Of a DNA stretch of 64,000 nt, positions 1-64,000 are shown piece after piece. Source of the DNA: Candidatus Poribacteria bacterium (GTDB lineage: Bacteria; Poribacteria; WGA-4E; WGA-3G). Both the position numbers and the translations under genes were made by a program. Within the stretch, counting starts at the first letter, position 1; each line of letters opens with the position of its first letter. The notes under the pieces are model-generated. The model did not search any database and was not told the origin of the DNA. It was given only the letters and a program-made list of their open reading frames with translations. Location: contig JAJEIE010000033.1 in NCBI GenBank assembly GCA_022827625.1, forward strand, positions 310,001-374,000, in the 5' to 3' direction.

Positions 1-136
1 TGAGTTGATCAATCGCTTCGGGCTGATCGCCTTGCGGTGTGAAGTCTGAGACTAACTCAAATTCTGTGTCATCCAGTTCGACGGTGCCATCTTCTGGAGA
101 ATCGACCTCTGTTAGCAATTCCCAATTCTCTCTCAT
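1..136 (-). CDS. uvrB: UvrB N-terminus (partial, cut by window edge)
   Basis: The minus strand reads from an ATG at 134-136 to the left edge of the window without a stop. It gives an acidic leader of about 26 residues and then the segment FELVSDFTPQGDQPEAI, which is the conserved start of excinuclease ABC subunit B (the aromatic-rich region before the first helicase motif). UvrB is the damage-verifying helicase-like subunit of nucleotide excision repair. Only about 45 residues are present, so the ATPase motifs cannot be checked. The acidic leader is longer than in many UvrB proteins. A GGAG lies 13 bases upstream of the ATG, rather far, so a slightly different start is possible. An SOS operator was not recognised. 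Confidence 0.85.
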   Translation of the reverse strand, partial: MRENWELLTEVDSPEDGTVELDDTEFELVSDFTPQGDQPEAIDQL

Positions 137-248
137 TTTCGGCTTCTTGCTCCTTCTCACAGGTCCGATTGTCTTTAGCAATCTGGGTTGCGGGGAATGC
201 ATTATTTCAGCACTACAAGAAATTGATAGGGTATACAATAGTCTGTCA

Positions 249-408
249 ACATTGAAATGAGAGGTAAACCCAGCTTGTAGTAGGGCGATTTTGCGGCGTA
301 CTCGCTCAAATGCGATGGGCATTATCGCACGTCAAAAACGGGCAATGAATTGCCCTACTACGAACAATTCATCTGTTTAGATGTGACAAACTAATGTATA
401 CCATATAT
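249..408. repeat. 160-bp direct repeat, copy 1
   Basis: This segment recurs at 544-703 with what looks like a single substitution (aattcatc against aatccatc). It contains an inner inverted repeat, GTAGTAGGGC near the left and GCCCTACTAC near the right. Together with the element at 406-522 it fills the gap between uvrB and the PBP gene; no gene is visible in 137-744. Confidence 0.9.
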
Positions 409-522
409 AGTAGATTTTGGAATTACTTACACACTTGTCCGTTACCAGAGTAGCGTTCGTAGTAGGGCAATTCATTGCCCGTTGTTTCAAAACATGTGCA
501 AATAATTACGGGATCTACTATA
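406..522. repeat. 117-bp palindromic element, copy E1
   Basis: It begins TATAGTAGA and ends TCTACTATA. The arms are imperfect inverted repeats of about 28 bp. The core carries GTAGTAGGGCAATTCATTG, the inverse of a sequence in the flanking direct repeats. It has the same length and ends as the elements at 8717, 10827 and 16438, which suggests a MITE-like family. The outer TA at both ends could be a TA target duplication of the Tc1/mariner-IS630 kind (inference). Confidence 0.75.
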
Positions 523-543
523 GTATAGCATGTCTTACCGAAA

Positions 544-703
544 ACATTGAAATGAGAGGTAAACCCAGCTTGTAGTAGGGCGATTTTGCGGCGTACTCGC
601 TCAAATGCGATGGGCATTATCGCACGTCAAAAACGGGCAATGAATTGCCCTACTACGAACAATCCATCTGTTTAGATGTGACAAACTAATGTATACCATA
701 TAG
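544..703. repeat. 160-bp direct repeat, copy 2
   Basis: Near-exact copy of 249-408 at an offset of 295 bp. The short unit TATAGTATAGCATGTCTT follows both the 117-bp element (at about 520) and this copy (at about 702), so the whole cluster seems to have grown by duplication of a larger unit. Confidence 0.9.
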
Positions 704-744
704 TATAGCATGTCTTGCCGAAAATGTGTAGAGAGAAGTGTCGT

Positions 745-3222
745 TTAATGCTGCAAATTACAAAGCGAATTCGGTTGTTGCCCTTCAATAAATGCTTCAG
801 TGTGAATGTTCTCTTCGGGGCAATCTACCCTTTTGAGAAGCCCACTCTTTTTATCAATGTCTCGGAAAACAATACCCTCAGGCACCGGAAATTCCTTATG
901 GGGTCCGCGCGCCGCATCAATTACAAATTGCGCCCAGATTGGCAGTGCTGCTTTCGCCCCCTCTTGGTTGTAATTACGGCGACTTGACCGATTTTTATCG
1001 AATCCGACCCAAACCCCGACGACCAGATCCGTGGTATAACCGACGAACCACGCGTCTACGTTGTCATTGGTCGTTCCCGTCTTGCCCGCTGCCGGTCGCG
1101 TCATGCCCATTATGTGTTTCGCACGCCTACCGATTCCGTTTTGAATTACATTCTCTAAAGACGTAGTAATCTGATACGCGATCTTTTCATCTAAAACACG
1201 GGCGCGTTCGACCTGATGGTCTTGGGAGGGATAGATTACGGTTCCCGTTGTGTCAAGGATATATTGAATATGTACCGGCTGCGTCTGGGTTCCGCCGTTT
1301 GCAAAGATGCCATACGCCGAGGTTAACTCAAGGACCGTCATGCCGGACGCACCTAAAGAGAGGGCAGGCTTTGGGTCCATTGGGCTCTTAATACCCATCC
1401 GTTTCGTTAAATCGACGACGCGATTGATGCCTTCCCAAATACCGTTGTCGCCTATTGGTGTCTCCAAGACTGCCCTCGCCGTCGGGACGTTAATCGATTT
1501 GGTGAGTACATCGCGCATCGTGACGTTTCCCCTAAATCTTTCGGTATAGTTTCGAGGATACCACGTCTTCTGTCCAGGGAATGGAACAATCCCCCATCTC
1601 TTATCAGGGATAACTGTTGCAGGCGTTATGATTGACGGGTCTTCTAATAGAGAAGCGAAAATAATTGGTTTAAAGGCAGATCCAGGTTGCCGTCGTGCGC
1701 TTCCAATAGCACGATTGTAGTAATTAATCTCCGTCTCCGTGATGTGGTAATCGCGCCCACCTACCATCGCTTTAACATGACCTGTTTTGGGTTCAAATGC
1801 AATCAGGGCAGCTTGTAAATAACTATTAATTGGATCAACACCGTGTGGATTCCGTTTATTTGCATCATAATTCGGTAGGCTTCTTGGCGCGTAGGTCTTA
1901 TCCATATAGCGGAGATGCTTTGCGACTTCCCGTTCAGCGACGGCTTGCATAGACATATCTATAGTCGTGTAAACCTTTAGACCGTCACTATACAATTTGT
2001 CTTTAAGTTCGGGGAGACGGACGAGTTCTTCTCGGATATACTCAAGGAAGTGTCCCGCCTCCTTTGCGGCAATTCTGGTCCGATTTTCATCCAAATTTGG
2101 TGGAAGTAACGGCGCATTTCGACCGACGAGCCACTCAGATGCCGGAATGTATTCTTCTGCCAACATCCTATCAAGGACTATATCGCGCCGATACTTAGCA
2201 TCATCGGGATTGGAAAACGGGGAAAAGGCGAAAGGTCCTTTGGGCAGGGCTGCGAGCAAGGCACATTCGTGGTAGTCGAGTTCTGACACCTCTTTCCCAA
2301 AATACCCGAGTGCCGCTTGCTGAACACCGTGAAAAGTTTTGCCACCATATCTCGACCTACCTAAGTCGACATGATTCAGGTATCGCTCTAAAATCTCATC
2401 TTTAGAGAAAACCTTTTCAATCCTCACAGCGAGGAGGATCTCTCTGGTTTTGCGGACGACGCTTCTTTTAGATCTCTGATTAAATAGGTAGATATTTCGC
2501 GCCAACTGCTGCGTGAGCGTACTTGTCCCAGCCAACCGACTGCCGTGCACGACGGTATTCTTCACTGCCCCGGCGAGACGTATAACATCTATTCCCCAGT
2601 GGTTGGCAAACCGGTGATCCTCAATCGCAATAAACGCACCTGTCAATTTCGTAGGCATTTGGAGCAGCGGAATCAAGCGACGTGTGGATCCCTGATCATC
2701 AGCGAATTCGGCTATCATCTCGGGTTCAAGGTAAAAATTCTGGCGCACAGCACCATCACCACTACGAATATCCGTTATTTTCCCATCCCGCACCGAAATT
2801 TGAACATGTCCGGCTTCTACGTCAAGATACGGATATTCAAAATCTCGCAGATGGATACGTACGGTGCGGTTCCCTTGAGCATTCAGTGTCTCAGCATACT
2901 CCCCCGGTTCGCTCAATCTCGGAATAATTTCGGCAACCCGCTTATATTCCAACCGGTTCAATTTATCAACCAGAAACGCAATTTTATCCGCTTTCTGTAC
3001 TTCGCAGACCGAAGAATAAACTTCCAAGTGTTGCCGCCATGTTTCGGTATCCACATTATATTCAAGTCGGTCGAGGTCAATGCCCCGCACATCTTCCCAA
3101 CATGCTAAGAAAATACCACCCGCAAACCCGATCGCGGCGAAGACAACTATAGATATAAGAATACACACGCCCCAAAACAGGCTTAGGACTGCTTGAAAAC
3201 AATGGTATAAGAATCGAAGCAT
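745..3222 (-). CDS. Class A penicillin-binding protein (PBP1-type)
   Basis: An 825-residue bifunctional peptidoglycan synthase: it polymerises lipid II and cross-links stem peptides in the periplasm. One N-terminal membrane helix (about 10-40) is followed by an extra region of about 150 residues and a GT51 glycosyltransferase with EDHRFANHWG (201-210) and GTSTLTQQLARN (near 235). The transpeptidase has the SxxK serine in QPGSAFKP (near 510), the SxN motif in TKSINVPT (near 575) and GKTGT (near 714). All catalytic motifs are intact. The length is normal for PBP1A/1B. It stands alone on this strand, 57 bases from the redoxin gene. Confidence 0.93.
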   Translation of the reverse strand: MLRFLYHCFQAVLSLFWGVCILISIVVFAAIGFAGGIFLACWEDVRGIDLDRLEYNVDTETWRQHLEVYSSVCEVQKADKIAFLVDKLNRLEYKRVAEIIPRLSEPGEYAETLNAQGNRTVRIHLRDFEYPYLDVEAGHVQISVRDGKITDIRSGDGAVRQNFYLEPEMIAEFADDQGSTRRLIPLLQMPTKLTGAFIAIEDHRFANHWGIDVIRLAGAVKNTVVHGSRLAGTSTLTQQLARNIYLFNQRSKRSVVRKTREILLAVRIEKVFSKDEILERYLNHVDLGRSRYGGKTFHGVQQAALGYFGKEVSELDYHECALLAALPKGPFAFSPFSNPDDAKYRRDIVLDRMLAEEYIPASEWLVGRNAPLLPPNLDENRTRIAAKEAGHFLEYIREELVRLPELKDKLYSDGLKVYTTIDMSMQAVAEREVAKHLRYMDKTYAPRSLPNYDANKRNPHGVDPINSYLQAALIAFEPKTGHVKAMVGGRDYHITETEINYYNRAIGSARRQPGSAFKPIIFASLLEDPSIITPATVIPDKRWGIVPFPGQKTWYPRNYTERFRGNVTMRDVLTKSINVPTARAVLETPIGDNGIWEGINRVVDLTKRMGIKSPMDPKPALSLGASGMTVLELTSAYGIFANGGTQTQPVHIQYILDTTGTVIYPSQDHQVERARVLDEKIAYQITTSLENVIQNGIGRRAKHIMGMTRPAAGKTGTTNDNVDAWFVGYTTDLVVGVWVGFDKNRSSRRNYNQEGAKAALPIWAQFVIDAARGPHKEFPVPEGIVFRDIDKKSGLLKRVDCPEENIHTEAFIEGQQPNSLCNLQH

Positions 3223-3279
3223 TTTGTTTTTTCACCCCCACTGTGATGTTCAATAGAGAACGAGGTTACGGCTGCGTAT

Positions 3280-3975
3280 TTACGGCGTTCTATCCACCTT
3301 GGTTTTTCGCACGCGCTTAATCGTACAACCCACTGCCCTTGTCTTTTTGGATTCCTTGGAAATATTTTCTCCGGTAATCACTAAATCTAAAGCGTTGCGT
3401 AGGTAGTGCTTTGTGGGTTCTTTGGGGCTATTGTCGATTGCTCCGATGTAGCGGAGCACGCGTTTTGCATCGAGCAGAAAGACCTCAGGTGTTCTTCTGG
3501 CTCTAAAATAATCGGCGATATTGTTCTCTGGGTCTTTTAGTACAGTGAATTCAAATTTGTGCTTTTCACTGTATTCCGCAATCTCTTTAACGTTCTCTTG
3601 TCTGTTTGAATTGATACCGATAAACTGCACATTTTTTTCTCCATAAGTCTTAACCAAAGTGACAATCCGTTCCGCATAATCCGTCACGATTGGACATTGT
3701 GTGGCGAGAAAGAGAACGACAGTCGCAGGTTTTTCCTCGCTCAATTTGTATAAAGTGTGCGAGGTGCCAGCAGCGTCTTTGAGCGTGAAGTCCTTGACGA
3801 TAGCATCAAGTTTTACCTTCTCTGCCTTCTCTTGTGCAAACCCGGAACTCATAATCGTGAAGAACAGCGCGAGCATAGCACATAAGCGAGACAAGCGAAT
3901 AGAGATCGGTAGGGACTTCTCAAGGGTAAGGCAGTTATGCGTAAAAAAAGAGATAAAAAACGTTGGACGTTGCAT
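3280..3975 (-). CDS. Exported redoxin (AhpC/TSA or TlpA-like thioredoxin fold)
   Basis: A 231-residue protein with a hydrophobic N-terminal stretch ending in SSGFAQ, a likely signal peptide, then a thioredoxin-fold domain. The segment VVLFLATQCPIV contains one cysteine at the position of the peroxidatic or resolving cysteine, so this is not a CxxC thioredoxin. The C-terminal TRAVGCTIKR resembles the GCSIK motif of redoxin-domain proteins from Planctomycetes-like bacteria. An AAAGGA lies 11 bases before the chosen ATG; an internal ATG (MLALFF) would also leave a complete signal peptide. The likely role is thiol redox or peroxide chemistry outside the cytoplasm. The substrate is unknown. Confidence 0.75.
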   Translation of the reverse strand: MQRPTFFISFFTHNCLTLEKSLPISIRLSRLCAMLALFFTIMSSGFAQEKAEKVKLDAIVKDFTLKDAAGTSHTLYKLSEEKPATVVLFLATQCPIVTDYAERIVTLVKTYGEKNVQFIGINSNRQENVKEIAEYSEKHKFEFTVLKDPENNIADYFRARRTPEVFLLDAKRVLRYIGAIDNSPKEPTKHYLRNALDLVITGENISKESKKTRAVGCTIKRVRKTKVDRTP

Positions 3976-4073
3976 TTCTAAATTTTCCTTTAATTAAGAC
4001 GTTAGCAGCACGCTTCGGTTTCAATTTTGTCGTAACCGATTTCCGTATGTTAAGAAAAATATTCATTTTTTTC

Positions 4074-4102
4074 TTGCTTTCTTAACCTGCATATAGTATA
4101 AT
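4074..4102 (+). promoter_or_regulatory. Sigma70-type promoter of lexA
   Basis: TTGCTT at 4074-4079, a 17-bp spacer and TATAAT at 4097-4102, 48 bases before the lexA start. The -10 region lies in an AT-rich near-palindrome (atatagtataatatacatat) that could hold an autoregulatory LexA site, but no operator consensus for this group is known to me. Confidence 0.6.
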
Positions 4103-4149
4103 ATACATATATAAACCAATGCTTATCATGAGTTGAAGGAGATTTACTC

Positions 4150-4818
4150 ATGGCAAAGAACTTGACCAAAAGGCAGCGCGAGATCTTTAATTACATCCAG
4201 CGATGTATTGCAGAGGGTTATCCGCCAACAATTCGCGAGATTGGCAGTCATTTCGGTTTCTCAGAAAAGGCGGCACATGACCATCTGAACGCGCTTGAAA
4301 AGAAGAAGTATATTGAACGAGAAGACGGCAAACCGCGTGCGATTTCCGTTTTGAAGGAAGGGCAGCCCAAAATTGTCCCCAGTAAATTACTGGAAGAACA
4401 GGCTCCGAATTCAAATGTGATGGCATTACCACGGGATATTATGGAAATCCCGATTTTTGGGCGTGTGGCAGCAGGAACGCCGCTCCTCGCTTCACAAAAT
4501 ATTGAAGGCACCTTTCCTATTCCGACGCGTATGGTAAATAACTATGAGTGCTTCGCCCTCCGCATCATCGGTTCAAGTATGATCGGCGTCGGTATCTTAG
4601 AAGGCGATTATGTTATCGTTAAGAGACAAGCGGATGCAGATCCGGGCGATATCGTTGTCGCTATGGTTGAAGATGAAGCAACCGTAAAACGCTTCTTTAT
4701 GGATGGTGACCAAGTCCGGTTACAACCGGAAAATCCTGCGATTGAACCGAGTATTTTTGACATTGGTGATGTCACAATACTTGGTAAAGTTATCGGTCTC
4801 CATCGAGAAATATATTGA
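4150..4818 (+). CDS. lexA: LexA repressor (SOS response)
   Basis: A 222-residue LexA: an N-terminal winged helix-turn-helix (1-70, with TIREIGSHFGFS as the recognition region) and a C-terminal S24 self-cleavage domain. The cleavage bond is Ala108-Gly109 in RVAAGTP. The catalytic pair is Ser143 in GSSMIGVGI (usually GDSM) and Lys180 in EATVKRF. LexA represses DNA-damage genes and cleaves itself when RecA filaments form. A strong GAAGGAG sits 7 bases before the ATG. An 18-bp stretch of the gene (4741-4758, attgaaccgagtattttt) is repeated exactly at 4814-4831 across the stop codon, a small local duplication. Confidence 0.95.
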   Translation: MAKNLTKRQREIFNYIQRCIAEGYPPTIREIGSHFGFSEKAAHDHLNALEKKKYIEREDGKPRAISVLKEGQPKIVPSKLLEEQAPNSNVMALPRDIMEIPIFGRVAAGTPLLASQNIEGTFPIPTRMVNNYECFALRIIGSSMIGVGILEGDYVIVKRQADADPGDIVVAMVEDEATVKRFFMDGDQVRLQPENPAIEPSIFDIGDVTILGKVIGLHREIY

Positions 4819-4890
4819 ACCGAGTATTTTTACATCTGCGACTCTGGTTGATGGGCAGGATGAAGTGTCTGCCCACTTCCACCCAAAATT

Positions 4891-5637
4891 TTACGCGTTT
4901 AAAAAATCGGTCAACTCGTGTAGATGAGAGAGCGTGACATCAACCATAGATGGATCCGGACAGGTTTTGTTCTCATCACCGATAAGCCACGCGGTCCACA
5001 TCCCTGCGTTCTTCCCGCCGACCATATCTGCTGCGTAACTATCTCCCACATAAATCGCTTGACTCGGTTCAACATCCAATTCAGACAAAGCCGCTTCAAA
5101 GATACGCACATCTGGCTTCGCTATACCCAAAACAGTGGAATCTATAATCGCCCCAAACAGCGGAGAAAGCCCATAGTCGTCGCACCAGCCTTGTGTATTC
5201 CCAAAGTTATTGCTAATTACAGCGAGGCGATAGGTGCCATGAAGCGTTTTAAGCCATCGCCGATTTTCAGTAAGCCTTTCGGCAACATCACTACAGAACC
5301 AGTCAACATATTCATCTTTCATTTGCTTGCTCAGTCCCAATCGCCTGTAAATTCCAGAGGCAATCGCATCGGCAGTTTCTCGCAAATTACAGCGCGCTGC
5401 ATGCTCAGATGCAACCGCCCCGATAGGCAGCATAGAGCCATCTTGGTAAGACCATTCGTGCGAAGCATCTCCGAGAAAGAATTCCGTTATTGTCGCTTTG
5501 TCTGCCTCGTCGAATGCCGCGCGTGTAATTTCGGGACACCGTTCGCGGATGAACAGATACGTCCGTTCTAACCAGTGGACACCATTTCCATCTAAAGTCC
5601 CGCCGAAATCAAATACGAGGGCGCGGATATTTTTCAT
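4891..5637 (-). CDS. HAD-superfamily hydrolase
   Basis: A 248-residue haloacid-dehalogenase-like phosphohydrolase with all four motifs: DFGGTLD (10-16, nucleophile Asp10), AVISNNFG (motif II), IAKPDVRIFEAAL (motif III Lys) and YVGDSYAADMVGG (motif IV acids). The cap domain between motifs I and II is helical. The substrate cannot be told from sequence. It lies 24 bases after a GT9 glycosyltransferase on the same strand, so a role in sugar-phosphate metabolism is possible (inference). Confidence 0.85.
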   Translation of the reverse strand: MKNIRALVFDFGGTLDGNGVHWLERTYLFIRERCPEITRAAFDEADKATITEFFLGDASHEWSYQDGSMLPIGAVASEHAARCNLRETADAIASGIYRRLGLSKQMKDEYVDWFCSDVAERLTENRRWLKTLHGTYRLAVISNNFGNTQGWCDDYGLSPLFGAIIDSTVLGIAKPDVRIFEAALSELDVEPSQAIYVGDSYAADMVGGKNAGMWTAWLIGDENKTCPDPSMVDVTLSHLHELTDFLNA

Positions 5638-5661
5638 TCTTCTTCCTTCTCCATTTTATGT

Positions 5662-6726
5662 TCAAGCAGCACAAGTCTTTTGACGCAACTTACTTTCTAA
5701 TGCTTCCATAACCTCAGCAGCGCCTATTTCCTTCATACAGAGGTGTGGGGCATCCTGTCGATGACACATCTGTTTGTAACACGGACGGCATGAGACAGGT
5801 TTTTCAATAACGGTATGCCCTGTTCCGTGAGGTTGATGGCGTATCGGACTCGTTGGACCGAAGAACGCCACTGTTGGTGTCCCAACCGCCGCGGCAATGT
5901 GCATTGGACCGCTATCACAAGTTACACACACTTCACACCTTTCCAACAATGCCCCGAGTTGGAGAATCTCTGTTTTCCCGACGAGATTAATAAACGATAA
6001 CGAAATGGGTAGCGCTTTTGCAAGTTCCTCTTCTTCAGACGAACCGACTAACACGATTTTGATTTCTGGTAGAAGCCGAGTAATTCGCTGGATGAGATTG
6101 GCGAAATTTGCGACGTCCCATCTTTTCGTTGCCCATGTTGTCCCTAAATTGAGAGCGACAATACGGTCGTCTGGCACTATACCTTCAGCACGCAAGAGCC
6201 GTTCAACAAACTGCCGATCTGCATCTGTATGCCAAAACTCCAAAAAAGATGGCAGCGCGTCAATATTGAGCAGTTTCAGAACGCGTAGGTATCGGTGGAC
6301 TTCATGTATCCGTGTGTCGTCTTTACAAGACCCTGTTAGCAGCATCCCGCGTCCAGCGACATTTGTTCCGACGCGTATGGGAACGCGTGCGAGGAACGGT
6401 AGGAGTGCGTTTCGGAATGAGGTCGGATGCAGTACAACAGCAATGTCAAATACTTTATCCCGCAGTTGACGCACAAGGTTCTTAACAGATCGATAGCGGC
6501 CTTCTGTTTTGTTATCAACGAGGCAGGTGTCAACATAAGGGTGCGTTTGCATTAAATCTGCCACGCGCGGTCGCAAGAGAAGTGTCAGATTAGATTCAGG
6601 ATATACCTGTTTCAGGGCGCGCAAAGCGGGCGTCAGCATCACCATATCGCCGATCCATCCTCCTGTTTGGCAGACCAGAATGTTTTGCATCGGAGACACC
6701 CGCGAAAAGGCGACGAGAACCGTCAA
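5662..6726 (-). CDS. Glycosyltransferase family 9 (heptosyltransferase-like)
   Basis: A 354-residue protein with a GT-B fold. The N-terminus QNILVCQTGGWIGDMVML matches the nucleotide-sugar transferase start of ADP-heptose:LPS heptosyltransferases, and the C-terminal half has CDSGPMHIAAAVGTPTVAFFG, the donor-binding loop of GT9. It suggests synthesis of a lipopolysaccharide core or another surface glycan, pointing to a Gram-negative-type envelope. TAAGG lies six bases before the ATG at 6726, 9 bases after the PHP gene; the internal ATG at 6690 aligns better with family starts but has no clear RBS. Confidence 0.85.
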   Translation of the reverse strand: MTVLVAFSRVSPMQNILVCQTGGWIGDMVMLTPALRALKQVYPESNLTLLLRPRVADLMQTHPYVDTCLVDNKTEGRYRSVKNLVRQLRDKVFDIAVVLHPTSFRNALLPFLARVPIRVGTNVAGRGMLLTGSCKDDTRIHEVHRYLRVLKLLNIDALPSFLEFWHTDADRQFVERLLRAEGIVPDDRIVALNLGTTWATKRWDVANFANLIQRITRLLPEIKIVLVGSSEEEELAKALPISLSFINLVGKTEILQLGALLERCEVCVTCDSGPMHIAAAVGTPTVAFFGPTSPIRHQPHGTGHTVIEKPVSCRPCYKQMCHRQDAPHLCMKEIGAAEVMEALESKLRQKTCAA

Positions 6727-6735
6727 GCTATTGCC

Positions 6736-7611
6736 TTAGAAAAAGAAAGGGTTCGACCAGGCCTTCTTACCGGTTTCATCAGTTATTTCAACGCGAACAT
6801 ATTTCACGCTTTCCGGAATGCTATAGGTCGCCTCCGTCAGGAGTTCTCCCGCAGCGGGTAGGACTCGCTTACCACGACTGCACTGCGCTTTAAAAACAAT
6901 CGATTGTGCCTCCGAACATTTGACCGTCAATTCCTTTCCATCTAACGTCAGATCCTTGATTTCAGGTCCGAGTGTAGAATAGAACGCGCCTGTCCGCAGT
7001 GCTTCCATGATGCCATCGAGCGTTAGTTCTTCTGCCTTGACCATAATCCATCCGTGGAAGCAGTCGTGTTCCGTGCCGTGTGCGTCATCTGCAGCGATTC
7101 CGAGGACAGGTCCGCCCCTATCCAGCAAATCGTCCCACGCCTGCTCTGAAAACCCTTTACCGATCCCCATACAGGTGTCGTTATAGACTTCAACAGCGAA
7201 ATAACCGTGCAACGGCAGATAATCCAAAATCGTATGTCCACACCAATACGGATGACACAAGACTGCTTCACCGCCCTGTGATTTTATGTCATCAATTACC
7301 GCGTTCGGGTGCATCTTCGCGCAGTTTATCCGCTCATGGATATTAATGGCAACGATATGATATGTCCCACCCCCATAAGGATTTTCAGGATGCACCTCGC
7401 TCCCTGATATTGCCAAAAAATCCGATGTCGTGTAAGCCCCCACATCGTTGACCTTGCGATGGTCGGTTAGCACGAGGAAATCGTAGCCTGCGTCACGATA
7501 CGCGGCGAACCGATCTGAGACGGAAAGTTGTCCATCGGATTCCGTGCTGTGGCTGTGTGTATTCCCGCGATACCACTGCCCGGGTTGTTGAAAAGGATTT
7601 GTATACGACAT
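6736..7611 (-). CDS. PHP-domain phosphoesterase, copy 1 of a tandem pair
   Basis: A 291-residue protein of the polymerase-and-histidinol-phosphatase superfamily. Metal ligands are visible: NTHSHS near the N-terminus, VLTDHRK, a mid-protein LCHPYW, and AADDAHG. These normally bind three metals for phosphoester hydrolysis. The last 80 residues form a beta-rich tail ending in WSNPFFF. It is about 91% identical in protein to the upstream gene (about 25 differences by eye), and only three differences fall in the last 110 residues or so. The substrate is unknown. It is probably cotranscribed with GT9 and HAD downstream. Confidence 0.85.
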   Translation of the reverse strand: MSYTNPFQQPGQWYRGNTHSHSTESDGQLSVSDRFAAYRDAGYDFLVLTDHRKVNDVGAYTTSDFLAISGSEVHPENPYGGGTYHIVAINIHERINCAKMHPNAVIDDIKSQGGEAVLCHPYWCGHTILDYLPLHGYFAVEVYNDTCMGIGKGFSEQAWDDLLDRGGPVLGIAADDAHGTEHDCFHGWIMVKAEELTLDGIMEALRTGAFYSTLGPEIKDLTLDGKELTVKCSEAQSIVFKAQCSRGKRVLPAAGELLTEATYSIPESVKYVRVEITDETGKKAWSNPFFF

Positions 7612-7697
7612 TGATAACTCCTTCTTCTCTGATGATTTTCTAAGTTATTGAATCCGAACACCCGTAGAAAGGCAACCCTATACGCCAAGATATTCGC

Positions 7698-8573
7698 TTA
7701 GAAAAAGAAGGGGTTCGACCAGGCTTTCTTGCCGGTTTCGTCGGTTATTTCAACGCGAACATATTTCACGCTTTCCGGAATGCTGTAGGCCGCCTCCGTC
7801 AAGAGCTCGCCCTCAGCGGGTAGGACCCGCTTACCACGGCTGCACTGCGCTTTAAAAACAATCGATTGTGCCTCCGAACATTTGACCGTCAACTCTTTCC
7901 CATCTAACGTCAGATCCGTAATCTCTGGTCCGAGCGTAGAATAGAACGCGCCGGTGCGGAGTGCTTCCATGATGCCATCGAGCGTCAGTTCTTCCGCCTT
8001 GACCATAATCCATCCGTGAAAACAATCGTGATCTGTGCCGTGTGAATCGTCGGCGGCAATTCCGAAGACGGGTCCCCCTCTATCCAGCAAATCATCCCAC
8101 GCCTGTTCTGAAAACTCTTTACCGATGTCCACACAACTGTCGTTGTAGACTTCAATAGCGAAATATTCCCGCAACGGCAGATAATCTAAAATTGTATGTC
8201 CCGACCAATACGGATGACACAAAACCGCTTCTCCGCCCTGTGCCTTAATGTTATCAAGCACTGCGTTTGGATGCATTTTCGCACAGTTGATGCGTTCATG
8301 TATATTAATAGCAACGAAGTGGTAGGTATCACCGCCATAAGGATTATCAGGATGCACTTCGCTCCCTGATATTGCCAAAAAATCCGATGTCGTGTAGGCC
8401 TGCACATCGTTGACCTTGCGGTGGTCGGTTAGCACGAGGAAGTCGTAGCCTGCGTCACGATATGCAGTGAACCGGTCTCTGATTGAGAGTTGTCCATCAG
8501 ATTCCGTGCTGTGGCTATGTGTGTTCCCACGATACCACTGCCCGGGTTGCTGAAAAGGATTTGTATACAACAT
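7698..8573 (-). CDS. PHP-domain phosphoesterase, copy 2 of a tandem pair
   Basis: Same 291-residue architecture and the same metal-binding motifs as the gene at 6736-7611 (THSHS, LTDHRK, LCHPYW, AADDSHG). The two copies are separated by 86 bases and the DNA is also highly similar, so this is a fairly recent tandem duplication. Substitutions cluster in the first two thirds, for example VSDRFAA against IRDRFTA and CMGIGKG against CVDIGKE, near the probable active-site rim, so substrate specificity may have diverged. No promoter was identified with confidence; a long repeat-bearing gap lies upstream. Confidence 0.85.
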   Translation of the reverse strand: MLYTNPFQQPGQWYRGNTHSHSTESDGQLSIRDRFTAYRDAGYDFLVLTDHRKVNDVQAYTTSDFLAISGSEVHPDNPYGGDTYHFVAINIHERINCAKMHPNAVLDNIKAQGGEAVLCHPYWSGHTILDYLPLREYFAIEVYNDSCVDIGKEFSEQAWDDLLDRGGPVFGIAADDSHGTDHDCFHGWIMVKAEELTLDGIMEALRTGAFYSTLGPEITDLTLDGKELTVKCSEAQSIVFKAQCSRGKRVLPAEGELLTEAAYSIPESVKYVRVEITDETGKKAWSNPFFF

Positions 8574-8716
8574 TGCTACTCCTTATTCTCTGATGCTATG
8601 CGTCAGCCGTTAGAGATGATGCCTTAATCTATTGGACCTATTGCAGTGTCCACATCCATTTTAGCATATTTATAATTTGTGTGTCAATCGTTTTGCACTG
8701 ATATGGCGGGGGTATT

Positions 8717-8833
8717 TATAGTGAAGGCTAAAAATAGATGGGCACCCTTTCGCAGAACGTGCGATGAATCGCACTACTACGAACCTTTGTTTCCTAAGAA
8801 GCACGCATCTACTTAAGCGAAGGCTTTACTATA
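8717..8833. repeat. 117-bp palindromic element, copy E2
   Basis: Starts TATAGTGAAGGC and ends GCTTTACTATA, arms inverted. The core is almost the same as in the element at 16438 (segment GAACGTGCGATGAATCGCAC). It sits in the gene-poor stretch 8574-9089, in which I otherwise see only the promoter at 8944. Confidence 0.8.
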
Positions 8834-8943
8834 GTTTTAAGGGATAAGTTTACCTATGTAAAGGGTTCCCGTCTCGGAAGCCCGAATTTATTCGGGTAGC
8901 TCCCAGAAGTAAAAGAAACATTAACAATTTTTGTGGATATAAT

Positions 8944-8972
8944 TTGTTTTTTCCCTTAGAATATGGTATACT
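8944..8972 (+). promoter_or_regulatory. Putative sigma70 promoter
   Basis: TTGTTT (8944-8949), 17-bp spacer, TATACT (8967-8972). It would drive a transcript through the small ORF at 9090 to the terminator at 9308-9357, or, by readthrough, the secreted-protein gene at 9434. Confidence 0.5.
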
Positions 8973-9089
8973 TTAATAGTTATATTAAGACTTCTATAAC
9001 TTTTAATTTACAAAAAATAATAATTGACTTATTATAACTATACACCACACACAAGAAACCGAAACTTGACCTACATACGGAGCAGATAT

Positions 9090-9254
9090 ATGAACATCAC
9101 GCAATCCACCTTCCCCGCGTATCAACCTGACGCTGTGGGCGTGAACGCCGTGCGCCGGTTCTCTGGATATTCGTTGCTGCGACGTATTATTAACGCAGCG
9201 TTAACTACACGAACTGCAATAGTAATATACCCCCCCCCACTTAGTAAATCATAA
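9090..9254 (+). CDS. Small putative protein (54 aa)
   Basis: An ATG at 9090 is preceded by CGGAG at a 7-base spacing and lies about 110 bases after a plausible promoter. The product starts MNITQSTFPAYQP, is basic in the middle (AVRRFSGYSLLRRI) and ends soon after a run of nine C residues at 9230-9238. I recognise no domain. Loss of one C would extend the frame to a TAA at about 9431, next to the GTG start of the following gene. It may be a leader peptide, a real small protein or a chance frame. Confidence 0.35.
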   Translation: MNITQSTFPAYQPDAVGVNAVRRFSGYSLLRRIINAALTTRTAIVIYPPPLSKS

Positions 9255-9307
9255 GTATTTCACTTCACAAGATAGTATAGACTATAGGCACATTCTATCT
9301 CTGATAT

Positions 9308-9357
9308 GCCTGCGCGCGTTTCGTCTCGCACGAAACGTCTCCGCGCAGGCTATTTTT
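9308..9357 (+). terminator. Strong intrinsic terminator
   Basis: GCCTGCGCG (9308-9316) pairs with CGCGCAGGC (9342-9350), and GTTTCGT (9318-9324) pairs with ACGAAAC (9330-9336) around a CTCGC loop. TATTTTT follows. It lies between the small ORF and the GTG start at 9434, so it may end the short transcript or attenuate the downstream gene. Confidence 0.75.
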
Positions 9358-9433
9358 GTCACATTTTCCCCACCCACTTGTAGCAGCGGAGCCGCTGTGC
9401 TCGCGCATCCAAGCCCCAAAGGAGGCATCTAAA

Positions 9434-10708
9434 GTGAAAAATTTGTTTTCGATCCTGAGATTCCCTTTTTTAATGAGTATTGCCTTGCTTACTTTCGCGC
9501 AAACCAATGTCGCTTTGAGCGCGCCCCTCGTCGCGCAAATAACAACTGATGAGACTGAAATTGAAATTAACGAGACTCTAACCCTAACACTGTCAGACGC
9601 TAATGGTGAAACGGATCTCGCCTATGACTGGGCTGCTTACATAAAAGGCAGCTGGCGAGCCAATCAAGGCGGCACATTGAGTAGTAGTAATACAGCATCA
9701 ACGACTTGGACGCCGCCAGCAGGTCAGACTGGTGTTTATGTGATTACAGGCTCGATTCGCGATGCGGGCACGCGCGCTGGAGCTGGTAGGCAAAACCAAG
9801 ATTCGATAGAAATTACTGTGACCCAGGTATTCGCTTCTACCGCCTACGCGGCAACTATTATATCAGATCCAGGTGATGATAAAACTTATGGGCTTGGTGA
9901 TACAATTACTGTTGCTATTAAAAATACAGCGGGAATTTTTACCCCCCTTACCGTTACCGGAACACCACAGATTACAATAAAGATGGATCCGAAATATGGT
10001 GAGAAGATAGCCAGTTATACAAATAGTAGCCCTAGCAATGAGTTGCATTTTAACTATACTATTATCGAACCTAATTTTTCTCCAAAGGGTATTGCTATTA
10101 TTGCAAACTCACTTAATGGGGGAACGATTACTTTTGTGTCTGGTGGAGGTTCTTTCGTCCGTACTCTTCTAGGCGTAAACCACGACCCTAACCACAAAGT
10201 GGATTGGCGTATACCATCAGATCCAGATTTGGCTCCAACTGTCCAATCTGTTAATATTACGTCTGATGCAGGTACTGATAAGACGTATGGATTAGGTGAT
10301 AAGATAGTCATTGCCGTTGAATTCGACCAGAAAGTTATCACTACAGCACTTCCGTCAAGTTGGTCGGCGGCATTCATAGACATAGATTTTGATTTACAGG
10401 AAATATGGGGCAGGAAAACCTTTCAGTCTGTTAGGGGAAGTGGCACAACAACCCTTGAATTTGAATGGGTTGTCCGACGGCCTAATTTTTCATCAAAAGG
10501 CGTTGCGATTCTGGCAAATACGCTGCGACTCAGAAACGGTGGCTGCCACATCAGAAACGAATTTGGTGTTGATGCTATATTAACGAATCCTGCAGTTGGC
10601 CCTGACACAAATCATAAGGTTAATTGGCAGATACCTGGTGGGGCTGCGGCGGCACCACCTAAGCCTAAGGGTAAGCTCACAACGAAATGGGCGACGCTGA
10701 AGAAATGA
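9434..10708 (+). CDS. Secreted Ig-like repeat protein with the KLTTKW C-terminal tail
   Basis: About 424 residues. The GTG at 9434 is chosen because AAAGGAGG lies 8-9 bases before it. A signal peptide (KNLFSILRFPFLMSIALLTF, cleavage near ALSA) is followed by an Ig-like region (DETEIEINETLTLTLSDANG) and two related domains of about 115 residues that start TIISDPGDDKTYGLGDTI and NITSDAGTDKTYGLGDKI. Both domains contain PNFS(P/S)KG(I/V)AI and end NHKV(D/N)WQIP or similar. The last residues, GKLTTKWATLKK, resemble the tails of the secreted proteins ending at 17351 and 28237. Probably a cell-surface or exported protein. Function unknown. Confidence 0.75.
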   Translation: MKNLFSILRFPFLMSIALLTFAQTNVALSAPLVAQITTDETEIEINETLTLTLSDANGETDLAYDWAAYIKGSWRANQGGTLSSSNTASTTWTPPAGQTGVYVITGSIRDAGTRAGAGRQNQDSIEITVTQVFASTAYAATIISDPGDDKTYGLGDTITVAIKNTAGIFTPLTVTGTPQITIKMDPKYGEKIASYTNSSPSNELHFNYTIIEPNFSPKGIAIIANSLNGGTITFVSGGGSFVRTLLGVNHDPNHKVDWRIPSDPDLAPTVQSVNITSDAGTDKTYGLGDKIVIAVEFDQKVITTALPSSWSAAFIDIDFDLQEIWGRKTFQSVRGSGTTTLEFEWVVRRPNFSSKGVAILANTLRLRNGGCHIRNEFGVDAILTNPAVGPDTNHKVNWQIPGGAAAAPPKPKGKLTTKWATLKK

Positions 10709-10740
10709 TAGGCAGACATACGTCAAAGATACGACCCCGG

Positions 10741-10794
10741 GGCGTGATGGTCAGTCGGTTTTCTACCGAAGGCTATCACGCCTCTTTTTTATTT
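10741..10794 (+). terminator. Intrinsic terminator after the secreted protein
   Basis: GGCGTGAT (10741-10748) pairs with ATCACGCC (10775-10782), with an inner CGGT/ACCG stem, followed by TCTTTTTTATTTT. Confidence 0.85.
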
Positions 10795-10826
10795 TATATT
10801 GACATAACTGGGCACAATTAATTTTT

Positions 10827-10943
10827 TATAGTGGATCTCATAATTAATTGCACACTGCCAAACAAAAGAACCCCCCTAACCCCCCTTATCAGGGGGGAAT
10901 TTGGGACCTCTACAATGTAAACTTATTTTTGGAATTCACTATA
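10827..10943. repeat. 117-bp palindromic element, copy E4
   Basis: Starts TATAGTGGATC and ends GAATTCACTATA, with inverted arms. Its core contains aaCCCCCCttatcaGGGGGGaa, a C/G-tract hairpin that also turns up inside the coding sequence near 38205-38245. It lies just beyond the 3' end of the two-gene cassette 10956-14544. Confidence 0.8.
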
Positions 10944-10955
10944 ATTTTTATTTAT

Positions 10956-13934
10956 TCAAGAGAGTAGCTCCTCCTTATTTTCAAAGTTTTTGTCATTGCT
11001 AATCGCAAGTTCCATAAATTCTAATTTATCAGCGCGGAGTAGGTTATTAAGGGCGCGTTTTGCATTCTCAGAAACGACAGGATTCCTACTGTTAAGTCCC
11101 GATCTTAGGATAGTTTTTGCTTTCTCTGTCTGAATGTAGATGTTTTTATTCCGAATATCATTGGTTAGCTTAAAGAAGCACTCAACTACCTCAGCGGTAT
11201 ATTTTGGAAGCATTTGACATAACTCGTTTAGATAAATTTCCCAATTTTCTACTTCGCAATCTTCTGATTTGCATACATCTATGACTTTGGAATATGACTT
11301 CAATCGCCATTTAGCTTCCAAACACTCAGCTTGCAACCAATAGGTAAAATATCGGAGTTCTATAGGTTCTTCTTGTTTAAGTCGCCAATTAAAAAATTTC
11401 TTTACTCTATCTTTCATACTTTGGTCTAAGTCTTTTCCAGTGCTCGACAAGCGATGTCCTATATTGTTGAACAAATTTGCCCAAACTTCTGGTTTTTCAT
11501 CAGTCTGTTGGTAAAATTGTCCAAGTAGGCTTTCTTGACCTTTAAGTGGGAACATCTCCCACAGATAATAGTTAAAAAGGCGTTCACCAAAGACATCGAT
11601 GGGTTGTTGTGCAATGAGATCATGGTTTTTGAAATCAGACAAATGTTGTAAGGCAAAATAGAAATCGTCTTTAAAAATTTCAAAGATTTGCTTAACTGCC
11701 CCATTGCAGAGCATAAAGCTACTAAATGCCGCGTACCATTCTTGACGTTTATTTTCTGCCTTTGGGAAAAAATCTGATTTATGTGCAATTGCCCATTTCT
11801 TATCGAAATCGTAAATCGAAAGATAATTCTTGCCCAAAATAGCATATTCAGGCGGTGTCAGCGGATAATCGGTTTCGGAGGAGAAACGCATGGCAAGGAG
11901 TGTTGTTACTTCAGGGACTTCACATTCAGGTTTATATCTGCGTAACCAGAAACCGAATCTGACCAGGTCCTCCAGGGCTCGGCTTCGTGTGTTATTGATG
12001 CCTTCGGTAAGCGGATCCTTGCGATATAATCCCCTTAGATTGTTCTCATCCAAGCTCCAATCATACTGTGTGCAAAGCATTTTCAGAATCTTTGCAAGTT
12101 GTTCGCGAACAGTAATGGGAACATTTGTGTCCTCTTCAAGACATACGCCGATAAAGTCGCCGACAGCTCGTCGTGCGTTGGTCCAGCTCTGATTCTCGCG
12201 GGATTCATCACCTTGTTTATAGTCTCTATTGTGTTCTCGGTCTGGATGTGAAAGAATCCATTCGCTGAATGTTAACCACTCGTTGAGTTGATCAAAGTTC
12301 TTTTCCTTTACATGTGCTTGCATTGCATAAATCATCACGCGTACATAAATGGGTCGCTCAATTCGATCACGGTTTGCCATCCAAAATTTTAATCTGACAG
12401 GATCGGGGATGATTGATTCTTTAAAAGCGGTCTGAAACGCGTTGGCAAGTGCTTCAATATTAATTTCTACACAATCTTCATTTTCAAAGAATTTATCTTC
12501 ATCATCCCAAGCATTTATGAAGTTGAGAAGATCATCATCTGTCAACTTTGCAAGGTCTTGATGTGAGTACGGACTACGTTTAGATACAGCAACCGATCGA
12601 ACCTCTGCTTTAGATGGGATATAATCCTTATCAAAAATCCTATGTGTGACCTCGGTTTCCAACTTTTGGAGGCGTGTTTTATATTTACCAAAGAGCACAG
12701 GTGCAAATGGTGCTAATTGTATCCGCTGACGCAAACGTTTGTATTCGAGAAAATATTCTTCAGTTTCTTCAGTATATTCCTGACCTAACCACTTCATTAA
12801 CCATGCCTGATAGTTTGCTTTTGATGGCCCAGCGAGAATAGTTTCAAAAATCCGTATGCGTTCCTTTTTCGTGAGAAATGTATCGCCGAAGTGTTCACAA
12901 GCGTGCTGTATCATTAGCCGAAATTCGTAAGAATATTTCCATTGGTTATAGTATTCAGGATTTAAAATCAGTTCCAGAATCCATGATTTAGTCCGTTGAT
13001 TCGGGTTTTGGGCATATAGGTGATGACGTAAGCGTTTGAAGATTTTCCATTGCTGTTTCCACAAAACGTTATCTAAACTCCCAATTTGCTTATGTTTTTT
13101 TTCAAAAACCTTCTCACATGCGAAGGTCAATGTATGAACAAGGGATTCCTCAGGGGTTTCGGAGTTCTCAATAGTTCCCTGGAGATGAGGACACCATGAT
13201 TCGGAAATATCGTCTTGTTTGTCAAGGTCTTGTTTATGTCTTCGTAAACTGATCATATTTGTTGTTGTATCGATCAAAATACAGGCAACTTTATAGGGAT
13301 CACTTTCCGTGAGAGGTAGGATACCTTTTACCATTATATCACGGTATTCCCCAGGGAACATGCGGGGTGAAGGTTCAAGTAAAGTATTACTGTCCATGGG
13401 ATTTTCTATACGGCGTTTCTGTTTACTCTCTGACTGCGGGTCGGGGGCAAACTTAACCAGTATTTTTGCGAGTTCCAATGCTGCAGATGTCTGATTCTCC
13501 TCTGCCCATTGTGCCAATATTTTCGCGAATTTATGTGTTTGGAGTTGGTGCTCCATACCAGCATACTCAAGTATTTTATTTTTTAGTTTCGCCGATTGTT
13601 TTCCCGTCAGCTGCAAGGCGATATCTAAAATACCGTCATAGACAACTGGGTTGTCAACTTTCGGCAGATTCACTACCAAATCGATAACTTCATTCGGTAA
13701 ATCGGTGCACACGTTTTTGAGGTACCGTATCTCTGGCCAATAAGGGAATCGAATCGTGCCGTCGTCAAACGGCAGACTTTTCGGAGGGTATTTAAAACAG
13801 CCACGTTTAGCAAGAGGTTTGAGCCACAATGGATTTTCCAAGCGCGAAAAAAAATATTTTCGAGCGGTTATCTTTCTTGCTGAGGTAAGTGCCTTATTTA
13901 CAAGTTCATCGGTTGGCTTCGTCCAAGATTTCAT
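10956..13934 (-). CDS. Large helical protein of unknown function (992 aa)
   Basis: A 992-residue soluble protein with no signal peptide or membrane segment and no Walker A, nuclease or protease motif that I can see. It is rich in charged and aromatic helices (for example QEWYAAFSSFMLCNGAVKQI and YFALQHLSDF), which suggests an alpha-solenoid. The C-terminal part vaguely recalls the helical sensor regions of large anti-phage proteins, but that is a weak impression. It overlaps the 3' end of the upstream gene by 29 bases, so the two are translationally coupled. Base composition looks more A+T-rich than the neighbours, and repeats flank the pair, suggesting acquisition by transfer. Confidence 0.7.
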   Translation of the reverse strand: MKSWTKPTDELVNKALTSARKITARKYFFSRLENPLWLKPLAKRGCFKYPPKSLPFDDGTIRFPYWPEIRYLKNVCTDLPNEVIDLVVNLPKVDNPVVYDGILDIALQLTGKQSAKLKNKILEYAGMEHQLQTHKFAKILAQWAEENQTSAALELAKILVKFAPDPQSESKQKRRIENPMDSNTLLEPSPRMFPGEYRDIMVKGILPLTESDPYKVACILIDTTTNMISLRRHKQDLDKQDDISESWCPHLQGTIENSETPEESLVHTLTFACEKVFEKKHKQIGSLDNVLWKQQWKIFKRLRHHLYAQNPNQRTKSWILELILNPEYYNQWKYSYEFRLMIQHACEHFGDTFLTKKERIRIFETILAGPSKANYQAWLMKWLGQEYTEETEEYFLEYKRLRQRIQLAPFAPVLFGKYKTRLQKLETEVTHRIFDKDYIPSKAEVRSVAVSKRSPYSHQDLAKLTDDDLLNFINAWDDEDKFFENEDCVEINIEALANAFQTAFKESIIPDPVRLKFWMANRDRIERPIYVRVMIYAMQAHVKEKNFDQLNEWLTFSEWILSHPDREHNRDYKQGDESRENQSWTNARRAVGDFIGVCLEEDTNVPITVREQLAKILKMLCTQYDWSLDENNLRGLYRKDPLTEGINNTRSRALEDLVRFGFWLRRYKPECEVPEVTTLLAMRFSSETDYPLTPPEYAILGKNYLSIYDFDKKWAIAHKSDFFPKAENKRQEWYAAFSSFMLCNGAVKQIFEIFKDDFYFALQHLSDFKNHDLIAQQPIDVFGERLFNYYLWEMFPLKGQESLLGQFYQQTDEKPEVWANLFNNIGHRLSSTGKDLDQSMKDRVKKFFNWRLKQEEPIELRYFTYWLQAECLEAKWRLKSYSKVIDVCKSEDCEVENWEIYLNELCQMLPKYTAEVVECFFKLTNDIRNKNIYIQTEKAKTILRSGLNSRNPVVSENAKRALNNLLRADKLEFMELAISNDKNFENKEELLS

Positions 13935-14544
13935 GGATACTCCTTAGCTGCTCAATTTCGCTGGCTGCAGCAGCGTATAAAAAACTATCAAGGTTTTGAA
14001 AATGCCTTTCCACTTCGTCATAAGTCTGTATAGAAAACTCATTCTCCCGTAAGTGTGCATGTCCGATAAACCACCTTCTGGCGCGTCGCCAGTCCTGAGA
14101 TAAGTCTTGAGGGATATTCTCTTTATCTGGATAATCCAAAAAAGTAGTAAAAAAAGAACTATCTATCTCTTCAGCCCTGAGGCGGCCTTCTCTGTGCTCA
14201 TCAATCAGTTTTTTTATCTGCTTACAGATTTCATTAGGAATCAAATGTCCGTTTTCATCGTTATCTTCCGTTGTCCTATACTCTTCCTCTCCCCATTCAT
14301 CTTTCCAATCGTCTTTGAAATCATCTACAAGTTGTTCATACTGAACCCGCTGCCGCGTGATCTCATTAACGGATGAAGCAAGTCCATTCATCATATCCCT
14401 CCCGGTGTGTGATACAAACGTAATGTAGCCCGATGATTTCCTGTTTAGGAGTTCCAAGGCCCCTTTGTACGCTTCGGCATACACCGGTAGTTCAAGATCG
14501 TCGTTTATCCAGTTAAAAACCGCTTGTTGTCTTTCCGTGAGCAT
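13906..14544 (-). CDS. Unknown acidic protein (212 aa), first gene of the cassette
   Basis: A 212-residue protein beginning MLTERQQAVFNWIND, with a conserved-looking stretch GYITFVSHTGRDMMNGLASS and a very acidic central region (DDFKDDWKDEWGEEEY). It is mostly helical and has no membrane segment. It is encoded just upstream of the 992-residue gene and overlaps it by 29 bases. I do not recognise the family. Pairing of a short charged protein with a very large helical one is common in bacterial conflict systems, which makes a defence role possible but unproven. Confidence 0.7.
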   Translation of the reverse strand: MLTERQQAVFNWINDDLELPVYAEAYKGALELLNRKSSGYITFVSHTGRDMMNGLASSVNEITRQRVQYEQLVDDFKDDWKDEWGEEEYRTTEDNDENGHLIPNEICKQIKKLIDEHREGRLRAEEIDSSFFTTFLDYPDKENIPQDLSQDWRRARRWFIGHAHLRENEFSIQTYDEVERHFQNLDSFLYAAAASEIEQLRSIHEILDEANR

Positions 14545-14699
14545 TCCGTTAGGGGAGTCCTCCTCGTTCTAACCTTTACTACATGTTTTCAGTTGGCTGT
14601 CCTATCCGATTCTAAGCTTAACCCACACGAGGTAAAAAGTCAAATTAGATGAAGTTTTTTCACGCATATCACTTACGCTAAGTTTACCATGGGTCAACT

Positions 14700-14766
14700 G
14701 TAAAGTCAAGTGAAATGTTTATTGTAAAGTCAAGTGAAATGTTTATGGTGGATTTTAGAATTACTT
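14700..14766. repeat. Tandem 22-bp repeat and half copy of the 117-bp element arm
   Basis: GTAAAGTCAAGTGAAATGTT plus TA occurs at 14700-14721 and again at 14724-14745. It runs into TTATGGTGGATTTTAGAATTAC, which resembles the left arm of the element at 406. No right arm follows. The gap 14545-14946 otherwise holds a short GGGAATCGGAGTTCCC palindrome (about 14782) and the promoter at 14832. Confidence 0.65.
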
Positions 14767-14831
14767 TGATCTTGTGCTGTCGGGAATCGGAGTTCCCTCC
14801 TACAGGAGGATTTTGAATAAAAAATAAAACA

Positions 14832-14860
14832 TTGACAATATAACGCACTTATGATATAAT
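14832..14860 (+). promoter_or_regulatory. Consensus sigma70 promoter of the MoeB/ThiF-like gene
   Basis: TTGACA (14832-14837), exactly 17 bp, TATAAT (14855-14860). Both hexamers are perfect. Transcription would start near 14867, giving a leader of about 80 bases before the ATG at 14947. Confidence 0.85.
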
Positions 14861-14946
14861 TTTGCAAACGCAAAAGACTCAAATCCATGGAACGAGAATA
14901 TGAAAACCTTGACTTTCATATTCCTTCTCCGCAGGAGAAAAATTTT

Positions 14947-16134
14947 ATGAAATCCTACAGGCAAATCGTTGAGGAAGCCAAAACAGAAATACCAGAAGTA
15001 ACAGTTGATGAAGTAAAAGCCGAACAGGAGCAAGACAGCGATTTCGTCCTGCTGGACGTTCGTGATGAAGACGAATATCGTGCCGGTTATATCCCGAATG
15101 CTGTCCATGTCACACGCGGGATGCTCGAATTCTCCGTTGAAAATTATATTCCCGACCGGGACCAAAAGGTCGTTGTGTATTGTGCTGCAGGACTCCGTTC
15201 CCTCCTCGCTGCCAAATCGCTCCGCGAAATGGGATACACGGATACCGTCTCTCTCGCAGGCGGCTATCGGGATTGGATGGCGGCGGGTTACCCGACTGCC
15301 CAAGACAAACCGATGACGCACGAGCAACTCGATCGCTACAGTCGTCACTTTATGCTCACTGAGGTCGGAGAACAAGGACAAGCAAAACTCCTTGATGCCA
15401 AGGTACTGATGGTTGGTGCGGGTGGTTTGGGTTCACCGGCGGGTGTGTATCTCGGTGCTGCCGGTATCGGTCACCTCGGTATCATCGATTCCGATGTTGT
15501 AGAACTCAGTAACCTTCAACGTCAGATACTTCATCGTACAGAATCAGTCGGCACACCGAAGGTGCAATCAGCGACAACAACGATTAAGTCGTTGAATCCG
15601 GACATTGACATTACACCGTATAACCTCCGTCTGACTGCTGACAACGTTGAAGAAATCTTCTCGGAATACGATCTGATTGTGGATGGCTGCGATAACTTCG
15701 CCACCCGCTACCTTGTGAATGATGCGGCTGTACTGCTGAACAAACCGATCGTTCACGGGAGTATCTTCCAATTTGAAGGACAGGTCTCGCTCTTTAAACC
15801 ACACGAAGGTCCTTGCTACCGATGCATGTACCCGACACCACCACCACCGGGCATGGTGCCGAGCTGAAGTGAGGCTGGAGTCCTGGGCGTGCTCCCAGGC
15901 GTAATTGGCGTCATGATGGCAACCGAAGCGATTAAATACATCCTCGGTATCGGTGAACCCCTCATCGGCAGGCTCGTGCTCTATGATGCGTTGGGTATGA
16001 CGTACCGCGAGATGAAAATCAACCGAGATGAGAATTGCCCGCTTTGCAGTGATAACCCAGTCATTACAGAACTGATTGACGATTACGATGCGGCTGCAGA
16101 GAATCCGGAAACCTTCGCACCTGCGGCTGACTAA
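14947..16134 (+). CDS. moeB: Rhodanese-MoeB/ThiF fusion, probable selenoprotein (TGA = Sec307)
   Basis: 395 residues if the TGA at 15865-15867 is read as selenocysteine. Residues 18-118 are a rhodanese domain with Cys79 in VVYCAAGLRS. Residues 125-395 are an E1-like adenylyltransferase with the ATP loop VGAGGLG (156-162) and two zinc pairs, C290/C293 (CYRC) and C364/C367 (CPLC). Between them the frame reads PGMVPS-TGA-SEAGVLGVLPG; homologues have the catalytic Cys exactly there (Cys184 of E. coli ThiF, Cys239 of MOCS3). Such enzymes adenylate and sulfurate ThiS/MoaD/Urm1-type carriers. The second half is fully conserved and holds the second zinc pair, so a broken gene is unlikely. The ATG at 14947 has AGGAGA 8 bases upstream; an ATG at 14887 lacks an RBS. 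The rhodanese is N-terminal, the reverse of MOCS3/MoeZ. Confidence 0.85.
15868..15900 (+). promoter_or_regulatory. Bacterial SECIS-like hairpin just after the TGA codon
   Basis: CCTGGG (15882-15887) and CCCAGG (15894-15899) form a perfect 6-bp stem with the loop CGTGCT. The stem begins 14 bases after the TGA and the loop 20 bases after. The loop has G then U at positions 2-3, as in the GU of the E. coli fdhF SECIS loop, and a U at 15881 can bulge next to a G15880-C15900 pair. This fits what SelB recognises, but the stem is short and lies in a conserved coding segment. Confidence 0.6.
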
Positions 16135-16168
16135 CATTAGACCGAGACAACTACGAGGAGAAACGACT

Positions 16169-16411
16169 ATGCTACCTTGTCCTGATTGTAACAATCCGCT
16201 AACCCAGTTTCCGATTGAAAACGACGATGTAGATTTGGTGAGTTGTGATGGGTGCTATGGTGCGTGGCTCGTTCATCCGGGTGATGACCTTGAGCGTGTA
16301 GACAACGTCACTTTTGATGAACTCGTTGAGGCTTACGGCACTGAATACCCGATTGATGTCGATCCGAGCACAGTGGAACTGCCTGAACCCGTCGAAGACG
16401 CTTTGATGTGA
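16169..16411 (+). CDS. Small zinc-ribbon protein (zf-TFIIB-like)
   Basis: An 80-residue acidic protein. It opens MLPCPDCNNPL and has a second pair in LVSCDGCYGAWL, giving a CxxC...CxxC zinc ribbon of the transcription-factor zinc-finger (zf-TFIIB) type found in small bacterial proteins. The rest is acidic (VDPSTVELPEPVEDALM). The start at 16169 has GAGGAG 8 bases upstream. It lies 34 bases after the MoeB-like gene on the same strand and is probably cotranscribed. Its function is unknown; metal handling or a link to the sulfur-transfer step is possible. Confidence 0.7.
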   Translation: MLPCPDCNNPLTQFPIENDDVDLVSCDGCYGAWLVHPGDDLERVDNVTFDELVEAYGTEYPIDVDPSTVELPEPVEDALM

Positions 16412-16437
16412 ATCCAAAAGCACAGTGACAACGTAAA

Positions 16438-16554
16438 TATAGTGAAGTCTAAAAATATCTGGGCACCCTTTCGCAGAACGTGCGATGAATCGCACTACTA
16501 CGAACCCTTGTTTCCTAAGAAGCAGGTGTCTACTTAATTGTAAGCTTTACTATA
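16438..16554. repeat. 117-bp palindromic element, copy E3
   Basis: Starts TATAGTGAAGTC and ends GCTTTACTATA. It is very similar to the element at 8717 over its whole length. Confidence 0.85.
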
Positions 16555-16646
16555 GTTTAAATCAGAGATTGCGTTAGAAAAAAAGTAGCATTTTTCTTTT
16601 CAGTGTGCTACAATAACTTTAATCCATTTTTTTAAGGAGGTTGTTG

Positions 16647-17351
16647 ATGCGAACGCTCATTCTATTAACAATTTTTAGTCTTATCGCGCTTCCTGCATTT
16701 GCACAAAAATACATCAGTTGGGAAGCAGAAAACTTTAGCGATTCAAACGGTGCGAAATTTGAGGTCTTCACAGTCCCAACCGACCACCCAGGGAACGCTG
16801 CTGAGGGTGTAGATGATTACACCGTCACAGAAGCATCTGGTGGTGCCTACATCGGTTCACATAACGGTGCTACTAATGACGGTGGCGATTGGGTGAAATA
16901 TGAATTCTCGGTCGACGCAGACGATTGGCATTTCTGGGGTCGCGTCATCGCTCCATCAGTGGGTGATAATTCCTGCTACTGGGTATTCGATGCCGCTGAC
17001 GGTGATGTTGCCTCTACCAATGATGCCACTATGAACATCTGGGATTTCTTTGAATTACCAGATCTCCGGGTTAACTATACAACCGATTGGGTCTGGTTCC
17101 GATTGAATACGCGCGATGGTCCCTTTGAAGGCACCGAGCTTGTTCAGCACGGCGACGATCCAGTGCCTGTAACGTTGGATGCTGGAGAGCATACGCTCCA
17201 CATCGCGCATCGTGAGGATGGCACCTATATCGATCAAATTTTCGCGACAACAGATATCGAGTTTGATCCTAACGAAACCGATCCACAGACCGCTGTTGAA
17301 GCGCAAGATAAACTCACGACGACTTGGGGTTCGCTTAAAGGCGGATTCTAA
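16647..17351 (+). CDS. Secreted carbohydrate-binding-like protein with the KLTTTW tail
   Basis: 234 residues from the ATG at 16647, which has AAGGAGG six bases upstream. A signal peptide (RTLILLTIFSLIALPAFA) precedes a beta-sandwich region starting WEAENFSDSNG, typical of CBM6/CBM35-like modules whose first strand holds a ligand-contacting Glu in WEAEN. GGDWVKYEFSV and the terminal GEHTLHIAHREDGTYIDQI segment (HTLxI...DGxxIDxI) support this. The mature protein ends DKLTTTWGSLKGGF, the tail shared with the proteins ending at 10708 and 28237. It probably binds glycans at the cell surface or outside. A terminator follows at 17367. Confidence 0.8.
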   Translation: MRTLILLTIFSLIALPAFAQKYISWEAENFSDSNGAKFEVFTVPTDHPGNAAEGVDDYTVTEASGGAYIGSHNGATNDGGDWVKYEFSVDADDWHFWGRVIAPSVGDNSCYWVFDAADGDVASTNDATMNIWDFFELPDLRVNYTTDWVWFRLNTRDGPFEGTELVQHGDDPVPVTLDAGEHTLHIAHREDGTYIDQIFATTDIEFDPNETDPQTAVEAQDKLTTTWGSLKGGF

Positions 17352-17366
17352 ATCGAACAGACACTT

Positions 17367-17397
17367 AAAGGCATCCACTCGCTGGGTGCCTTTATTT
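17367..17397 (+). terminator. Intrinsic terminator
   Basis: GGCATCC (17370-17376) pairs with GGGTGCC (17384-17390), one G-U pair, extended by AAA/TTT, then TTTATTTG. It ends the 16647 gene and overlaps the farthest possible start of the next gene. Confidence 0.8.
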
Positions 17398-19147
17398 GTA
17401 TCACCACAACGCGGGATATACGGAAAAATTGAAGAACTACTGTTATCTCTCGCTCGGTGCTAAGACCAACCCCTTTCTCCTCCCCACTCTCATACTCGCT
17501 GCCAGTTGTATTGTCCTTCCATCGGCAGCTGAAAATAGCATCCGCTTTACTGAGCAGACGCAGCAAGCCGGTATCCACTTCAAACACGCCAATGGCGCGT
17601 CTCAACACAAATATCTACCCGAAACGATGGGAGCCGGTGGGCTCTTCTTTGACTACGACAACGATGGACATCTCGACATCTATCTTGTCAACAGCGGCAC
17701 CCTCAACCACGATACCCAACACCAGAGACACCCTAACGAAATGAACGTTCTCTATCGAAACAGTGGTGATGGCACGTTTATTGATGTTACAGTAGCAGCG
17801 GGACTTCAACACAATCATGGATACGGTATGGGCTGCATCTCCGCAGATTATGACAATGATGGTGACGCGGACCTCTATCTCACTAATTTCGGTCCAAACC
17901 AACTCTATCGGAACAATGGCGATGGCACCTTCACAGATGTCACATCGGACGCAGGGGTGGGAGATGGGAACTGGAGTGTTAGCGCGTCCTTCGGAGACTT
18001 CAACCTTGATGGATATTTAGACCTCTATGTCGTGAACTATCTGGATTACCACCTCGAAACAGCGCACGCTTGTCTTCTGGAGGGCGTACATATCTACTGT
18101 GGTCCCCACGACTATCCTGGGATCCGTGATACACTCTATCGGAACAATGGAGATGGCACTTTTACAGATGTCACTTCCCGCGCCGGACTCCGCAACACGG
18201 GTAAAGGGTTAGGAACACTCTTTACAGACTATAATAACGACGGTTACCCTGATATTTTCGTTGCGAATGACGCTGTTCCGGATTTTCTCTATCGCAATAA
18301 TCAGGACGGGACTTTTACAGATGTCGCAGTAACAGCAGGGGTCGCTTACAATTCAGAAGGTCGATCGACAGCGAGTATGGGGATCGCTTCCGGTGATTAC
18401 GATAACGACGGTGCCTCCGATCTCTTTATTACAAACTTCTCCTTGGAAGTTAACAGTCTTTTTCGTAAAGACGACGGTGGCTTCTACACGATGACGACCT
18501 TTGAAACTGGACTGGCTGATCCGAGTTTCTCGCAGCTCGGTTTCGGGACCGAGTTTCTTGATGTGGACAACAACGGCACACTCGATCTCTTTGTCGCAAA
18601 TGGACATGTGTGGGATAACGTATCAGAGATCACACCAGTGCTTTCCTATAGGCAGAGATGTCAGATATTTGAAAATACCGGCGTGGGGCAATTCAGGGAG
18701 CTATCCGAAACAGCGGGTCCGTTTTTCAGACGTCCAGTCGTTGCGCGCGGTGCAGCTATCGGGGACTATAACAATGACGGTGCGGTGGATATTCTTGTTA
18801 CATCCAACGGTGGATCTTCCGTGTTACTGCGCAACGACTCTCAAATGGAAGGTGAAAAAAACAATTGGGTGAAAATTAAGCTTATTGGCACCGAAAGTAA
18901 CCGAGATGGTATTGGTACGAAAGTATGGGTGCGGACAGCGGAAACAATACAATTCCGAGAAGCAACTTGCGGTGGGAGTTATGCTTCAGGTAGTGAACGG
19001 ATGCTTCACTTTGGTATAGGTTCAGAAAAAACAATCCAATCTATCAAAGTCCAATGGCAAAATGGACACATTCAGACGCTTGATTTTTCAAACGCGGCAA
19101 GCCCTATAAACCGAGTTACCCACATTACAGAAAACCGTTTGAGGTGA
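17396..19147 (+). CDS. UnbV/ASPIC FG-GAP repeat protein
   Basis: About 570-583 residues, exported. A hydrophobic signal (LILAASCIVLPSAA) is followed by at least seven FG-GAP/VCBS-type calcium-binding repeats with the DxDxDGxxD pattern: DYDNDGHLDIYLVN, DYDNDGDADLYLTN, DFNLDGYLDLYVVN, DYNNDGYPDIFVAN, DYDNDGASDLFITN, DVDNNGTLDLFVAN and DYNNDGAVDILVTS. The C-terminus (LIGTESNRDGIGTKV...YASGSERMLHFGIG) is an ASPIC/UnbV domain. The frame has no ATG; candidate starts are TTG at 17396 (inside the terminator) or TTG at 17429, so the start is unsure. Its paralogues lie at 35269 and 39215. Likely a surface beta-propeller that binds ligands or other proteins. Confidence 0.85.
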   Translation: MYHHNAGYTEKLKNYCYLSLGAKTNPFLLPTLILAASCIVLPSAAENSIRFTEQTQQAGIHFKHANGASQHKYLPETMGAGGLFFDYDNDGHLDIYLVNSGTLNHDTQHQRHPNEMNVLYRNSGDGTFIDVTVAAGLQHNHGYGMGCISADYDNDGDADLYLTNFGPNQLYRNNGDGTFTDVTSDAGVGDGNWSVSASFGDFNLDGYLDLYVVNYLDYHLETAHACLLEGVHIYCGPHDYPGIRDTLYRNNGDGTFTDVTSRAGLRNTGKGLGTLFTDYNNDGYPDIFVANDAVPDFLYRNNQDGTFTDVAVTAGVAYNSEGRSTASMGIASGDYDNDGASDLFITNFSLEVNSLFRKDDGGFYTMTTFETGLADPSFSQLGFGTEFLDVDNNGTLDLFVANGHVWDNVSEITPVLSYRQRCQIFENTGVGQFRELSETAGPFFRRPVVARGAAIGDYNNDGAVDILVTSNGGSSVLLRNDSQMEGEKNNWVKIKLIGTESNRDGIGTKVWVRTAETIQFREATCGGSYASGSERMLHFGIGSEKTIQSIKVQWQNGHIQTLDFSNAASPINRVTHITENRLR

Positions 19148-19192
19148 AGTGTTAGATTTCGCTGAAATTTCGGAGTGTTCGAGTCTTTTGTG

Positions 19193-19221
19193 TTGACATA
19201 GGGTTTATTCGCGCGTATAAT
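19193..19221 (+). promoter_or_regulatory. Consensus sigma70 promoter of cysC
   Basis: TTGACA (19193-19198), 17 bp, TATAAT (19216-19221), both perfect. Confidence 0.85.
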
Positions 19222-19247
19222 AGTAGAGGGATTACACCTAAATTATG

Positions 19248-19276
19248 GAGGCACGTTTAGAATGCCTCAATTTTTT
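19248..19276 (+). promoter_or_regulatory. Terminator-like hairpin in the cysC leader
   Basis: GAGGCA (19248-19253) pairs with TGCCTC (19263-19268) around a 9-base loop, then AA and six T residues. It lies about 20 bases after the expected transcription start and before the cysC start codon, where a rho-independent signal would act as an attenuator. Confidence 0.5.
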
Positions 19277-19304
19277 GATTTTTTAACATGTGAGGAATAA
19301 TCGA

Positions 19305-19922
19305 TTGGCTCAACAAAAAGCAACTAATATCACGTGGCACGAAGCGGCTGTCACGGCAGAAGATAGAGAAAGATTACTGAATCAGAAAGGCTGTGTGATT
19401 TGGTTCACTGGACTTTCGGGTTCCGGTAAATCGACATTGGCAAATGCGGTCGAACAGGTATTACACCAGCAGAATCACCATACTTATGTGTTAGATGGAG
19501 ACAACGTTCGTCACGGATTGAACAAAAACTTAGGCTTCTCACCAGAGGACCGTGAGGAGAACATCCGTCGTATCGGCGAAGTAGCGAAACTTTTTGCAGA
19601 TGCCGGTACTATTGTTATGACAGCCTTCATCTCGCCTTACCACGCCGACAGAGACCAAGCAAGAGAACTCATGGCTGAAGGTAGGTTTGTTGAAGTTTTT
19701 GTCGACTGTTCACTTGAAGTCTGCGAAGAACGCGATACGAAAGGTTTATACAAGAAGGCACGTGCTGGCGAGATTAAGGAGTTTACAGGTATTAGTGCCC
19801 CTTATGAACCGCCTCTGGACCCTGAAGTCACTGTGAATACGGTGGAATTCTCTGTCGAAGAATGTGCCCAAGCAGTCATCGCGTTTCTTGTCAAAGTGGG
19901 TTTAGTTCCTGCTGATAGTTAG
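19305..19922 (+). CDS. cysC: Adenylylsulfate kinase
   Basis: 205 residues from the TTG at 19305, which has GAGGA 8 bases upstream; a GTG at 19290 is in frame but lies on the RBS. The product phosphorylates adenosine 5'-phosphosulfate to PAPS in sulfate activation. Visible: the P-loop GLSGSGKST, the APS-binding [44 protein letters not shown] and the lid [20 protein letters not shown]. The length is normal for a stand-alone kinase. No sulfurylase genes are in the window, so PAPS may serve sulfotransfer rather than reduction (inference). Confidence 0.93.
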
Positions 19923-19978
19923 AACGCGAGAAAGGGTGCCTCCACGACCTTATATGTGCTACGGAGACGGCATGAAAC

Positions 19979-20803
19979 ATGAAAGTGGAATCAGTTATCA
20001 AGGACTTCAATGAAAACGGTTTCTGTATCCTCCACGATATTTTGGAACCGGTCGTGCTTACGCGTGTCAAAGACGAATGTGAAGCATTAGTCGCTGAACT
20101 CGCGGCACAACGGCATGCACAAGGTAAATTGCTGAATACTTATCGCGATGCCCCGTTTGAAACCCGTCTGATGCTGCTCTACGAAAACTATCCAGACGAA
20201 AATCCGACTATCTTTCGTCCAGAACTACACCGAGAAGGCTTTTTCGGTGTGTTCGCCCATCCTGCCCTCCTTGAACTCGCATATAGGATCCTGGGTCCAG
20301 AGATTCGATTGTATCCAAACTATTCCGTTCGTCCGAAACTACCTGAGAACAAACGCACAGAAGTTTTGTGGCATCAAGATGCCGGTTATACCTCAGCGGC
20401 AGCAGATGTCTTGCGGATGATGAACGTTTGGGCACCGCTGGTACCGGTCAACGTTGAAAACGGGTGTATGGAATTTATTCCGGGAAGCCATAAATGGGGA
20501 GTCGTTCCGCACGAAAAAGATGAATACTACCTACGTATCCATGACGACTATATTCAACCCGTGGAAGCGGATGCTGTCCGCATAGAAATTGTCCCAGGAG
20601 ACGCTGTTATTTTCAGCAATCTCCTGTTTCATCGCGGGTTGCCGAACCGAGCAGCACACGTCCGCTGGAGTTTAGATTTCCGTTACCAAGATGCCAGGCA
20701 GCCGACACTCCGCTCGACCCAAGGACATCTGCTTTCTTCACAGATTACGCCCGACGCAGTTGTTAAGGATGCTACAGTGTGGGCACAGCTTGAATTTCAA
20801 TAA
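19979..20803 (+). CDS. Phytanoyl-CoA dioxygenase family protein
   Basis: A 274-residue Fe(II)/2-oxoglutarate oxygenase. The metal triad is visible as HQDAGY (His and Asp) and a distal His in NLLFHRGLPN, and the 2-oxoglutarate Arg is in HVRWSLDFRYQD. The segment NVENGCMEFIPGSHKWG is typical of the PhyH family. The substrate is unknown; these proteins are greatly expanded in Poribacteria-like genomes. It starts a run of four catabolic genes on the plus strand. Confidence 0.88.
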   Translation: MKVESVIKDFNENGFCILHDILEPVVLTRVKDECEALVAELAAQRHAQGKLLNTYRDAPFETRLMLLYENYPDENPTIFRPELHREGFFGVFAHPALLELAYRILGPEIRLYPNYSVRPKLPENKRTEVLWHQDAGYTSAAADVLRMMNVWAPLVPVNVENGCMEFIPGSHKWGVVPHEKDEYYLRIHDDYIQPVEADAVRIEIVPGDAVIFSNLLFHRGLPNRAAHVRWSLDFRYQDARQPTLRSTQGHLLSSQITPDAVVKDATVWAQLEFQ

Positions 20804-20838
20804 ACATTTTTGAGAATACTTCCTTAGAGATAAATTTT

Positions 20839-21816
20839 ATGAATTTAGTTCCACAAGAATTTATCCGCGTGATGCCAGATGCAATGCGAGGTTTCGTCAG
20901 TGAAGCCTTCCAGAAGGCGGGGACCTCAGAGGCAGACGCTACGCACATAGCACACCTGCTCGTTCTCACGGATCTGCGGGGTGTGTTCAGTCATGGTACG
21001 CGCCAAACGCCAGGATACGTAGGGATGATGCTTGACGGTAAAGTCAATCCACGTCCAAACGTCCACTGCATTGATGAATCTCCGACGACAGCGGTCTACG
21101 ACGGCGATGGTGGTATGGGACATTTTGCGTCGTATCATGCTGCGAAGGCAGCGGTCAAAAAAGCCAAAGAGATGGGTTTGGGTGCTGCAACGAGTCGGAA
21201 TCATTTCCACTTTGGGAGTGCTGGCAAGTATTCACGACTCGCGCTTGAAGCGGATTGTGCCGGGTTTGCGGTCTCCTGCCACCGTTTTCGACACAGTCCG
21301 GAGGGTGCGATTGCCACCGCAACCGGTGCCTCGCCGATGAGTTTTGCGATTCCTGCAGGCACCCAACCGCCCATAGTCGTTGATATGGCAACCGGCATTG
21401 ATACCAAGCTGTCGTTGGAAGAAGCCTTTGAACAGAGTCCTGCTGCGTTCTTCAAGATGTTGGGTTTAAGTCATGTGAGTCATGCCCTCGGTGGGTTCAT
21501 GGCAGGTATTTGGCTATTCGATAAGCCCCCGGATCCGCCAACAATCTGGGAAGGTGCCAATCAAGGTGCTTTTATTGCAGCGATTGACATTTCTCGGTTT
21601 CGACCGCTCGACGCGTATAAAGCGGAAATTGATCAACATATCCACGATGCACGACAAATGCGCCCGGCACCGGGTTATGACCGCTCAGATTTGCCCGGTG
21701 GTTTAGAATGGGCGCGCGAACAGGAATGGTCTGAAATCGGCATCCCAGTTGGCAAAGAACATCAAGAACAGTTGAAAAGCGTCGCTGAACGCGTTGGCAT
21801 TTCACTGCCATTCTAA
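20839..21816 (+). CDS. Malate/L-lactate dehydrogenase family (Ldh2-type) oxidoreductase
   Basis: 325 residues. The N-terminus has the family pattern of alternating helices with DLRGVFSHGTRQTPGYV, which holds the catalytic His region of the YlbC/Ldh2/MDH2 NAD(P)-dependent dehydrogenases. It is followed by GGMGHFASYHAAKAAVKKAKEMG and the substrate-binding SRNHFHFGSAGKYS. PIVVDMAT is conserved near residue 180. Such enzymes reduce 2-oxo acids or imines. The mid-protein is slightly short for the family. It lies 35 bases after the PhyH gene and 12 before the FAH gene. Confidence 0.85.
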   Translation: MNLVPQEFIRVMPDAMRGFVSEAFQKAGTSEADATHIAHLLVLTDLRGVFSHGTRQTPGYVGMMLDGKVNPRPNVHCIDESPTTAVYDGDGGMGHFASYHAAKAAVKKAKEMGLGAATSRNHFHFGSAGKYSRLALEADCAGFAVSCHRFRHSPEGAIATATGASPMSFAIPAGTQPPIVVDMATGIDTKLSLEEAFEQSPAAFFKMLGLSHVSHALGGFMAGIWLFDKPPDPPTIWEGANQGAFIAAIDISRFRPLDAYKAEIDQHIHDARQMRPAPGYDRSDLPGGLEWAREQEWSEIGIPVGKEHQEQLKSVAERVGISLPF

Positions 21817-21828
21817 ATAAGGACAATA

Positions 21829-22782
21829 ATGAAACTCATCCAATTTCATCTACCAAACTTAGGCAAGCGGGTCGGGATTGTTACCCGCGAAGCGGAAGTC
21901 ATTGACGTAACAAGCGAGGACTCACCGAATGTATTAGAAATACTGGCACTTGCCCATCGGGAGCAAGTCAGTCTCGGTGTCATACTCGCTGACATCCAAG
22001 AAAAGGTGGCAACTCCGACCCCGATACAACTTCACTCACGCCCTGAGGAAGAGCATGCAACCACGGAACCGGATGGGCTTACACTGAAAAAATTAGATGT
22101 CGCGCCCGCTGAAAATGTCCCGCATCTCTTAGCACCGATTGACTCTCCTGAAGTTTGGGGGTGCGGTGTCACCTACAAACGGAGCGCGGATATGCGCGAC
22201 GATGACAGTGAACAGGACATCTACAGCCGCGTTTATTATGCCGATCGCCCTGAGATATTTTTCAAGGGGACGCCATCACGTTGCGTAGGTCCTAACGGCT
22301 TTATTGGGATTCGGAGCGATTCCACGCTGACAGCAACGGAACCCGAGCTCGCTTATGTTCTCGGTGCTAATGGCGAGATCATTGGATATACGCTCTGCAA
22401 CGACGTATCGGCTTGGGATATTGAACGGGACAACCCGCTCTACCTACCGCAATCCAAAGTCTTTTATGGATGTTGTGCGCTCGGTCCGATGTTTGTTACA
22501 CCCTCTGAAGTAGATGATCCGTATAATCTGGATATGACGTGCACCGTTCTGCGCGGCGATGAAGTTATCTATGAAGGCAGTGTGAACACCTCCCAAATCA
22601 ATTGGAAATTTGAACAACTCACGGAATTCCTGATGCGGGATAATCCGATACCGTTCGGTACCATCGTTTCGACGGGGACAGGTATCATCGTGCCTAACGA
22701 CCTACCGCTTGCAGCAGGCGATGTTGTTAACATAGAAATTGATGGGTTCGGCACCCTCTCAAATCCCGTAAAACAACTTTAG
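21829..22782 (+). CDS. Fumarylacetoacetate hydrolase family protein
   Basis: 317 residues. The C-terminal two thirds is an FAH domain: WGCGVTYKRSAD, EIFFKGTPSRCVGPN, the acidic metal ligands in LTATEPELAYVLG, GYTLCNDVSAWDIERDNPLYLPQSKVF and STGTGI. The GVTYKRSADMR segment is common in sugar-acid dehydratases such as 2-keto-3-deoxy-D-arabinonate dehydratase, which would suit a sugar-acid pathway with the neighbouring dehydrogenase. It starts 12 bases after the Ldh2-type gene. The exact substrate cannot be decided. Confidence 0.85.
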   Translation: MKLIQFHLPNLGKRVGIVTREAEVIDVTSEDSPNVLEILALAHREQVSLGVILADIQEKVATPTPIQLHSRPEEEHATTEPDGLTLKKLDVAPAENVPHLLAPIDSPEVWGCGVTYKRSADMRDDDSEQDIYSRVYYADRPEIFFKGTPSRCVGPNGFIGIRSDSTLTATEPELAYVLGANGEIIGYTLCNDVSAWDIERDNPLYLPQSKVFYGCCALGPMFVTPSEVDDPYNLDMTCTVLRGDEVIYEGSVNTSQINWKFEQLTEFLMRDNPIPFGTIVSTGTGIIVPNDLPLAAGDVVNIEIDGFGTLSNPVKQL

Positions 22783-22881
22783 GATTTTTAACGATTAAAT
22801 CTGAGCTGCGGCGGACGTTGTCCTTGCAGATGCTTTTTAAAGAAAAGCAGTATGGAACTTTTGAAGTTTTTTAGGTGATTT

Positions 22882-24051
22882 ATGAAAAAAGTAGTGAACT
22901 TAGACGAAAACCACAAGGACGTAGGACGCAGTGCCCAAGAGCAATCGTTTACAATGCCTTTCATCGGCATGCACAAAACGGAACTGGACACGCCTGCCCT
23001 ACTCATTGATTTGGATAAAATGGAAGCCAACATACGGACGATGGCGGCTTATTTTTCAACAGTCAATGCACAATTGAGACCACACGTGAAAACGCATAAA
23101 ACACCGATCATCTCCCACAAACAGATTGCAGCGGGTGCGATCGGCGTTACCTGTGCAAAACTCGGTGAAGCAGAAGCAGTGATTCACGCCGGGATCCGAG
23201 ACGTACTTATCGCCAATCAAATTGTCGGTGCCCAAAAGATTGCGCGCCTTATTAATCTCGCCAAGCACTCTGAGATTATGGTCGCCGTCGATAACGCCCA
23301 GAACGTGCAAGCCATCTCCGAAGCAGCATCGGCGAAAGATGCAAACGTCAGGATGTTAGTGGAAGTTAATATCGGTATGGATCGCTGCGGCGTTGAACCG
23401 GGTGAACCGGCATTGGAACTGGCTGAACTGATACGCAAAAGTCCAAACGTCGAATTTGCAGGGTTAATGGGTTACGAGGGACATACTGTCGCAAAACCGG
23501 ACAAAGCGGCACGAAACGCCGCTGCACGCGAAGCTATACAAATTCTGGTGGACGCGAAGCACTACCTCGAAAAACGAGGTGTTGCAGTCCCTATCATGAG
23601 TGGTGGTGGCACGGGGACCTTCAACATCACGGGGAGTATCCCTGAAATGACAGAGGTGCAAGCCGGCTCTTATGTCTTGATGGACGCCACTTATGGGAAC
23701 GTAGAAGGCATTGGTGAACATTTTGAGCGTGCGTTATCAGTCTTGGCAACTGTTGTGAGTCGTCCGGCACCGGATCGGATTATCGTCGATACGGGTTTAA
23801 AAGTACTCGCCAAAGAGTTTGGCATACCGCAACCCGTTGGCGTAACGGGTGTAGAGATGACTGGCCTCTCTGAAGAACACGGAAAGCTGCTGGTATCCGA
23901 TGAAACCGTCTCTCTCAATCCTGGAGATAAACTCGAAATTTTACCAACGCACTGTTGTACGACAGTGAATCTCCACGACAGATATTACGGCATCCGCAAT
24001 GGAATCGTCGAATCTGTGTGGGAAATTGCAGCAAGAGGCAAGGCACAATAA
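22882..24051 (+). CDS. D-threonine aldolase / D-serine dehydratase-like PLP enzyme
   Basis: A 389-residue fold-type III PLP enzyme (alanine racemase N-domain type). The PLP lysine is in [18 protein letters not shown] binds phosphate. The C-terminal [12 protein letters not shown] contains the His-x-Cys metal pair of the DSD1/D-threonine aldolase family. It would cleave or dehydrate a D-hydroxy amino acid. About 24 N-terminal residues precede the usual start (MPFIGMHK); AGGTG upstream of 22882 supports the longer form. It overlaps the next gene by one base. Confidence 0.87.
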
Positions 24052-24371
24052 TGATCACAACAACGACCCATACGGTTGAAGATAGAAAAATTCGGCAATA
24101 TATCGGGCTTGTTACGGGTGAAGCCATCATGGGCGCGAATGTGTTTCGCGATTTTATGGCAGGTCTGACCGACCTTGTCGGCGGGAGATCCGGTACTTAT
24201 GAAAGCAAATTTGCGGAGGCACGCGAGACCGCTCTCCAAGAGTTGCAAGAAGAAGCACAACGCAAAGGGGCTAATGCCGTTGTCGGTATTGACATCGACT
24301 ATCAAGTACTCGGTGCCAATAACGGCATGCTAATGGTTACGGCGACTGGGACGGCTGTGAAGATTGAATAA
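24051..24371 (+). CDS. YbjQ/UPF0145 family protein
   Basis: 106 residues from the ATG at 24051, which overlaps the stop of the preceding gene (TAATG). The segments [18 protein letters not shown] and [20 protein letters not shown] are hallmarks of the YbjQ/UPF0145 family, small pentameric proteins of unknown role sometimes described as heavy-metal-binding-like. It is very probably translationally coupled to the D-threonine-aldolase-like gene. Confidence 0.88.
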
Positions 24372-24409
24372 ATTCGCTTTGTACCTGTGATACATAGGGC
24401 ATTTCGTTT

Positions 24410-24526
24410 TATAGTAAAGCCCAAAAATATGTGAACACTTGTAGCACAAACTGTTAGTTTGTGTGTAGGGACCGTCACGCAAACTAACAGTTTGCGGTAC
24501 GATAAGAGTGTCCAATTAATTATGAA
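24410..24526. repeat. Degenerate copy of the 117-bp element (E5)
   Basis: Left end TATAGTAAAGCCC and a right arm (GTCCAATTAATTATGA) like that of E4, but the terminal ACTATA is lost. The core has two related palindromes, ACAAACTGTTAGTTTGTG and GCAAACTAACAGTTTGC; the latter recurs at about 46498-46514. An 8-bp hairpin (GCGAGGTT/AACCTCGC, 24532-24551) follows in the leader of the next gene. Confidence 0.6.
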
Positions 24527-24606
24527 AAATAGCGAGGTTAGGAAACCTCGCCAGCAGATTTTGTGGATCAAAAAGCGCCAAACATACCCACAAAGGAGAA
24601 AATTCG

Positions 24607-25785
24607 ATGCAGATACCAACGCTAACTTTTATGCTACACATCGCTCGGAAACCCTATTATCTTCTCTGTCTGCTGGTTACAAGTCTTATCATGCTAACAC
24701 AAGCACCCGCGGACGGATACATTGCAAAACGGTATACCGTCAGGCAAATCGTTGCGGAAAGCACGAACGTTGTCTTTGGAACCGTCAGTGAGGTTAACAC
24801 CGAACGAAAGACAGCGAAAATTAAGGTCGTAGAAAATCTCAAAGGTAAAAGCGAATTCCAAGAGATCAGAATGCGGTTTGATGTTTATAAAGGAGAAACC
24901 GACTACAGAAAAGAAATTATCCGTTTCCTGAGGGAAGGCGAACCGATTATCGTCTTCTATCTGAAAGCGGGTAGACGCATTGACAGCATTGCCCACACGC
25001 GCGGCAAATGGTTTCAGACCCAAGTCACAAGACCGAGGGATAAAGACTGGGGATGGTGGCTGTTTACACACTTTGAGAAATATCTCAATGAAGATAAGGT
25101 GTCAAGGCGAGATTCAACACCGGATTTTCAAGAAGAATTACGTAGCATGCTCAGTGGAGATGCGCTTCAACTTCTGTTGCTTAAAACAGATTCCTACGAG
25201 TCAGAACCTCGCGCTATCGCTGAACTGGATGCCGTAGCAGATTTTGGCTTTGTTTATCATGCGACGACTGACCGCAACTTGCCGACAATTGGCGAAGCAG
25301 ACATTTTGTGGCTCGGTTTTCGCGCACTCTCTGAAGGCAGATACCGACTTAACGACAGACAAGAAAGCAGGATTAGGGAATTCGTGAAGAACGGCGGTAT
25401 TGTCATCGCCTCTGGACAGGATAGTGACAACGATCGCCCATGTGGTAGTGGCTGGCTGCCTGAACCGCTCAAGGGTGTGGAGAGCCCAACCCACAACGAT
25501 TTCAAAGTGACTTCCCACGCAGGCGACCTGTTTAAAGAACCTAACCGTATCCGATCTGGGCAACTCGCGCTTGATGATTCATGGCGGGGATGGAACGATA
25601 AATATCAGATACTGGCGACAACGAATAACGGGAAAGAGATTGTCCTCGCTAAACTCAGATATGGAAAAGGGATGTATCTCATCACAAATCTCTATAATCG
25701 AGGGAACTCGCAAATCGCTAAAAACCGTCGGATGCTTGAGAACTTAGTGCATTTCGCTGTCGGATTTATGGAAGAATCCAAGTAG
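24607..25785 (+). CDS. Exported protein with a GATase-like (DUF4159-type) C-terminal region
   Basis: 392 residues with a signal or anchor helix (YYLLCLLVTSLIMLTQAPADG) and an N-terminal beta region (YTVRQIVAESTNVVFGTVSEV, VVENLKGKSEFQEIRMRF) that may be an OB-like fold. From about residue 195 it has a Rossmann-like segment: ADILWLGFRALSEGRYRLND, FVKNGGIVIASGQDSDND and RYGKGMYLITNLYNRG, as in class I glutamine-amidotransferase-like domains without a visible catalytic triad. AAAGGAG precedes the start. It begins a probable three-gene run of exported proteins. Function unknown. Confidence 0.65.
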   Translation: MQIPTLTFMLHIARKPYYLLCLLVTSLIMLTQAPADGYIAKRYTVRQIVAESTNVVFGTVSEVNTERKTAKIKVVENLKGKSEFQEIRMRFDVYKGETDYRKEIIRFLREGEPIIVFYLKAGRRIDSIAHTRGKWFQTQVTRPRDKDWGWWLFTHFEKYLNEDKVSRRDSTPDFQEELRSMLSGDALQLLLLKTDSYESEPRAIAELDAVADFGFVYHATTDRNLPTIGEADILWLGFRALSEGRYRLNDRQESRIREFVKNGGIVIASGQDSDNDRPCGSGWLPEPLKGVESPTHNDFKVTSHAGDLFKEPNRIRSGQLALDDSWRGWNDKYQILATTNNGKEIVLAKLRYGKGMYLITNLYNRGNSQIAKNRRMLENLVHFAVGFMEESK

Positions 25786-25802
25786 CAGGGAGGGAGATGC
25801 CA

Positions 25803-27389
25803 ATGAGAAAAGCAAAATCAAAGCGGAACGCCCCAAGAGCCGATAGCCAATCGAAAGCCAATACAAAGTTGCTGCTCACAGCGGTACTTTCTTTTGTTTT
25901 TTTTGCTTCTGCCAGCCCGGCGCATGCTGTTATCCCGCAGCTGCTCGGACCGCTGACGGCGTTGCTGAGTATCATCCCGCAAATCCTCGCCTTTGTCGGG
26001 GTCGCGTTGCTAACAGCCCTCGTATTTGCACGGGATACGGTTAAAATGCTTTTCTACAAGTGCCGTGATTTTGCGACTGCACATAAGGTTACTGCCGCTA
26101 TCTTCAGCGTCGTTATTCTGGTTGGATTTGTTTCGGGAATCTACCTACTGATCGAAACGGCGCGAAGTTGGACAACCTTCACACCTGAAGCAAATGTTCA
26201 GAACACGAGCGTCGGAAATACAAGCGTTAGCACGCCGTGGTCAACCTTTCGAGGTGGAAAAAACCGGACAGGACATGTAGATGGACTTCCGGGTCCCACA
26301 CACGGCACCTTGGCATGGGTTTTCAGGGACGAAGCGGCGATGGCGGTTGACTTCTCTTCCTCACCAGCAATTGTCGGAAATCGGCTTTATATCGGTTCTT
26401 CACACGGCTCGATCTTCTCTCTTGGTGGTGCGACGTACTGCATTGATACCGAATCAAGGGAGGTCATTTGGCGGCATAGTTCCCGTATTCCAATTTTCTC
26501 GCCACCCGCCGTCGCTGGCGGTAGAGTCTACATCGGCGAAGGTTACCACCAAGACAGCGATTGTCATCTCCGGTGTCTTGACGCAAAGACTGGCGATCTC
26601 ATTTGGTCCTTCAAAACAACGAGTCACGTTGAGTCGACGCCATTTATCAGTCAAGGTAAACTCTACTTTACAGCGGGTGCTGATGGTGTTTATTGTATTG
26701 ACGCTTTGGAAGGACAACAGATTTGGCACTATGGGGATGTCCACGCTGACATGTCGCCCGTTGTGCATAACGGAACGGTCTATTTCGGAACAGGCTACGG
26801 TGATTACAAAGTCTTCGCAGTCGATGCTGACACCGGTACTGAAATTTGGTCAAAACAGATGCCTTACCCGGTGTGGGGCAGCCCCAGTGTGAGTGAAAAC
26901 CTCGTCTTTTTTGGACTCGGCAGAGGAAACTTTTCTGAGAGTGGTGCCATACCGGCAGGTAAGGTGGTCGCGCTCCATGCTGAAACGGGGGATACCGTGT
27001 GGGAACACGAAGCGGAAGACGCGGTTCTCACGGCGATCGCTGTTCAGGAGGGCTATGTTATCTTTGGTTCGCGCGATGGCTATGTCTATTGCCTCGGGGC
27101 AATGGACGGGAAACTTAACTGGAAAACGGATATCGGTGGACCGGTTGTCTCTTCACCGGCTGTAACGCCGGAAGTTGTTTATGCGGCGGCAAAAAATGGA
27201 TATATCTATGCCCTCTCTGCGGATAGCGGAGAGATGCAGTGGGAGTTCAATACGAGAACTGTCACACGAAATATAGAATTCTATTCATCACCGGCAGTTG
27301 CTAACGGATTGCTGTACATCGGGAGCAGCGACCGGTATATTTTCTGTTTGGGTGGTGATGTTCCCGAAGCAACTATTGGTAATCGCTAA
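25803..27389 (+). CDS. Membrane-anchored PQQ-type beta-propeller
   Basis: 528 residues from the ATG at 25803; GGAGGG is 8 bases upstream of it but only 2 upstream of the ATG at 25797. A basic N-terminus, a signal-like helix and two more hydrophobic helices (LLGPLTALLSIIPQILAFVGVA, AIFSVVILVGFVSGIYLLI) are followed by a propeller with repeats such as VYCIDALEGQQIW, VFAVDADTGTEIW, VVALHAETGDTVW, VYCLGAMDGKLNW and IYALSADSGEMQW. These are the YxxxxxTGxxxW blades of BamB/PQQ-repeat proteins. A scaffold or sensor role in the envelope is likely; an enzymatic PQQ site is not evident. Confidence 0.85.
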   Translation: MRKAKSKRNAPRADSQSKANTKLLLTAVLSFVFFASASPAHAVIPQLLGPLTALLSIIPQILAFVGVALLTALVFARDTVKMLFYKCRDFATAHKVTAAIFSVVILVGFVSGIYLLIETARSWTTFTPEANVQNTSVGNTSVSTPWSTFRGGKNRTGHVDGLPGPTHGTLAWVFRDEAAMAVDFSSSPAIVGNRLYIGSSHGSIFSLGGATYCIDTESREVIWRHSSRIPIFSPPAVAGGRVYIGEGYHQDSDCHLRCLDAKTGDLIWSFKTTSHVESTPFISQGKLYFTAGADGVYCIDALEGQQIWHYGDVHADMSPVVHNGTVYFGTGYGDYKVFAVDADTGTEIWSKQMPYPVWGSPSVSENLVFFGLGRGNFSESGAIPAGKVVALHAETGDTVWEHEAEDAVLTAIAVQEGYVIFGSRDGYVYCLGAMDGKLNWKTDIGGPVVSSPAVTPEVVYAAAKNGYIYALSADSGEMQWEFNTRTVTRNIEFYSSPAVANGLLYIGSSDRYIFCLGGDVPEATIGNR

Positions 27390-27403
27390 CAAGGAGTAAA
27401 AAA

Positions 27404-28237
27404 ATGAGCAAAATTTGGATTCCAATAATCGCCTTCGCGCTACTGACAAATATCACAGCAGATGCACAGTGGCGCAGTAAAACGCACGATGTCTATAATG
27501 CCCTGGTAGGGATTGATGTTACAATTGACGGAGACCTTAAGGAATGGGACGGTATGCTGGATGCTGTTACAGGCACGGATGGAACGCCCTTCTGCGGTGT
27601 CGAATACTCCGGCAATGTTTTTGAAACGCATAACGGTGGAAAATGGACGGGTCCCGATGATCACGAGACCTGTTTCATGATTACATGGGACGCGAGTGCT
27701 GTCTATATTGCGCTGATTGTCACCGATGACGAGCATGAGCACGCTGCCGCTCCTGCGTGGAACGGTGATGGTGCACAACTCGCCTTTGAAATGAGTGGCA
27801 AACGGACTGCCGGGCATCAAATGTTCCTATACAACATCGGTTTAGACGACAAGGCGAAGGACATTCTTCCTAACGCACTCAATGAAAATCCGGGGGGTGC
27901 AGGTCTCACTCCAAATGATGACATCGTTGTGATTCGAGACGAAGTTGAGAAGAAAACCTACTACGAACTCAGATTCACGGCGGAAGAGTTGCAAGTCAAA
28001 GGCAAAAAATTCAGTGACGGGTTCGAGTTCGGTCTGGGTATCTGCGTCAACGATGGCGACAAAGGCGCTGGACAGGACGGACAGAAAGGTTGGAGCGGGT
28101 GGTATACCCACTCTATCGTCTTCGGAAAGAACTCGGAACATACGGGTTTGGTTGTGCTTACCAGCGAAGAACTCGCTGTCGAAGCCGCTGATAAGTTGGC
28201 GACGACCTGGGGCAGCCTGAAGGCGATTCGTAATTAG
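27404..28237 (+). CDS. Secreted CBM9-like protein with the KLATTW tail
   Basis: 277 residues. A signal peptide (KIWIPIIAFALLTNITADA) is followed by a family-9 carbohydrate-binding-like fold: VTIDGDLKEWDGM near the start of the mature protein, CFMITWDASAVYIALIVTDDEH and WNGDGAQLAFEM, with YYELRFTAEEL near the end. The last residues, ADKLATTWGSLKAIRN, match the tails of the proteins at 9434 and 16647. AAGGAG precedes the ATG. It lies 14 bases after the propeller gene, so the two are probably cotranscribed. Confidence 0.8.
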   Translation: MSKIWIPIIAFALLTNITADAQWRSKTHDVYNALVGIDVTIDGDLKEWDGMLDAVTGTDGTPFCGVEYSGNVFETHNGGKWTGPDDHETCFMITWDASAVYIALIVTDDEHEHAAAPAWNGDGAQLAFEMSGKRTAGHQMFLYNIGLDDKAKDILPNALNENPGGAGLTPNDDIVVIRDEVEKKTYYELRFTAEELQVKGKKFSDGFEFGLGICVNDGDKGAGQDGQKGWSGWYTHSIVFGKNSEHTGLVVLTSEELAVEAADKLATTWGSLKAIRN

Positions 28238-28345
28238 CGATTCGCAATTAGCAATCAGCAGTCAGGTGTCGGGATTCGGAGATCCCTCCTACCGAAAGGG
28301 TTGCGTAGCAACCCGCTCTGACTGCTGACTGCTGATAGCCAATCC
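28238..28345. repeat. Cluster of short intergenic repeats
   Basis: Contains GCGATTCGCAATTAGCAATC-type words and the palindromic unit GTCGGGATTCGGAGATCCC followed by TCCTACC. Variants of this unit recur at about 14779, 29528 and, inside a gene, 36768. A complementary GACTGCTGACTGCTGATAGCC follows. Confidence 0.75.
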
Positions 28346-29377
28346 CTAATGATCGTGATGGTTGGATTTGTGGTAGTGCAACCGAAGCAGATCGACACCG
28401 AAATCGTCGGCGATGTGCCGCCACACAGAGTGAATGTGGTTCGCATCGTTCTGGGTGTTATCGTATTCCACAAAGAAGAACGGACCGTGTAGCCTGTAAT
28501 AGTGCGGGGTCTTCGGCACCTCACCGCCTGCCCATGCGAAATGGATATCGTTGGGGTTCCCTTCACGGAGTTTACGTCGCTCAATCTGCGCAATCTCATC
28601 TGGGAGCCGATCAATGTATTCATGGACGAGTTCTATCAGGAGTTCTCTCTGATGTGTCTCCATGGATTCCGCGGCTAACCCTTCAACAGCCTCAAACTCA
28701 ACTTTAGGAACATCGCGCGTTAAAATATCAGACGGGGCATCGGCATTGATGATCGTCTGGCTTTTCTGGGTACCATCCAGGCTTGTCAGGAGTTTACGCG
28801 CAATATCTTCCTCGGCGGAAAGGACTCTGAGTCCTTTTTTCTCCCCCTGTGGCACTTCAGCCGGATTTGAGCCGAAGAAAGAGGGGTTAGGGGAAATCAA
28901 TTCACGATTGACGACGGTGAAGTTGAGAGAGACGTGGTGTCCTTCAGCCCGCCATCCCCATGCGCCGTTACCCGTCGGATCACCAAAGACAGTGAAAAAG
29001 TACAAAGATGGGTCTCGGACAAGCCGGGCTTCACCGGCAGCCTGTTCAATCTCACCGAGCGTTGTCTCTAAGTTAATAATCGCGCGGGCTTTCTGATACC
29101 CCTTCGCACTCAAACCACTCTCCATAAGGGCGAACGCTGCTCCCTGCTGCTTCGCACTCAATTCTTTGAGAGATACGCCTTTCCGTTCCCACATCTCAAT
29201 GGGGATGTAGTGCCAACGGAAACGTTCGTTTCCATCAAAGGGTAGTGCTGCTTGCTTGCGCAAGGTTGGCGTGAGTGTATCCAAAAAGTTTCCAGCCGCT
29301 TGTGCCATCCGCGCCGCTGTCTCCGAAGCAGGAATGACCAAAGGCTTTAATTCGGAATTGTTATGTGTATGTGCCAC
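28346..29377 (-). CDS. DUF3500 family protein
   Basis: 343 residues, starting at GTG (29375-29377) with GGAGG seven bases upstream. Features of DUF3500 are visible: FDGNERFRWHYIP near residue 47, an internal FGDPTGNGAWGWRAEGHHVSLNF and the C-terminal HGPFFFVEYDNTQNDANHIHSVWR. Several His, Asp and Glu residues in HHVSLNF and NTQNDANHIHS could bind metal. No biochemical role is known to me. It may be a secreted or cytoplasmic hydrolase; no signal peptide is evident. Confidence 0.85.
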   Translation of the reverse strand: MAHTHNNSELKPLVIPASETAARMAQAAGNFLDTLTPTLRKQAALPFDGNERFRWHYIPIEMWERKGVSLKELSAKQQGAAFALMESGLSAKGYQKARAIINLETTLGEIEQAAGEARLVRDPSLYFFTVFGDPTGNGAWGWRAEGHHVSLNFTVVNRELISPNPSFFGSNPAEVPQGEKKGLRVLSAEEDIARKLLTSLDGTQKSQTIINADAPSDILTRDVPKVEFEAVEGLAAESMETHQRELLIELVHEYIDRLPDEIAQIERRKLREGNPNDIHFAWAGGEVPKTPHYYRLHGPFFFVEYDNTQNDANHIHSVWRHIADDFGVDLLRLHYHKSNHHDH

Positions 29378-29701
29378 AAAAAATACCTCCGTTTTAATGG
29401 TTCTCGGTTTGCATCGCAGTGAGATTTATCAGTTTTCAGTCGTCTGTCCCTTATTCTAAACGAAGGTCCTTGGAAAATCAAGTTTTTTAAGTGGTTATGA
29501 GTTATAAGTTATAAGTTATAAGTTAAGAGTCGGGATTTGGAAATCCCTCCTACAAGGAAAAGGGAATGACCCTGAAGTTGCCAAAAGCTGCTTGACAAAT
29601 TAATAACTTATTTTGTAAACTTATTTAAACCGTTTCCGTTTAAGAAAGCAACGGGAATAAATAGATGGATTCTGGATATATTTCAGCCCCAGCGGGGCGG
29701 C
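29378..29701. other. Intergenic region with short repeats, a promoter and a palindrome
   Basis: Holds TTATAAGTTATAAGTTATAA-type tandem words (about 29500-29525), the GTCGGGATTTGGAAATCCC palindrome (about 29528), the promoter at 29592 and a GCCCC-agc-GGGGC palindrome at 29686-29698 that touches the sigma-factor start. No gene is seen. Confidence 0.7.
29592..29621 (+). promoter_or_regulatory. Promoter of the ECF sigma operon
   Basis: TTGACA (29592-29597), 18-bp spacer, TAAACT (29616-29621). Confidence 0.6.
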
Positions 29702-30301
29702 ATGTCTGTAGCGGAAAGTATGGATAAGTTGATTGACGATGAAATGTTAGTTTCCCAGTTTCAAGCCGGTCACCAAAACGCATTTGATGAGTTGATGAAA
29801 CGTTATAAATCGAAAATCTTCTCGTATCTTCTGCGTTCGGTTAGAAATTACGAAGACGCTGAAGATATTACTATCGAGGTCTTCTTTAAGGCGTACCGCG
29901 CGCTGGAAAACTGGCAGCCGAAAGCCAAGTTTTCAACATGGCTTTACAAGATTGCCGCCAATCTCGCTATTGATTATCACCGTGCCAAGGCACGAAATCC
30001 TGTCTACGCGTTAGAGGACATGGAAATCCCAGAAGCGAATCTTGTTGCTACCGACCAATATAGTAACCCTGTAAAGGAAGTAGAAGAGCAGGAACTCGGA
30101 CGCATTATTCGTGAAGCCGTCGATCAACTCTCTCCGAAACAGAAATCAGTATTTATTTTAAATCGATATGAAGGTTTGCAACTCAAAGAAGTTGCAGAAA
30201 CGCTTGGTATGGCAGAGGGGACGGTGAAAATCCATTTACACCGTGCGATGAAACGGTTGCAAACGCTGCTGCAGCCTCTCTGGGAAAGCAACGAAATTTA
30301 A
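29702..30301 (+). CDS. ECF-type RNA polymerase sigma factor
   Basis: 199 residues. Region 2 includes FDELMKRYKSKIFSYLLR, NYEDAEDITIEVFFKAYRAL and KFSTWLYKIAANLAIDY, which bind the -10 element and core polymerase. Region 4 is DQLSPKQKSVFILNRYEGLQLKEVAETLGMAEGTVKIHLHRA, a helix-turn-helix for the -35 element. The linker is a normal length. The first ATG (29702) abuts a GC-rich palindrome; the ATG at 29720 is an alternative. The zinc anti-sigma gene follows after 12 bases. Confidence 0.92.
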   Translation: MSVAESMDKLIDDEMLVSQFQAGHQNAFDELMKRYKSKIFSYLLRSVRNYEDAEDITIEVFFKAYRALENWQPKAKFSTWLYKIAANLAIDYHRAKARNPVYALEDMEIPEANLVATDQYSNPVKEVEEQELGRIIREAVDQLSPKQKSVFILNRYEGLQLKEVAETLGMAEGTVKIHLHRAMKRLQTLLQPLWESNEI

Positions 30302-30313
30302 GGAGGAAGATTT

Positions 30314-30937
30314 ATGCCTAAGTGTAATAAATCTGAAGGACACGCTATTGATTATGCTTCTAAACTTCTATCAACAGCAGAAGTAGAGGCTTTTGAACGA
30401 CATCTTAAGAGGTGTTCGGACTGTAATAAAGCGGTTGAATCCTTCACGACCTTACTCAACTTGGCCGATAGGGCAGCGAAAGAGGTTGTATTGCCTGAAG
30501 CGGCACTTCAGGACATTGAGATGAATGTGTACAAACGTCTCGCTGCGATGCAAGAGGCATCTGTACTTTCGCGCCTTCGCGCCTACTTTCTGAACATTGC
30601 ATCTCTCTTTCGATGGCATCAAATCGCTGCTGCAAGTACCGCTCTGATCGCTCTGATTACTGCCGTTGTCTTAGTTGGCGAGTTCTGGCAGCCGAAAGTG
30701 GAATTACAGTTAAGCGAATCACAGTCGGCTGATGCTCGGATTGAACAATATCTTCAGCAAGATATCCAACGGAATTTGGACGATGCTATGATTACACGCC
30801 ATCTCCGAAATGACGCGTGGGAGACGGACAGTCGCCTGCAGCGGGTCAAGGAGCAGGCGGAGGGTACAAATTGGGTAAAATTCGCGAATGCTTTGACGGA
30901 CACTCATATAATCCAGGCGGCGGCTAAAGGATATTAG
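30314..30937 (+). CDS. Membrane-bound zinc anti-sigma factor
   Basis: 207 residues. The N-terminal H-x3-C-x2-C core (FERHLKRCSDCNKAV) is a ZAS/zf-HC2 anti-sigma domain that should hold the ECF factor inactive. A membrane helix (AAASTALIALITAVVLVGEFW, about 112-132) separates it from a periplasmic tail of about 75 residues without a clear sensor fold. TAAGGAGG lies before the ATG. It is 12 bases after the sigma gene and 2 bases before the TPR gene, so all three may share an operon and sense an envelope signal. Confidence 0.85.
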   Translation: MPKCNKSEGHAIDYASKLLSTAEVEAFERHLKRCSDCNKAVESFTTLLNLADRAAKEVVLPEAALQDIEMNVYKRLAAMQEASVLSRLRAYFLNIASLFRWHQIAAASTALIALITAVVLVGEFWQPKVELQLSESQSADARIEQYLQQDIQRNLDDAMITRHLRNDAWETDSRLQRVKEQAEGTNWVKFANALTDTHIIQAAAKGY

Positions 30938-30939
30938 CA

Positions 30940-33033
30940 ATGAAAGGTTGTCAGTTATTGGTTTTTAGTTGTCAGTTAAGAGGTCTCTCTGTAACAATTC
31001 ATCGCCTCTTGGTGTACGCCGGGTGGGGGAAGATTTTTACAAATCGTTTTTGTCCGAAGCCTGACAATAGACGACTGAAAACCGTTATCTCACAGGTACT
31101 GCTAATAATCTTTTTTATTCCGCTTGTAGTGTCGGCGCATTTTGAAGAGGTGCACGTCTTAATTGAAGCCGGAGATTATCCCGCAGCGATTCATAAGCTC
31201 GAAGGGCTTGCGGCATCTACCCAAGATATTGCTGTAAAAAGCTGGTGTTATTATCAGATTGGTGAAATCTATTATAATTACACGCACCAGTATACGCGCG
31301 CAGCTGGGGCTTATGACAAAATTTTGCAGCTTGAGAAAAAGGGACTCTCTGCGGAGGAGCTCTTTCTTGCTATCATCAAAAAAGGTGATGTCTATAGTCG
31401 TATGGGGAACTACCAAGACGCTATTCAGACCTACGACAGGCTGATTAAACTTGCGCCGGCTTCCCATTTTGTGCATAAAACGGGCTTACAGAAGATCCGG
31501 GATATTAACACAGCACTTGGTGATCTCAGAGAGCAGCAGCGCGTAATGATTCAGCACCGCGGCACGCCGCTTGCTGCCGTCGCCCAGTTTCAGATAGCAG
31601 AACTTTACCGGAATCAGTCGCAACTCAATCAACCCGCAAAAGCCATAGCGAAGTATGAGGAGCTGTTAGCAGCACATCCGGATGCGGTCATGGCACCAGA
31701 AGCGAGATGGCGCATTGCGCATTTAAGGCATACCGTACTGAATCAATCCGCCTTAGCGATTGCCACCTACAGAAAGGTTGTCAACGATTACCCCACGAGT
31801 AATTTCGCAGCAGAAGCACTCTACCAGATTGCCAATATCCATCGGACCTCCGAAAAATACTCTCTCGCAATCCCTGTGTTTGAGAAACTCAAACAGAAAT
31901 ATCCGAACTTCTGGAATATGCACGCCGTCCTGTACTGGACAGGCGTTTGCCACGAAAAAACCTTGAACTATCCGAAAGCAATAGCGGCTTTTGAAACGTT
32001 CCATCATGCCTATCTGCCACAACTCGATCCGGGGTATTTAGGGCAGATTTCTATGCACGATAAGAGTGTGTCTGAAGTAAAGGTACAAATCGGTAAGAGG
32101 ATTGAAAAACTTTCAGCACAGATAGCGGAAACGGAATTAGAACGGTTGGATGCGGCGCGTGCAAATAGAGACTTTTCCTTGGCATTAAGTATCGCCCGAA
32201 ATCTCCTTGCTACTACGCCTCATACACCCCAAGCCACGCAAGCATCGGAACAACTTTTAACGCTTCAACACCTCGCAACCATTGAAAACCTGCGGGAGCA
32301 GCTGCAGAACGAAATCTTACCGCCTGTAGAAGCGGCACGGGCGCGATTGCAAATCGGTACTATTTATGAGCAACACTTGCAAGACTATCCGGCGGCGATT
32401 GAGGTGTATAAAGAGGTCTCGAAGTACCATCCCGATCTACCCTATTCTGCCGAAGCCCTTTATCGCAGTGGCATCGTTTATGCGGAACAACTCGCTGCGC
32501 CTAACAAAGCACTTGAGGCTTACCAAACAATTATTGCAGTACATTCCAATACCCTACAAGCGATGATGGCACATTTCCAGTTAGGCGAACTGTACAGAAA
32601 ACTGAACCGCTATAGCGAGGCAGTGCAAGCCTATAAAACCACCATTGGATATCCAGAACGTGATAGGTATCTTGCTGGAGGCTACAAGGATAGTTTCTCC
32701 GACAGGGCACAGTTTCGGATTGGACGTGTCCATTACGACGATGGACGGTACAATGAGGCGCGCTTCGCTTTTGAAGAGTTCATTCAGAACCGTTCCGAAT
32801 CCCCACGGCGCGCTGCGGCTTATGTTTTTCTCGCTGCTATCAACGAAAAACACGATGAAAGCGCACAAGCCGCTTATTTTTATAAGAGGGCAGAAGATAC
32901 ACTGACGGACAGTCCTGTTCAAATGGCAGCACTCATAGAAGAAGCCAGCACCCTTGATAACCTCCAAGCCACCGATTCAGAGACAGTCATGCGTTCCCTC
33001 AAAGCACACCAAAAACGGCTCAACATGCGTTAG
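30940..33033 (+). CDS. Exported TPR repeat protein (697 aa)
   Basis: A long array of tetratricopeptide repeats, for example YPAAIHKLEGLA, YQDAIQTYDRLIKLAP, AIAKYEELLAAHP, ALAIATYRKVVNDYP and AIEVYKEVSKYHP, spaced 35-40 residues apart, typical of YbgF/BamD-like periplasmic scaffold proteins. A hydrophobic segment, VISQVLLIIFFIPLVVSA, at about residues 48-65 is the likely export signal. Between the ATG (with AAAGGA 8 bases upstream) and this signal are about 45 residues that correspond to intergenic-repeat DNA (GTCAGTTAAGAGGTCTCTCT and similar). The gene starts 2 bases after the anti-sigma gene. Confidence 0.8.
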   Translation: MKGCQLLVFSCQLRGLSVTIHRLLVYAGWGKIFTNRFCPKPDNRRLKTVISQVLLIIFFIPLVVSAHFEEVHVLIEAGDYPAAIHKLEGLAASTQDIAVKSWCYYQIGEIYYNYTHQYTRAAGAYDKILQLEKKGLSAEELFLAIIKKGDVYSRMGNYQDAIQTYDRLIKLAPASHFVHKTGLQKIRDINTALGDLREQQRVMIQHRGTPLAAVAQFQIAELYRNQSQLNQPAKAIAKYEELLAAHPDAVMAPEARWRIAHLRHTVLNQSALAIATYRKVVNDYPTSNFAAEALYQIANIHRTSEKYSLAIPVFEKLKQKYPNFWNMHAVLYWTGVCHEKTLNYPKAIAAFETFHHAYLPQLDPGYLGQISMHDKSVSEVKVQIGKRIEKLSAQIAETELERLDAARANRDFSLALSIARNLLATTPHTPQATQASEQLLTLQHLATIENLREQLQNEILPPVEAARARLQIGTIYEQHLQDYPAAIEVYKEVSKYHPDLPYSAEALYRSGIVYAEQLAAPNKALEAYQTIIAVHSNTLQAMMAHFQLGELYRKLNRYSEAVQAYKTTIGYPERDRYLAGGYKDSFSDRAQFRIGRVHYDDGRYNEARFAFEEFIQNRSESPRRAAAYVFLAAINEKHDESAQAAYFYKRAEDTLTDSPVQMAALIEEASTLDNLQATDSETVMRSLKAHQKRLNMR

Positions 33034-33045
33034 TATAATGCGAGA

Positions 33046-33750
33046 TTAGGACCGCGCTTGCAAGCGTGCGAGCTGTTCTCGGAGTCTTGCGGCTTCGGCT
33101 TCTGCTTGTTCTGCGCGTGTCTCTGCGACTTCTGCGCGTGTCTCTGCCGTCTCCGCAGGCGTTTGAAGCCATTCCCTTGCAACCGGATCATAAATCCCTA
33201 AACCTTCATCCTCAACGTGAAAATCTAAATTCAACACCGGGGAGTGTAAACCGCCAACTGCACCTACAGGCACCTCTACATACACACCCTCAACCAACTG
33301 AAAACCCATCAATGGCGAGGGTAGATACAGACCTTCTGCATCATAGAGGAAATAGTCCTGAATGTCCAATTCAGCATAGAGTTCCCGCTTGCCGCTTAGA
33401 TCATTTTGATATGTGCTTTCGCTTGAAAATTCCATGACGAAATCAGGCGTTTTCCCTTCTTCCCAGACCTTATACGTCCGACGCGGTCCTCGACCCAGCC
33501 CGAAAACAACGAGGACATCGGGGGCGACCACCCGACGGGGAACGCCCTTCTCGTAATACATCAAAATATCACCGGAGATATAAACGTCCGGTTGTGGCGA
33601 GAAATGCGACTCAAGCGTTTGTAAGGTCCATATCAGTTGATCTCTATGAAGGTCGCTGGCTGCCATTGGTTCTCCGTCGCTGTCAGGGTAAATGTCGATT
33701 TCTTCTGTGGGGGCATAAGGGATTGGATGCCCCTTTGGATAGGTTTGCAT
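33046..33750 (-). CDS. Uma2 family (DUF820) putative endonuclease
   Basis: 234 residues. The Uma2 fold belongs to the PD-(D/E)XK nucleases. Here VVAPDVLVVFG carries the motif Asp and TPDFVMEFSSEST the E-x-S acidic residue, followed by KRELYAELDIQDYFLYD. The C-terminus is a coiled coil with repeated AETRAE units (TPAETAETRAEVAETRAEQA). Uma2 proteins are expanded in cyanobacteria and some other phyla. Their role is unclear; a link to mobile elements or DNA processing is assumed. A good RBS (GGAG) lies before the ATG. Confidence 0.85.
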   Translation of the reverse strand: MQTYPKGHPIPYAPTEEIDIYPDSDGEPMAASDLHRDQLIWTLQTLESHFSPQPDVYISGDILMYYEKGVPRRVVAPDVLVVFGLGRGPRRTYKVWEEGKTPDFVMEFSSESTYQNDLSGKRELYAELDIQDYFLYDAEGLYLPSPLMGFQLVEGVYVEVPVGAVGGLHSPVLNLDFHVEDEGLGIYDPVAREWLQTPAETAETRAEVAETRAEQAEAEAARLREQLARLQARS

Positions 33751-33901
33751 CGGTATGCTCCTTTGCTACGAAATACGTGAAGACATGTATTAAGTGTTTG
33801 AGATGGCGTTTGCCTTATATTTTAAGTATATCTATAAATAGGAGTGTTGTCAAACAATTTCAATTTAACCCATCTGACGAAATTTTTGACATGACCTCGC
33901 A

Positions 33902-35272
33902 CTATAAGTCTTTTAACGCTGAATGTAACTCCACAGGATAGGGAACGGCTTCTGTCAAATTTTTATGCGAATTCGGTAATTTTTTCAGTTCTGCGATCAT
34001 TCGTCTCTGAATTTCATGTAGATTTGGAAACTGATATACCAACTCCCCATCTTGGATGATGGGAACGAGGAGCGGTTGTCCTTCGGTGATCGGTTCATCC
34101 CAGAGCGTCACACAGTCTTTAGCATAATTCCCAACAGCATCGGTTATGCGGTAAATCTGCTTCTTTCCGGGGACAGTGGCTTTGGCGGGTTCGTCAAGCG
34201 ACCGCTTCCCAACAGGTTTGCCATCACTTTCGACCAATTTATAGACACCGCCCAAGGCAGAGGGAGCCCCCTCCCCTGTGAGCGAATTGAAATTAGCACC
34301 CGTAGCAAGCCGAGTGCCGACCCCGAAACTATCCAGCGGTGCGCCATTTTCGAGTAAGGTGTCTATCTGAAACTCATCAAGTTCATGGCTGGCGATGATT
34401 TGAACATAATCAAGTCCATCGGCATCAAGAATACGCCGCACCTCTCTACTGAGGGTCAGTAGGTCCCCGCTGTCCAGTCGAACTGCCCGTAACCTTGTCC
34501 CGCGTGCCTCCATCTCTTTTGCAACGATGCAAGCGTTACGGACACCTTGAATTGTGTCATACGTATCAATTAAAAGGGTTGTGCTGTTTGGAAAGGCAGT
34601 GGCGTAATCTCGGAAGGCTTCTAACTCGGTCGGACGCTCGGAAACGAATTTATGTGCCATCGTGCCGACATAGGGAATATCAAAATAGTGTCCCGCAAGT
34701 ACCAACGATGTCCCCTTAGCCCCTCCGATGAAGGCAGCACGGGCAGATAGAATACCGGCATCTCTGCCGTGTGCCCGTCGCGCCCCGAAATCAAAAACCG
34801 GTCTACCGCGCGCCGCTTGCACAATCCGTGATGCTTTGGTCGCGATTAACGTCTGGAAGTTCATGACGCAGAGCAGATAGGTCTCAAAAAGTTGGACATC
34901 TCTGGAGCGTCCTGTGACGTTGATCATCGGTTCATTCGGAAAAACGGGGGTGCCTTCGGGAACCGCAAAAACGGAACCGTCAAAACGAAAGTCCTTGAGC
35001 GAAGCGAGATAGTCAGCCTGTAGGTCGCCACGTTGCGCCAACCAACCAAGGACAGCATCGGTAAAGCGCAAATTTAAGATGTAGTGGATAACCTGCTCCA
35101 AACCGGCGGCGATGAGATACTGTCCTTGCGGAACAGAACGGACGTAGTAGTTCGCTGTGATAACGGCATCGTTCTGGGCATTAAAATCTGCTTGTCCCAT
35201 CGTGAGCTGATAATAGTCAACGAAAAGGGACATGTTATCTTCCGTGAGCAAAGCAGACCTGGGAGCATTCAT
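33902..35272 (-). CDS. pncB: Nicotinate phosphoribosyltransferase
   Basis: 456 residues. It makes nicotinate mononucleotide from nicotinate and PRPP in NAD salvage. DYYQLTMGQ near the N-terminus, FDFGARRAHGRDAGILSARAAFIGGAKGTS in the middle, TMAHKFVSE with the catalytic His region, LLIDTYDT, VRLDSGDL and the PRPP-site DSFGVGTRLATG are all conserved. The ATG overlaps the upstream gene's stop by four bases, so it is coupled to the TPR/FG-GAP gene although no functional link is evident. Confidence 0.94.
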   Translation of the reverse strand: MNAPRSALLTEDNMSLFVDYYQLTMGQADFNAQNDAVITANYYVRSVPQGQYLIAAGLEQVIHYILNLRFTDAVLGWLAQRGDLQADYLASLKDFRFDGSVFAVPEGTPVFPNEPMINVTGRSRDVQLFETYLLCVMNFQTLIATKASRIVQAARGRPVFDFGARRAHGRDAGILSARAAFIGGAKGTSLVLAGHYFDIPYVGTMAHKFVSERPTELEAFRDYATAFPNSTTLLIDTYDTIQGVRNACIVAKEMEARGTRLRAVRLDSGDLLTLSREVRRILDADGLDYVQIIASHELDEFQIDTLLENGAPLDSFGVGTRLATGANFNSLTGEGAPSALGGVYKLVESDGKPVGKRSLDEPAKATVPGKKQIYRITDAVGNYAKDCVTLWDEPITEGQPLLVPIIQDGELVYQFPNLHEIQRRMIAELKKLPNSHKNLTEAVPYPVELHSALKDL

Positions 35273-37677
35273 AGATTTCTTCCCTCGGTAACAACGAGTT
35301 TCTGGTTGACCGACAGATTTCGATGCGTGTCCACTTGGCCGGAGGGCCAGACGATTTCAAGGGTATCCACTTTTGTGTGCTTTCCGAGACCAATCTCAAG
35401 AGATAGACTATTGGTTGAACCGAACCCGCACCCACCGCTGACCTCTCTGTAAATTGTCCTATCACCAACGCTTAGCGTAACTTTAGCCCCAATACCGTCC
35501 CGATTACTTTTCACACCGACCAATTTCAAGGTGAGATAGTTGTTTCCAGTCCCAGTATTCTGGTAGAAGAGATTATGCCACTGGTCCCCGATAAAGGCAC
35601 CCCCAACCGGGACGTAGATATCAACATCACCATCAGCGTCGGCATCACCGAAGGTCACACCGTGCCCTTTTCCGATGTTGCCTAAACCTAAAGCGACGGT
35701 TGCGTCTGTAAAGGTACCATCCCCGTTATTTTGGAAGAGTGCATCTCGTTCCAGTCTTCCCATCTGCGGCGCACCCGTAGCGAGATAGATATCAACGTAA
35801 CCGTCGCTATTGATGTCCCCGAAATTTGCGCCCATTGCGCCATAGGCGTTGTACAGACCGGACTCCTTTGTGACATCTGTAAAGGTACCATCGCCATTGT
35901 TGCGATACAACACCTGTCGATCGCTATCGTGTGTAGCACTCCCTGTAATTTGCCCTGCGATGAAGGCTTGAAACGAACCTGAATTGGAGATGAAAAGGTC
36001 GAGATCGGCATCGTTGTCCACGTCCAAAAAGAAGGTAACAAAGGCATCCGTAACAGAGAGATTCATACCAGCCGCCGCCGTTACATCCGTGAACGTGCCG
36101 TCTCCGTTGTTACGATAGAGAACGTTAGACTGTCCATAATTGACAACGTGTAAATCAATGTATCCATCTTTATCGTAGTCTCCCCAAGCGGTTCCCAGAG
36201 AATTGCCAGTGTTCGCCACACCCGCCGTCTCAGCGGTATTCGTGAAAGTGCCATCACCGTTGTTACGATACAAGACATTCGCAGCACCGTCCCCGATAAC
36301 CCCATTCGCAATATAGAGATCGATATATCCATCGTTGTCATAATCCGCCCAGGCGGCACAGAAACTGCTTTGTGGGTCGGCGACACCGGCGGTATGCGTT
36401 ACATTCGTAAACGTTCCGTCTCCGTTGTTACGATAAAGCGTGTTTTCCGCTGCGCCTGACCAACCGCCACGCGTGATGTAGAGATCCGGGTAGCCGTCGT
36501 TATCGTAATCGGCAAAGAGCGAGCCCCAGCCGCCTCTCGGATCGGCAACCCCGGCTTGCTCTGCTACGTCTGTGAACGTGCCATCCCCGTTATTGCGATA
36601 AAGGACGTGGGGTTGATACGTCCCGACGGCAACGATATCCAAATCTCCGTCATTGTCATAGTCCCCCCAAGCACTGCCGCGTCCACCATCCACTTTGTTC
36701 ATCTTTAAATTAGGGGCAATATTGGTGAATTGGCTGTCGGCTATCGGCTGTCGGCTATCAGTTAAGAGTCGGGAATCGGAGTTCCCTCCTACAATTTTGA
36801 ATTCCGCTGGTAAGTCTTCAGGGTAGCCGCCGAGTTGACTATAGGCTGTCCATAAATTCCATAGGGTTTCGGGATCGCGGGGTTTGAGGCGGAGGGACTC
36901 TTTGAAATTTGCAACGGCTTTTTCAGGGTTACTGTGGCGGAGGTGATAGACACCGAGATAGTAATAGGCACCGGAATGGCGGCGGTAATTTTGGATGATG
37001 TTCTCAAATCTTTCGGCTGCCTTGTCCGCCTCACCGAGCCGAAATTCGGCTAAACCGAGTTGTAGCATCGCCTCAAGGTTATTGGGTTCGAGTTCCAACA
37101 CCTTTTCAAACTGCCGCTTAGACGCGGAGAGGTCGGGGACGAGCATTTGCTGTGGCGCGCCTAAGAAATAGCCTAACCTAATGCGTGCATTCGTATCGTC
37201 AGGGTTCACCTCGAGCGCGTTTGTAAGTGCAGCAGTAGAATCAGAAAAGCGTTGCTGATAACTAAAAACTTGCGCTAACGTTAGGTAAGCCCTTGAAAGC
37301 ATATCCTTCGTTTCGGGTACCTGTTTAAGCGAGCCTATCAATGTCTGTAAGGTCTCTTCGGCGCGTGTGAACGCCTGCTGTCTGATATAGGTCCGCGCCA
37401 ACTGCATACGTGCATCGTGGGCATTGGGATCTATTTGCAAGCACGCCTGAAATGCTTTTTCGGCTTCAGCGAAGTTATTTACGTCGAGCGCGTCAATCCC
37501 TTTCTGATATTGTGCTGCGAATTGTGGGGAGATTTTAGGCTGCGACGTATCTGTATTATTGCACGCGAGAAAAAAAAGAAAAACAAAAATCGTCAGAACC
37601 GGGATTTTTATGATTTTAAGATTTGCTATGATTACTGGACTTCTAATCATGGCACATCTGATAATCTTATCAATCAT
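35269..37677 (-). CDS. TPR plus FG-GAP/UnbV lipoprotein
   Basis: 802 residues. A lipoprotein signal (LTIFVFLFFLAC, lipobox LAC) is followed by TPR repeats (about 45-290, e.g. FAEAEKAFQACLQIDP and KAVANFKESLRLKPRDP), then FG-GAP repeats of the DYDNDGxxDxY type (about 320-720) and an ASPIC/UnbV end (GVKSNRDGIGAKVTLSVGD). Residues of about 294-316 (NSDSRLLTDSRQPIADSQ) are encoded by a copy of an intergenic repeat at 36731-36795, exactly between the two domain sets. The first 28 or so residues are also repeat-derived and shared with the gene at 37689-39191. Confidence 0.85.
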   Translation of the reverse strand: MIDKIIRCAMIRSPVIIANLKIIKIPVLTIFVFLFFLACNNTDTSQPKISPQFAAQYQKGIDALDVNNFAEAEKAFQACLQIDPNAHDARMQLARTYIRQQAFTRAEETLQTLIGSLKQVPETKDMLSRAYLTLAQVFSYQQRFSDSTAALTNALEVNPDDTNARIRLGYFLGAPQQMLVPDLSASKRQFEKVLELEPNNLEAMLQLGLAEFRLGEADKAAERFENIIQNYRRHSGAYYYLGVYHLRHSNPEKAVANFKESLRLKPRDPETLWNLWTAYSQLGGYPEDLPAEFKIVGGNSDSRLLTDSRQPIADSQFTNIAPNLKMNKVDGGRGSAWGDYDNDGDLDIVAVGTYQPHVLYRNNGDGTFTDVAEQAGVADPRGGWGSLFADYDNDGYPDLYITRGGWSGAAENTLYRNNGDGTFTNVTHTAGVADPQSSFCAAWADYDNDGYIDLYIANGVIGDGAANVLYRNNGDGTFTNTAETAGVANTGNSLGTAWGDYDKDGYIDLHVVNYGQSNVLYRNNGDGTFTDVTAAAGMNLSVTDAFVTFFLDVDNDADLDLFISNSGSFQAFIAGQITGSATHDSDRQVLYRNNGDGTFTDVTKESGLYNAYGAMGANFGDINSDGYVDIYLATGAPQMGRLERDALFQNNGDGTFTDATVALGLGNIGKGHGVTFGDADADGDVDIYVPVGGAFIGDQWHNLFYQNTGTGNNYLTLKLVGVKSNRDGIGAKVTLSVGDRTIYREVSGGCGFGSTNSLSLEIGLGKHTKVDTLEIVWPSGQVDTHRNLSVNQKLVVTEGRNL
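36731..36795. repeat. Intergenic repeat inside a coding sequence
   Basis: TGGCTGTCGGCTATCGGCTG followed by TCGGCTATCAGTTAAGAGTC and the palindrome GGGAATCGGAGTTCCC. The same words fill noncoding gaps at about 14779, 28265, 42915 and 55735. Here they are in frame and add about 22 residues. Confidence 0.85.
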
Positions 37678-37687
37678 AGTTCAGACC
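37594..37687. repeat. 94-bp repeat forming the N-terminal codons, copy 1
   Basis: Shared with 39108-39201, with only about three mismatches near ACTGGACTTC against ACTGACTCTC. It encodes the shared start MIDKIIRCAMIR and NLKIIKIPVL of two lipoproteins and carries an AGGTCT-type RBS-like word upstream of the ATG. Confidence 0.85.
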
Positions 37688-37688
37688 T

Positions 37689-39191
37689 TTATTCGTTAGC
37701 CAATCTCGCCTTCAATTCTGCTTCTTGAACGGGTCGTGCTAAATCCATGAGATAGATCCGCATGTGATCTGAACGGTCGGAACTAAACACAAGTCTTTTT
37801 CCATCTTGCGAAAGGCTGGGTTCAAAATGGGCACCAACATGGTTCGTCAGTTGGGTTTTGTTTGTGCCGTCTGCGTTCATCATCCAGAGCGTGTAATGGT
37901 TATGCGCATTAGAGACATAAATAATCTGTTTACCATCGGGTGTAAAAGTTGGTTGATAATGGCTTGCGTCTTCGTAAGTGAGCTGCTTTACCGCGCCTCC
38001 CTCTGCGTTCACGCTGAAAATCTGATAGATGTCATCTACCATTGAAGTGAAGGCGATCTGCTTTCCATTCGGCGCCCACGTTGGATGTCCATCGTCTACA
38101 CCGTTATGTGTCAGCTGCATCTTATTCGTGCCATCGGTATGAATGATGTAGATTTCTAAAGTATCGTTATTGTCGACGCTCCCAGGCGTGCTCTCGTTTC
38201 CCTGTGTTCTCAACCCCCCTTGATCCCCCCTTATCAGAGGGGTAGAGGGCCTTGGTGCTCTGGATTCAAAAGCGATTTTCTGTCCATCAGGCGAAAAGAC
38301 GGGGGCGCGATGGGCACCCTCTATATCAATTAAGGGACGTTGGTTCCTGCCATCAATATCCATGAGGTAAATTGAGGCACTGCTCGGATCAGAACCGCTT
38401 GCTTGGACAGGTGGGAGCATCATACCGCCGCGGGTACGCTCTGTCACAAACGCGAGCGACTTTCCATCGGGCGAAAACGCTGGCATGTATTCGTCGAGTT
38501 CATCGGTATGTGTGAGTTGACGCAGCGCACGCGTGTTGAGGTCCATGAGAAACAGCTCAGCGTTCTGAAGGCGGTTTGAGGCAAAGGCAAGCCATTTTCC
38601 ATCCGGCGAGATTGCGGGACTATAATCGTCCGTGTACTTCGCCGTGAACGTCATCATGTTTCCTTTTTCAGTGAAGGTCTGCTCGTAATCGTCGCTGCCT
38701 TCCGTGCGGAGGCGTTGGGTGTGGTAGGCATCACCTGTGAGCGCCGCTAACTGAAGGCGGACCTCCTTCTCAAGAGGATTACGCAATAGATGCTGAAACT
38801 GGGAAATGGCGAGGTCACGATTCCCTTCGTGCCAGTGGAGGCGACCGAGTGCAAGTGTGATTTCTGGACGTTGGGGTGCTAATCGTTGCGCGCTTTTGAA
38901 GGCATTGGCTGCTTGGGAGGTATCTTTTAAGTGTTCATACGCCAAACCGAGTTGGTAATAAGCTTCGGCATTGGAGGGATTCTGCTTAAGTGCCGCCTGA
39001 AACTGCTGAATGGCAGCAGTCGTATCACCCACTTCAAGAAACGCTTTGCCGCGTTCAATGGTGGGATCTCCGCCGCACGAGAGCAGGATTAGGAGTACGG
39101 AAGCAGCCAGAACCGGGATTTTTATGATTTTAAGATTTGCTATGATTACTGACTCTCTAATCATGGCACATCTGATAATCTTATCAATCAT
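37689..39191 (-). CDS. TPR plus PD40 (TolB-like) propeller lipoprotein
   Basis: 500 residues. A lipoprotein signal with lipobox LLSC near residue 39 precedes three or four TPRs (AIQQFQAALKQNPSNAEAYY, AANAFKSAQRLAP) and a propeller of PD40/WD40-like blades with SPDGKWLAFAS, SPDGKSLAFVT, SPDGQKIAFES, APNGKQIAFTS, TPDGKQIIYVS and SQDGKRLVFSS. An insertion of about 35 residues (STPLIRGDQGGLRTQGNEST) after the third blade is encoded by repeat DNA at 38165-38262. It ends 11 bases before the next gene; the two share their N-terminal repeat. Confidence 0.85.
   Translation of the reverse strand: MIDKIIRCAMIRESVIIANLKIIKIPVLAASVLLILLSCGGDPTIERGKAFLEVGDTTAAIQQFQAALKQNPSNAEAYYQLGLAYEHLKDTSQAANAFKSAQRLAPQRPEITLALGRLHWHEGNRDLAISQFQHLLRNPLEKEVRLQLAALTGDAYHTQRLRTEGSDDYEQTFTEKGNMMTFTAKYTDDYSPAISPDGKWLAFASNRLQNAELFLMDLNTRALRQLTHTDELDEYMPAFSPDGKSLAFVTERTRGGMMLPPVQASGSDPSSASIYLMDIDGRNQRPLIDIEGAHRAPVFSPDGQKIAFESRAPRPSTPLIRGDQGGLRTQGNESTPGSVDNNDTLEIYIIHTDGTNKMQLTHNGVDDGHPTWAPNGKQIAFTSMVDDIYQIFSVNAEGGAVKQLTYEDASHYQPTFTPDGKQIIYVSNAHNHYTLWMMNADGTNKTQLTNHVGAHFEPSLSQDGKRLVFSSDRSDHMRIYLMDLARPVQEAELKARLANE
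38165..38262. repeat. C/G-tract repeat inside the PD40 gene
   Basis: Contains CAACCCCCCTTGATCCCCCC and TTATCAGAGGGGTAGAGGGC, a variant of the core of the 117-bp element at 10827. It is in frame and adds residues at about 310-343. Confidence 0.75.
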
Positions 39192-39201
39192 AGTTCAGAC
39201 C
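39108..39201. repeat. 94-bp repeat forming the N-terminal codons, copy 2
   Basis: See 37594-37687. This copy gives MIDKIIRCAMIRESVIIANL at the start of the PD40 lipoprotein. Confidence 0.85.
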
Positions 39202-39214
39202 TCTTTGCCGATGG

Positions 39215-40891
39215 CTATTCCTGTGTTATACGGAGCCTTTGGTTTGTCGGCACATTATGAAGTGTGTGTGTGTCGCCGTTCGACCAGATGACCTGCACAC
39301 TTTCAACCTGTGTGGCACTTCCCACGCCAAACTCGGCGATAAAGCTATTAGAGGACATGTAACTATCGCCTGCGTAAATCTCGCGTATCTGTGTCCGATT
39401 TGCCGTTTTCACTTGAATCTTCGCACCGACAGCGTTTCGGTTGGCGTTCGTGCCAATTAATTGCACATGCAGCCAATTGTTACGGTTTCCACCATCATTG
39501 CGCAACAGAGTCGGCCGTGCATAGTTATTGACGATGAAAATATCAACATCACCATCATTGTCGTAGTCGCCAAATGTCGCACCGCGCCCGACTCGAATCG
39601 GAAGCACAGCGATCCCAGTGATCCCACTCACATCGGTGAAGGTGCCGTCCCCCTCATTGCGGAACAGGACATCGCGTTGAGCGATAAGCACTTGCGGACG
39701 CTTGAGTTCTTGGAAGGTGCTACCGTTCGTCACGAAGATATCTAAATCGCCATCGTTGTCGTAATCAAAGAGCGCGGTTCCCCATCCAATCTCCTTGATG
39801 CTCGCTTCGGCAAGCATAGCCGTATAAGATTCATCGACGAACCTGATATGTTCGGCAGCCTCTTCCTCTTTCAAGAGATTTCTGTAGAGGGCGTTTTCTT
39901 CGTCAACCCAATGGCTGATAAAAAGATCTACATCCCCATCGCTGTCGTAATCCCCGGCAGCAAGTCCCATGGAACCCCGAAAGTCAGCTGCCCACGACTC
40001 GGCACTCACATCCGTAAAGACCCCGCTCCCATCATTCCGATAGGTATAGTTGACAGAGGTATCATTTGCGACGTACAAATCAAGATCGTTGTCGGCGTCA
40101 AAATCGCTGAAGATGGCTTGCATACTTCTGCCTCCCGGTGCAGCGACACCCGCTTCAGCCGTTACATCCGTAAACGTGCCGTCCCCGTTGTTGCGATAAA
40201 AGACATTATCCTGTGGCTCAAAGACATGGGGATTGAGGGCACTCGGTACGGGTTTGCCAGATTGTAAGGATTCCTCCTTCATCTGCTCCAACGCTTCTAA
40301 GTCGTAGGTGACGTAGTTGCAAACATAGAGATCCAAATCGTTGTCGCCATCTACATCAGCGAAGGCAGCCCCTGTGCTCCACAATTCACAACCGACCCCA
40401 GCGGTTCCCGTCACATCACGGAAAGTGCCATCGCCGTTATTGCGGTAAAGCACATTCGCCCCATAATTGGTGACGTACAGATCAATATTGCCGTCGCCAT
40501 CATAATCCGCGAAAACGCATCCCATCCCGTAGCCTTGATGTCCAACGCCTGCGGTCTTAGTAATATCTGTAAACGTGCCGTCCCCATTGTTCCGATAGAG
40601 AACATTGGCAGTCGGCGAACCCACAGGATTCCCGTTTTGTTTAAAAGCTCCAGGAAGATTCACAATATAGAGGTCAATGTTCCCATCGTTATCTATATCG
40701 GCGAACCCGGCACCGGATCCCATGTCTTCAGGGAGCAGACTGGAGCGAGCGCCACTTGAATGCTGAAAACGGATACCCGCTGCATCGGTGACATCAACAT
40801 AGGTAACCGCTGCTACAGGCACAGCTATTAGCAGAATGAACAGCGAACAGCAAACAGCGAATAGCAGACAGCGAACAGGGGTACATTTCAT
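39215..40891 (-). CDS. UnbV/ASPIC FG-GAP repeat protein
   Basis: 558 residues, paralogous to 17396-19147. A signal peptide (LLFAVCCSLFILLIAVPVAA) is encoded by CTGTTTGCTGTTCGCTGTTC-like repeat DNA. It is followed by FG-GAP calcium-binding blades (DIDNDGNIDLYIVN, DYDGDGNIDLYVTN, DVDGDNDLDLYVCN, DFDADNDLDLYVAN, DYDSDGDVDLFISH, DYDNDGDLDIFVTN, DYDNDGDVDIFIVN) and an ASPIC/UnbV end (LIGTNANRNAVGAKIQV, SYMSSNSFIAEFGVG). Its stop is 23 bases before the PD40 gene. Likely a secreted or surface protein. Confidence 0.87.
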   Translation of the reverse strand: MKCTPVRCLLFAVCCSLFILLIAVPVAAVTYVDVTDAAGIRFQHSSGARSSLLPEDMGSGAGFADIDNDGNIDLYIVNLPGAFKQNGNPVGSPTANVLYRNNGDGTFTDITKTAGVGHQGYGMGCVFADYDGDGNIDLYVTNYGANVLYRNNGDGTFRDVTGTAGVGCELWSTGAAFADVDGDNDLDLYVCNYVTYDLEALEQMKEESLQSGKPVPSALNPHVFEPQDNVFYRNNGDGTFTDVTAEAGVAAPGGRSMQAIFSDFDADNDLDLYVANDTSVNYTYRNDGSGVFTDVSAESWAADFRGSMGLAAGDYDSDGDVDLFISHWVDEENALYRNLLKEEEAAEHIRFVDESYTAMLAEASIKEIGWGTALFDYDNDGDLDIFVTNGSTFQELKRPQVLIAQRDVLFRNEGDGTFTDVSGITGIAVLPIRVGRGATFGDYDNDGDVDIFIVNNYARPTLLRNDGGNRNNWLHVQLIGTNANRNAVGAKIQVKTANRTQIREIYAGDSYMSSNSFIAEFGVGSATQVESVQVIWSNGDTHTLHNVPTNQRLRITQE

Positions 40892-40899
40892 AATTTTCC

Positions 40900-42258
40900 T
40901 TACGTTTCAAGAAAATTTGTAAAGATAGCGCGATTGAGAAAGCGTTCGTCGTTGAGGATTTGCTGGAAGAGCGGAATTGTGGTTTTTATGCCCTCAATTT
41001 TGAATTCAGACAATGCGCGGTCTAATCGTGCAATTGCCTCTTCGCGGTCTCTACCACTTGCGATAAGTTTTGCGACAAGTGAATCGTAATGGGGGGGTAC
41101 GGTATAGCCCGTGTAGAGGTATCCATCGACCCGAATACCTATGCCGCCCGGAGGCTCATAGGTAGTGACCAGCCCTGGCGAAGGCATAAACTGATTCGCG
41201 GGATCTTCGGCGTTAATTCGACACTCAATCGCGTGTCCTTGTATCTCAATATCAGATTGGCTGTATCCGAGTTCCTCACCCATTGCGAGTCGGATTTGTT
41301 CTTTAATGAGATCAATGCCCGTAACGCTCTCAGTGATAGTATGCTCCACCTGAATACGCGTGTTCATCTCAAGGAAATAGAAATTGTCATCTTTATCCAC
41401 AACAAATTCGATAGTGCCAGCGTTCGAGTAACCGATGGATCTTGCGGCTTTTGCGGCGGCTTTACAGATGTCAGATCGAAGTTTAGAGGGAATAGAAGCG
41501 GCGGGTGCTTCCTCAAGGAGTTTCTGCTGCTTCCGCTGGATAGAACATTCACGTTCACCCAAGTGAACGACATTGCCGTGCGTGTCCGCTAAGATTTGCA
41601 CTTCAATATGCCGTGCCTCCTCAATCCACTTCTCGATATAGACATCGCCATTACCAAAAGCCGCCTCACCTTCAGCCTTGGCAGTACGAAAGAGGTTCAT
41701 CAAGCTGGGTCGGTTCTCAGCGATCCGGATGCCGCGCCCACCGCCACCTAAGACGGCTTTAATCCCGACAGGATAACCAATCTTCTCAGCGAGTTGCGCT
41801 GCCTCCTCAGCAGTATCGACCGTCCCTTTTTTATCCTTTCTGCGCCTACTACTTTGGCTGCCGGGGATCAACTTCAAGCCAGCCTTCGCTGCTGTTTCCA
41901 ATGCCTTTACCTTGTCCCCCATTGTCCGAATATCCTCAACAGAAGGACCGATGAACCGTATTTCGTGTGCCTCACAAATCTCAGCGAACTGTGCATCCTC
42001 CGCGAGGAAACCGGCTCCCGGATGAATAGCATTGACGTTCGCAAAATCGGCGACAGAAATAATATTGGCATATTTGAGATAACTCTCTGCTGACGGTGGG
42101 GGTCCGATGCAATATGCCTCGTCAGCGTATTTAACATGGAGCGCTTCTTCATCAGCGGTAGAGAAAATAGCGACCGTCTTAATTCCCATGTCTTTACATG
42201 CGCGGATAATACGGACAGCGATTTCACCGCGATTTGCGACTAATATTTTTTTTATCAT
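40900..42258 (-). CDS. accC: Biotin carboxylase subunit of acetyl-CoA carboxylase
   Basis: 452 residues from the ATG at 42256-42258 (MIKKILVANRGEIAVRII). An upstream ATG (42291) would add 11 residues that read through a dispersed repeat, so it is not preferred. ATP-grasp features: GGGGRGIRI glycine loop, KQQKLLEEAPA, TIEFVVDKDDNFYFLEMNTRIQVEH, HAIECRINAEDP and the bicarbonate-site PSPGLVTTYEPPGG. It carboxylates biotin on the AccB carrier. About eight extra basic residues (SSRRRKDKK) sit after LIPGS at the lid domain. accB lies 127 bases upstream. Confidence 0.93.
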   Translation of the reverse strand: MIKKILVANRGEIAVRIIRACKDMGIKTVAIFSTADEEALHVKYADEAYCIGPPPSAESYLKYANIISVADFANVNAIHPGAGFLAEDAQFAEICEAHEIRFIGPSVEDIRTMGDKVKALETAAKAGLKLIPGSQSSRRRKDKKGTVDTAEEAAQLAEKIGYPVGIKAVLGGGGRGIRIAENRPSLMNLFRTAKAEGEAAFGNGDVYIEKWIEEARHIEVQILADTHGNVVHLGERECSIQRKQQKLLEEAPAASIPSKLRSDICKAAAKAARSIGYSNAGTIEFVVDKDDNFYFLEMNTRIQVEHTITESVTGIDLIKEQIRLAMGEELGYSQSDIEIQGHAIECRINAEDPANQFMPSPGLVTTYEPPGGIGIRVDGYLYTGYTVPPHYDSLVAKLIASGRDREEAIARLDRALSEFKIEGIKTTIPLFQQILNDERFLNRAIFTNFLET

Positions 42259-42266
42259 ATTTTTAA

Positions 42267-42310
42267 CAATTAAATCTGGGCACCGTTCCACTACGTTTCA
42301 CGGTGATTTT
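42267..42310. repeat. Repeat directly upstream of the accC start
   Basis: AATTAAATCTGGGCACCGTT, CCACTACGTTTCACGGTG. Nearly the same word (AACTATTAAATCTGGTCACC, CACTTCGTTTCACGGTGG) lies just before the gene start at 48706. Confidence 0.75.
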
Positions 42311-42384
42311 CGTCTAAGTCAACTGGATTTGAGTTATGAAAGGTTTTCACAGATGCAGCAGCTCAAGCTGAATAGCAAAAAAAA

Positions 42385-42903
42385 CTATTGTTGCTTGATT
42401 CGGAAGAGGGGTTGGTTATATTCAACTGCGTCACCGTCTTCAACGAGGATCTCCAAAATCTCACAGCTAAAAGGTGCTTCCACTGGATTATAAGTTTTCA
42501 TAACTTCAAGAACCGCTACAGGTTCACCAAGACTGACGACATCGCCAACCGCAACAAAGGGGGGTTCATCAGGTCCTGGCGCCCGGTAAAAACGCGAAGG
42601 CATCGGCGCATTGATGAAGATATTTTCGACCTGCTCACCCTCTGCAATATCCACATCCTCAACAGGTAGGCTTTGTGGACTTACCGCGATGCTCGTCTCC
42701 ACCGGTTGTAAGGGAAGATTTTCATACTTAGATGGACTCCCGGGGTGTCTGGAAACTTGGACTTCCAGTTCATTTTCACGGATGCGGACTTCTGTAAGGT
42801 CAGTGCGCTCCAGAATCGCTGCCAGCTGTTCAACGAGTTCCAGCACGCCGCTGAAGTCCTGTTCCGTAGGTTGGGATTTGCCCTTAGCTTTATTTTCACG
42901 CAT
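42385..42903 (-). CDS. accB: Biotin carboxyl carrier protein of acetyl-CoA carboxylase
   Basis: 172 residues. An N-terminal helical region (LELVEQLAAILERTDLTEVRI, as in E. coli AccB) is followed by a proline-rich linker and a biotinyl domain. The biotin lysine is in LEVMKTYNPVEAP; most AccB proteins have EAMKMMN, so the site is atypical but the Met-Lys pair is intact. SRFYRAPGPDEPPFVAVGD gives the thumb region of AccB. Together with accC it supplies malonyl-CoA for fatty acid synthesis. Confidence 0.9.
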   Translation of the reverse strand: MRENKAKGKSQPTEQDFSGVLELVEQLAAILERTDLTEVRIRENELEVQVSRHPGSPSKYENLPLQPVETSIAVSPQSLPVEDVDIAEGEQVENIFINAPMPSRFYRAPGPDEPPFVAVGDVVSLGEPVAVLEVMKTYNPVEAPFSCEILEILVEDGDAVEYNQPLFRIKQQ

Positions 42904-43052
42904 TTGTTTATTGGCTATCAGCAGTCAGCAGTCGGCAGTCGGTTAAGAGGCAATCTGTAACAATTTTCGAGTCTTGGAATACACCAAGCCAGTAAAGCTT
43001 GCTACAAACTGTACTCGGTCTCCGAAAGCCGAAAGCCGAAAGCCAACGGCTC
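42904..43052. repeat. Short-repeat region
   Basis: Contains CAGCAGTCAGCAGTCGGCAG, TTAAGAGGCAATCTGTAACA and CCGAAAGCCGAAAGCCGAAA. No gene. Confidence 0.8.
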
Positions 43053-43610
43053 CTATATCCTTTCTACATATTTTCCGGTACGCGTGTCAACTTTGATGCG
43101 CGTTTCGTTTTGAACAAATAGTGGGACGTTAACAACTGCGCCCGTCTCAAGCGTAGCACGTTTTGAACCACCGCTCACTGTATCACCTCGTAACCCTGGG
43201 TCCGTCTCAACGATTTGGAGTTCAACGAAGTTAGGGAGTTCAAGTGCAAGAGGGGTTGAATCCTCCATTTTGATAGTGACCGTCTCGCCTTCCTTTAGGA
43301 ATTTCAAGTTATCACCAACAAATTCGACAAGTAGCGAATGTTGCTCAAAGGTTTCGTTGTCCATAAACCACAAACTATCGCCATCCCTATACATATACTG
43401 CATCCGATGATCCCTGACCTGCACGGTCTCAATGTCTTCATTGGAACGGAATGTCCGATCCAAGACAGCACCATCGCTAACGCGCTTAATTTTTGTGCGA
43501 GCAAAGGCACTGCCCTTCCCCGGTTTGACATGTTGACAATCAACTATAGTGTAAATCGTATCGTTAAGTCGGATAACCAATCCGTTACGTAAATCGTTAA
43601 GTGCCGCCAT
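43053..43610 (-). CDS. efp: Elongation factor P
   Basis: 185 residues from the ATG at 43608-43610, which has GAGG five bases upstream; a GTG two codons earlier overlaps that RBS. The KOW-like domain I has HVKPGKGSAFAR, whose Lys in KPGKG is the residue modified or exposed at the ribosome. Domains II and III follow (SNEDIETVQV, LWFMDNETFEQHSL, TVSGGSKRATLETG, INKVDTRTGKYVERI-type end). It relieves stalling at proline runs. No EpmA/EpmB genes are in view, and the exposed residue is Lys rather than Arg. Confidence 0.94.
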   Translation of the reverse strand: MAALNDLRNGLVIRLNDTIYTIVDCQHVKPGKGSAFARTKIKRVSDGAVLDRTFRSNEDIETVQVRDHRMQYMYRDGDSLWFMDNETFEQHSLLVEFVGDNLKFLKEGETVTIKMEDSTPLALELPNFVELQIVETDPGLRGDTVSGGSKRATLETGAVVNVPLFVQNETRIKVDTRTGKYVERI

Positions 43611-43616
43611 TTTCAC

Positions 43617-43759
43617 CTCGTTTAGCGGTTATTAGTTGTCAGTCGTCGGTTGTCGGTTAAGAGCAGTTTGTAACAATTCACGGCTCCCTGGATACCTCAA
43701 GGGGGTAAATTGTTACAAGAAACCCTCTTAACTTATAACTTATAACTTATAACTAACAA
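43617..43759. repeat. Short-repeat region
   Basis: TTATTAGTTGTCAGTCGTCG, GGTTAAGAGCAGTTTGTAAC, and tandem TTATAACTTATAACTTATAA. No gene. Confidence 0.8.
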
Positions 43760-44437
43760 CTATTCAATTAAGGCAAGTGCCTGTTGCAATGCCTTGGCTC
43801 TGTGACTCATTTGATTTTTTATGTTTTCTCCCAATTCGGCGAAGGTCTGTTCATAGCCATCGGGTACAAATATCGGATCATACCCGAACCCACTCTCGCC
43901 AACAGGAGCATGCGTGATGCGTCCTTCGCAAATACCGATAACAACTTCAGGATCCGTATCCGGACGCACGACTGCGATTGCGGCGACAAAACGGGCACGC
44001 CGATCTGTAACACCTTTAAGAACTTCAAGGAGACTCGCAATCCGTTTTGCATCCGTCGCATCTTCACCCACCCAACGTTTGGAGTTAACACCGGGTGCCC
44101 CATGAAGGGCGTTGACTTCCAATCCTGCATCGTCAGCAAGTGTAAGATGTCCAGTATATCGGGCAATTACAGATGCTTTCTTAATAGCATTTTCAGCGTA
44201 CGTTACCCCATCCTCAACGACTTCTGGCGCGTCAGGATAGGACTTTAAGGATATAACTTCAATGGCTGTCGGCTCTCGGGTCGCTTCGCTTTCGGCTTTC
44301 AGCGAAAGATCATTGTGCGGACCGCAATCGTTAGCAGCAACCATACAATCTACTGACAGCCGATAGCCGATAGCCGATAGCCCCTTCGCGAGTTCTCGGA
44401 CTTTGCCTTGATTACGCGTTGCCAATACAAGCTTCAT
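43760..44437 (-). CDS. rdgB: XTP/dITP diphosphatase (RdgB/HAM1) with a repeat-derived insertion
   Basis: 225 residues, against about 195-205 usually. It removes noncanonical purine nucleotides. The N-terminal [47 protein letters not shown] and MSHRAKAL motifs are intact. Between RELAKGLS and [15 protein letters not shown] lie about 40 extra residues ([18 protein letters not shown] and ESEATREPT) encoded by repeat DNA at 44264-44383, which has inverted ends GGCTGTC/GACAGCC. The insertion falls between the first strand-helix unit and the next strand, a surface position. The gene overlaps rph by 26 bases. Confidence 0.9.
44264..44383. repeat. Palindromic repeat inserted in frame in rdgB
   Basis: Ends GGCTGTCGGCTCTCGG (from 44264) and GACAGCCGATAGCCGATAGC (from 44354) are inverted copies of the intergenic GGCTATCGGCTGTCGG family. 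The length is a multiple of three, so the frame is kept. Confidence 0.8.
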
Positions 44438-45170
44438 CTAAACCCTCTACCATCATGCGATTCTGTAATCGAATGAGCTCTTGGATACCGTTAACAGCGA
44501 GATCCAACATCTGGTCGTAATCCTCACGCGAAAACGGGGTCTCTTCCGCAGTACCCTGTATTTCTATAAACTTCCCGCTTCCGTTCATCACGACGTTCAT
44601 ATCAACATCGGCAGTTGAATCCTCAGTATAACAGAGATCCAACATCGGTTCGCCTTTAATCAACCCTACACTGGTCGCGGCAACGTTATCGGTGATCGGA
44701 AAGTTTTTGATTTCTTTTCTGTCAACAAGCCCACGACAGGCATCCCATAAAGCGATAAAAGCGCCAGTAATAGCGGCTGTGCGTGTCCCACCATCGGCTT
44801 GAATAACATCACAATCTACCCAGATTGTTCGCTCTTCCAGTGCATATAAATCGACAGCGGCGCGTAAGGAACGACCGATAAGGCGTTGAATTTCTTGCGT
44901 TCTTCCACCGATGCCCCCACGGGTGACTTCCCGCTGCATTCGCTCAGAGGTAGAACGCGGTAGCATCGAGTATTCTGCCGTTACCCAGCCCTTTTTCCGG
45001 ATCCGTTGCGTACGCATGAAACGCGGTTGCTGATCTATCACAGAAGCGGTACAGATCACATGGGTGTCCCCTGTTGCGACAAGGACTGAACCTTCGGCAT
45101 GTTTAATATAGTGTCGTTTGATTGTGACGAGACGCAACTCATTCGATTGCCGTCCATCTTCTCTTTCCAT
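44412..45170 (-). CDS. rph: Ribonuclease PH
   Basis: 252 residues; a phosphorolytic 3'-5' exoribonuclease that trims tRNA 3' ends. Conserved segments: [53 protein letters not shown] (the Arg-rich tRNA and phosphate site), [20 protein letters not shown] and [19 protein letters not shown]. All are intact and the length is normal. It is followed by rdgB, a pairing common in bacteria. Confidence 0.95.
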
Positions 45171-45339
45171 CCTTGATCTCCATGTATTGACTATCAGTTA
45201 TGGCTATCGGCTATCAGGGCGTTCCGCTACGCTCCACTCTTAGCAATCAGCAAAGAGAGGCTTAGGAAAGGGACAAACGTCCGCAACTGCCACACGACTT
45301 AACTGACTGCTGACAGCCTTAAAACTGATGGCTATTCTA
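45171..45339. repeat. Short-repeat region
   Basis: CTATCAGTTATGGCTATCGG, CTATCAGGGCGTTCCGCTAC, TTAGCAATCAGCAAAGAGAG. No gene. Confidence 0.75.
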
Positions 45340-45543
45340 CTATAAGGCTCTGAGAAATTCTAATGCCTTGGTATAACTTTTTCGCTCAAGATAGTGCAGA
45401 AGCATCTTAGGTGCAGTTGGTGCGAGCGCCTGAGACAGTACATCAATGCCTTCCAACTGCTCCATTATATCCTCGCCTGTCTCAATCCGTTGCATCATCG
45501 TTTCCAAGGTTTGCGTAAGTTCAGAAATTTGTTCAACTTGCAT
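45340..45543 (-). CDS. Small helical protein (67 aa), unknown
   Basis: From the ATG at 45541-45543, preceded by GGGGGAGG, 67 residues: MQVEQISELTQTLETMMQRI at the start and YLERKSYTKALEFLRAL at the end. It appears to be an all-helical hairpin with no cysteine or membrane segment. It overlaps the 3' end of the PhyH gene by 11 bases, so it is translationally coupled to it. Function unknown; a partner of the oxygenase is one possibility. Confidence 0.6.
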   Translation of the reverse strand: MQVEQISELTQTLETMMQRIETGEDIMEQLEGIDVLSQALAPTAPKMLLHYLERKSYTKALEFLRAL

Positions 45544-46450
45544 CCGATGCCTCCCCCTCCTCAATGGCTTTGCAGGTACGTAGGTGTACATTTTTAGGTG
45601 CTGGATCATATCCCTTCCATGCATACGGATCAACACCAGAGACCGGAATGACACAGCGTCGATCCGCACTGGCGGGACGCTCGCCCTCCTGGATTGACCA
45701 CGGTAAAAGCGACCATGAATTGCAGTAATGGTTCACCAAGACCCGTCGATATGTATCTCCACGGTTTTTACGAGAACGGTGGAGGAGATAACCGTTAAAA
45801 AACACCAATGTGCCGGTCGTAACCTCAACAGGTACCTCATCGGTCTCATCAAAACCGTAGCTCTCTGGCGTAAAATCGAACTCATCAGGATTTTCGTGAG
45901 ATCTTTGAGGGTAGAGGTATCCGCGGCGATGCGAGCCAGGGAGAACCCATAAACACCCATTCTTTATCGTTGCATCGTCCATGGCTATCCACGCGCCAAT
46001 CAAGGAGCGGTCGCGGGTCGGAATATAAATTTCGTCCTGATGCCATGCCTGTCCTTGAAAATTGGGAGGTTTAACAAACAGCATTGACTGCATACACTTG
46101 ACGCTTCCATCCCAATAGGGTAGATGTGCAGCGGTTATCTGGCTCAAGATACCACATATTTTTGGGTGCTTGACGTATCTTTCAATAATAGCGCTGACAA
46201 AATGTGGCTGATGAATGCAAAGGATACGACCGATAGCCTCGTCATCACTAATAGCGTTAGGGAGCGGTTTCAGGCTTTCACACGGATACCCGCCTTTAGC
46301 GAGCGTCACGGTATCCTGCCGGAGCTCCTCTATTTCATCAAGAGACAGCAGATCCGGGACAACGAGATAACCGTCTTGGACAAAAGATTGAATCTGTTCG
46401 TCAGATACGATTTTTGGCACTTCAATCGGTGCACTTGGTTCAAAGTTCAT
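45533..46450 (-). CDS. Phytanoyl-CoA dioxygenase family protein
   Basis: 305 residues. An Fe(II)/2-oxoglutarate oxygenase with the N-terminal FVQDGYLVVPDLLSLDEIEEL, the HxD pair in GQAWHQDEIYIPTRD, NGCLWVLPGSHRRG and the distal His in NGYLLHRSRKN, with Arg in DTYRRVLVNHY for 2-oxoglutarate. The long insertion NPDEFDFTPESYGFD is usual in the subgroup that includes mitomycin-type and quorum-related enzymes of uncertain substrate. It is only distantly similar to the PhyH protein at 19979. Confidence 0.88.
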   Translation of the reverse strand: MNFEPSAPIEVPKIVSDEQIQSFVQDGYLVVPDLLSLDEIEELRQDTVTLAKGGYPCESLKPLPNAISDDEAIGRILCIHQPHFVSAIIERYVKHPKICGILSQITAAHLPYWDGSVKCMQSMLFVKPPNFQGQAWHQDEIYIPTRDRSLIGAWIAMDDATIKNGCLWVLPGSHRRGYLYPQRSHENPDEFDFTPESYGFDETDEVPVEVTTGTLVFFNGYLLHRSRKNRGDTYRRVLVNHYCNSWSLLPWSIQEGERPASADRRCVIPVSGVDPYAWKGYDPAPKNVHLRTCKAIEEGEASDAS

Positions 46451-46570
46451 TTTTTTAAAGTACGCTCCGCTTTAACTGTTAATGTCTGGCGTGCGCTTCG
46501 CAAACTAACAGTTTGCGGTACAAGCAAGCCTTTTATCGAACTCACGTTAACTTATAACTCGATTCAATAG
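46451..46570. repeat. Intergenic repeat with the GCAAACTAACAGTTTGC palindrome
   Basis: CGCAAACTAACAGTTTGCGG (about 46498) is identical to part of the element at 24410. An AAGTACGCTCCGCTTT palindrome lies beside it. A related CACAAACTGGAAAGTTTGTG occurs at about 51983. Confidence 0.75.
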
Positions 46571-48706
46571 CTAAACACGGTTCGCCAAGAACATCTCTGT
46601 TACCGCCAGAGCAAAGACTGCTAACATGAGATACATCCAGACATCCTGTCTGTTCTCAACATCCTCGTGGTACTGTGCGATGAGTTCTGCGGTAGGTGTG
46701 TCCTCAGCGGACTCATCCACAGTCCCTTTCAACATACTCGTAAGTTCTTCCACATCACGCGCGGCGAGGTCAGATTCTGTTGCCTCTGTGTTAATCACAA
46801 AATAGCGAGACGCAGCACCGGATGCGTGGATGGAATAGATGCCCGGTATCGTCGTGTCTGTATAAAGGACGCTTGTAGTCGTGTTATTTTCGTCGGACTG
46901 CAAGCGAGTTTCGACACCGTTTGGGTTGAAGATCGCGACCACTCGGTCCCGTCCCCCTCCAGTCGTCTCAGTTTCAACATCGAGTTCAATGCTATCACCG
47001 ACGCGATAATCCGGACTTGTCTCTACATCCTTGAGTGCGAGGTATTTAATTGCCTCATGCAAGAAAGGCAGATAAACAGCCCGTATCGGTAGATCGTTCC
47101 ACTCCCGGTCTATTGTCGAGGTAAAGCAGAGCACACGTCCGGGAGTCCTTATACCGGTGTCGCCGTAAGATTTTTCAAAAAGTGCCGGACTCCCATCATC
47201 ATAAGCTGCGATGACGGTTGCATCTGCTGTCGGGACGGCTTGAAAAACTCTGTAAAACCGCGCTTTCCCGAAATCACCATGGTTCGGTTCTTTAAACGTT
47301 GCAAAAATTGGGTGTTCATACTTCACGGTTGCAAGGACCCGGAATTGTTCACGATCAAAGGCATCTCCAACGGCTTGAACGAAGTTGCACGGCATCAAGC
47401 CCTCCGCGCCGCCGAGGTGTTGTTCATAGACATCCGCATCAAAATTATCACCGACTGTCACAATCAAGCCGCCGCCTGCTGCGACGTAAGTTTTTATGCG
47501 ATCCGCTTCAGTTGGAGAGAATCGCGCAACATCGGCAAGGATAAGCACATCGGTACGTGCCAGCATCGCAGCATTGGGAATGGTTGTCGACTCGCTGAAA
47601 TCAATTGGAACGGCATCACTTCCGGCTGTAAATGCCATTTCCATGAAAAAGGTTTCTGGTTTCTGAAACGAGCTGCGCGTCCGAGACCTGTTACCGACGG
47701 CATGAACTTTGATAGACTGTAGACTCTGTAAGGTGAAATAGCGTTTGTTGTCAACCGCAAGTCCGTCTTCTGGAAGTTCAACCCACCCCGTATGTGTCGC
47801 CTCGTCTTGGAAATCAATTCTGAAGACGGCATCTGCTAAGTCGTCTGGTTCAATGTCGATCAGGACGGTTTGAATCATATTTTCATCGATAAAAAGGCGA
47901 ACGGGTAAACTTTCAACAGGTTCATCCCCGTAGTTGTGGACGCGAGCGACAAGATGTGAGACTTGCTGCTCGTTCAAAATAACAGGTGGCACACTGATAC
48001 CTGTAATAGCGAGATTCTTGGACTGTTCGCTGCTGACATTAATAAACTCAATTTGGACATCAGGATTGAGTTTGTCCGTCTCAATAAAGTTCTCCCAACC
48101 TCGCTTTTGCATATCGCTGATGAGATACACCTGCTTCTGTCCGATAGGAATAGATTCAAGAATCTCATTTGCGGTTTGCAAGGCATCTAAATAATCCGTG
48201 GGTTCATAGGTAACTTCCGCCGCATTTAAAGCCGATCTGAGATGCGAGAATTCTGAACCGAGCGGCGCGACGACCCGTGCTTTATCTGATGAAAGGATGA
48301 GGCATGCTGCATCCGTTGAATCCAGCCCGCCCAGAATTTTGGTTCCTTCTGCTTTGGCATCTTTGAAGACTTCCTCATACTGCATACTATAGGAGGTATC
48401 GAGAATAATAACCGCATTTCGTTTCCCACCAATCTTCTGCGTAATGACGGGGGCTGCAGCGAAAAAGGGTCGCGCAAACGCCACACCGAGCAGTGCCAAT
48501 ATCAGAATACGCATCAATAGGAGTAGCCAACGTTTCAGTTTATGTCGGCGGACGTTCGTCTGATGCGACATCTGAATGAAACGCACTGTACTGAATATGA
48601 GCCGCCTGGCACGCTCCCGATTCAACAGATGTAAAATAATCGGAATCGACGCGCCTATGACACCGGCTGCTACAAATAAGGGTGCTAAAAATCCTAATCC
48701 AAACAT
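46571..48706 (-). CDS. BatA-type vWA membrane protein
   Basis: 711 residues. The N-terminal GFLAPLFVAAGVIGASIPIILHLLNRERARR is the Aerotolerance-regulator (BatA) N-terminal domain with its two membrane helices (a second at LLLLMRILILALLGVAFARP). A von Willebrand A-like domain follows (VIILDTSYSMQY in the MIDAS position), then a CARDB-like region and a GATase-like segment (LILADVARFSPTEADRIKTYVAAGGG). A final helix, MYLMLAVFALAVTEMFL, anchors the C-terminus. It belongs with the DUF58 and DUF4381 genes in the MoxR/BatA-type operons; the MoxR ATPase is not in the window. Confidence 0.85.
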   Translation of the reverse strand: MFGLGFLAPLFVAAGVIGASIPIILHLLNRERARRLIFSTVRFIQMSHQTNVRRHKLKRWLLLLMRILILALLGVAFARPFFAAAPVITQKIGGKRNAVIILDTSYSMQYEEVFKDAKAEGTKILGGLDSTDAACLILSSDKARVVAPLGSEFSHLRSALNAAEVTYEPTDYLDALQTANEILESIPIGQKQVYLISDMQKRGWENFIETDKLNPDVQIEFINVSSEQSKNLAITGISVPPVILNEQQVSHLVARVHNYGDEPVESLPVRLFIDENMIQTVLIDIEPDDLADAVFRIDFQDEATHTGWVELPEDGLAVDNKRYFTLQSLQSIKVHAVGNRSRTRSSFQKPETFFMEMAFTAGSDAVPIDFSESTTIPNAAMLARTDVLILADVARFSPTEADRIKTYVAAGGGLIVTVGDNFDADVYEQHLGGAEGLMPCNFVQAVGDAFDREQFRVLATVKYEHPIFATFKEPNHGDFGKARFYRVFQAVPTADATVIAAYDDGSPALFEKSYGDTGIRTPGRVLCFTSTIDREWNDLPIRAVYLPFLHEAIKYLALKDVETSPDYRVGDSIELDVETETTGGGRDRVVAIFNPNGVETRLQSDENNTTTSVLYTDTTIPGIYSIHASGAASRYFVINTEATESDLAARDVEELTSMLKGTVDESAEDTPTAELIAQYHEDVENRQDVWMYLMLAVFALAVTEMFLANRV

Positions 48707-48712
48707 TCTTAA

Positions 48713-48992
48713 CTATTAAATCTGGTCACCGTTCCACTTCGTTTCACGGTGGTTTTCGGTTAATTCTAACCGCCTCTGGGTCATGGTGGTCTAAAGTTGG
48801 GAAGTGTGCTAAAGTGAACTAAAGTCTGTAAAGTTATGAAGGGGACCTGATTAACACAAGGTCTCTTACAACTTTGAACTTGCAAACTTTGAACTTGCAA
48901 ACTTTACGGGTCTCTTACAACTTTGAACTTGCAAACTTTCAACTTTTAAACTTTACTGCCCTGACTGCTGATAGCCGATAGCCGACAACTAC
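48713..48992. repeat. Upstream region of the BatA-like gene, dominated by repeats
   Basis: Contains the CACTTCGTTTCACGGTGG word also found upstream of accC, several tandem ACTTTGAACTTGCAAACTTT units (about 48860-48940) and GCTGATAGCCGATAGCCG. No gene is seen. Confidence 0.8.
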
Positions 48993-49964
48993 TTAAAGAA
49001 TCCCTTGCCGTTTGGCAAGATAGGAAGCGAGTGCGAAATCAATCGGTGTCGCTGTGGTTATCAGGTTATAATCAATATCCGCTTGCCGCAGTGCAAGCCT
49101 GTAGGTCTCAAGAAATGCGTTGAAATTATTCAGATAACTCTCCTGAATCGCTTGTGGTGTCGTGATAATCTCAGCGTCGTTTTCCGCATCAATAAAACGG
49201 ATAAGGGCTTCGGAACTGCGTCCTGTCTCAAAGTTAGCGAAATCAATTTCCTGCTGCGCAAGGACGTGAAAAACAATCACTTCATGCCCCTCATATCGGA
49301 GATGCTCCAAACCAGAGATAACCTCTTCCTGATTTTCATCATAAAGGTCAGAGATAAAAAGGACTAACCCACGCTTCGTCAAGCGCTCTGCGACTTGATG
49401 CAGCGGCATTCCCATTCGGGTGGTTTTCGCGGTTTGTAAGGTTTCCAATGTGAGCAAGATAGAATGCAGGTGTGACGTGCTACTCCTTGCGGGGAAATAC
49501 TGATGCAGCGTATCATCAAAATAAGCGAACCCAATGGCATCCCGCTGCTTTGCCATAAAGTAGGCAAGTGACCCGATGAGGTAGCTGGAATATTGGAGTT
49601 TTGTCAAGGTCTGTGCAGCTGCTCCCTGATCCGTAGCCTCGTTTTCGGGTATATCATCTACCGGGTGCGCCATAGATTCGCTGGTATCCAGAAGCAAGTA
49701 GCAATTGAGATTGGTTTCCTCCTCAAACTGCTTGATATAGTATCTATCCGTCCGAGCATAGGCTTTCCAATCTATGTGTTTGGTATCATCACCGGGCATG
49801 TACTGTCTATACTGAGCAAATTCGACACTAAATCCATGATACGGGCTTTTATGGAGGCCTGAAATAAAACCTTCGACGACGAATTTAGCAATCAATTCAA
49901 GATTTCCGATTCGGGCAAGAATTGATGGATTTAGGAATCTGCGTCCCTCTGACTGGTTTTGCAT
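48993..49964 (-). CDS. DUF58 protein
   Basis: 323 residues. DUF58 signature: GLHKSPYHGFSVEFAQYRQYMPGDDTKHIDWKAYARTDRYYIKQFEEE at about 37-85, then a vWA-like fold with LLLDTSESM (DxSxS metal site) and LVLFISDLYDE. Such proteins work with MoxR ATPases and BatA-type proteins in envelope or metalloenzyme maturation. It lies between the BatA-like gene and the RsbU-like phosphatase, all on the same strand. Confidence 0.9.
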   Translation of the reverse strand: MQNQSEGRRFLNPSILARIGNLELIAKFVVEGFISGLHKSPYHGFSVEFAQYRQYMPGDDTKHIDWKAYARTDRYYIKQFEEETNLNCYLLLDTSESMAHPVDDIPENEATDQGAAAQTLTKLQYSSYLIGSLAYFMAKQRDAIGFAYFDDTLHQYFPARSSTSHLHSILLTLETLQTAKTTRMGMPLHQVAERLTKRGLVLFISDLYDENQEEVISGLEHLRYEGHEVIVFHVLAQQEIDFANFETGRSSEALIRFIDAENDAEIITTPQAIQESYLNNFNAFLETYRLALRQADIDYNLITTATPIDFALASYLAKRQGIL

Positions 49965-50001
49965 CTATAATTACGCCCTTTATATCGCTCGAAACGACAT
50001 C

Positions 50002-51951
50002 CTATTTCTTTTTTAAGATGAGTAGCGTTAGGTCGTCAAACTGATCGGCTTCGCCTTGAAAACCCATTACGGCACCGTGGAGATGCTCTCGGATCGCTTC
50101 AGCACTCACATCTTTGCATGCCTTTGATGCCTCCACCAGCCGTTCTTCCTCATAATACTCATCCTCAATGTTAACCGTTTCTGTGACGCCGTCCGTATAA
50201 TATATGACCACGTCCCCACTAACGAGTTCGATATGTTCGGCTTCATATTCAGCGATACTTGAGACCATATCGTTTGGAAACATTCCGAGTGGGATACCGC
50301 CGACCTCTTCACCGAGCCACTTACAGGTTCCATCTTTTCTCACGAGGAGCGGCGGATTATGACCGGCATTGAGGGTTGTCAGGATATCTGTTTCGGGATT
50401 AAGATGACTATAGAAGAAAGTTGCATATTTTTCTTCAGTGCCGCTGGCGTAAAGGAGCGAATTGAGTGTCATCGCCATTTCAGTGAGTTCAGTATACACG
50501 GTTGATGGGCACACTCCATTTTCAGTGTCTCCTGATGTGGATGTATTAACACGAGATAATTCAGAGATGAGCCCCGCTCGCAAGGTTGCCATGAGCAGTG
50601 CTGCTTGCATCCCCTTTCCAGAGACATCAGCGATCGAAAGTCCCCAATGTCCAGTAGGTAAAGCAATACAATCATAATAGTCGCCGCCGACGGGCCCCCG
50701 GGGTTCATAGTGCCCTGCGACTTCATAGCCGGGAATGTCAGGGAGATCGTCTGGAATGAGGTTTTCTTGGATCTTGCGTGCCTCTTCCATTTCCGCTTGT
50801 AATTGGCGTGCCTCAAGTGCTTCCTGATGGAGGTGTGCGTTCTCAATAGCCACGCCCGCCTGCTTGGCAAAAGAGTCGAGTAAAACCACATCTTCATCGG
50901 TAAAAGGTGCGATCCGCCCCCCACGCTCTTCCTTGTCCCCGACGACAAGAACGCCTAAAACATCACCGTCGCGTCCAGAGATAGGGACCGCCATCAAAGT
51001 CTTGCCCCCGAAAAGCGTATCCGACTCCGGCAAACAGTGGCCGGGCAACCCATCCTTTGCAACAGACTTCAGCATATCGACCGATGTTGCTTCTTGAGAC
51101 GCTGGCACTTCTTCCCCACAAGAGATAACCAGCGCATTCCCGTTCTGCTGTGCTGTGGCACTTTCAACCAATGTCTCAGGAAAGGCATAACTGAGTTCAA
51201 GTTCCTGCTGTTCTGGGCGTGTGAGCATGAGTGCGCCAGCATTGGCATCCAAAAACGAAACGGCTTGTAGGACGACCTGCTCCGCAGCATCTTCAGGCTG
51301 CAAGAGCTGACAAATTTGTGGTGCGCTCTCAGCGAGCATGAAGAGGCGAAACTTTTCACTCTGGATACCTTCCACCATCCGCGAATAGGCAATAGCGATC
51401 GAAATTTGGTGGGCGAGGGTTGTCAACAATTCCTGTTCCCATGCGACGAGTGTCTCCCTCCCCAAAAATCGCCCTAAACCAATCATACCCAAGAATTCAT
51501 CTTGAATCTTTAGGGGAACCCAGAGCCTGATATCAACAGTTTCAACGAGTTCTGCACTCCGGGCAAAGAACGCCTCAAGCCCTACTGGGGGTGTGTTATT
51601 CTCAATGATTGGATGTTGTAGTAAATTCGCAACTTCCTCTGATTCAATAGGAATTGAGGGGAACACCTGTTCAGGTGTCGATGCGATTACATCGAGATTG
51701 TTTCCGGTAGGATGGTAACGCAGAATCACACCGCGCGTGACTTGCAAGGTTCCAAGCGTGATACGCAGATAGGTTTTGCTTGAATGGTTAAAGTTACCAT
51801 AGCCGGAGATGAGCGTTTGCCCCAAATGCTCTAACTCGGACAGACTAAATATGAGCCGTTCCATAGTCTGTTCGGCGGTGTTCTGTGTGCCGTGGGCTTG
51901 CTGCGAATCGCGATCTAAAATAGGCTCGCTTAAATCTTTCATGTGTTGCAT
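50002..51951 (-). CDS. GAF-PP2C (RsbU/SpoIIE-type) serine phosphatase
   Basis: 649 residues. Two GAF-type sensor regions (about 40-195 and 205-370, the second with DEDVVLLDSFAKQAGVAIENAHL) are followed by a coiled linker (EARKIQENLIPDDLPDIPGYEV) and a SpoIIE-type PP2C domain (about 415-645) with the metal-binding VGGDYYD, IADVSGKGMQAALLMA, LNAGHNPPLLV and YYTDGVTE. It should dephosphorylate the STAS anti-sigma antagonist encoded 222 bases upstream, switching on a partner-switching cascade in response to a small-molecule signal at the GAF domains. Confidence 0.92.
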   Translation of the reverse strand: MQHMKDLSEPILDRDSQQAHGTQNTAEQTMERLIFSLSELEHLGQTLISGYGNFNHSSKTYLRITLGTLQVTRGVILRYHPTGNNLDVIASTPEQVFPSIPIESEEVANLLQHPIIENNTPPVGLEAFFARSAELVETVDIRLWVPLKIQDEFLGMIGLGRFLGRETLVAWEQELLTTLAHQISIAIAYSRMVEGIQSEKFRLFMLAESAPQICQLLQPEDAAEQVVLQAVSFLDANAGALMLTRPEQQELELSYAFPETLVESATAQQNGNALVISCGEEVPASQEATSVDMLKSVAKDGLPGHCLPESDTLFGGKTLMAVPISGRDGDVLGVLVVGDKEERGGRIAPFTDEDVVLLDSFAKQAGVAIENAHLHQEALEARQLQAEMEEARKIQENLIPDDLPDIPGYEVAGHYEPRGPVGGDYYDCIALPTGHWGLSIADVSGKGMQAALLMATLRAGLISELSRVNTSTSGDTENGVCPSTVYTELTEMAMTLNSLLYASGTEEKYATFFYSHLNPETDILTTLNAGHNPPLLVRKDGTCKWLGEEVGGIPLGMFPNDMVSSIAEYEAEHIELVSGDVVIYYTDGVTETVNIEDEYYEEERLVEASKACKDVSAEAIREHLHGAVMGFQGEADQFDDLTLLILKKK

Positions 51952-52173
51952 CCAGATATTGGTCAGTAATTCCCTTCACGTGCACAAACTGGAAAGTTTG
52001 TGCTACAAGCGGCAACTTAGGTTATATCTATATCTTACAAAACGATTTTATATCTATTATTACAAGGCAGTCGATAACCCACAGGAACAGAGGTTCCACA
52101 AAATACGCAGCTGAACATAGCAGAAGGATAAATGTCAATCTTCCTCGAGCGCCAAACCTGTCGTAAGCGAAGG

Positions 52174-52515
52174 CTATAGATTCGCAATAGCGGATTCTTC
52201 ATCCGGGAAAATGCCGGCGTACTTAGCGAGTGCCATCATACGAAAAGTTCGCTCCTGTGTAGCTGACAACCCACAGAAATTCAAAGCCCCTTCCCGTTCA
52301 TGAAGTGCCTCAATAATTTCGATAAGTATAGATATACCGATACTATTAATAAGTGTTGTTTTCTCAAGATTGATAACGAGCTGCGTATAACCGTTCCCAA
52401 TGAGTTCCTTTGCCTTATCAGCGAGTTGCTCGCCAAGGGCATCATTCAGGTACCCAGCCGTCTCAATCACTGCGTGTTCTCCGTCTTCACGGATTTGGAT
52501 ATCGAATTTATTCAA
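52174..52515 (-). CDS. STAS anti-sigma factor antagonist (RsbV/SpoIIAA-like)
   Basis: 113 residues. A STAS fold with the phosphoacceptor serine in TLINSIGISILIEI (near residue 58), the usual place for RsbW-type kinase phosphorylation. In the unphosphorylated form it would bind the kinase at 52685 and free its partner. It sits between the phosphatase and kinase genes, completing the module. Confidence 0.9.
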   Translation of the reverse strand: MNKFDIQIREDGEHAVIETAGYLNDALGEQLADKAKELIGNGYTQLVINLEKTTLINSIGISILIEIIEALHEREGALNFCGLSATQERTFRMMALAKYAGIFPDEESAIANL

Positions 52516-52684
52516 AATCCTTACCTCCTTAGCTTCCTAACATGGACTTGCGAGTTACGCCGTAGATATAAAGGTAGTACGTAGCAAAAACCTATCGTTG
52601 AACAACAAATTGTAACACAAATTTAGGGACTCTCCTCAGCGAATCCCCCATTGTGTTATGGGTGTAGCGAAACGTCACATTCCG

Positions 52685-53116
52685 TTATCCTCTCTTTTTC
52701 TTTTTGACGCTCACAGTTGTTCCGTTAGGGCTGCTTTCTATATCCACTTCATCCATTAGGGATCTAATAATTTGCAATCCCCGTCCGCGCTTACGTAGGT
52801 CGGTATGTACGCTTGGGCTCCCGAGTACACGGCTCCCGTCGAGTGTATCTGTCGAGATACCGACCCCTCGATCTGTAACTTTAAACTGCAGCTCATCCGC
52901 CATAAGCAAAAATTCAATATGAACTTCCTGATCGTCGCTCTTGCTATGCTCAAAAGCGTTGATACAGGTTTCGATGATCGCGAGTTGAATTTCCTCGACC
53001 TCTCCTTCCCCGAAATCCATTAATTCGGCAAGAACAGAGGCTGTCTTAGCTGCAGCAAGTTCCATATCAGGATACATAGGTATAGTGAGGATTACGCGTT
53101 TGGCTATATCTGACAC
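52685..53116 (-). CDS. Anti-sigma kinase of the RsbW/SpoIIAB type
   Basis: 143 residues. A GHKL ATPase with the N-box ETCINAFEHS, the G1 box VTDRGVGI, GRGLQIIRSLMDEVDI and a basic end (VSVKKKKRG). It should phosphorylate the STAS protein. The target sigma factor or output is not in the immediate neighbourhood; the ECF factor at 29702 has its own zinc anti-sigma and is not the obvious partner. Confidence 0.9.
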   Translation of the reverse strand: MSDIAKRVILTIPMYPDMELAAAKTASVLAELMDFGEGEVEEIQLAIIETCINAFEHSKSDDQEVHIEFLLMADELQFKVTDRGVGISTDTLDGSRVLGSPSVHTDLRKRGRGLQIIRSLMDEVDIESSPNGTTVSVKKKKRG

Positions 53117-53315
53117 GTTGCGTTTCCCTCCTTGCTATGACTCATGTTTGTATTGGAATCCACAAAATTCGCTTCGGTCTGTGTTTTCCGTTTCCATGGG
53201 CAGGCAATGAAGTATCGAAAAAAAGAATTGAGTTGCTTCCCACCGAGGCTGTAGATGCAAACTTATGAAAACTTGGTTAAATCATATCATATTTTTTTTA
53301 TTTATGTCAAGTTTT

Positions 53316-53870
53316 TTATCGGACGGAACTTTTTGTTTTATCAACAATCCAGCGAGCGTCCGCTATCCGCGCCCTTGCTTCCGATAGTTCTGGCTGGTAA
53401 CTTGCGAATTTGACGCTATCACAATTCGAGAGTAATTGCTGAATCCGGTCAACATGAGCGGTATCTATCCGTTCGCGTCGCATTGTGCGAAGCAAGGCAG
53501 TTGTCGTTAACTCCAACGCCGGAATTTGATAACGTCCATAGATATACTCTCGAAGGACGTACGCGATTTGTGTGTGATATGTCTCCATATCGCCGCGTTT
53601 GAGCCAATCTGAGGCTTCAATTGCCGCTAATTGTTCATAAGCGACTTCATGCGGTAGCTGTGTGTCATCTTCTTGCGTTGGAGACCCCGGCAAGGGTTGC
53701 GGACGTTTTCGGACATAGAACCACGTTGAAACGGCTATAAAACCGAGTAACACCGCGCCACCAATAAAGTAGAACCATAGGCTCTCCGTTATCTCCAACG
53801 GTGGTTTAATGTCACGCAAGCCCTGAACGTCTACAGTCCCTTGTATAAGGATTTGTGTGAGAATAGACAT
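53316..53870 (-). CDS. DUF4381-like membrane protein
   Basis: 184 residues. It starts with a short extracytoplasmic region (IKPPLEITES), one membrane helix (LWFYFIGGAVLLGFIAVSTWFYV, about 31-53) and a cytoplasmic domain with HEVAYEQLAAIEASDWLKRGDMETYHTQIAYVLREYIYGRY. The layout matches DUF4381 proteins of MoxR/DUF58/BatA operons. The regulatory triad at 50002-53116 lies between it and the DUF58 gene. Confidence 0.75.
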   Translation of the reverse strand: MSILTQILIQGTVDVQGLRDIKPPLEITESLWFYFIGGAVLLGFIAVSTWFYVRKRPQPLPGSPTQEDDTQLPHEVAYEQLAAIEASDWLKRGDMETYHTQIAYVLREYIYGRYQIPALELTTTALLRTMRRERIDTAHVDRIQQLLSNCDSVKFASYQPELSEARARIADARWIVDKTKSSVR

Positions 53871-53928
53871 ATTTTTCGCGGAAAGGTGAGAAGGATAACG
53901 TATAGCAGAAAAAATACGAGATGCGATT

Positions 53929-54519
53929 TTATGTCGTAAGTGGTTGAATGACTATCGACTTCGGTGAAGTTGGGCAGGCGTATTGGCAGACCCCGCATCC
54001 TGTGCATCCTGAATCCATCACTTCTACAACGCCATCTGATGTCAGGTGAATCGCGTCGCTTCCAATAGGACAGGTATCAACACAGTAGGTACAATCTACT
54101 GCTTTGGTGCGGAGACAGGTTTCTGGGTTGAAAACCGCCACCCCGATTTTAATGTCTTCAGCATAAACGGGTTGTAAGGCGCCGCTCGGGCAGACGTACA
54201 TACACGCCAATGAATCGCAAATAACACAGGGTTGTTCATCAGGGTCTATGTAAGGTGTATTTGAAATGCTGGCATTGGTACTCTGTAAGGGCTGAATGGC
54301 GTTTGCGGGACAGTTCTTGACGCAGTTTCCACACCGATGACACTTTTCCAAGAATTCTGATTCCGGCAATGCTCCCGGCGGTCGAAAAATAACACGTTGC
54401 TCGGCATCTGGAGCAAGTAAGTGGTCTGTAACCTGATCATCAAGAAATTCCGCAACGGGTTGGATGAGCTGATTCAAGGCTACCTTGAAAAAGCCGCGCC
54501 TTCCTGTTTCATCAGACAT
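53929..54519 (-). CDS. Polyferredoxin-like protein with four [4Fe-4S] clusters
   Basis: 196 residues. Four cysteine motifs are visible: CHRCGNCVKNCP, CVICDSLACMYVCP, CTYCVDTCP with an earlier CLRTKAVDC, and CTGCGVCQYACP. The spacing is like NapG/MauN-type ferredoxins. The N-terminal RRGFFKVALNQLI recalls a degenerate twin-arginine region, but no clear signal follows. It probably passes electrons to an unidentified partner. The SufR-like regulator lies 35 bases or so upstream. Confidence 0.85.
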   Translation of the reverse strand: MSDETGRRGFFKVALNQLIQPVAEFLDDQVTDHLLAPDAEQRVIFRPPGALPESEFLEKCHRCGNCVKNCPANAIQPLQSTNASISNTPYIDPDEQPCVICDSLACMYVCPSGALQPVYAEDIKIGVAVFNPETCLRTKAVDCTYCVDTCPIGSDAIHLTSDGVVEVMDSGCTGCGVCQYACPTSPKSIVIQPLTT

Positions 54520-54553
54520 TTTTATAGGTTATCCCTGCGTGTCGCGAACCATA

Positions 54554-55186
54554 CTACTCTTTTTTGGTTTTAGCAATCCGATAGCAACATCTATGGCTGC
54601 CTTGCATGAGATATTCTTCCCGAACGACCTTTGCTCCCAAAGATTGCCGGAAGAGTCCTAACTCAATTTCGCAGACATGTGGATACTCTTGCGCAATCAC
54701 GGCAATTGGGCAGTTATGTTCAATTAAGACGTAGTCGTCCTCGTCCTCGTCGAAGCTTGCCATGTATCCTTCTTCGTCTCGAATCCGGGCAAGTTCTTTG
54801 ACGCGTCCGGGCAAATCTTTCCCTTTAAGTCTCTGTTGGTATGCTTGCAACTGTGATTTCATCCGTTCTTTAAAGACCTTGTTGATGAAACCGGGTCCGT
54901 TGAATTTTGCGACTTCGTGCAGTAGACCGACTGCAAAGTTAGCATACGCTGTTGGGAAAAGACCGTTTGCTTCTTCTGTTAAGCGATAGATATGGCGGGG
55001 ACGCCCTCGCTTCTGCTTTTCTCGGTAGTACTCAACTAAATTTTCTTCTTCAAGGATAGCGAGGTGCTGTCGGATTCCCATCTGACTGATCGGCAAGGCC
55101 TCTGTCAGTTGCCTGACCGTCATACCGGCGCGCATTTTGAGGAGCTGCAAGATTCGTGTTCGGGTTTCGCTCATTTCGCAATTCAC
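54554..55186 (-). CDS. SufR-like iron-sulfur winged-helix regulator
   Basis: About 210 residues from the GTG at 55186, which has GAGGAAA six bases upstream; ATG at 55174 (MSETRTRILQLL) is the other option. An N-terminal winged helix (AGMTVRQLTEALPISQMGIRQHLAIL) is followed by the conserved RGRPRHIYRLTEEANGLFPTAYANF of the SufR/DeoR-like group. The C-terminus has HNCPI, PHVCEIE and GSHRCCYRI, cysteines that match a cluster-binding sensor. It may control the adjacent ferredoxin gene. Confidence 0.85.
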   Translation of the reverse strand: MNCEMSETRTRILQLLKMRAGMTVRQLTEALPISQMGIRQHLAILEEENLVEYYREKQKRGRPRHIYRLTEEANGLFPTAYANFAVGLLHEVAKFNGPGFINKVFKERMKSQLQAYQQRLKGKDLPGRVKELARIRDEEGYMASFDEDEDDYVLIEHNCPIAVIAQEYPHVCEIELGLFRQSLGAKVVREEYLMQGSHRCCYRIAKTKKE

Positions 55187-55216
55187 GTGATTTCCTCGCA
55201 ATATGGGTAATAACAA

Positions 55217-56040
55217 TATCCTACGCGTATTTACAACTTTTGAAACTATTATATCACAATTGAATATTAGGATTCAAGAAAATTTATGGTAAACCTTAGA
55301 ATTAATTTGGACACGCTACGTAAATAGGTTGTGGGTTATAAGTTAGTTATAAGTTATAAGTTATAAGTTAAGAGGAGGCTTCGGAACAATCTTCCTATTT
55401 GTTAGCATATTTGTTTTTTAGCGGTCAGCGGGATTGGGTTGCGGATGGCAAAATTTCACAGTTTTCAGAGTAAAACGGTGAATTTGTGAAATTTGTGAAT
55501 CGGGTGTGAACATAGATGGTGAACCTATTTTTCGTGAAAACGGACGTGAATATGGTTTTAACTTAACGGCATATTTTTGAGCAATTTACTCTTAAAATGT
55601 TACACTGGTGTAACTTTTTTGGACGGTGTGAAACGTTAGAGAACCCAGTGTCTGTAAGGGTTTGTTGCTGTTTAATTTTTTGTTGTAAAAAAAATAATAA
55701 GTCCGAAAAGTGTAACATTTGTTATGGCTGTTGGCTGTCGGCAATCGGCTGTCGGTAGTCAGTAAGAAACTTATGTACCGGCTGAAAATGTTGTGTCGGT
55801 TTTTGCGCCGGGGTTTTGTAGATTGATACAATATTTCCCTCTTTGGAAAGTCTTATAATATATTATACTATTTTTACTAACTGATGTCAAGTTAAAAATT
55901 GAATGTCTCTATCGGGTTTGATGTATTATGGGAATGTTGCGTTCAGGGTTCTTTTTCTGTTATACTTGATATAATTACACCTAATTCTTGTTTCTCTTTG
56001 GTCGGGAAAATTCTTAAAACTATTAATTACGGAGGACAGT
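55217..56040. other. Long gene-free region with repeats
   Basis: No convincing gene. It holds a half arm of the 117-bp element (TTATGGTAAACCTTAGAATT, about 55284), TTATAAGTTATAAGTTATAA tandem words (about 55345), and TGGCTGTCGGCAATCGGCTG (about 55731). A weak promoter TTGCGT-18-TATACT (55937-55966) or a TATAAT at 55970 may serve the WYL gene. It separates the housekeeping block from the CRISPR-Cas region. Confidence 0.7.
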
Positions 56041-57066
56041 ATGGGCTATAGTGATGGTAGAAAACAGGTCGAGCGTATCTTGGATTTAGCCAGAACGCTT
56101 GAGATATCTTCAGGGATACGAGTTGCTGTGTTAGCGCGGTTGTACGGAGTTGATAAAACTCGTATCTATAGCGATTTAAAAATTCTGGAAAATCACTATT
56201 CTGTAGAAAAGAAACAGGGCGTTTATAGAATTCGAGGGAAACGCAAGTTGAACTGGCCTAACATCACGAAGGGAGAAGCCCGGAATCTAAAATTAGTGAT
56301 TGAGGCTTCGCCGCTTGCAAAGCAGGCGCGGTTTGCGGAACTTCTCAAGAGCCTATTGGAAAAACTTCACCAGCCCCTTGCAGCATATATTGAAAAGGCA
56401 CTTGGGGCAAAAGCGGGTCCTCTCCATGAATCCCAGGCAAACTATCTCGAAAGTGGCGACATTTCAATTCAACTCAAATCGGAGGACACTCGCACTGACA
56501 GCGATGCATATTTCGATGTACTGGAGAAAGCACTTCTAAATCGAAGATCCGTACGTGCGAATTATTTACCGGGTGGGAAGACAGAGTCTGTTGAACATGT
56601 GCTTCATCCGTACGCTATCTTTTTCCGGAAATCCGATTGGTATCTTGAGGCGCGCTCCAATTTATCCGAGAATACATCGCTCACTTTTAAGATCCTCCGC
56701 TTCCGAAGCATTACACTGACAGATGAAGTTTTTGAAACCCCAGCAGATTTTTCGTTGCCTGAGGATCTGGCTTCTCGATGGGAACTCTTTAGTGGAGAGC
56801 CGATTAACATCACACTCAAAATCGCCCCGCACAAGGCATATCTTGTTACGGAAAAGGAACGCCACCCATCACAAGAGATTATAGAACGGTGTGCAGATGG
56901 ATCTGTGATTGTCGGTTATGAGGTGCCGAAAGAGGAGTTTACGTTTTGGGTATTGAGTCTTGGTGATGCGGTGGAGGTGTTAGAGCCAGCTGAATTTCGG
57001 ACGGAGTTTGGAGAGATTGTGAGGCGAATGCATGGCATTTATTTCGGAAATTTGAAAGGATCATAG
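56041..57066 (+). CDS. WYL-domain transcriptional regulator
   Basis: 341 residues. An N-terminal helix-turn-helix (RVAVLARLYGVDKTRIYSDLKIL, about 27-50), a helical linker, a WYL domain (about 155-225) with RRSVRANYLPGG, HPYAIFFRKSDWYLEARS and FKILRF, and a C-terminal WCX domain (about 255-335). WYL proteins bind nucleic-acid-like ligands or nucleotides and often regulate CRISPR-Cas and other defence genes. GGAGGA precedes the ATG. It is the first gene of the type I-D region, and two palindromes lie downstream at 57138 and 57212. Confidence 0.9.
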   Translation: MGYSDGRKQVERILDLARTLEISSGIRVAVLARLYGVDKTRIYSDLKILENHYSVEKKQGVYRIRGKRKLNWPNITKGEARNLKLVIEASPLAKQARFAELLKSLLEKLHQPLAAYIEKALGAKAGPLHESQANYLESGDISIQLKSEDTRTDSDAYFDVLEKALLNRRSVRANYLPGGKTESVEHVLHPYAIFFRKSDWYLEARSNLSENTSLTFKILRFRSITLTDEVFETPADFSLPEDLASRWELFSGEPINITLKIAPHKAYLVTEKERHPSQEIIERCADGSVIVGYEVPKEEFTFWVLSLGDAVEVLEPAEFRTEFGEIVRRMHGIYFGNLKGS

Positions 57067-57137
57067 AAATTTTTTGCATTTTTGAGTTGACAAGCGAGGT
57101 CAAGTCATATATAATAATTTTGCGTGCTGGCAAAAGT

Positions 57138-57153
57138 ATCTCAATCTTGAGAT
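57138..57153. promoter_or_regulatory. Operator-like palindrome 1
   Basis: ATCTCAATCTTGAGAT: 7-bp arms around TC, perfect dyad. It lies after the WYL gene and resembles the site at 57212. Confidence 0.5.
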
Positions 57154-57211
57154 TGAAAGATTAGAATCTTCGTATGCCACATTCCAGCATTTCAATGTGT
57201 TGATGAGAAGT

Positions 57212-57227
57212 ATCTCGATTGCGAGAT
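57212..57227. promoter_or_regulatory. Operator-like palindrome 2
   Basis: ATCTCGATTGCGAGAT: 6-bp arms around ATTG, preceded by AGT as is palindrome 1 (AGTATCTC). It ends 10 bases before the -35 box at 57238, and the spacing to palindrome 1 is 74 bp. Confidence 0.5.
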
Positions 57228-57237
57228 GAAGAAAAAT

Positions 57238-57267
57238 TTGACATACGCATACGGAACATGTTATCAT
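57238..57267 (+). promoter_or_regulatory. Promoter of the DUF3800 gene
   Basis: TTGACA (57238-57243), 18-bp spacer, TATCAT (57262-57267) with a TG one base before it (extended -10). Confidence 0.6.
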
Positions 57268-57325
57268 TAATTTTATAGTTATTAGAATCAATAGTATGTC
57301 ACCCCAAAATTAAAGCAAAAACGGC

Positions 57326-57931
57326 ATGTATAAAAATCCGAAACGAACTGTTGTAAAACCGAAACGAATGAATCTCTACTTTGAAGAATCTGGGCAAAAT
57401 ACAAGAGGCAGGTTTTTCATTGTTGCTGGAGTTGCAGTAGACAAAAGTGAGGAGTTTAGGAAACTTTGCGAATCCTATGAAAGAATTTCAGGCAAAAGAA
57501 AAAAGAAATGGAGTAAAGCTCACAAAGATAAACGGTTGGCTTATTTGCGTTCTTCAATATCAGGTGCTGCTTCTCTTAAAGTTACCTTATTTTATAGCGT
57601 CTTTTATGAAACAACTGCCTATGATGAGGCAACAATTAAAGGCATTGCAAAAACACTTCGAAGGCTGTCTCCTTTTGACTTTAGAGCCTACGTTTACGTT
57701 GATGGATTGGGAAAAGCGAAATGTCGCAGTTACAAAACCAATTTGCGAAAACTCGGGTATCCTGTCGAAAAGGTGAATGGTATCAGAAAAGATGAAAACG
57801 AACCTCTCATACGGTTAGCAGACGCAGTAGCCGGGGCCGCAGGACATTTGGAAAAACATCCGTCCGACGCAGCAGAAATTGATACGTTGTTTGCTCAAGC
57901 GAAGGAACAGGGCACGCTTGTTAGACTTTAA
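57326..57931 (+). CDS. DUF3800 domain protein (probable RNase H-fold nuclease)
   Basis: 201 residues from 57326; the ATG at 57368 (MNLYFEESGQ) is the alternative start and fits family starts better, but neither has a strong RBS. Visible acids: YFEESGQ near the N-terminus (usually Y-x-D-E-S-G), AYVYVDGLGK in the middle and the C-terminal RLADAVAGA, as expected for a DUF3800 metal-dependent RNase H-like core. The first acid being Glu is slightly unusual. The stop codon is 2 bases before the first of two structured RNAs. Families of RNAs near DUF3800 genes (motifs DUF3800-I to -XI) have been described by comparative genomics, so the pair is probably functional. Confidence 0.8.
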   Translation: MYKNPKRTVVKPKRMNLYFEESGQNTRGRFFIVAGVAVDKSEEFRKLCESYERISGKRKKKWSKAHKDKRLAYLRSSISGAASLKVTLFYSVFYETTAYDEATIKGIAKTLRRLSPFDFRAYVYVDGLGKAKCRSYKTNLRKLGYPVEKVNGIRKDENEPLIRLADAVAGAAGHLEKHPSDAAEIDTLFAQAKEQGTLVRL

Positions 57932-57933
57932 AA

Positions 57934-58034
57934 CAGAAAACCACCCCTCACGTGGGGGTGGGCAACCTATTCTCCCAGCCGGCCGGGAGACAGCTCAGCC
58001 TACACAATAGTTTTCGGCTGCTATTTTACTTCTG
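57934..58034 (+). ncRNA. DUF3800-associated structured RNA, copy 1
   Basis: About 101 nt closed by CAGAA (57934-57938) and UUCUG (58030-58034). P1 is CCACCCC/GGGGUGG (57941-57947 with 57955-57961). P2 is CUCCC/GGGAG (57972-57976 with 57985-57989), an A-C mismatch and G-C, with loop CCGG. P3 is CAGCC/GGCUG (57996-58000 with 58016-58020). Linker sequences GGCAACCUAU, CAGCUCAGCCUAC and UUUUCGGCUGCUAUUUUACU are shared with copy 2. Strand is taken from the adjacent gene. Confidence 0.7.
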
Positions 58035-58042
58035 GGATCCGG

Positions 58043-58141
58043 CAGAAAACCACCTTGGTGAAAAGGGGGCAACCTATCCTGCTGACCGGTCAACAGGCAG
58101 CTCAGCCTACGCAACAGTTTTCGGCTGCTATTTTACTTCTG
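58043..58141 (+). ncRNA. DUF3800-associated structured RNA, copy 2
   Basis: About 99 nt, 8 nt after copy 1. Closing stem CAGAA/UUCUG (58043-58047 with 58137-58141). P2 is CCUG/CAGG (58078-58081 with 58094-58097), a C-A mismatch, UGA/UCA (58083-58085 with 58090-58092) and the same CCGG loop; its paired bases differ from copy 1 but still pair. P3 CAGCC/GGCUG is at 58103-58107 with 58123-58127. P1 is shorter here (ACC/GGU). Confidence 0.7.
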
Positions 58142-58292
58142 CAAGTAAATTATACGTTAAAGTATATCATATTTCATTATACAGAGTCAAGGAATTTTCG
58201 CAATCTCTGATTTTTTTTGAAAAAAAGACTGAATTTTCTGCATTTTTAAGTCGAATTTTTTGTCTTTTGTGTAAAACGCAAATTATATGTAG

Positions 58293-58298
58293 TATAAT
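58293..58298 (+). promoter_or_regulatory. Possible -10 box for the cas operon
   Basis: TATAAT at 58293-58298, 50 bases before cas3. No good -35 at 16-18 bp is visible (TTGTGT lies 20 bp upstream), so an activator or a nonconsensus promoter is possible. Confidence 0.35.
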
Positions 58299-58347
58299 AT
58301 TGAGTAACTAAGGTAAAGATAAAATTCTTGGTTTTCAGGAGAATAAA

Positions 58348-60405
58348 ATGAATCCTATTAAAGTTTTACCTGTCTACTCTCGGATCTCTCAATCCGATCC
58401 GATTGCCGACCTGCCAAACGGACTTTCTTTACGGGAACATCAGGTTAAAACGTTTGAAGCAATTCGAGATCCCGATGTTGATGTTGTTTTCAATACTGCA
58501 ATGACAGGTGATGGAAAAAGTTTAGCAGCATATCTACCAGTGTTAATTAATAATCGCCGCGTTTTGGCGATGTATCCGACAAATGAGTTAATCCTTGACC
58601 AACGTAAACAAATCAAATCTTACTGTGATTTATTTGGGAGGAATATTACGCCTGAATGTATGTTCAGTGAGTGTCTGTATGATCTCCGCGCAGAATTGAA
58701 ATTGGGTAGCCAAGCGAGTACGATAGAATTTTTGGCGGCGGGACACGAAGTTTTACTGACAAACCCGGATATTTTCAACCTTATTGCTAATTTCAAGTAC
58801 ATGAGTGAGCACCAAAATCCAGATCGGCTATTGCAGACCATTCTGAATTGTTACGACGTATTTCTGTTTGATGAATTTCATATCTACGACGTTTCGCAAG
58901 TTGTGTCTGTCCTGACTGCTATGTTGTACATCATTGAACAAGCACGAAATACACGTGAACGGAAGAAATTTGTTTTTCTTTCCGCTACCCCAAACCAGCT
59001 GCTCTCAGAATGTTTGGATCAATCCGGACTTCAGTATGAAATCATTGAAGGTGACTATAGATTTGAAAATACCGACGCACAGAATTGGAATCAGATTTGT
59101 CAACCTTTTACACTTCATTTCCATGGCGTTGGACGGGAGACTGAGATTTGGATTCAAAACCATTATCAGGAGATGGTGAATTGGTTTTCCGACAACCCAG
59201 GCTCACGCGGGGCTATTATTGTCAATTCAGTTGCAACAGCAAAACGTATCATAGGGTTTTTTAAAGAACGCCAGAAAGTAGATGATTTCCCGTTGAGTTT
59301 CGGTGAAATTACTGGATTGACCAGCAAACAAGAAAAAGAATCCGCTCGTAAGACGGAATTAGTTGTGGGGACCTCTACAGTTGATGTTGGTATTGACTTT
59401 GAGATTAACTATCTCATTTTTGAGGCGTTAGATGCCGGTTCATGGGTTCAACGCCTTGGTAGACTTGGAAGACACAGTGGGTACAAGCAAGTTGTTTTTA
59501 CCAATTTCGTCGCACACTCTCTGCTTCCGAAATATGTAGCCGAACGGACAGAAACTGCCAATATTCCTGAGGAGATCAATAAAGTATCGTTGGTAGAATC
59601 CATAAAAAATAATGACAAAGAGAAACGTATTTTCTCACCTACCAATGATTTTCGGAACTATCAACGTTCATGGGGTTGGCTCCATCCTACCCATGTCATT
59701 AACACATTGGGACACCCTCGGTTGCGCGATAACTACGCATCTCTACGAAAACAATTGACAGAAACCTATAATGATACCTTTAAGGTAGACATCAGTGAAC
59801 GGGTAAAGTGGTATTACAAAATCACGCAGAAGCGACCTGAAATCATTGAAAATGCTGTGACTCAGTTTCGTGGTGAAACACCCTTCACATGTGGTATCTT
59901 TGATGAAGATGATGGTGAAATTAAAACCTATGATTTACTATGGATTCTCAAGAATGCTGAGACTGAATGGGTGAACAAGCGCGATTTCATGGAAACCGTT
60001 GAAGCACGAGGTATTCAGCCACATAGGTATAAGTATGTTGATATTTATTTAAGGTTGCTGAAATATCGTCCTGAGCCCGAGCGACTGAGGCTCCGCTACA
60101 ATAAGGCAATTTTGAGTGGATTTAGCGAAGATGCGTATTGCCAAGTAAGGGCACGTCAAGGCTTTCAAATTGATGGCAATTTCCAAGACATTAACAGGAT
60201 TAACCGTTTACTCAAGCGCAAGAAACTCCTGTGTCTTATCCGCAAGGAGGCAGCAGGTGAACTGAGATCGTGTCTACTGCTTCCTCCGCTTTTTGGTATT
60301 TTCCCTTTGATTGATGCTGAGGGAAATGAACAACTGAGCGTTACTTTTTCTAGAGACGCTCTCTTGTTACAATCATTACCCTATATTTGGGCAAAGGAGA
60401 GATAA
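58348..60405 (+). CDS. cas3: Type I-D CRISPR-associated helicase Cas3 (no HD domain)
   Basis: 685 residues. An SF2 helicase: Q-like region SLREHQVKTFEAI, Walker A MTGDGKSLAAY (54-58 GDGKS), DEAD-type FLFDEFHIYD (near 174), SATPNQLL (near 211), and motif V/VI GTSTVDVGIDFEINY...WVQRLGRLGRH (near 350-376). There is no HD nuclease domain, as expected in subtype I-D where the HD is on Cas10d. It unwinds target DNA during interference. AGGAG precedes the ATG, and the stop is two bases before cas10d. Confidence 0.9.
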   Translation: MNPIKVLPVYSRISQSDPIADLPNGLSLREHQVKTFEAIRDPDVDVVFNTAMTGDGKSLAAYLPVLINNRRVLAMYPTNELILDQRKQIKSYCDLFGRNITPECMFSECLYDLRAELKLGSQASTIEFLAAGHEVLLTNPDIFNLIANFKYMSEHQNPDRLLQTILNCYDVFLFDEFHIYDVSQVVSVLTAMLYIIEQARNTRERKKFVFLSATPNQLLSECLDQSGLQYEIIEGDYRFENTDAQNWNQICQPFTLHFHGVGRETEIWIQNHYQEMVNWFSDNPGSRGAIIVNSVATAKRIIGFFKERQKVDDFPLSFGEITGLTSKQEKESARKTELVVGTSTVDVGIDFEINYLIFEALDAGSWVQRLGRLGRHSGYKQVVFTNFVAHSLLPKYVAERTETANIPEEINKVSLVESIKNNDKEKRIFSPTNDFRNYQRSWGWLHPTHVINTLGHPRLRDNYASLRKQLTETYNDTFKVDISERVKWYYKITQKRPEIIENAVTQFRGETPFTCGIFDEDDGEIKTYDLLWILKNAETEWVNKRDFMETVEARGIQPHRYKYVDIYLRLLKYRPEPERLRLRYNKAILSGFSEDAYCQVRARQGFQIDGNFQDINRINRLLKRKKLLCLIRKEAAGELRSCLLLPPLFGIFPLIDAEGNEQLSVTFSRDALLLQSLPYIWAKER

Positions 60406-60407
60406 GT

Positions 60408-63407
60408 ATGACTGAACAACTTGAAATGTTTGATCAATCAGACAATAGCGAAGAAAAACGCGAAGAGGCACTTATTCCGACGCAACTCGATCAGCTGATT
60501 GATCTAGCGGACGATGAGGTTGAAACTGAAGAAGTACCTGCTTATATTGCGCTTCTGAAAGCGGCAATTCCAGATGATGATCATGTGTTGCAAGACTACG
60601 TTGAAATTGTGGGACCCCAAATGCAAAAGGAATACACACTGCGTTCCGCAAAAGGGAGTTCCGTTGAAAGATATGCCCGGAATGACGATCAAAGCATGCT
60701 GACGCACGTTTTAAACGGGATTTTTCCAACGTTGCAAATTGTAAGGGAGTCTGGAACGGCTTTGAGTAACGTTGAAAAACAAATCTACCTCATTGCTTAT
60801 ACACTCCACGACTTGGACAAGTTAGTAAATGTTCAAGGGTTAAGTGTAGCAGATGTTGAAAAGAAAAGCGAGTTTTACGGCTATCTTGATGAATGGGTAG
60901 AACGGTTATGCTTTGATCGCTTTTGTCCGGAATACGATACCTATCGTGAGGATATTGGCTATTTGATTCTGAATACGCAAGTAAAATATGGTGCGGATCT
61001 CAACCCACAAAATTTTGATCGCCAACTTCCGGGGAACCGCCATGAGTTTTTGAAAAAGATGTGCCGGTTTTCCGATCTCATCGCTTATTTCATGAAAAAT
61101 CCCGCAAGTTTCTTGGAGAGACAGGACCTTTCGGAATCACTTACTCATTTAAGTCGTGGAAAACTTGTGTTTGCGTATCACAAGGTGTCCGAAAACCGAG
61201 GGATGCTAACTAACGTCATTAACAATGCTATTCTTGCGGAGATGCAAGACAACTTTGGGTGGAGACCGTTTCTATTTTTTCCTACTGGCGTGACGTATCT
61301 ACGTTTCCGGAATTCGGATGACAAAGCACTCCCAACAGGAGATGAGATTGCTGAAATTGTTGTAGAGAAACTCAAAACCTACTGTGCTTCCCGACTTCAA
61401 CAGAATCTGAACGGTTTTACGCGCAGTGGAAAAGGTTTCAAATATGCGGATTATTATGATGCTTTCTTTGATCCAAAAGATATGTTGAGGTTAATCCAAA
61501 AAGGTTGTTTTAAAATTCTTCGACAAGATAAAGCACCGTCAGCAGGTAAAAGGCTGGCAAAACTCCAGCAACTTCAAATGGAAGGTAAGATTTCTGAAGA
61601 TATTTCGTTGGATTTTGAAGATGACCTTCGTGTTGATCAGTTGGCGGAGTATCTTGTTGAGATAGAGAAACTGATTGGTAGATTCGCATCGCGGGAAGCT
61701 GTAGCACATGAAATGCTTTCTTATCTTGGGATGCAGGAGTGGCAAGAAGTTTTTACATCTATTCCAAGTCAAGGAGGTGTACCTTTACCATGGTATTTTA
61801 TAGCTGGTAAGTACCTCTTGCGAAATCGCGGCAAAGATGAAAATGACATGCGAGAACTGTTTGAGGGGGTAGCTGAGCATATCACTCAGGTATTTGCTGA
61901 AACTATTGGGAATCAAGCACAATTCGATAGTTTTGCCACGCTGCGAGATTATGTTAAGCAGACAGTTGATATTAACGGACATCAAAACATCCATCAAGAT
62001 TTTCAGACAGAACTCGCTCGGTACACCAACACAAAAAAAGTTGGCCGGGGTTCAGACAAGGGGTGTTCTCTCTGTTCATCAGCTTTCCAGACGCAGGAAT
62101 CTCGCGAAACGGATGTAATTTTTGCACCTCAGGTTTACAGTAATAAAAACCCGATTAATTCGGGGAGGGTAAGGCGAGGAATCTGTCAACTGTGCCAGAT
62201 GGAAATGATGCTCCGTCAAATTCTAATACGTTCACGATGGAACCTCGTTGGGGCAGGATATGAGAGCGTTAAAATCAAGTGGCTCTATTTCTATCCAAGT
62301 TATTTCTTTACGCCAGAAACGTCTAAGATTATCGGAGAGGCTTATCAAAGCCTGAAATCCTTGAATTTCTTTGATGTTCGGAAAAAACTTCACAAAGGTA
62401 GTGCAGCAACCGATTTAATAGAGCTTGATGAATTCATTATTGACACTGAGATTCCTGACACTGAGAAGGAGAATCTGCTTAAAATGGATTTTAGTGAAAA
62501 TGATTTGGCAACCTTCTATTTCTGCGGCATTCCAACCCTTGGTACCCGACCAACTGATACAGAATCTTGGGCAATGCCTACATTCCTAAGCCTTCTCTCA
62601 ATGCTCGCTTTTAATGCGAAAGTTGTCGTGACGGAGTCGCAGGTGCCGCTTTACCACAGCGCGGAGGAATTTAAAGAGACTATAGTTCTTAATGCTCCAC
62701 ATCCTTTTGTTACACATATTTTGAAAAAAGATAGACTCCGCATTGATGAGATAGAGGCAAGTTTAGAAAAACTTGCAGCTACCTACGACATCAATATTGA
62801 TGCCTTTCGTGACGGTGCTAAACCGCAGTGGCAACATCTTAATGGGGTTGCGGGGAATATAGCGAGTGATCCGTTGTATGTATTCCACTATCTTGATGTT
62901 CTTCGTCGCAAAAATAAGTGGGATAGTTTTCCGAAACCCAGAGACGGGGATATATTCATTCCCGAACGTTATTTACAATTCTATGAAATCCTTGGAGGTG
63001 ACAAAATGAGTCTGATTGAAGGCATTGCACAACGATGCTTTAATTTCTATGGACCTGATTCTTTTAACCCCAATAGTGTGTTGAAAGTAATCACCTTGGT
63101 GGAAGATGTTATCATTAACAGCGATCCGACGATCAATCCAATTGACTTGAAATGGGAGGCGCGCGGTGAAGTCCACAATCTGATGCAACGCGTTAGAAGT
63201 AGTCGGGCACAGGGCTTCGCTCGTTTGCTCCAACAAGAAGAGCCTATGGCTATTGAAGCGTTGATTGATTATTTTTACGACCAAGTATTTATGGATGATT
63301 ATAAAGGACAGCGGGCAATCTTACGCGCCCGCCGGAACCGTCTTAACGCTGGTATCAACGCTTGGTATCAGGCGAACTGGCAACAATTCCGAAAAGAAAA
63401 AAAATAA
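60408..63407 (+). CDS. cas10d: Type I-D Cas10d (Csc3) large subunit
   Basis: 999 residues from the ATG at 60408, which has AAAGGAGAG 7 bases upstream; a TTG at 60387 inside cas3 is rejected. The N-terminal HD nuclease is marked by IAYTLHDLDKL (near 134). A zinc-finger region has CSLCSSAF (near 553) and CQLCQMEM (near 593). The C-terminal Cas10-like palm lacks a GGDD motif, as in other Cas10d proteins. With Csc1 and Csc2 it forms the I-D effector and supplies the nuclease acting on target DNA. csc2 begins 12 bases downstream. Confidence 0.88.
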   Translation: MTEQLEMFDQSDNSEEKREEALIPTQLDQLIDLADDEVETEEVPAYIALLKAAIPDDDHVLQDYVEIVGPQMQKEYTLRSAKGSSVERYARNDDQSMLTHVLNGIFPTLQIVRESGTALSNVEKQIYLIAYTLHDLDKLVNVQGLSVADVEKKSEFYGYLDEWVERLCFDRFCPEYDTYREDIGYLILNTQVKYGADLNPQNFDRQLPGNRHEFLKKMCRFSDLIAYFMKNPASFLERQDLSESLTHLSRGKLVFAYHKVSENRGMLTNVINNAILAEMQDNFGWRPFLFFPTGVTYLRFRNSDDKALPTGDEIAEIVVEKLKTYCASRLQQNLNGFTRSGKGFKYADYYDAFFDPKDMLRLIQKGCFKILRQDKAPSAGKRLAKLQQLQMEGKISEDISLDFEDDLRVDQLAEYLVEIEKLIGRFASREAVAHEMLSYLGMQEWQEVFTSIPSQGGVPLPWYFIAGKYLLRNRGKDENDMRELFEGVAEHITQVFAETIGNQAQFDSFATLRDYVKQTVDINGHQNIHQDFQTELARYTNTKKVGRGSDKGCSLCSSAFQTQESRETDVIFAPQVYSNKNPINSGRVRRGICQLCQMEMMLRQILIRSRWNLVGAGYESVKIKWLYFYPSYFFTPETSKIIGEAYQSLKSLNFFDVRKKLHKGSAATDLIELDEFIIDTEIPDTEKENLLKMDFSENDLATFYFCGIPTLGTRPTDTESWAMPTFLSLLSMLAFNAKVVVTESQVPLYHSAEEFKETIVLNAPHPFVTHILKKDRLRIDEIEASLEKLAATYDINIDAFRDGAKPQWQHLNGVAGNIASDPLYVFHYLDVLRRKNKWDSFPKPRDGDIFIPERYLQFYEILGGDKMSLIEGIAQRCFNFYGPDSFNPNSVLKVITLVEDVIINSDPTINPIDLKWEARGEVHNLMQRVRSSRAQGFARLLQQEEPMAIEALIDYFYDQVFMDDYKGQRAILRARRNRLNAGINAWYQANWQQFRKEKK

Positions 63408-63419
63408 GGAGGCAAACTG

Positions 63420-64000
63420 ATGTCAATAATTGAAATTCCCCAAACCATTATTCCTGAGACAAGTTTCTTAGACACGATCCCCAAGGCGCCCGAAGGGCGA
63501 TACGCCCACATTCTCATGATTCGAGAGACTGAATCTTACTCTGTTTTTCAGACAGATGGCACATTGAACATTGCTAATGTCAAAAGAGGGTTGAAGGAGG
63601 CCAAACCGCTGATTCGTCTCGCTATGTTTAAGCGGAAGCAGACTTCCCCCGAACGTTTAACGGGTAGAGAACTTCTGCGCCGGAATGGTATTACTCAAAA
63701 TCAGGATGAAAAAGCAGAACTGAAGTACTGCGACTACAACGAGCATTTTTGCCAAAGTTGTCCAGATTGCGTCTACTATGGCTTTGCGATCGGGGACTCT
63801 GGAGCAGAGAAGTCAAAAGTTTATGCGGATACTGCTTATTCTATCAGCGGCTATGATGAATCGCACCAACAATTTTCATTTAACGCGTTGTTTGAGAAAG
63901 GGAACATGAGTCAAAAAGGACAGGTTCGATCCAGTTTCGGTGAGCAAGATCACATTGTTCCGCAGGTCTATTTTCCTTCAGTTATCACCATCAAAGACGT
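63420..64000 (+). CDS. csc2: Type I-D Csc2 (Cas7-like backbone), partial
   Basis: The frame opens at ATG 63420 with AAGGAGG 8 bases upstream and runs off the right edge after 193 codons. Translation starts MSIIEIPQTIIPETSFLDTI and includes CQSCPDCVYYGFAIGDSG and EKSKVYADTAYSISGYDE, characteristic of Csc2/Cas7d, the crRNA-binding backbone. Gene order cas3-cas10d-csc2 is the normal I-D order, so csc1, cas6, cas4, cas1, cas2 and an array should lie to the right. Confidence 0.9.
   Translation, partial: MSIIEIPQTIIPETSFLDTIPKAPEGRYAHILMIRETESYSVFQTDGTLNIANVKRGLKEAKPLIRLAMFKRKQTSPERLTGRELLRRNGITQNQDEKAELKYCDYNEHFCQSCPDCVYYGFAIGDSGAEKSKVYADTAYSISGYDESHQQFSFNALFEKGNMSQKGQVRSSFGEQDHIVPQVYFPSVITIKD

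Follow-up and report, generated by a model that had tools for sequence, protein, structure and literature searches.

Here we describe a DUF3800 gene of Candidatus Poribacteria that is flanked on one side by a degenerate mini-CRISPR, whose guide matches a site in the promoter region of that gene, and on the other by a tandem pair of structured RNAs that would be transcribed back towards it. On balance, we interpret the locus as a CRISPR-regulated effector module resembling CrePA and CreTA, built on DUF3800 and with the convergent RNAs as its partner. The mini-CRISPR together with its promoter target, which was absent from the original prediction made for this DNA, is the strongest functional clue at the locus.

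Locus organisation

In the window, which is the whole stretch of 64,000 nucleotides that was analysed, the locus comprises the following features:

56041-57066, +: WYL-domain regulator gene, 341 aa (Pfam WYL 1.9e-12, WCX 1.7e-14)
57087-57115, +: mini-CRISPR promoter, TTGACA-17-TATAAT, a perfect consensus (12/12)
57123-57159, +: psiR1, degenerate CRISPR repeat, 16/22 match to the 3' part of the repeat
57160-57196, +: psiS, spacer-like guide, starting ATTAGAATCTTCGTATGCC
57197-57231, +: psiR2, second degenerate repeat
57238-57267, +: DUF3800 promoter, TTGACA-18-TATCAT, 11/12 consensus
57278-57289, +: PAM GTT and target ATTAGAATC, matching psiS positions 1-9
57326-57931, +: DUF3800 gene, 201 aa, predicted RNase HII-like fold (Pfam 5.9e-7)
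57934-58034, -: structured RNA unit 1, 3'-distal on the minus strand, with the terminator hairpin at 57961-57941 plus UUUUCUGUUU at its end
58043-58141, -: structured RNA unit 2, 5'-proximal on the minus strand
58161-58190, -: promoter of the RNA pair, TTGACT-18-TATACT, directed toward DUF3800
58348-60405, +: cas3d, first gene of the type I-D operon (PADLOC Cas3d 3.9e-152)
60387-63407, +: cas10d (PADLOC Cas10_Id 3.7e-159)

Past the end of the window follow cas7d, cas5d, cas6d and a cas4-cas1 fusion, and then an array of 32 repeats. The type I-D neighbourhood, which the original prediction had singled out, is indeed a recurrent feature: at 20 of the 27 places where the RNA was found, core cas genes of type I-D or I-B lie directly downstream, and at most of the 27 a WYL gene lies upstream, with hsdM downstream at two (loci L050 and L061). 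Negative regulation by a WYL protein is known for one type I-D locus (PMC10212523). A 23-nt repeat, 87% identical between its two copies, is found in the mini-CRISPR promoter region (57068-57090) and in the cas promoter region (58232-58254), and might serve the WYL regulator as a common operator. At L037, L050 and L054 a second WYL-like gene separates the RNA pair from the genes that follow.

The mini-CRISPR and its target in the DUF3800 promoter

Between the WYL gene and DUF3800 lies a degenerate repeat-spacer-repeat element (57123-57231). Its two repeats are spaced 74 nt from start to start, compared with 72-77 nt in the true array, for which the repeat was taken from the locus sequence L092. 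The same layout of a lone spacer between degenerate repeats near cas genes, as in CreA-type guides, is present in the window and at nine other DUF3800 loci; eight of these ten genes are intact and two (L039 and L041) contain stops. At L039 and L041, where the stops break DUF3800, the mini-CRISPR, target and RNAs appear intact. No mini-CRISPR was detected at L045 and L061 despite an open DUF3800 frame.

In all ten loci a site approximately 10-14 nt 3' of the DUF3800 -10 box agrees with psiS at positions 1-5 and 7-9, against an expectation of 0.016-0.048 sites per stretch. The match extends over the full seed, positions 1-5 and 7-11, in nine of the ten; the exception is the window itself, where it covers positions 1-9 and positions 10-11 are mismatched. 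Mismatches at position 6 or 12 occur at several loci. The target is preceded by a GTT PAM in eight loci and by GTC and GCT in the remaining two. True spacer-target pairings score better than permuted ones, and 2 of 50,000 random pairings reach them. These comparisons used seed scoring, as scoring over 15 psiS positions missed three loci that have a 1-nt shift after the seed. It has been established experimentally that the CreA seed comprises positions 1-5 and 7-11, with positions 6 and 12 free (PMC8501985), and the type I-D PAM is GTN/GTH. The pattern of psiS matches thus corresponds to the published CreA seed rule, and the GTT to the type I-D PAM. On this comparative evidence, CreA-like control of DUF3800 appears well supported.

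Real arrays have the same repeat-spacer-repeat layout, and the element might instead be just a short array of the usual kind, or regulate cas in the manner of CreR, with its match to the DUF3800 promoter being incidental. We consider this very improbable, since the promoter match is present in ten of ten loci and follows the spacer found at the same locus. Furthermore, no seed with a GTN PAM was found between the units and cas in any of the ten loci, so that no guide directed against the cas promoter is apparent there and the mini-CRISPR is not a CreR-type autoregulator of cas.

Structured RNA units and their coding strand

The original prediction of two tandem units of about 100 nt with common ends is borne out, both in the window and across relatives. 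The two units share 84% identity across 75 nt, a spacing of 107 nt and, read on the plus strand, CAGAA...UUCUG termini. A DNA search of 98 related genomes identified units in 25, belonging to four genera of one family and almost always present as two to three tandem copies per locus, and they are therefore not a product of chance. A covariance model recovered the identical 25 genomes among 85 of the phylum, and 84,980 species scanned for the sequence pattern yielded 17 records, from Candidatus Poribacteria only. The RNA pattern is also found at 2140-2160 of a 5.3 kb IMG/VR contig (L149). No Rfam family matched anywhere in the window at gathering scores, and at E <= 10 across 57100-58350 no match overlapped the units and only implausible matches were obtained elsewhere. 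The units had been expected to represent one of the published DUF3800 motifs. They resemble DUF3800-I to XI in being conserved structured RNAs adjoining a DUF3800 gene, but the covariance-model search found no match to any of these models and they are therefore not motifs I to XI as defined in Rfam 15. Judged by these searches, the units are a new structured RNA family, known here only from Candidatus Poribacteria.

Most units share one site between WYL and cas, and we accordingly rejected the idea of a mobile element for which units with and without DUF3800 would be the autonomous and non-autonomous forms. In one genome (G006; L036 8350-9005, oriented) there are two successive RNA pairs, with spacings of 107 and about 135 nt, separated by a copy of the cas promoter region. 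The genome from which the window comes has a second RNA pair adjoining another DUF3800 gene (contig C26; L061 9286-9523 and 12297-12986); this gene is without a mini-CRISPR, and the neighbouring type I restriction-modification operon includes a third DUF3800 gene.

That the copies covary, as proposed from the two units of the window, is confirmed by an alignment of 55 units, in which all eight P2 pairs are doubly changed, with 168 doubly changed cells compared with 64 in shuffles. Fifteen pairs in these 55 units are changed on both sides, likewise more than in shuffles. It should be noted that the shuffle control leaves relatedness in place, and that sliding the partner columns abolishes the covariation signal. 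The P2 loop, previously described as an invariant CCGG, in fact varies among units. In many of them (for example at 58078-58097 of the window) the P2 hairpin is centred on the palindrome GACCGGUC, which could permit loop-loop dimers between tandem units. An alternative hairpin pairing columns 87-90 with 96-99 of the plus-strand alignment showed zero double changes and was discarded.

Several lines of evidence bear on which strand encodes the RNAs. Helices drawn on the plus strand contain 113 A-C and 23 G-U combinations, and since an A-C combination on one strand is a G-U pair on the other, the functional strand is the minus strand; the A-C and C-A mismatches reported earlier in P2 are G-U wobbles when read in this direction. 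The proportion of helix cells that are paired is 97.4% on the minus strand (29-sequence alignment) against 91.1% on the plus strand (55-sequence alignment), and the minus-strand reading of the 29 sequences has 92 doubly changed cells compared with 32 in shuffles. When the tandem pair was folded, the minus strand gave a z-score of -2.27 relative to its shuffles, whereas the plus strand, at -0.72, was no better than shuffles.

The minus strand also carries the signals expected of a transcription unit. A TTGAC(A/T)-N17-TATACT promoter lies 5-18 nt ahead of the RNA at nearly all 27 loci and is kept beside the last unit even where the flanks are otherwise unrelated. An automatic promoter scan chose another spot at four loci (L054, L059, L061 and the window), although TTGA...TATAC/TATCC elements are nonetheless visible by alignment in the window, L059 and L061. 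At the other end, a minus-strand terminator (57961-57941, CCACCCC...GGGGTGG, TTTTCTGTTT) closes the distal unit, its stem being formed by the hairpin of the unit closest to DUF3800. From pairing and signals alike, the RNAs are almost certainly made from the minus strand. With its own promoter and terminator on that strand, the pair represents an independent small RNA that runs divergently from cas and converges on DUF3800, rather than forming its 3' UTR. Of the earlier description of the units as lying directly 3' of the gene, the adjacency therefore stands, while the strand does not: they are antisense to the DUF3800 transcript. The first unit does begin 3 nt beyond the DUF3800 stop codon (gene end 57931), as a plus-strand 3' UTR or sRNA of that transcript might, but the excess of A-C combinations in plus-strand helices, the conserved promoter and terminator on the minus strand and the better folding of the latter leave this interpretation with scarcely any credence.

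The DUF3800 protein and its linkage to the RNA

To our knowledge, DUF3800 genes and RNAs associated with them have been noted in several settings with no function assigned. An AlphaFold2 model of the protein (pLDDT 92.5) has RNase HII enzymes as its top structural matches (Z 12.8 over 154 residues, rmsd 2.8), and Foldseek retrieved RNase HII at 1e-5. Searching PDB sequences with the DUF3800 profile produced no significant hit, so that the match came from fold comparison alone. The conserved residues include a DES motif, D126 and D166; in the protein of the window, the first of the conserved acidic residues is E rather than D. On the strength of the modelled fold, the gene product is a probable RNA- or DNA-cutting enzyme.

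The original prediction linked the RNA to DUF3800, and this linkage is upheld, though in one direction: within the close DUF3800 clade (at least 49% identity, broken copies included) the RNA is adjacent in 13 of 13 places, so that this clade never occurs without the RNA, whereas the RNA does occur without DUF3800, at about 12 places, and seven RNA-carrying genomes have no DUF3800 match at all. All of these sequences are metagenome-assembled, and assembly errors are possible among the broken copies of DUF3800. Such a one-sided pattern is what a toxin with an RNA antitoxin would leave. The antitoxin reading leaves unexplained the good conservation of the RNA-only loci, which matches that of loci carrying both RNA and DUF3800, and for this reason the RNA may have another role. 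A toxin-antitoxin relation of DUF3800 and the RNA has only moderate support.

A distant DUF3800 subfamily (31-39% identity; nine loci, L150-L158) is accompanied by a different conserved structured RNA. This RNA lies on the opposite strand 3' of DUF3800 (at about 4510-4700 in L150, for example), ends at the stop codon, has its own TTGACA...TATAAT promoter and a terminator, shows two pairs with double changes in the nine sequences and has no match in Rfam. Convergent structured RNAs thus accompany both subfamilies, which makes this arrangement with DUF3800 a recurring one. The Cascade target was found in loci of the first subfamily; the RNA of the second lies away from any mini-CRISPR.

Discussion

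According to the model that we favour, the degenerate mini-CRISPR would yield a crRNA-like guide that brings the cell's own Cascade, here of type I-D, to the PAM and seed past the DUF3800 -10 box, where bound Cascade would shut off transcription of the gene. Loss of Cascade, or its inhibition by an agent such as an anti-CRISPR, would release production of the RNase HII-fold protein, which could then damage the cell or an invader. The tandem RNAs would most likely bind DUF3800 as its RNA partner, restraining the protein in the manner of a type III antitoxin, and they are probably the antitoxin of DUF3800. In its most specific form, which we advance more tentatively, the model describes a doubly guarded CRISPR-addiction module in which a Cascade guide represses a DUF3800 toxin and a convergent RNA antitoxin restrains the protein.

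An unlikely but more substantial competitor to this model is that two modules lie side by side, with the RNA pair serving the CRISPR/WYL neighbourhood, perhaps by binding a protein, and DUF3800 with its mini-CRISPR being a separate CrePA-like insertion. This would account for the equally good conservation of the RNA at loci lacking DUF3800 and for the frequency of type I-D or I-B cas genes downstream of the RNA and of WYL genes upstream. It does not sit easily with the invariable presence of the RNA beside the close DUF3800 clade, with the separate convergent RNA of the second subfamily or with the occurrence of the RNA by restriction-modification genes. Moreover, predicted pairing of the RNA with the leaders of cas, WYL or DUF3800 was inconsistent and unsupported (mean z -0.5 to 0.4).

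Another reading makes the RNAs guides or indispensable cofactors of DUF3800, which would then be an RNA-directed nuclease; a guide role was already conceivable when the units were first noticed. Such a reading would suit both the RNase HII fold and the tight protein-RNA linkage. We nevertheless think it improbable, because variation is located in the paired stems and the unpaired segments show conservation, no hypervariable unpaired segment having been found in the units, and because the RNA persists where the gene is absent.

The favoured model of a CRISPR-regulated DUF3800 module shares features with several known systems. In CrePA as so far described, the toxin CreP contains a KilA-N domain and acts by blocking FtsZ (PMC12737573). 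As in CrePA, a degenerate-repeat guide lies by type I cas genes, a seed and PAM are present at the promoter of a neighbouring gene (in the window without positions 10-11), and the gene so targeted encodes a protein, which here would be the toxic component. What differs is the protein itself, a DUF3800 of RNase HII fold, the structured RNA pair that converges on its gene, and the setting in loci of types I-D and I-B. CreTA is a type VIII system whose toxin, CreT, is a small RNA that acts by sequestering tRNA or by blocking translation. It has the same psiR-psiS-psiR guide and the same seed with free positions 6 and 12 (PMC8501985), but the target described here lies in the promoter of a gene for a 201-aa protein rather than of a small toxic RNA; the structured RNAs use a separate promoter on the opposite strand and so do not take the place of CreT.

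Tandem structured RNA units together with a nuclease-like protein gene are also the hallmark by which the locus resembles type III toxin-antitoxin systems. The known antitoxin repeats of the latter are shorter and lie upstream within the toxin's operon, whereas the RNA described here is convergent with the gene and has its own promoter. The available text of two studies describes DUF3800 proteins with an RNase H fold as accessory genes of some type VI-F and V-A2 CRISPR loci (PMC12669027, PMC10910872). Those loci are Class 2, often with TPR fusions, and the same text reports no mini-CRISPR control or convergent RNA. Likewise, in the accessible portions of the literature naming DUF3800 we found no link to control of such genes by Cascade guides.

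A conserved Cascade target in the DUF3800 promoter implies that the cell would keep the gene off while CRISPR functions. Repression for as long as CRISPR works would suggest a harmful or last-resort role for DUF3800, and the architecture looks like a fail-safe triggered by disablement of CRISPR. If this is true, the few known CRISPR-guarding modules would gain an effector with a nuclease fold as well as a new RNA family, their range would extend to type I-D and I-B loci in uncultured sponge symbionts, and there would be a possible rationale for the presence of DUF3800 proteins within type VI-F and V-A2 loci.
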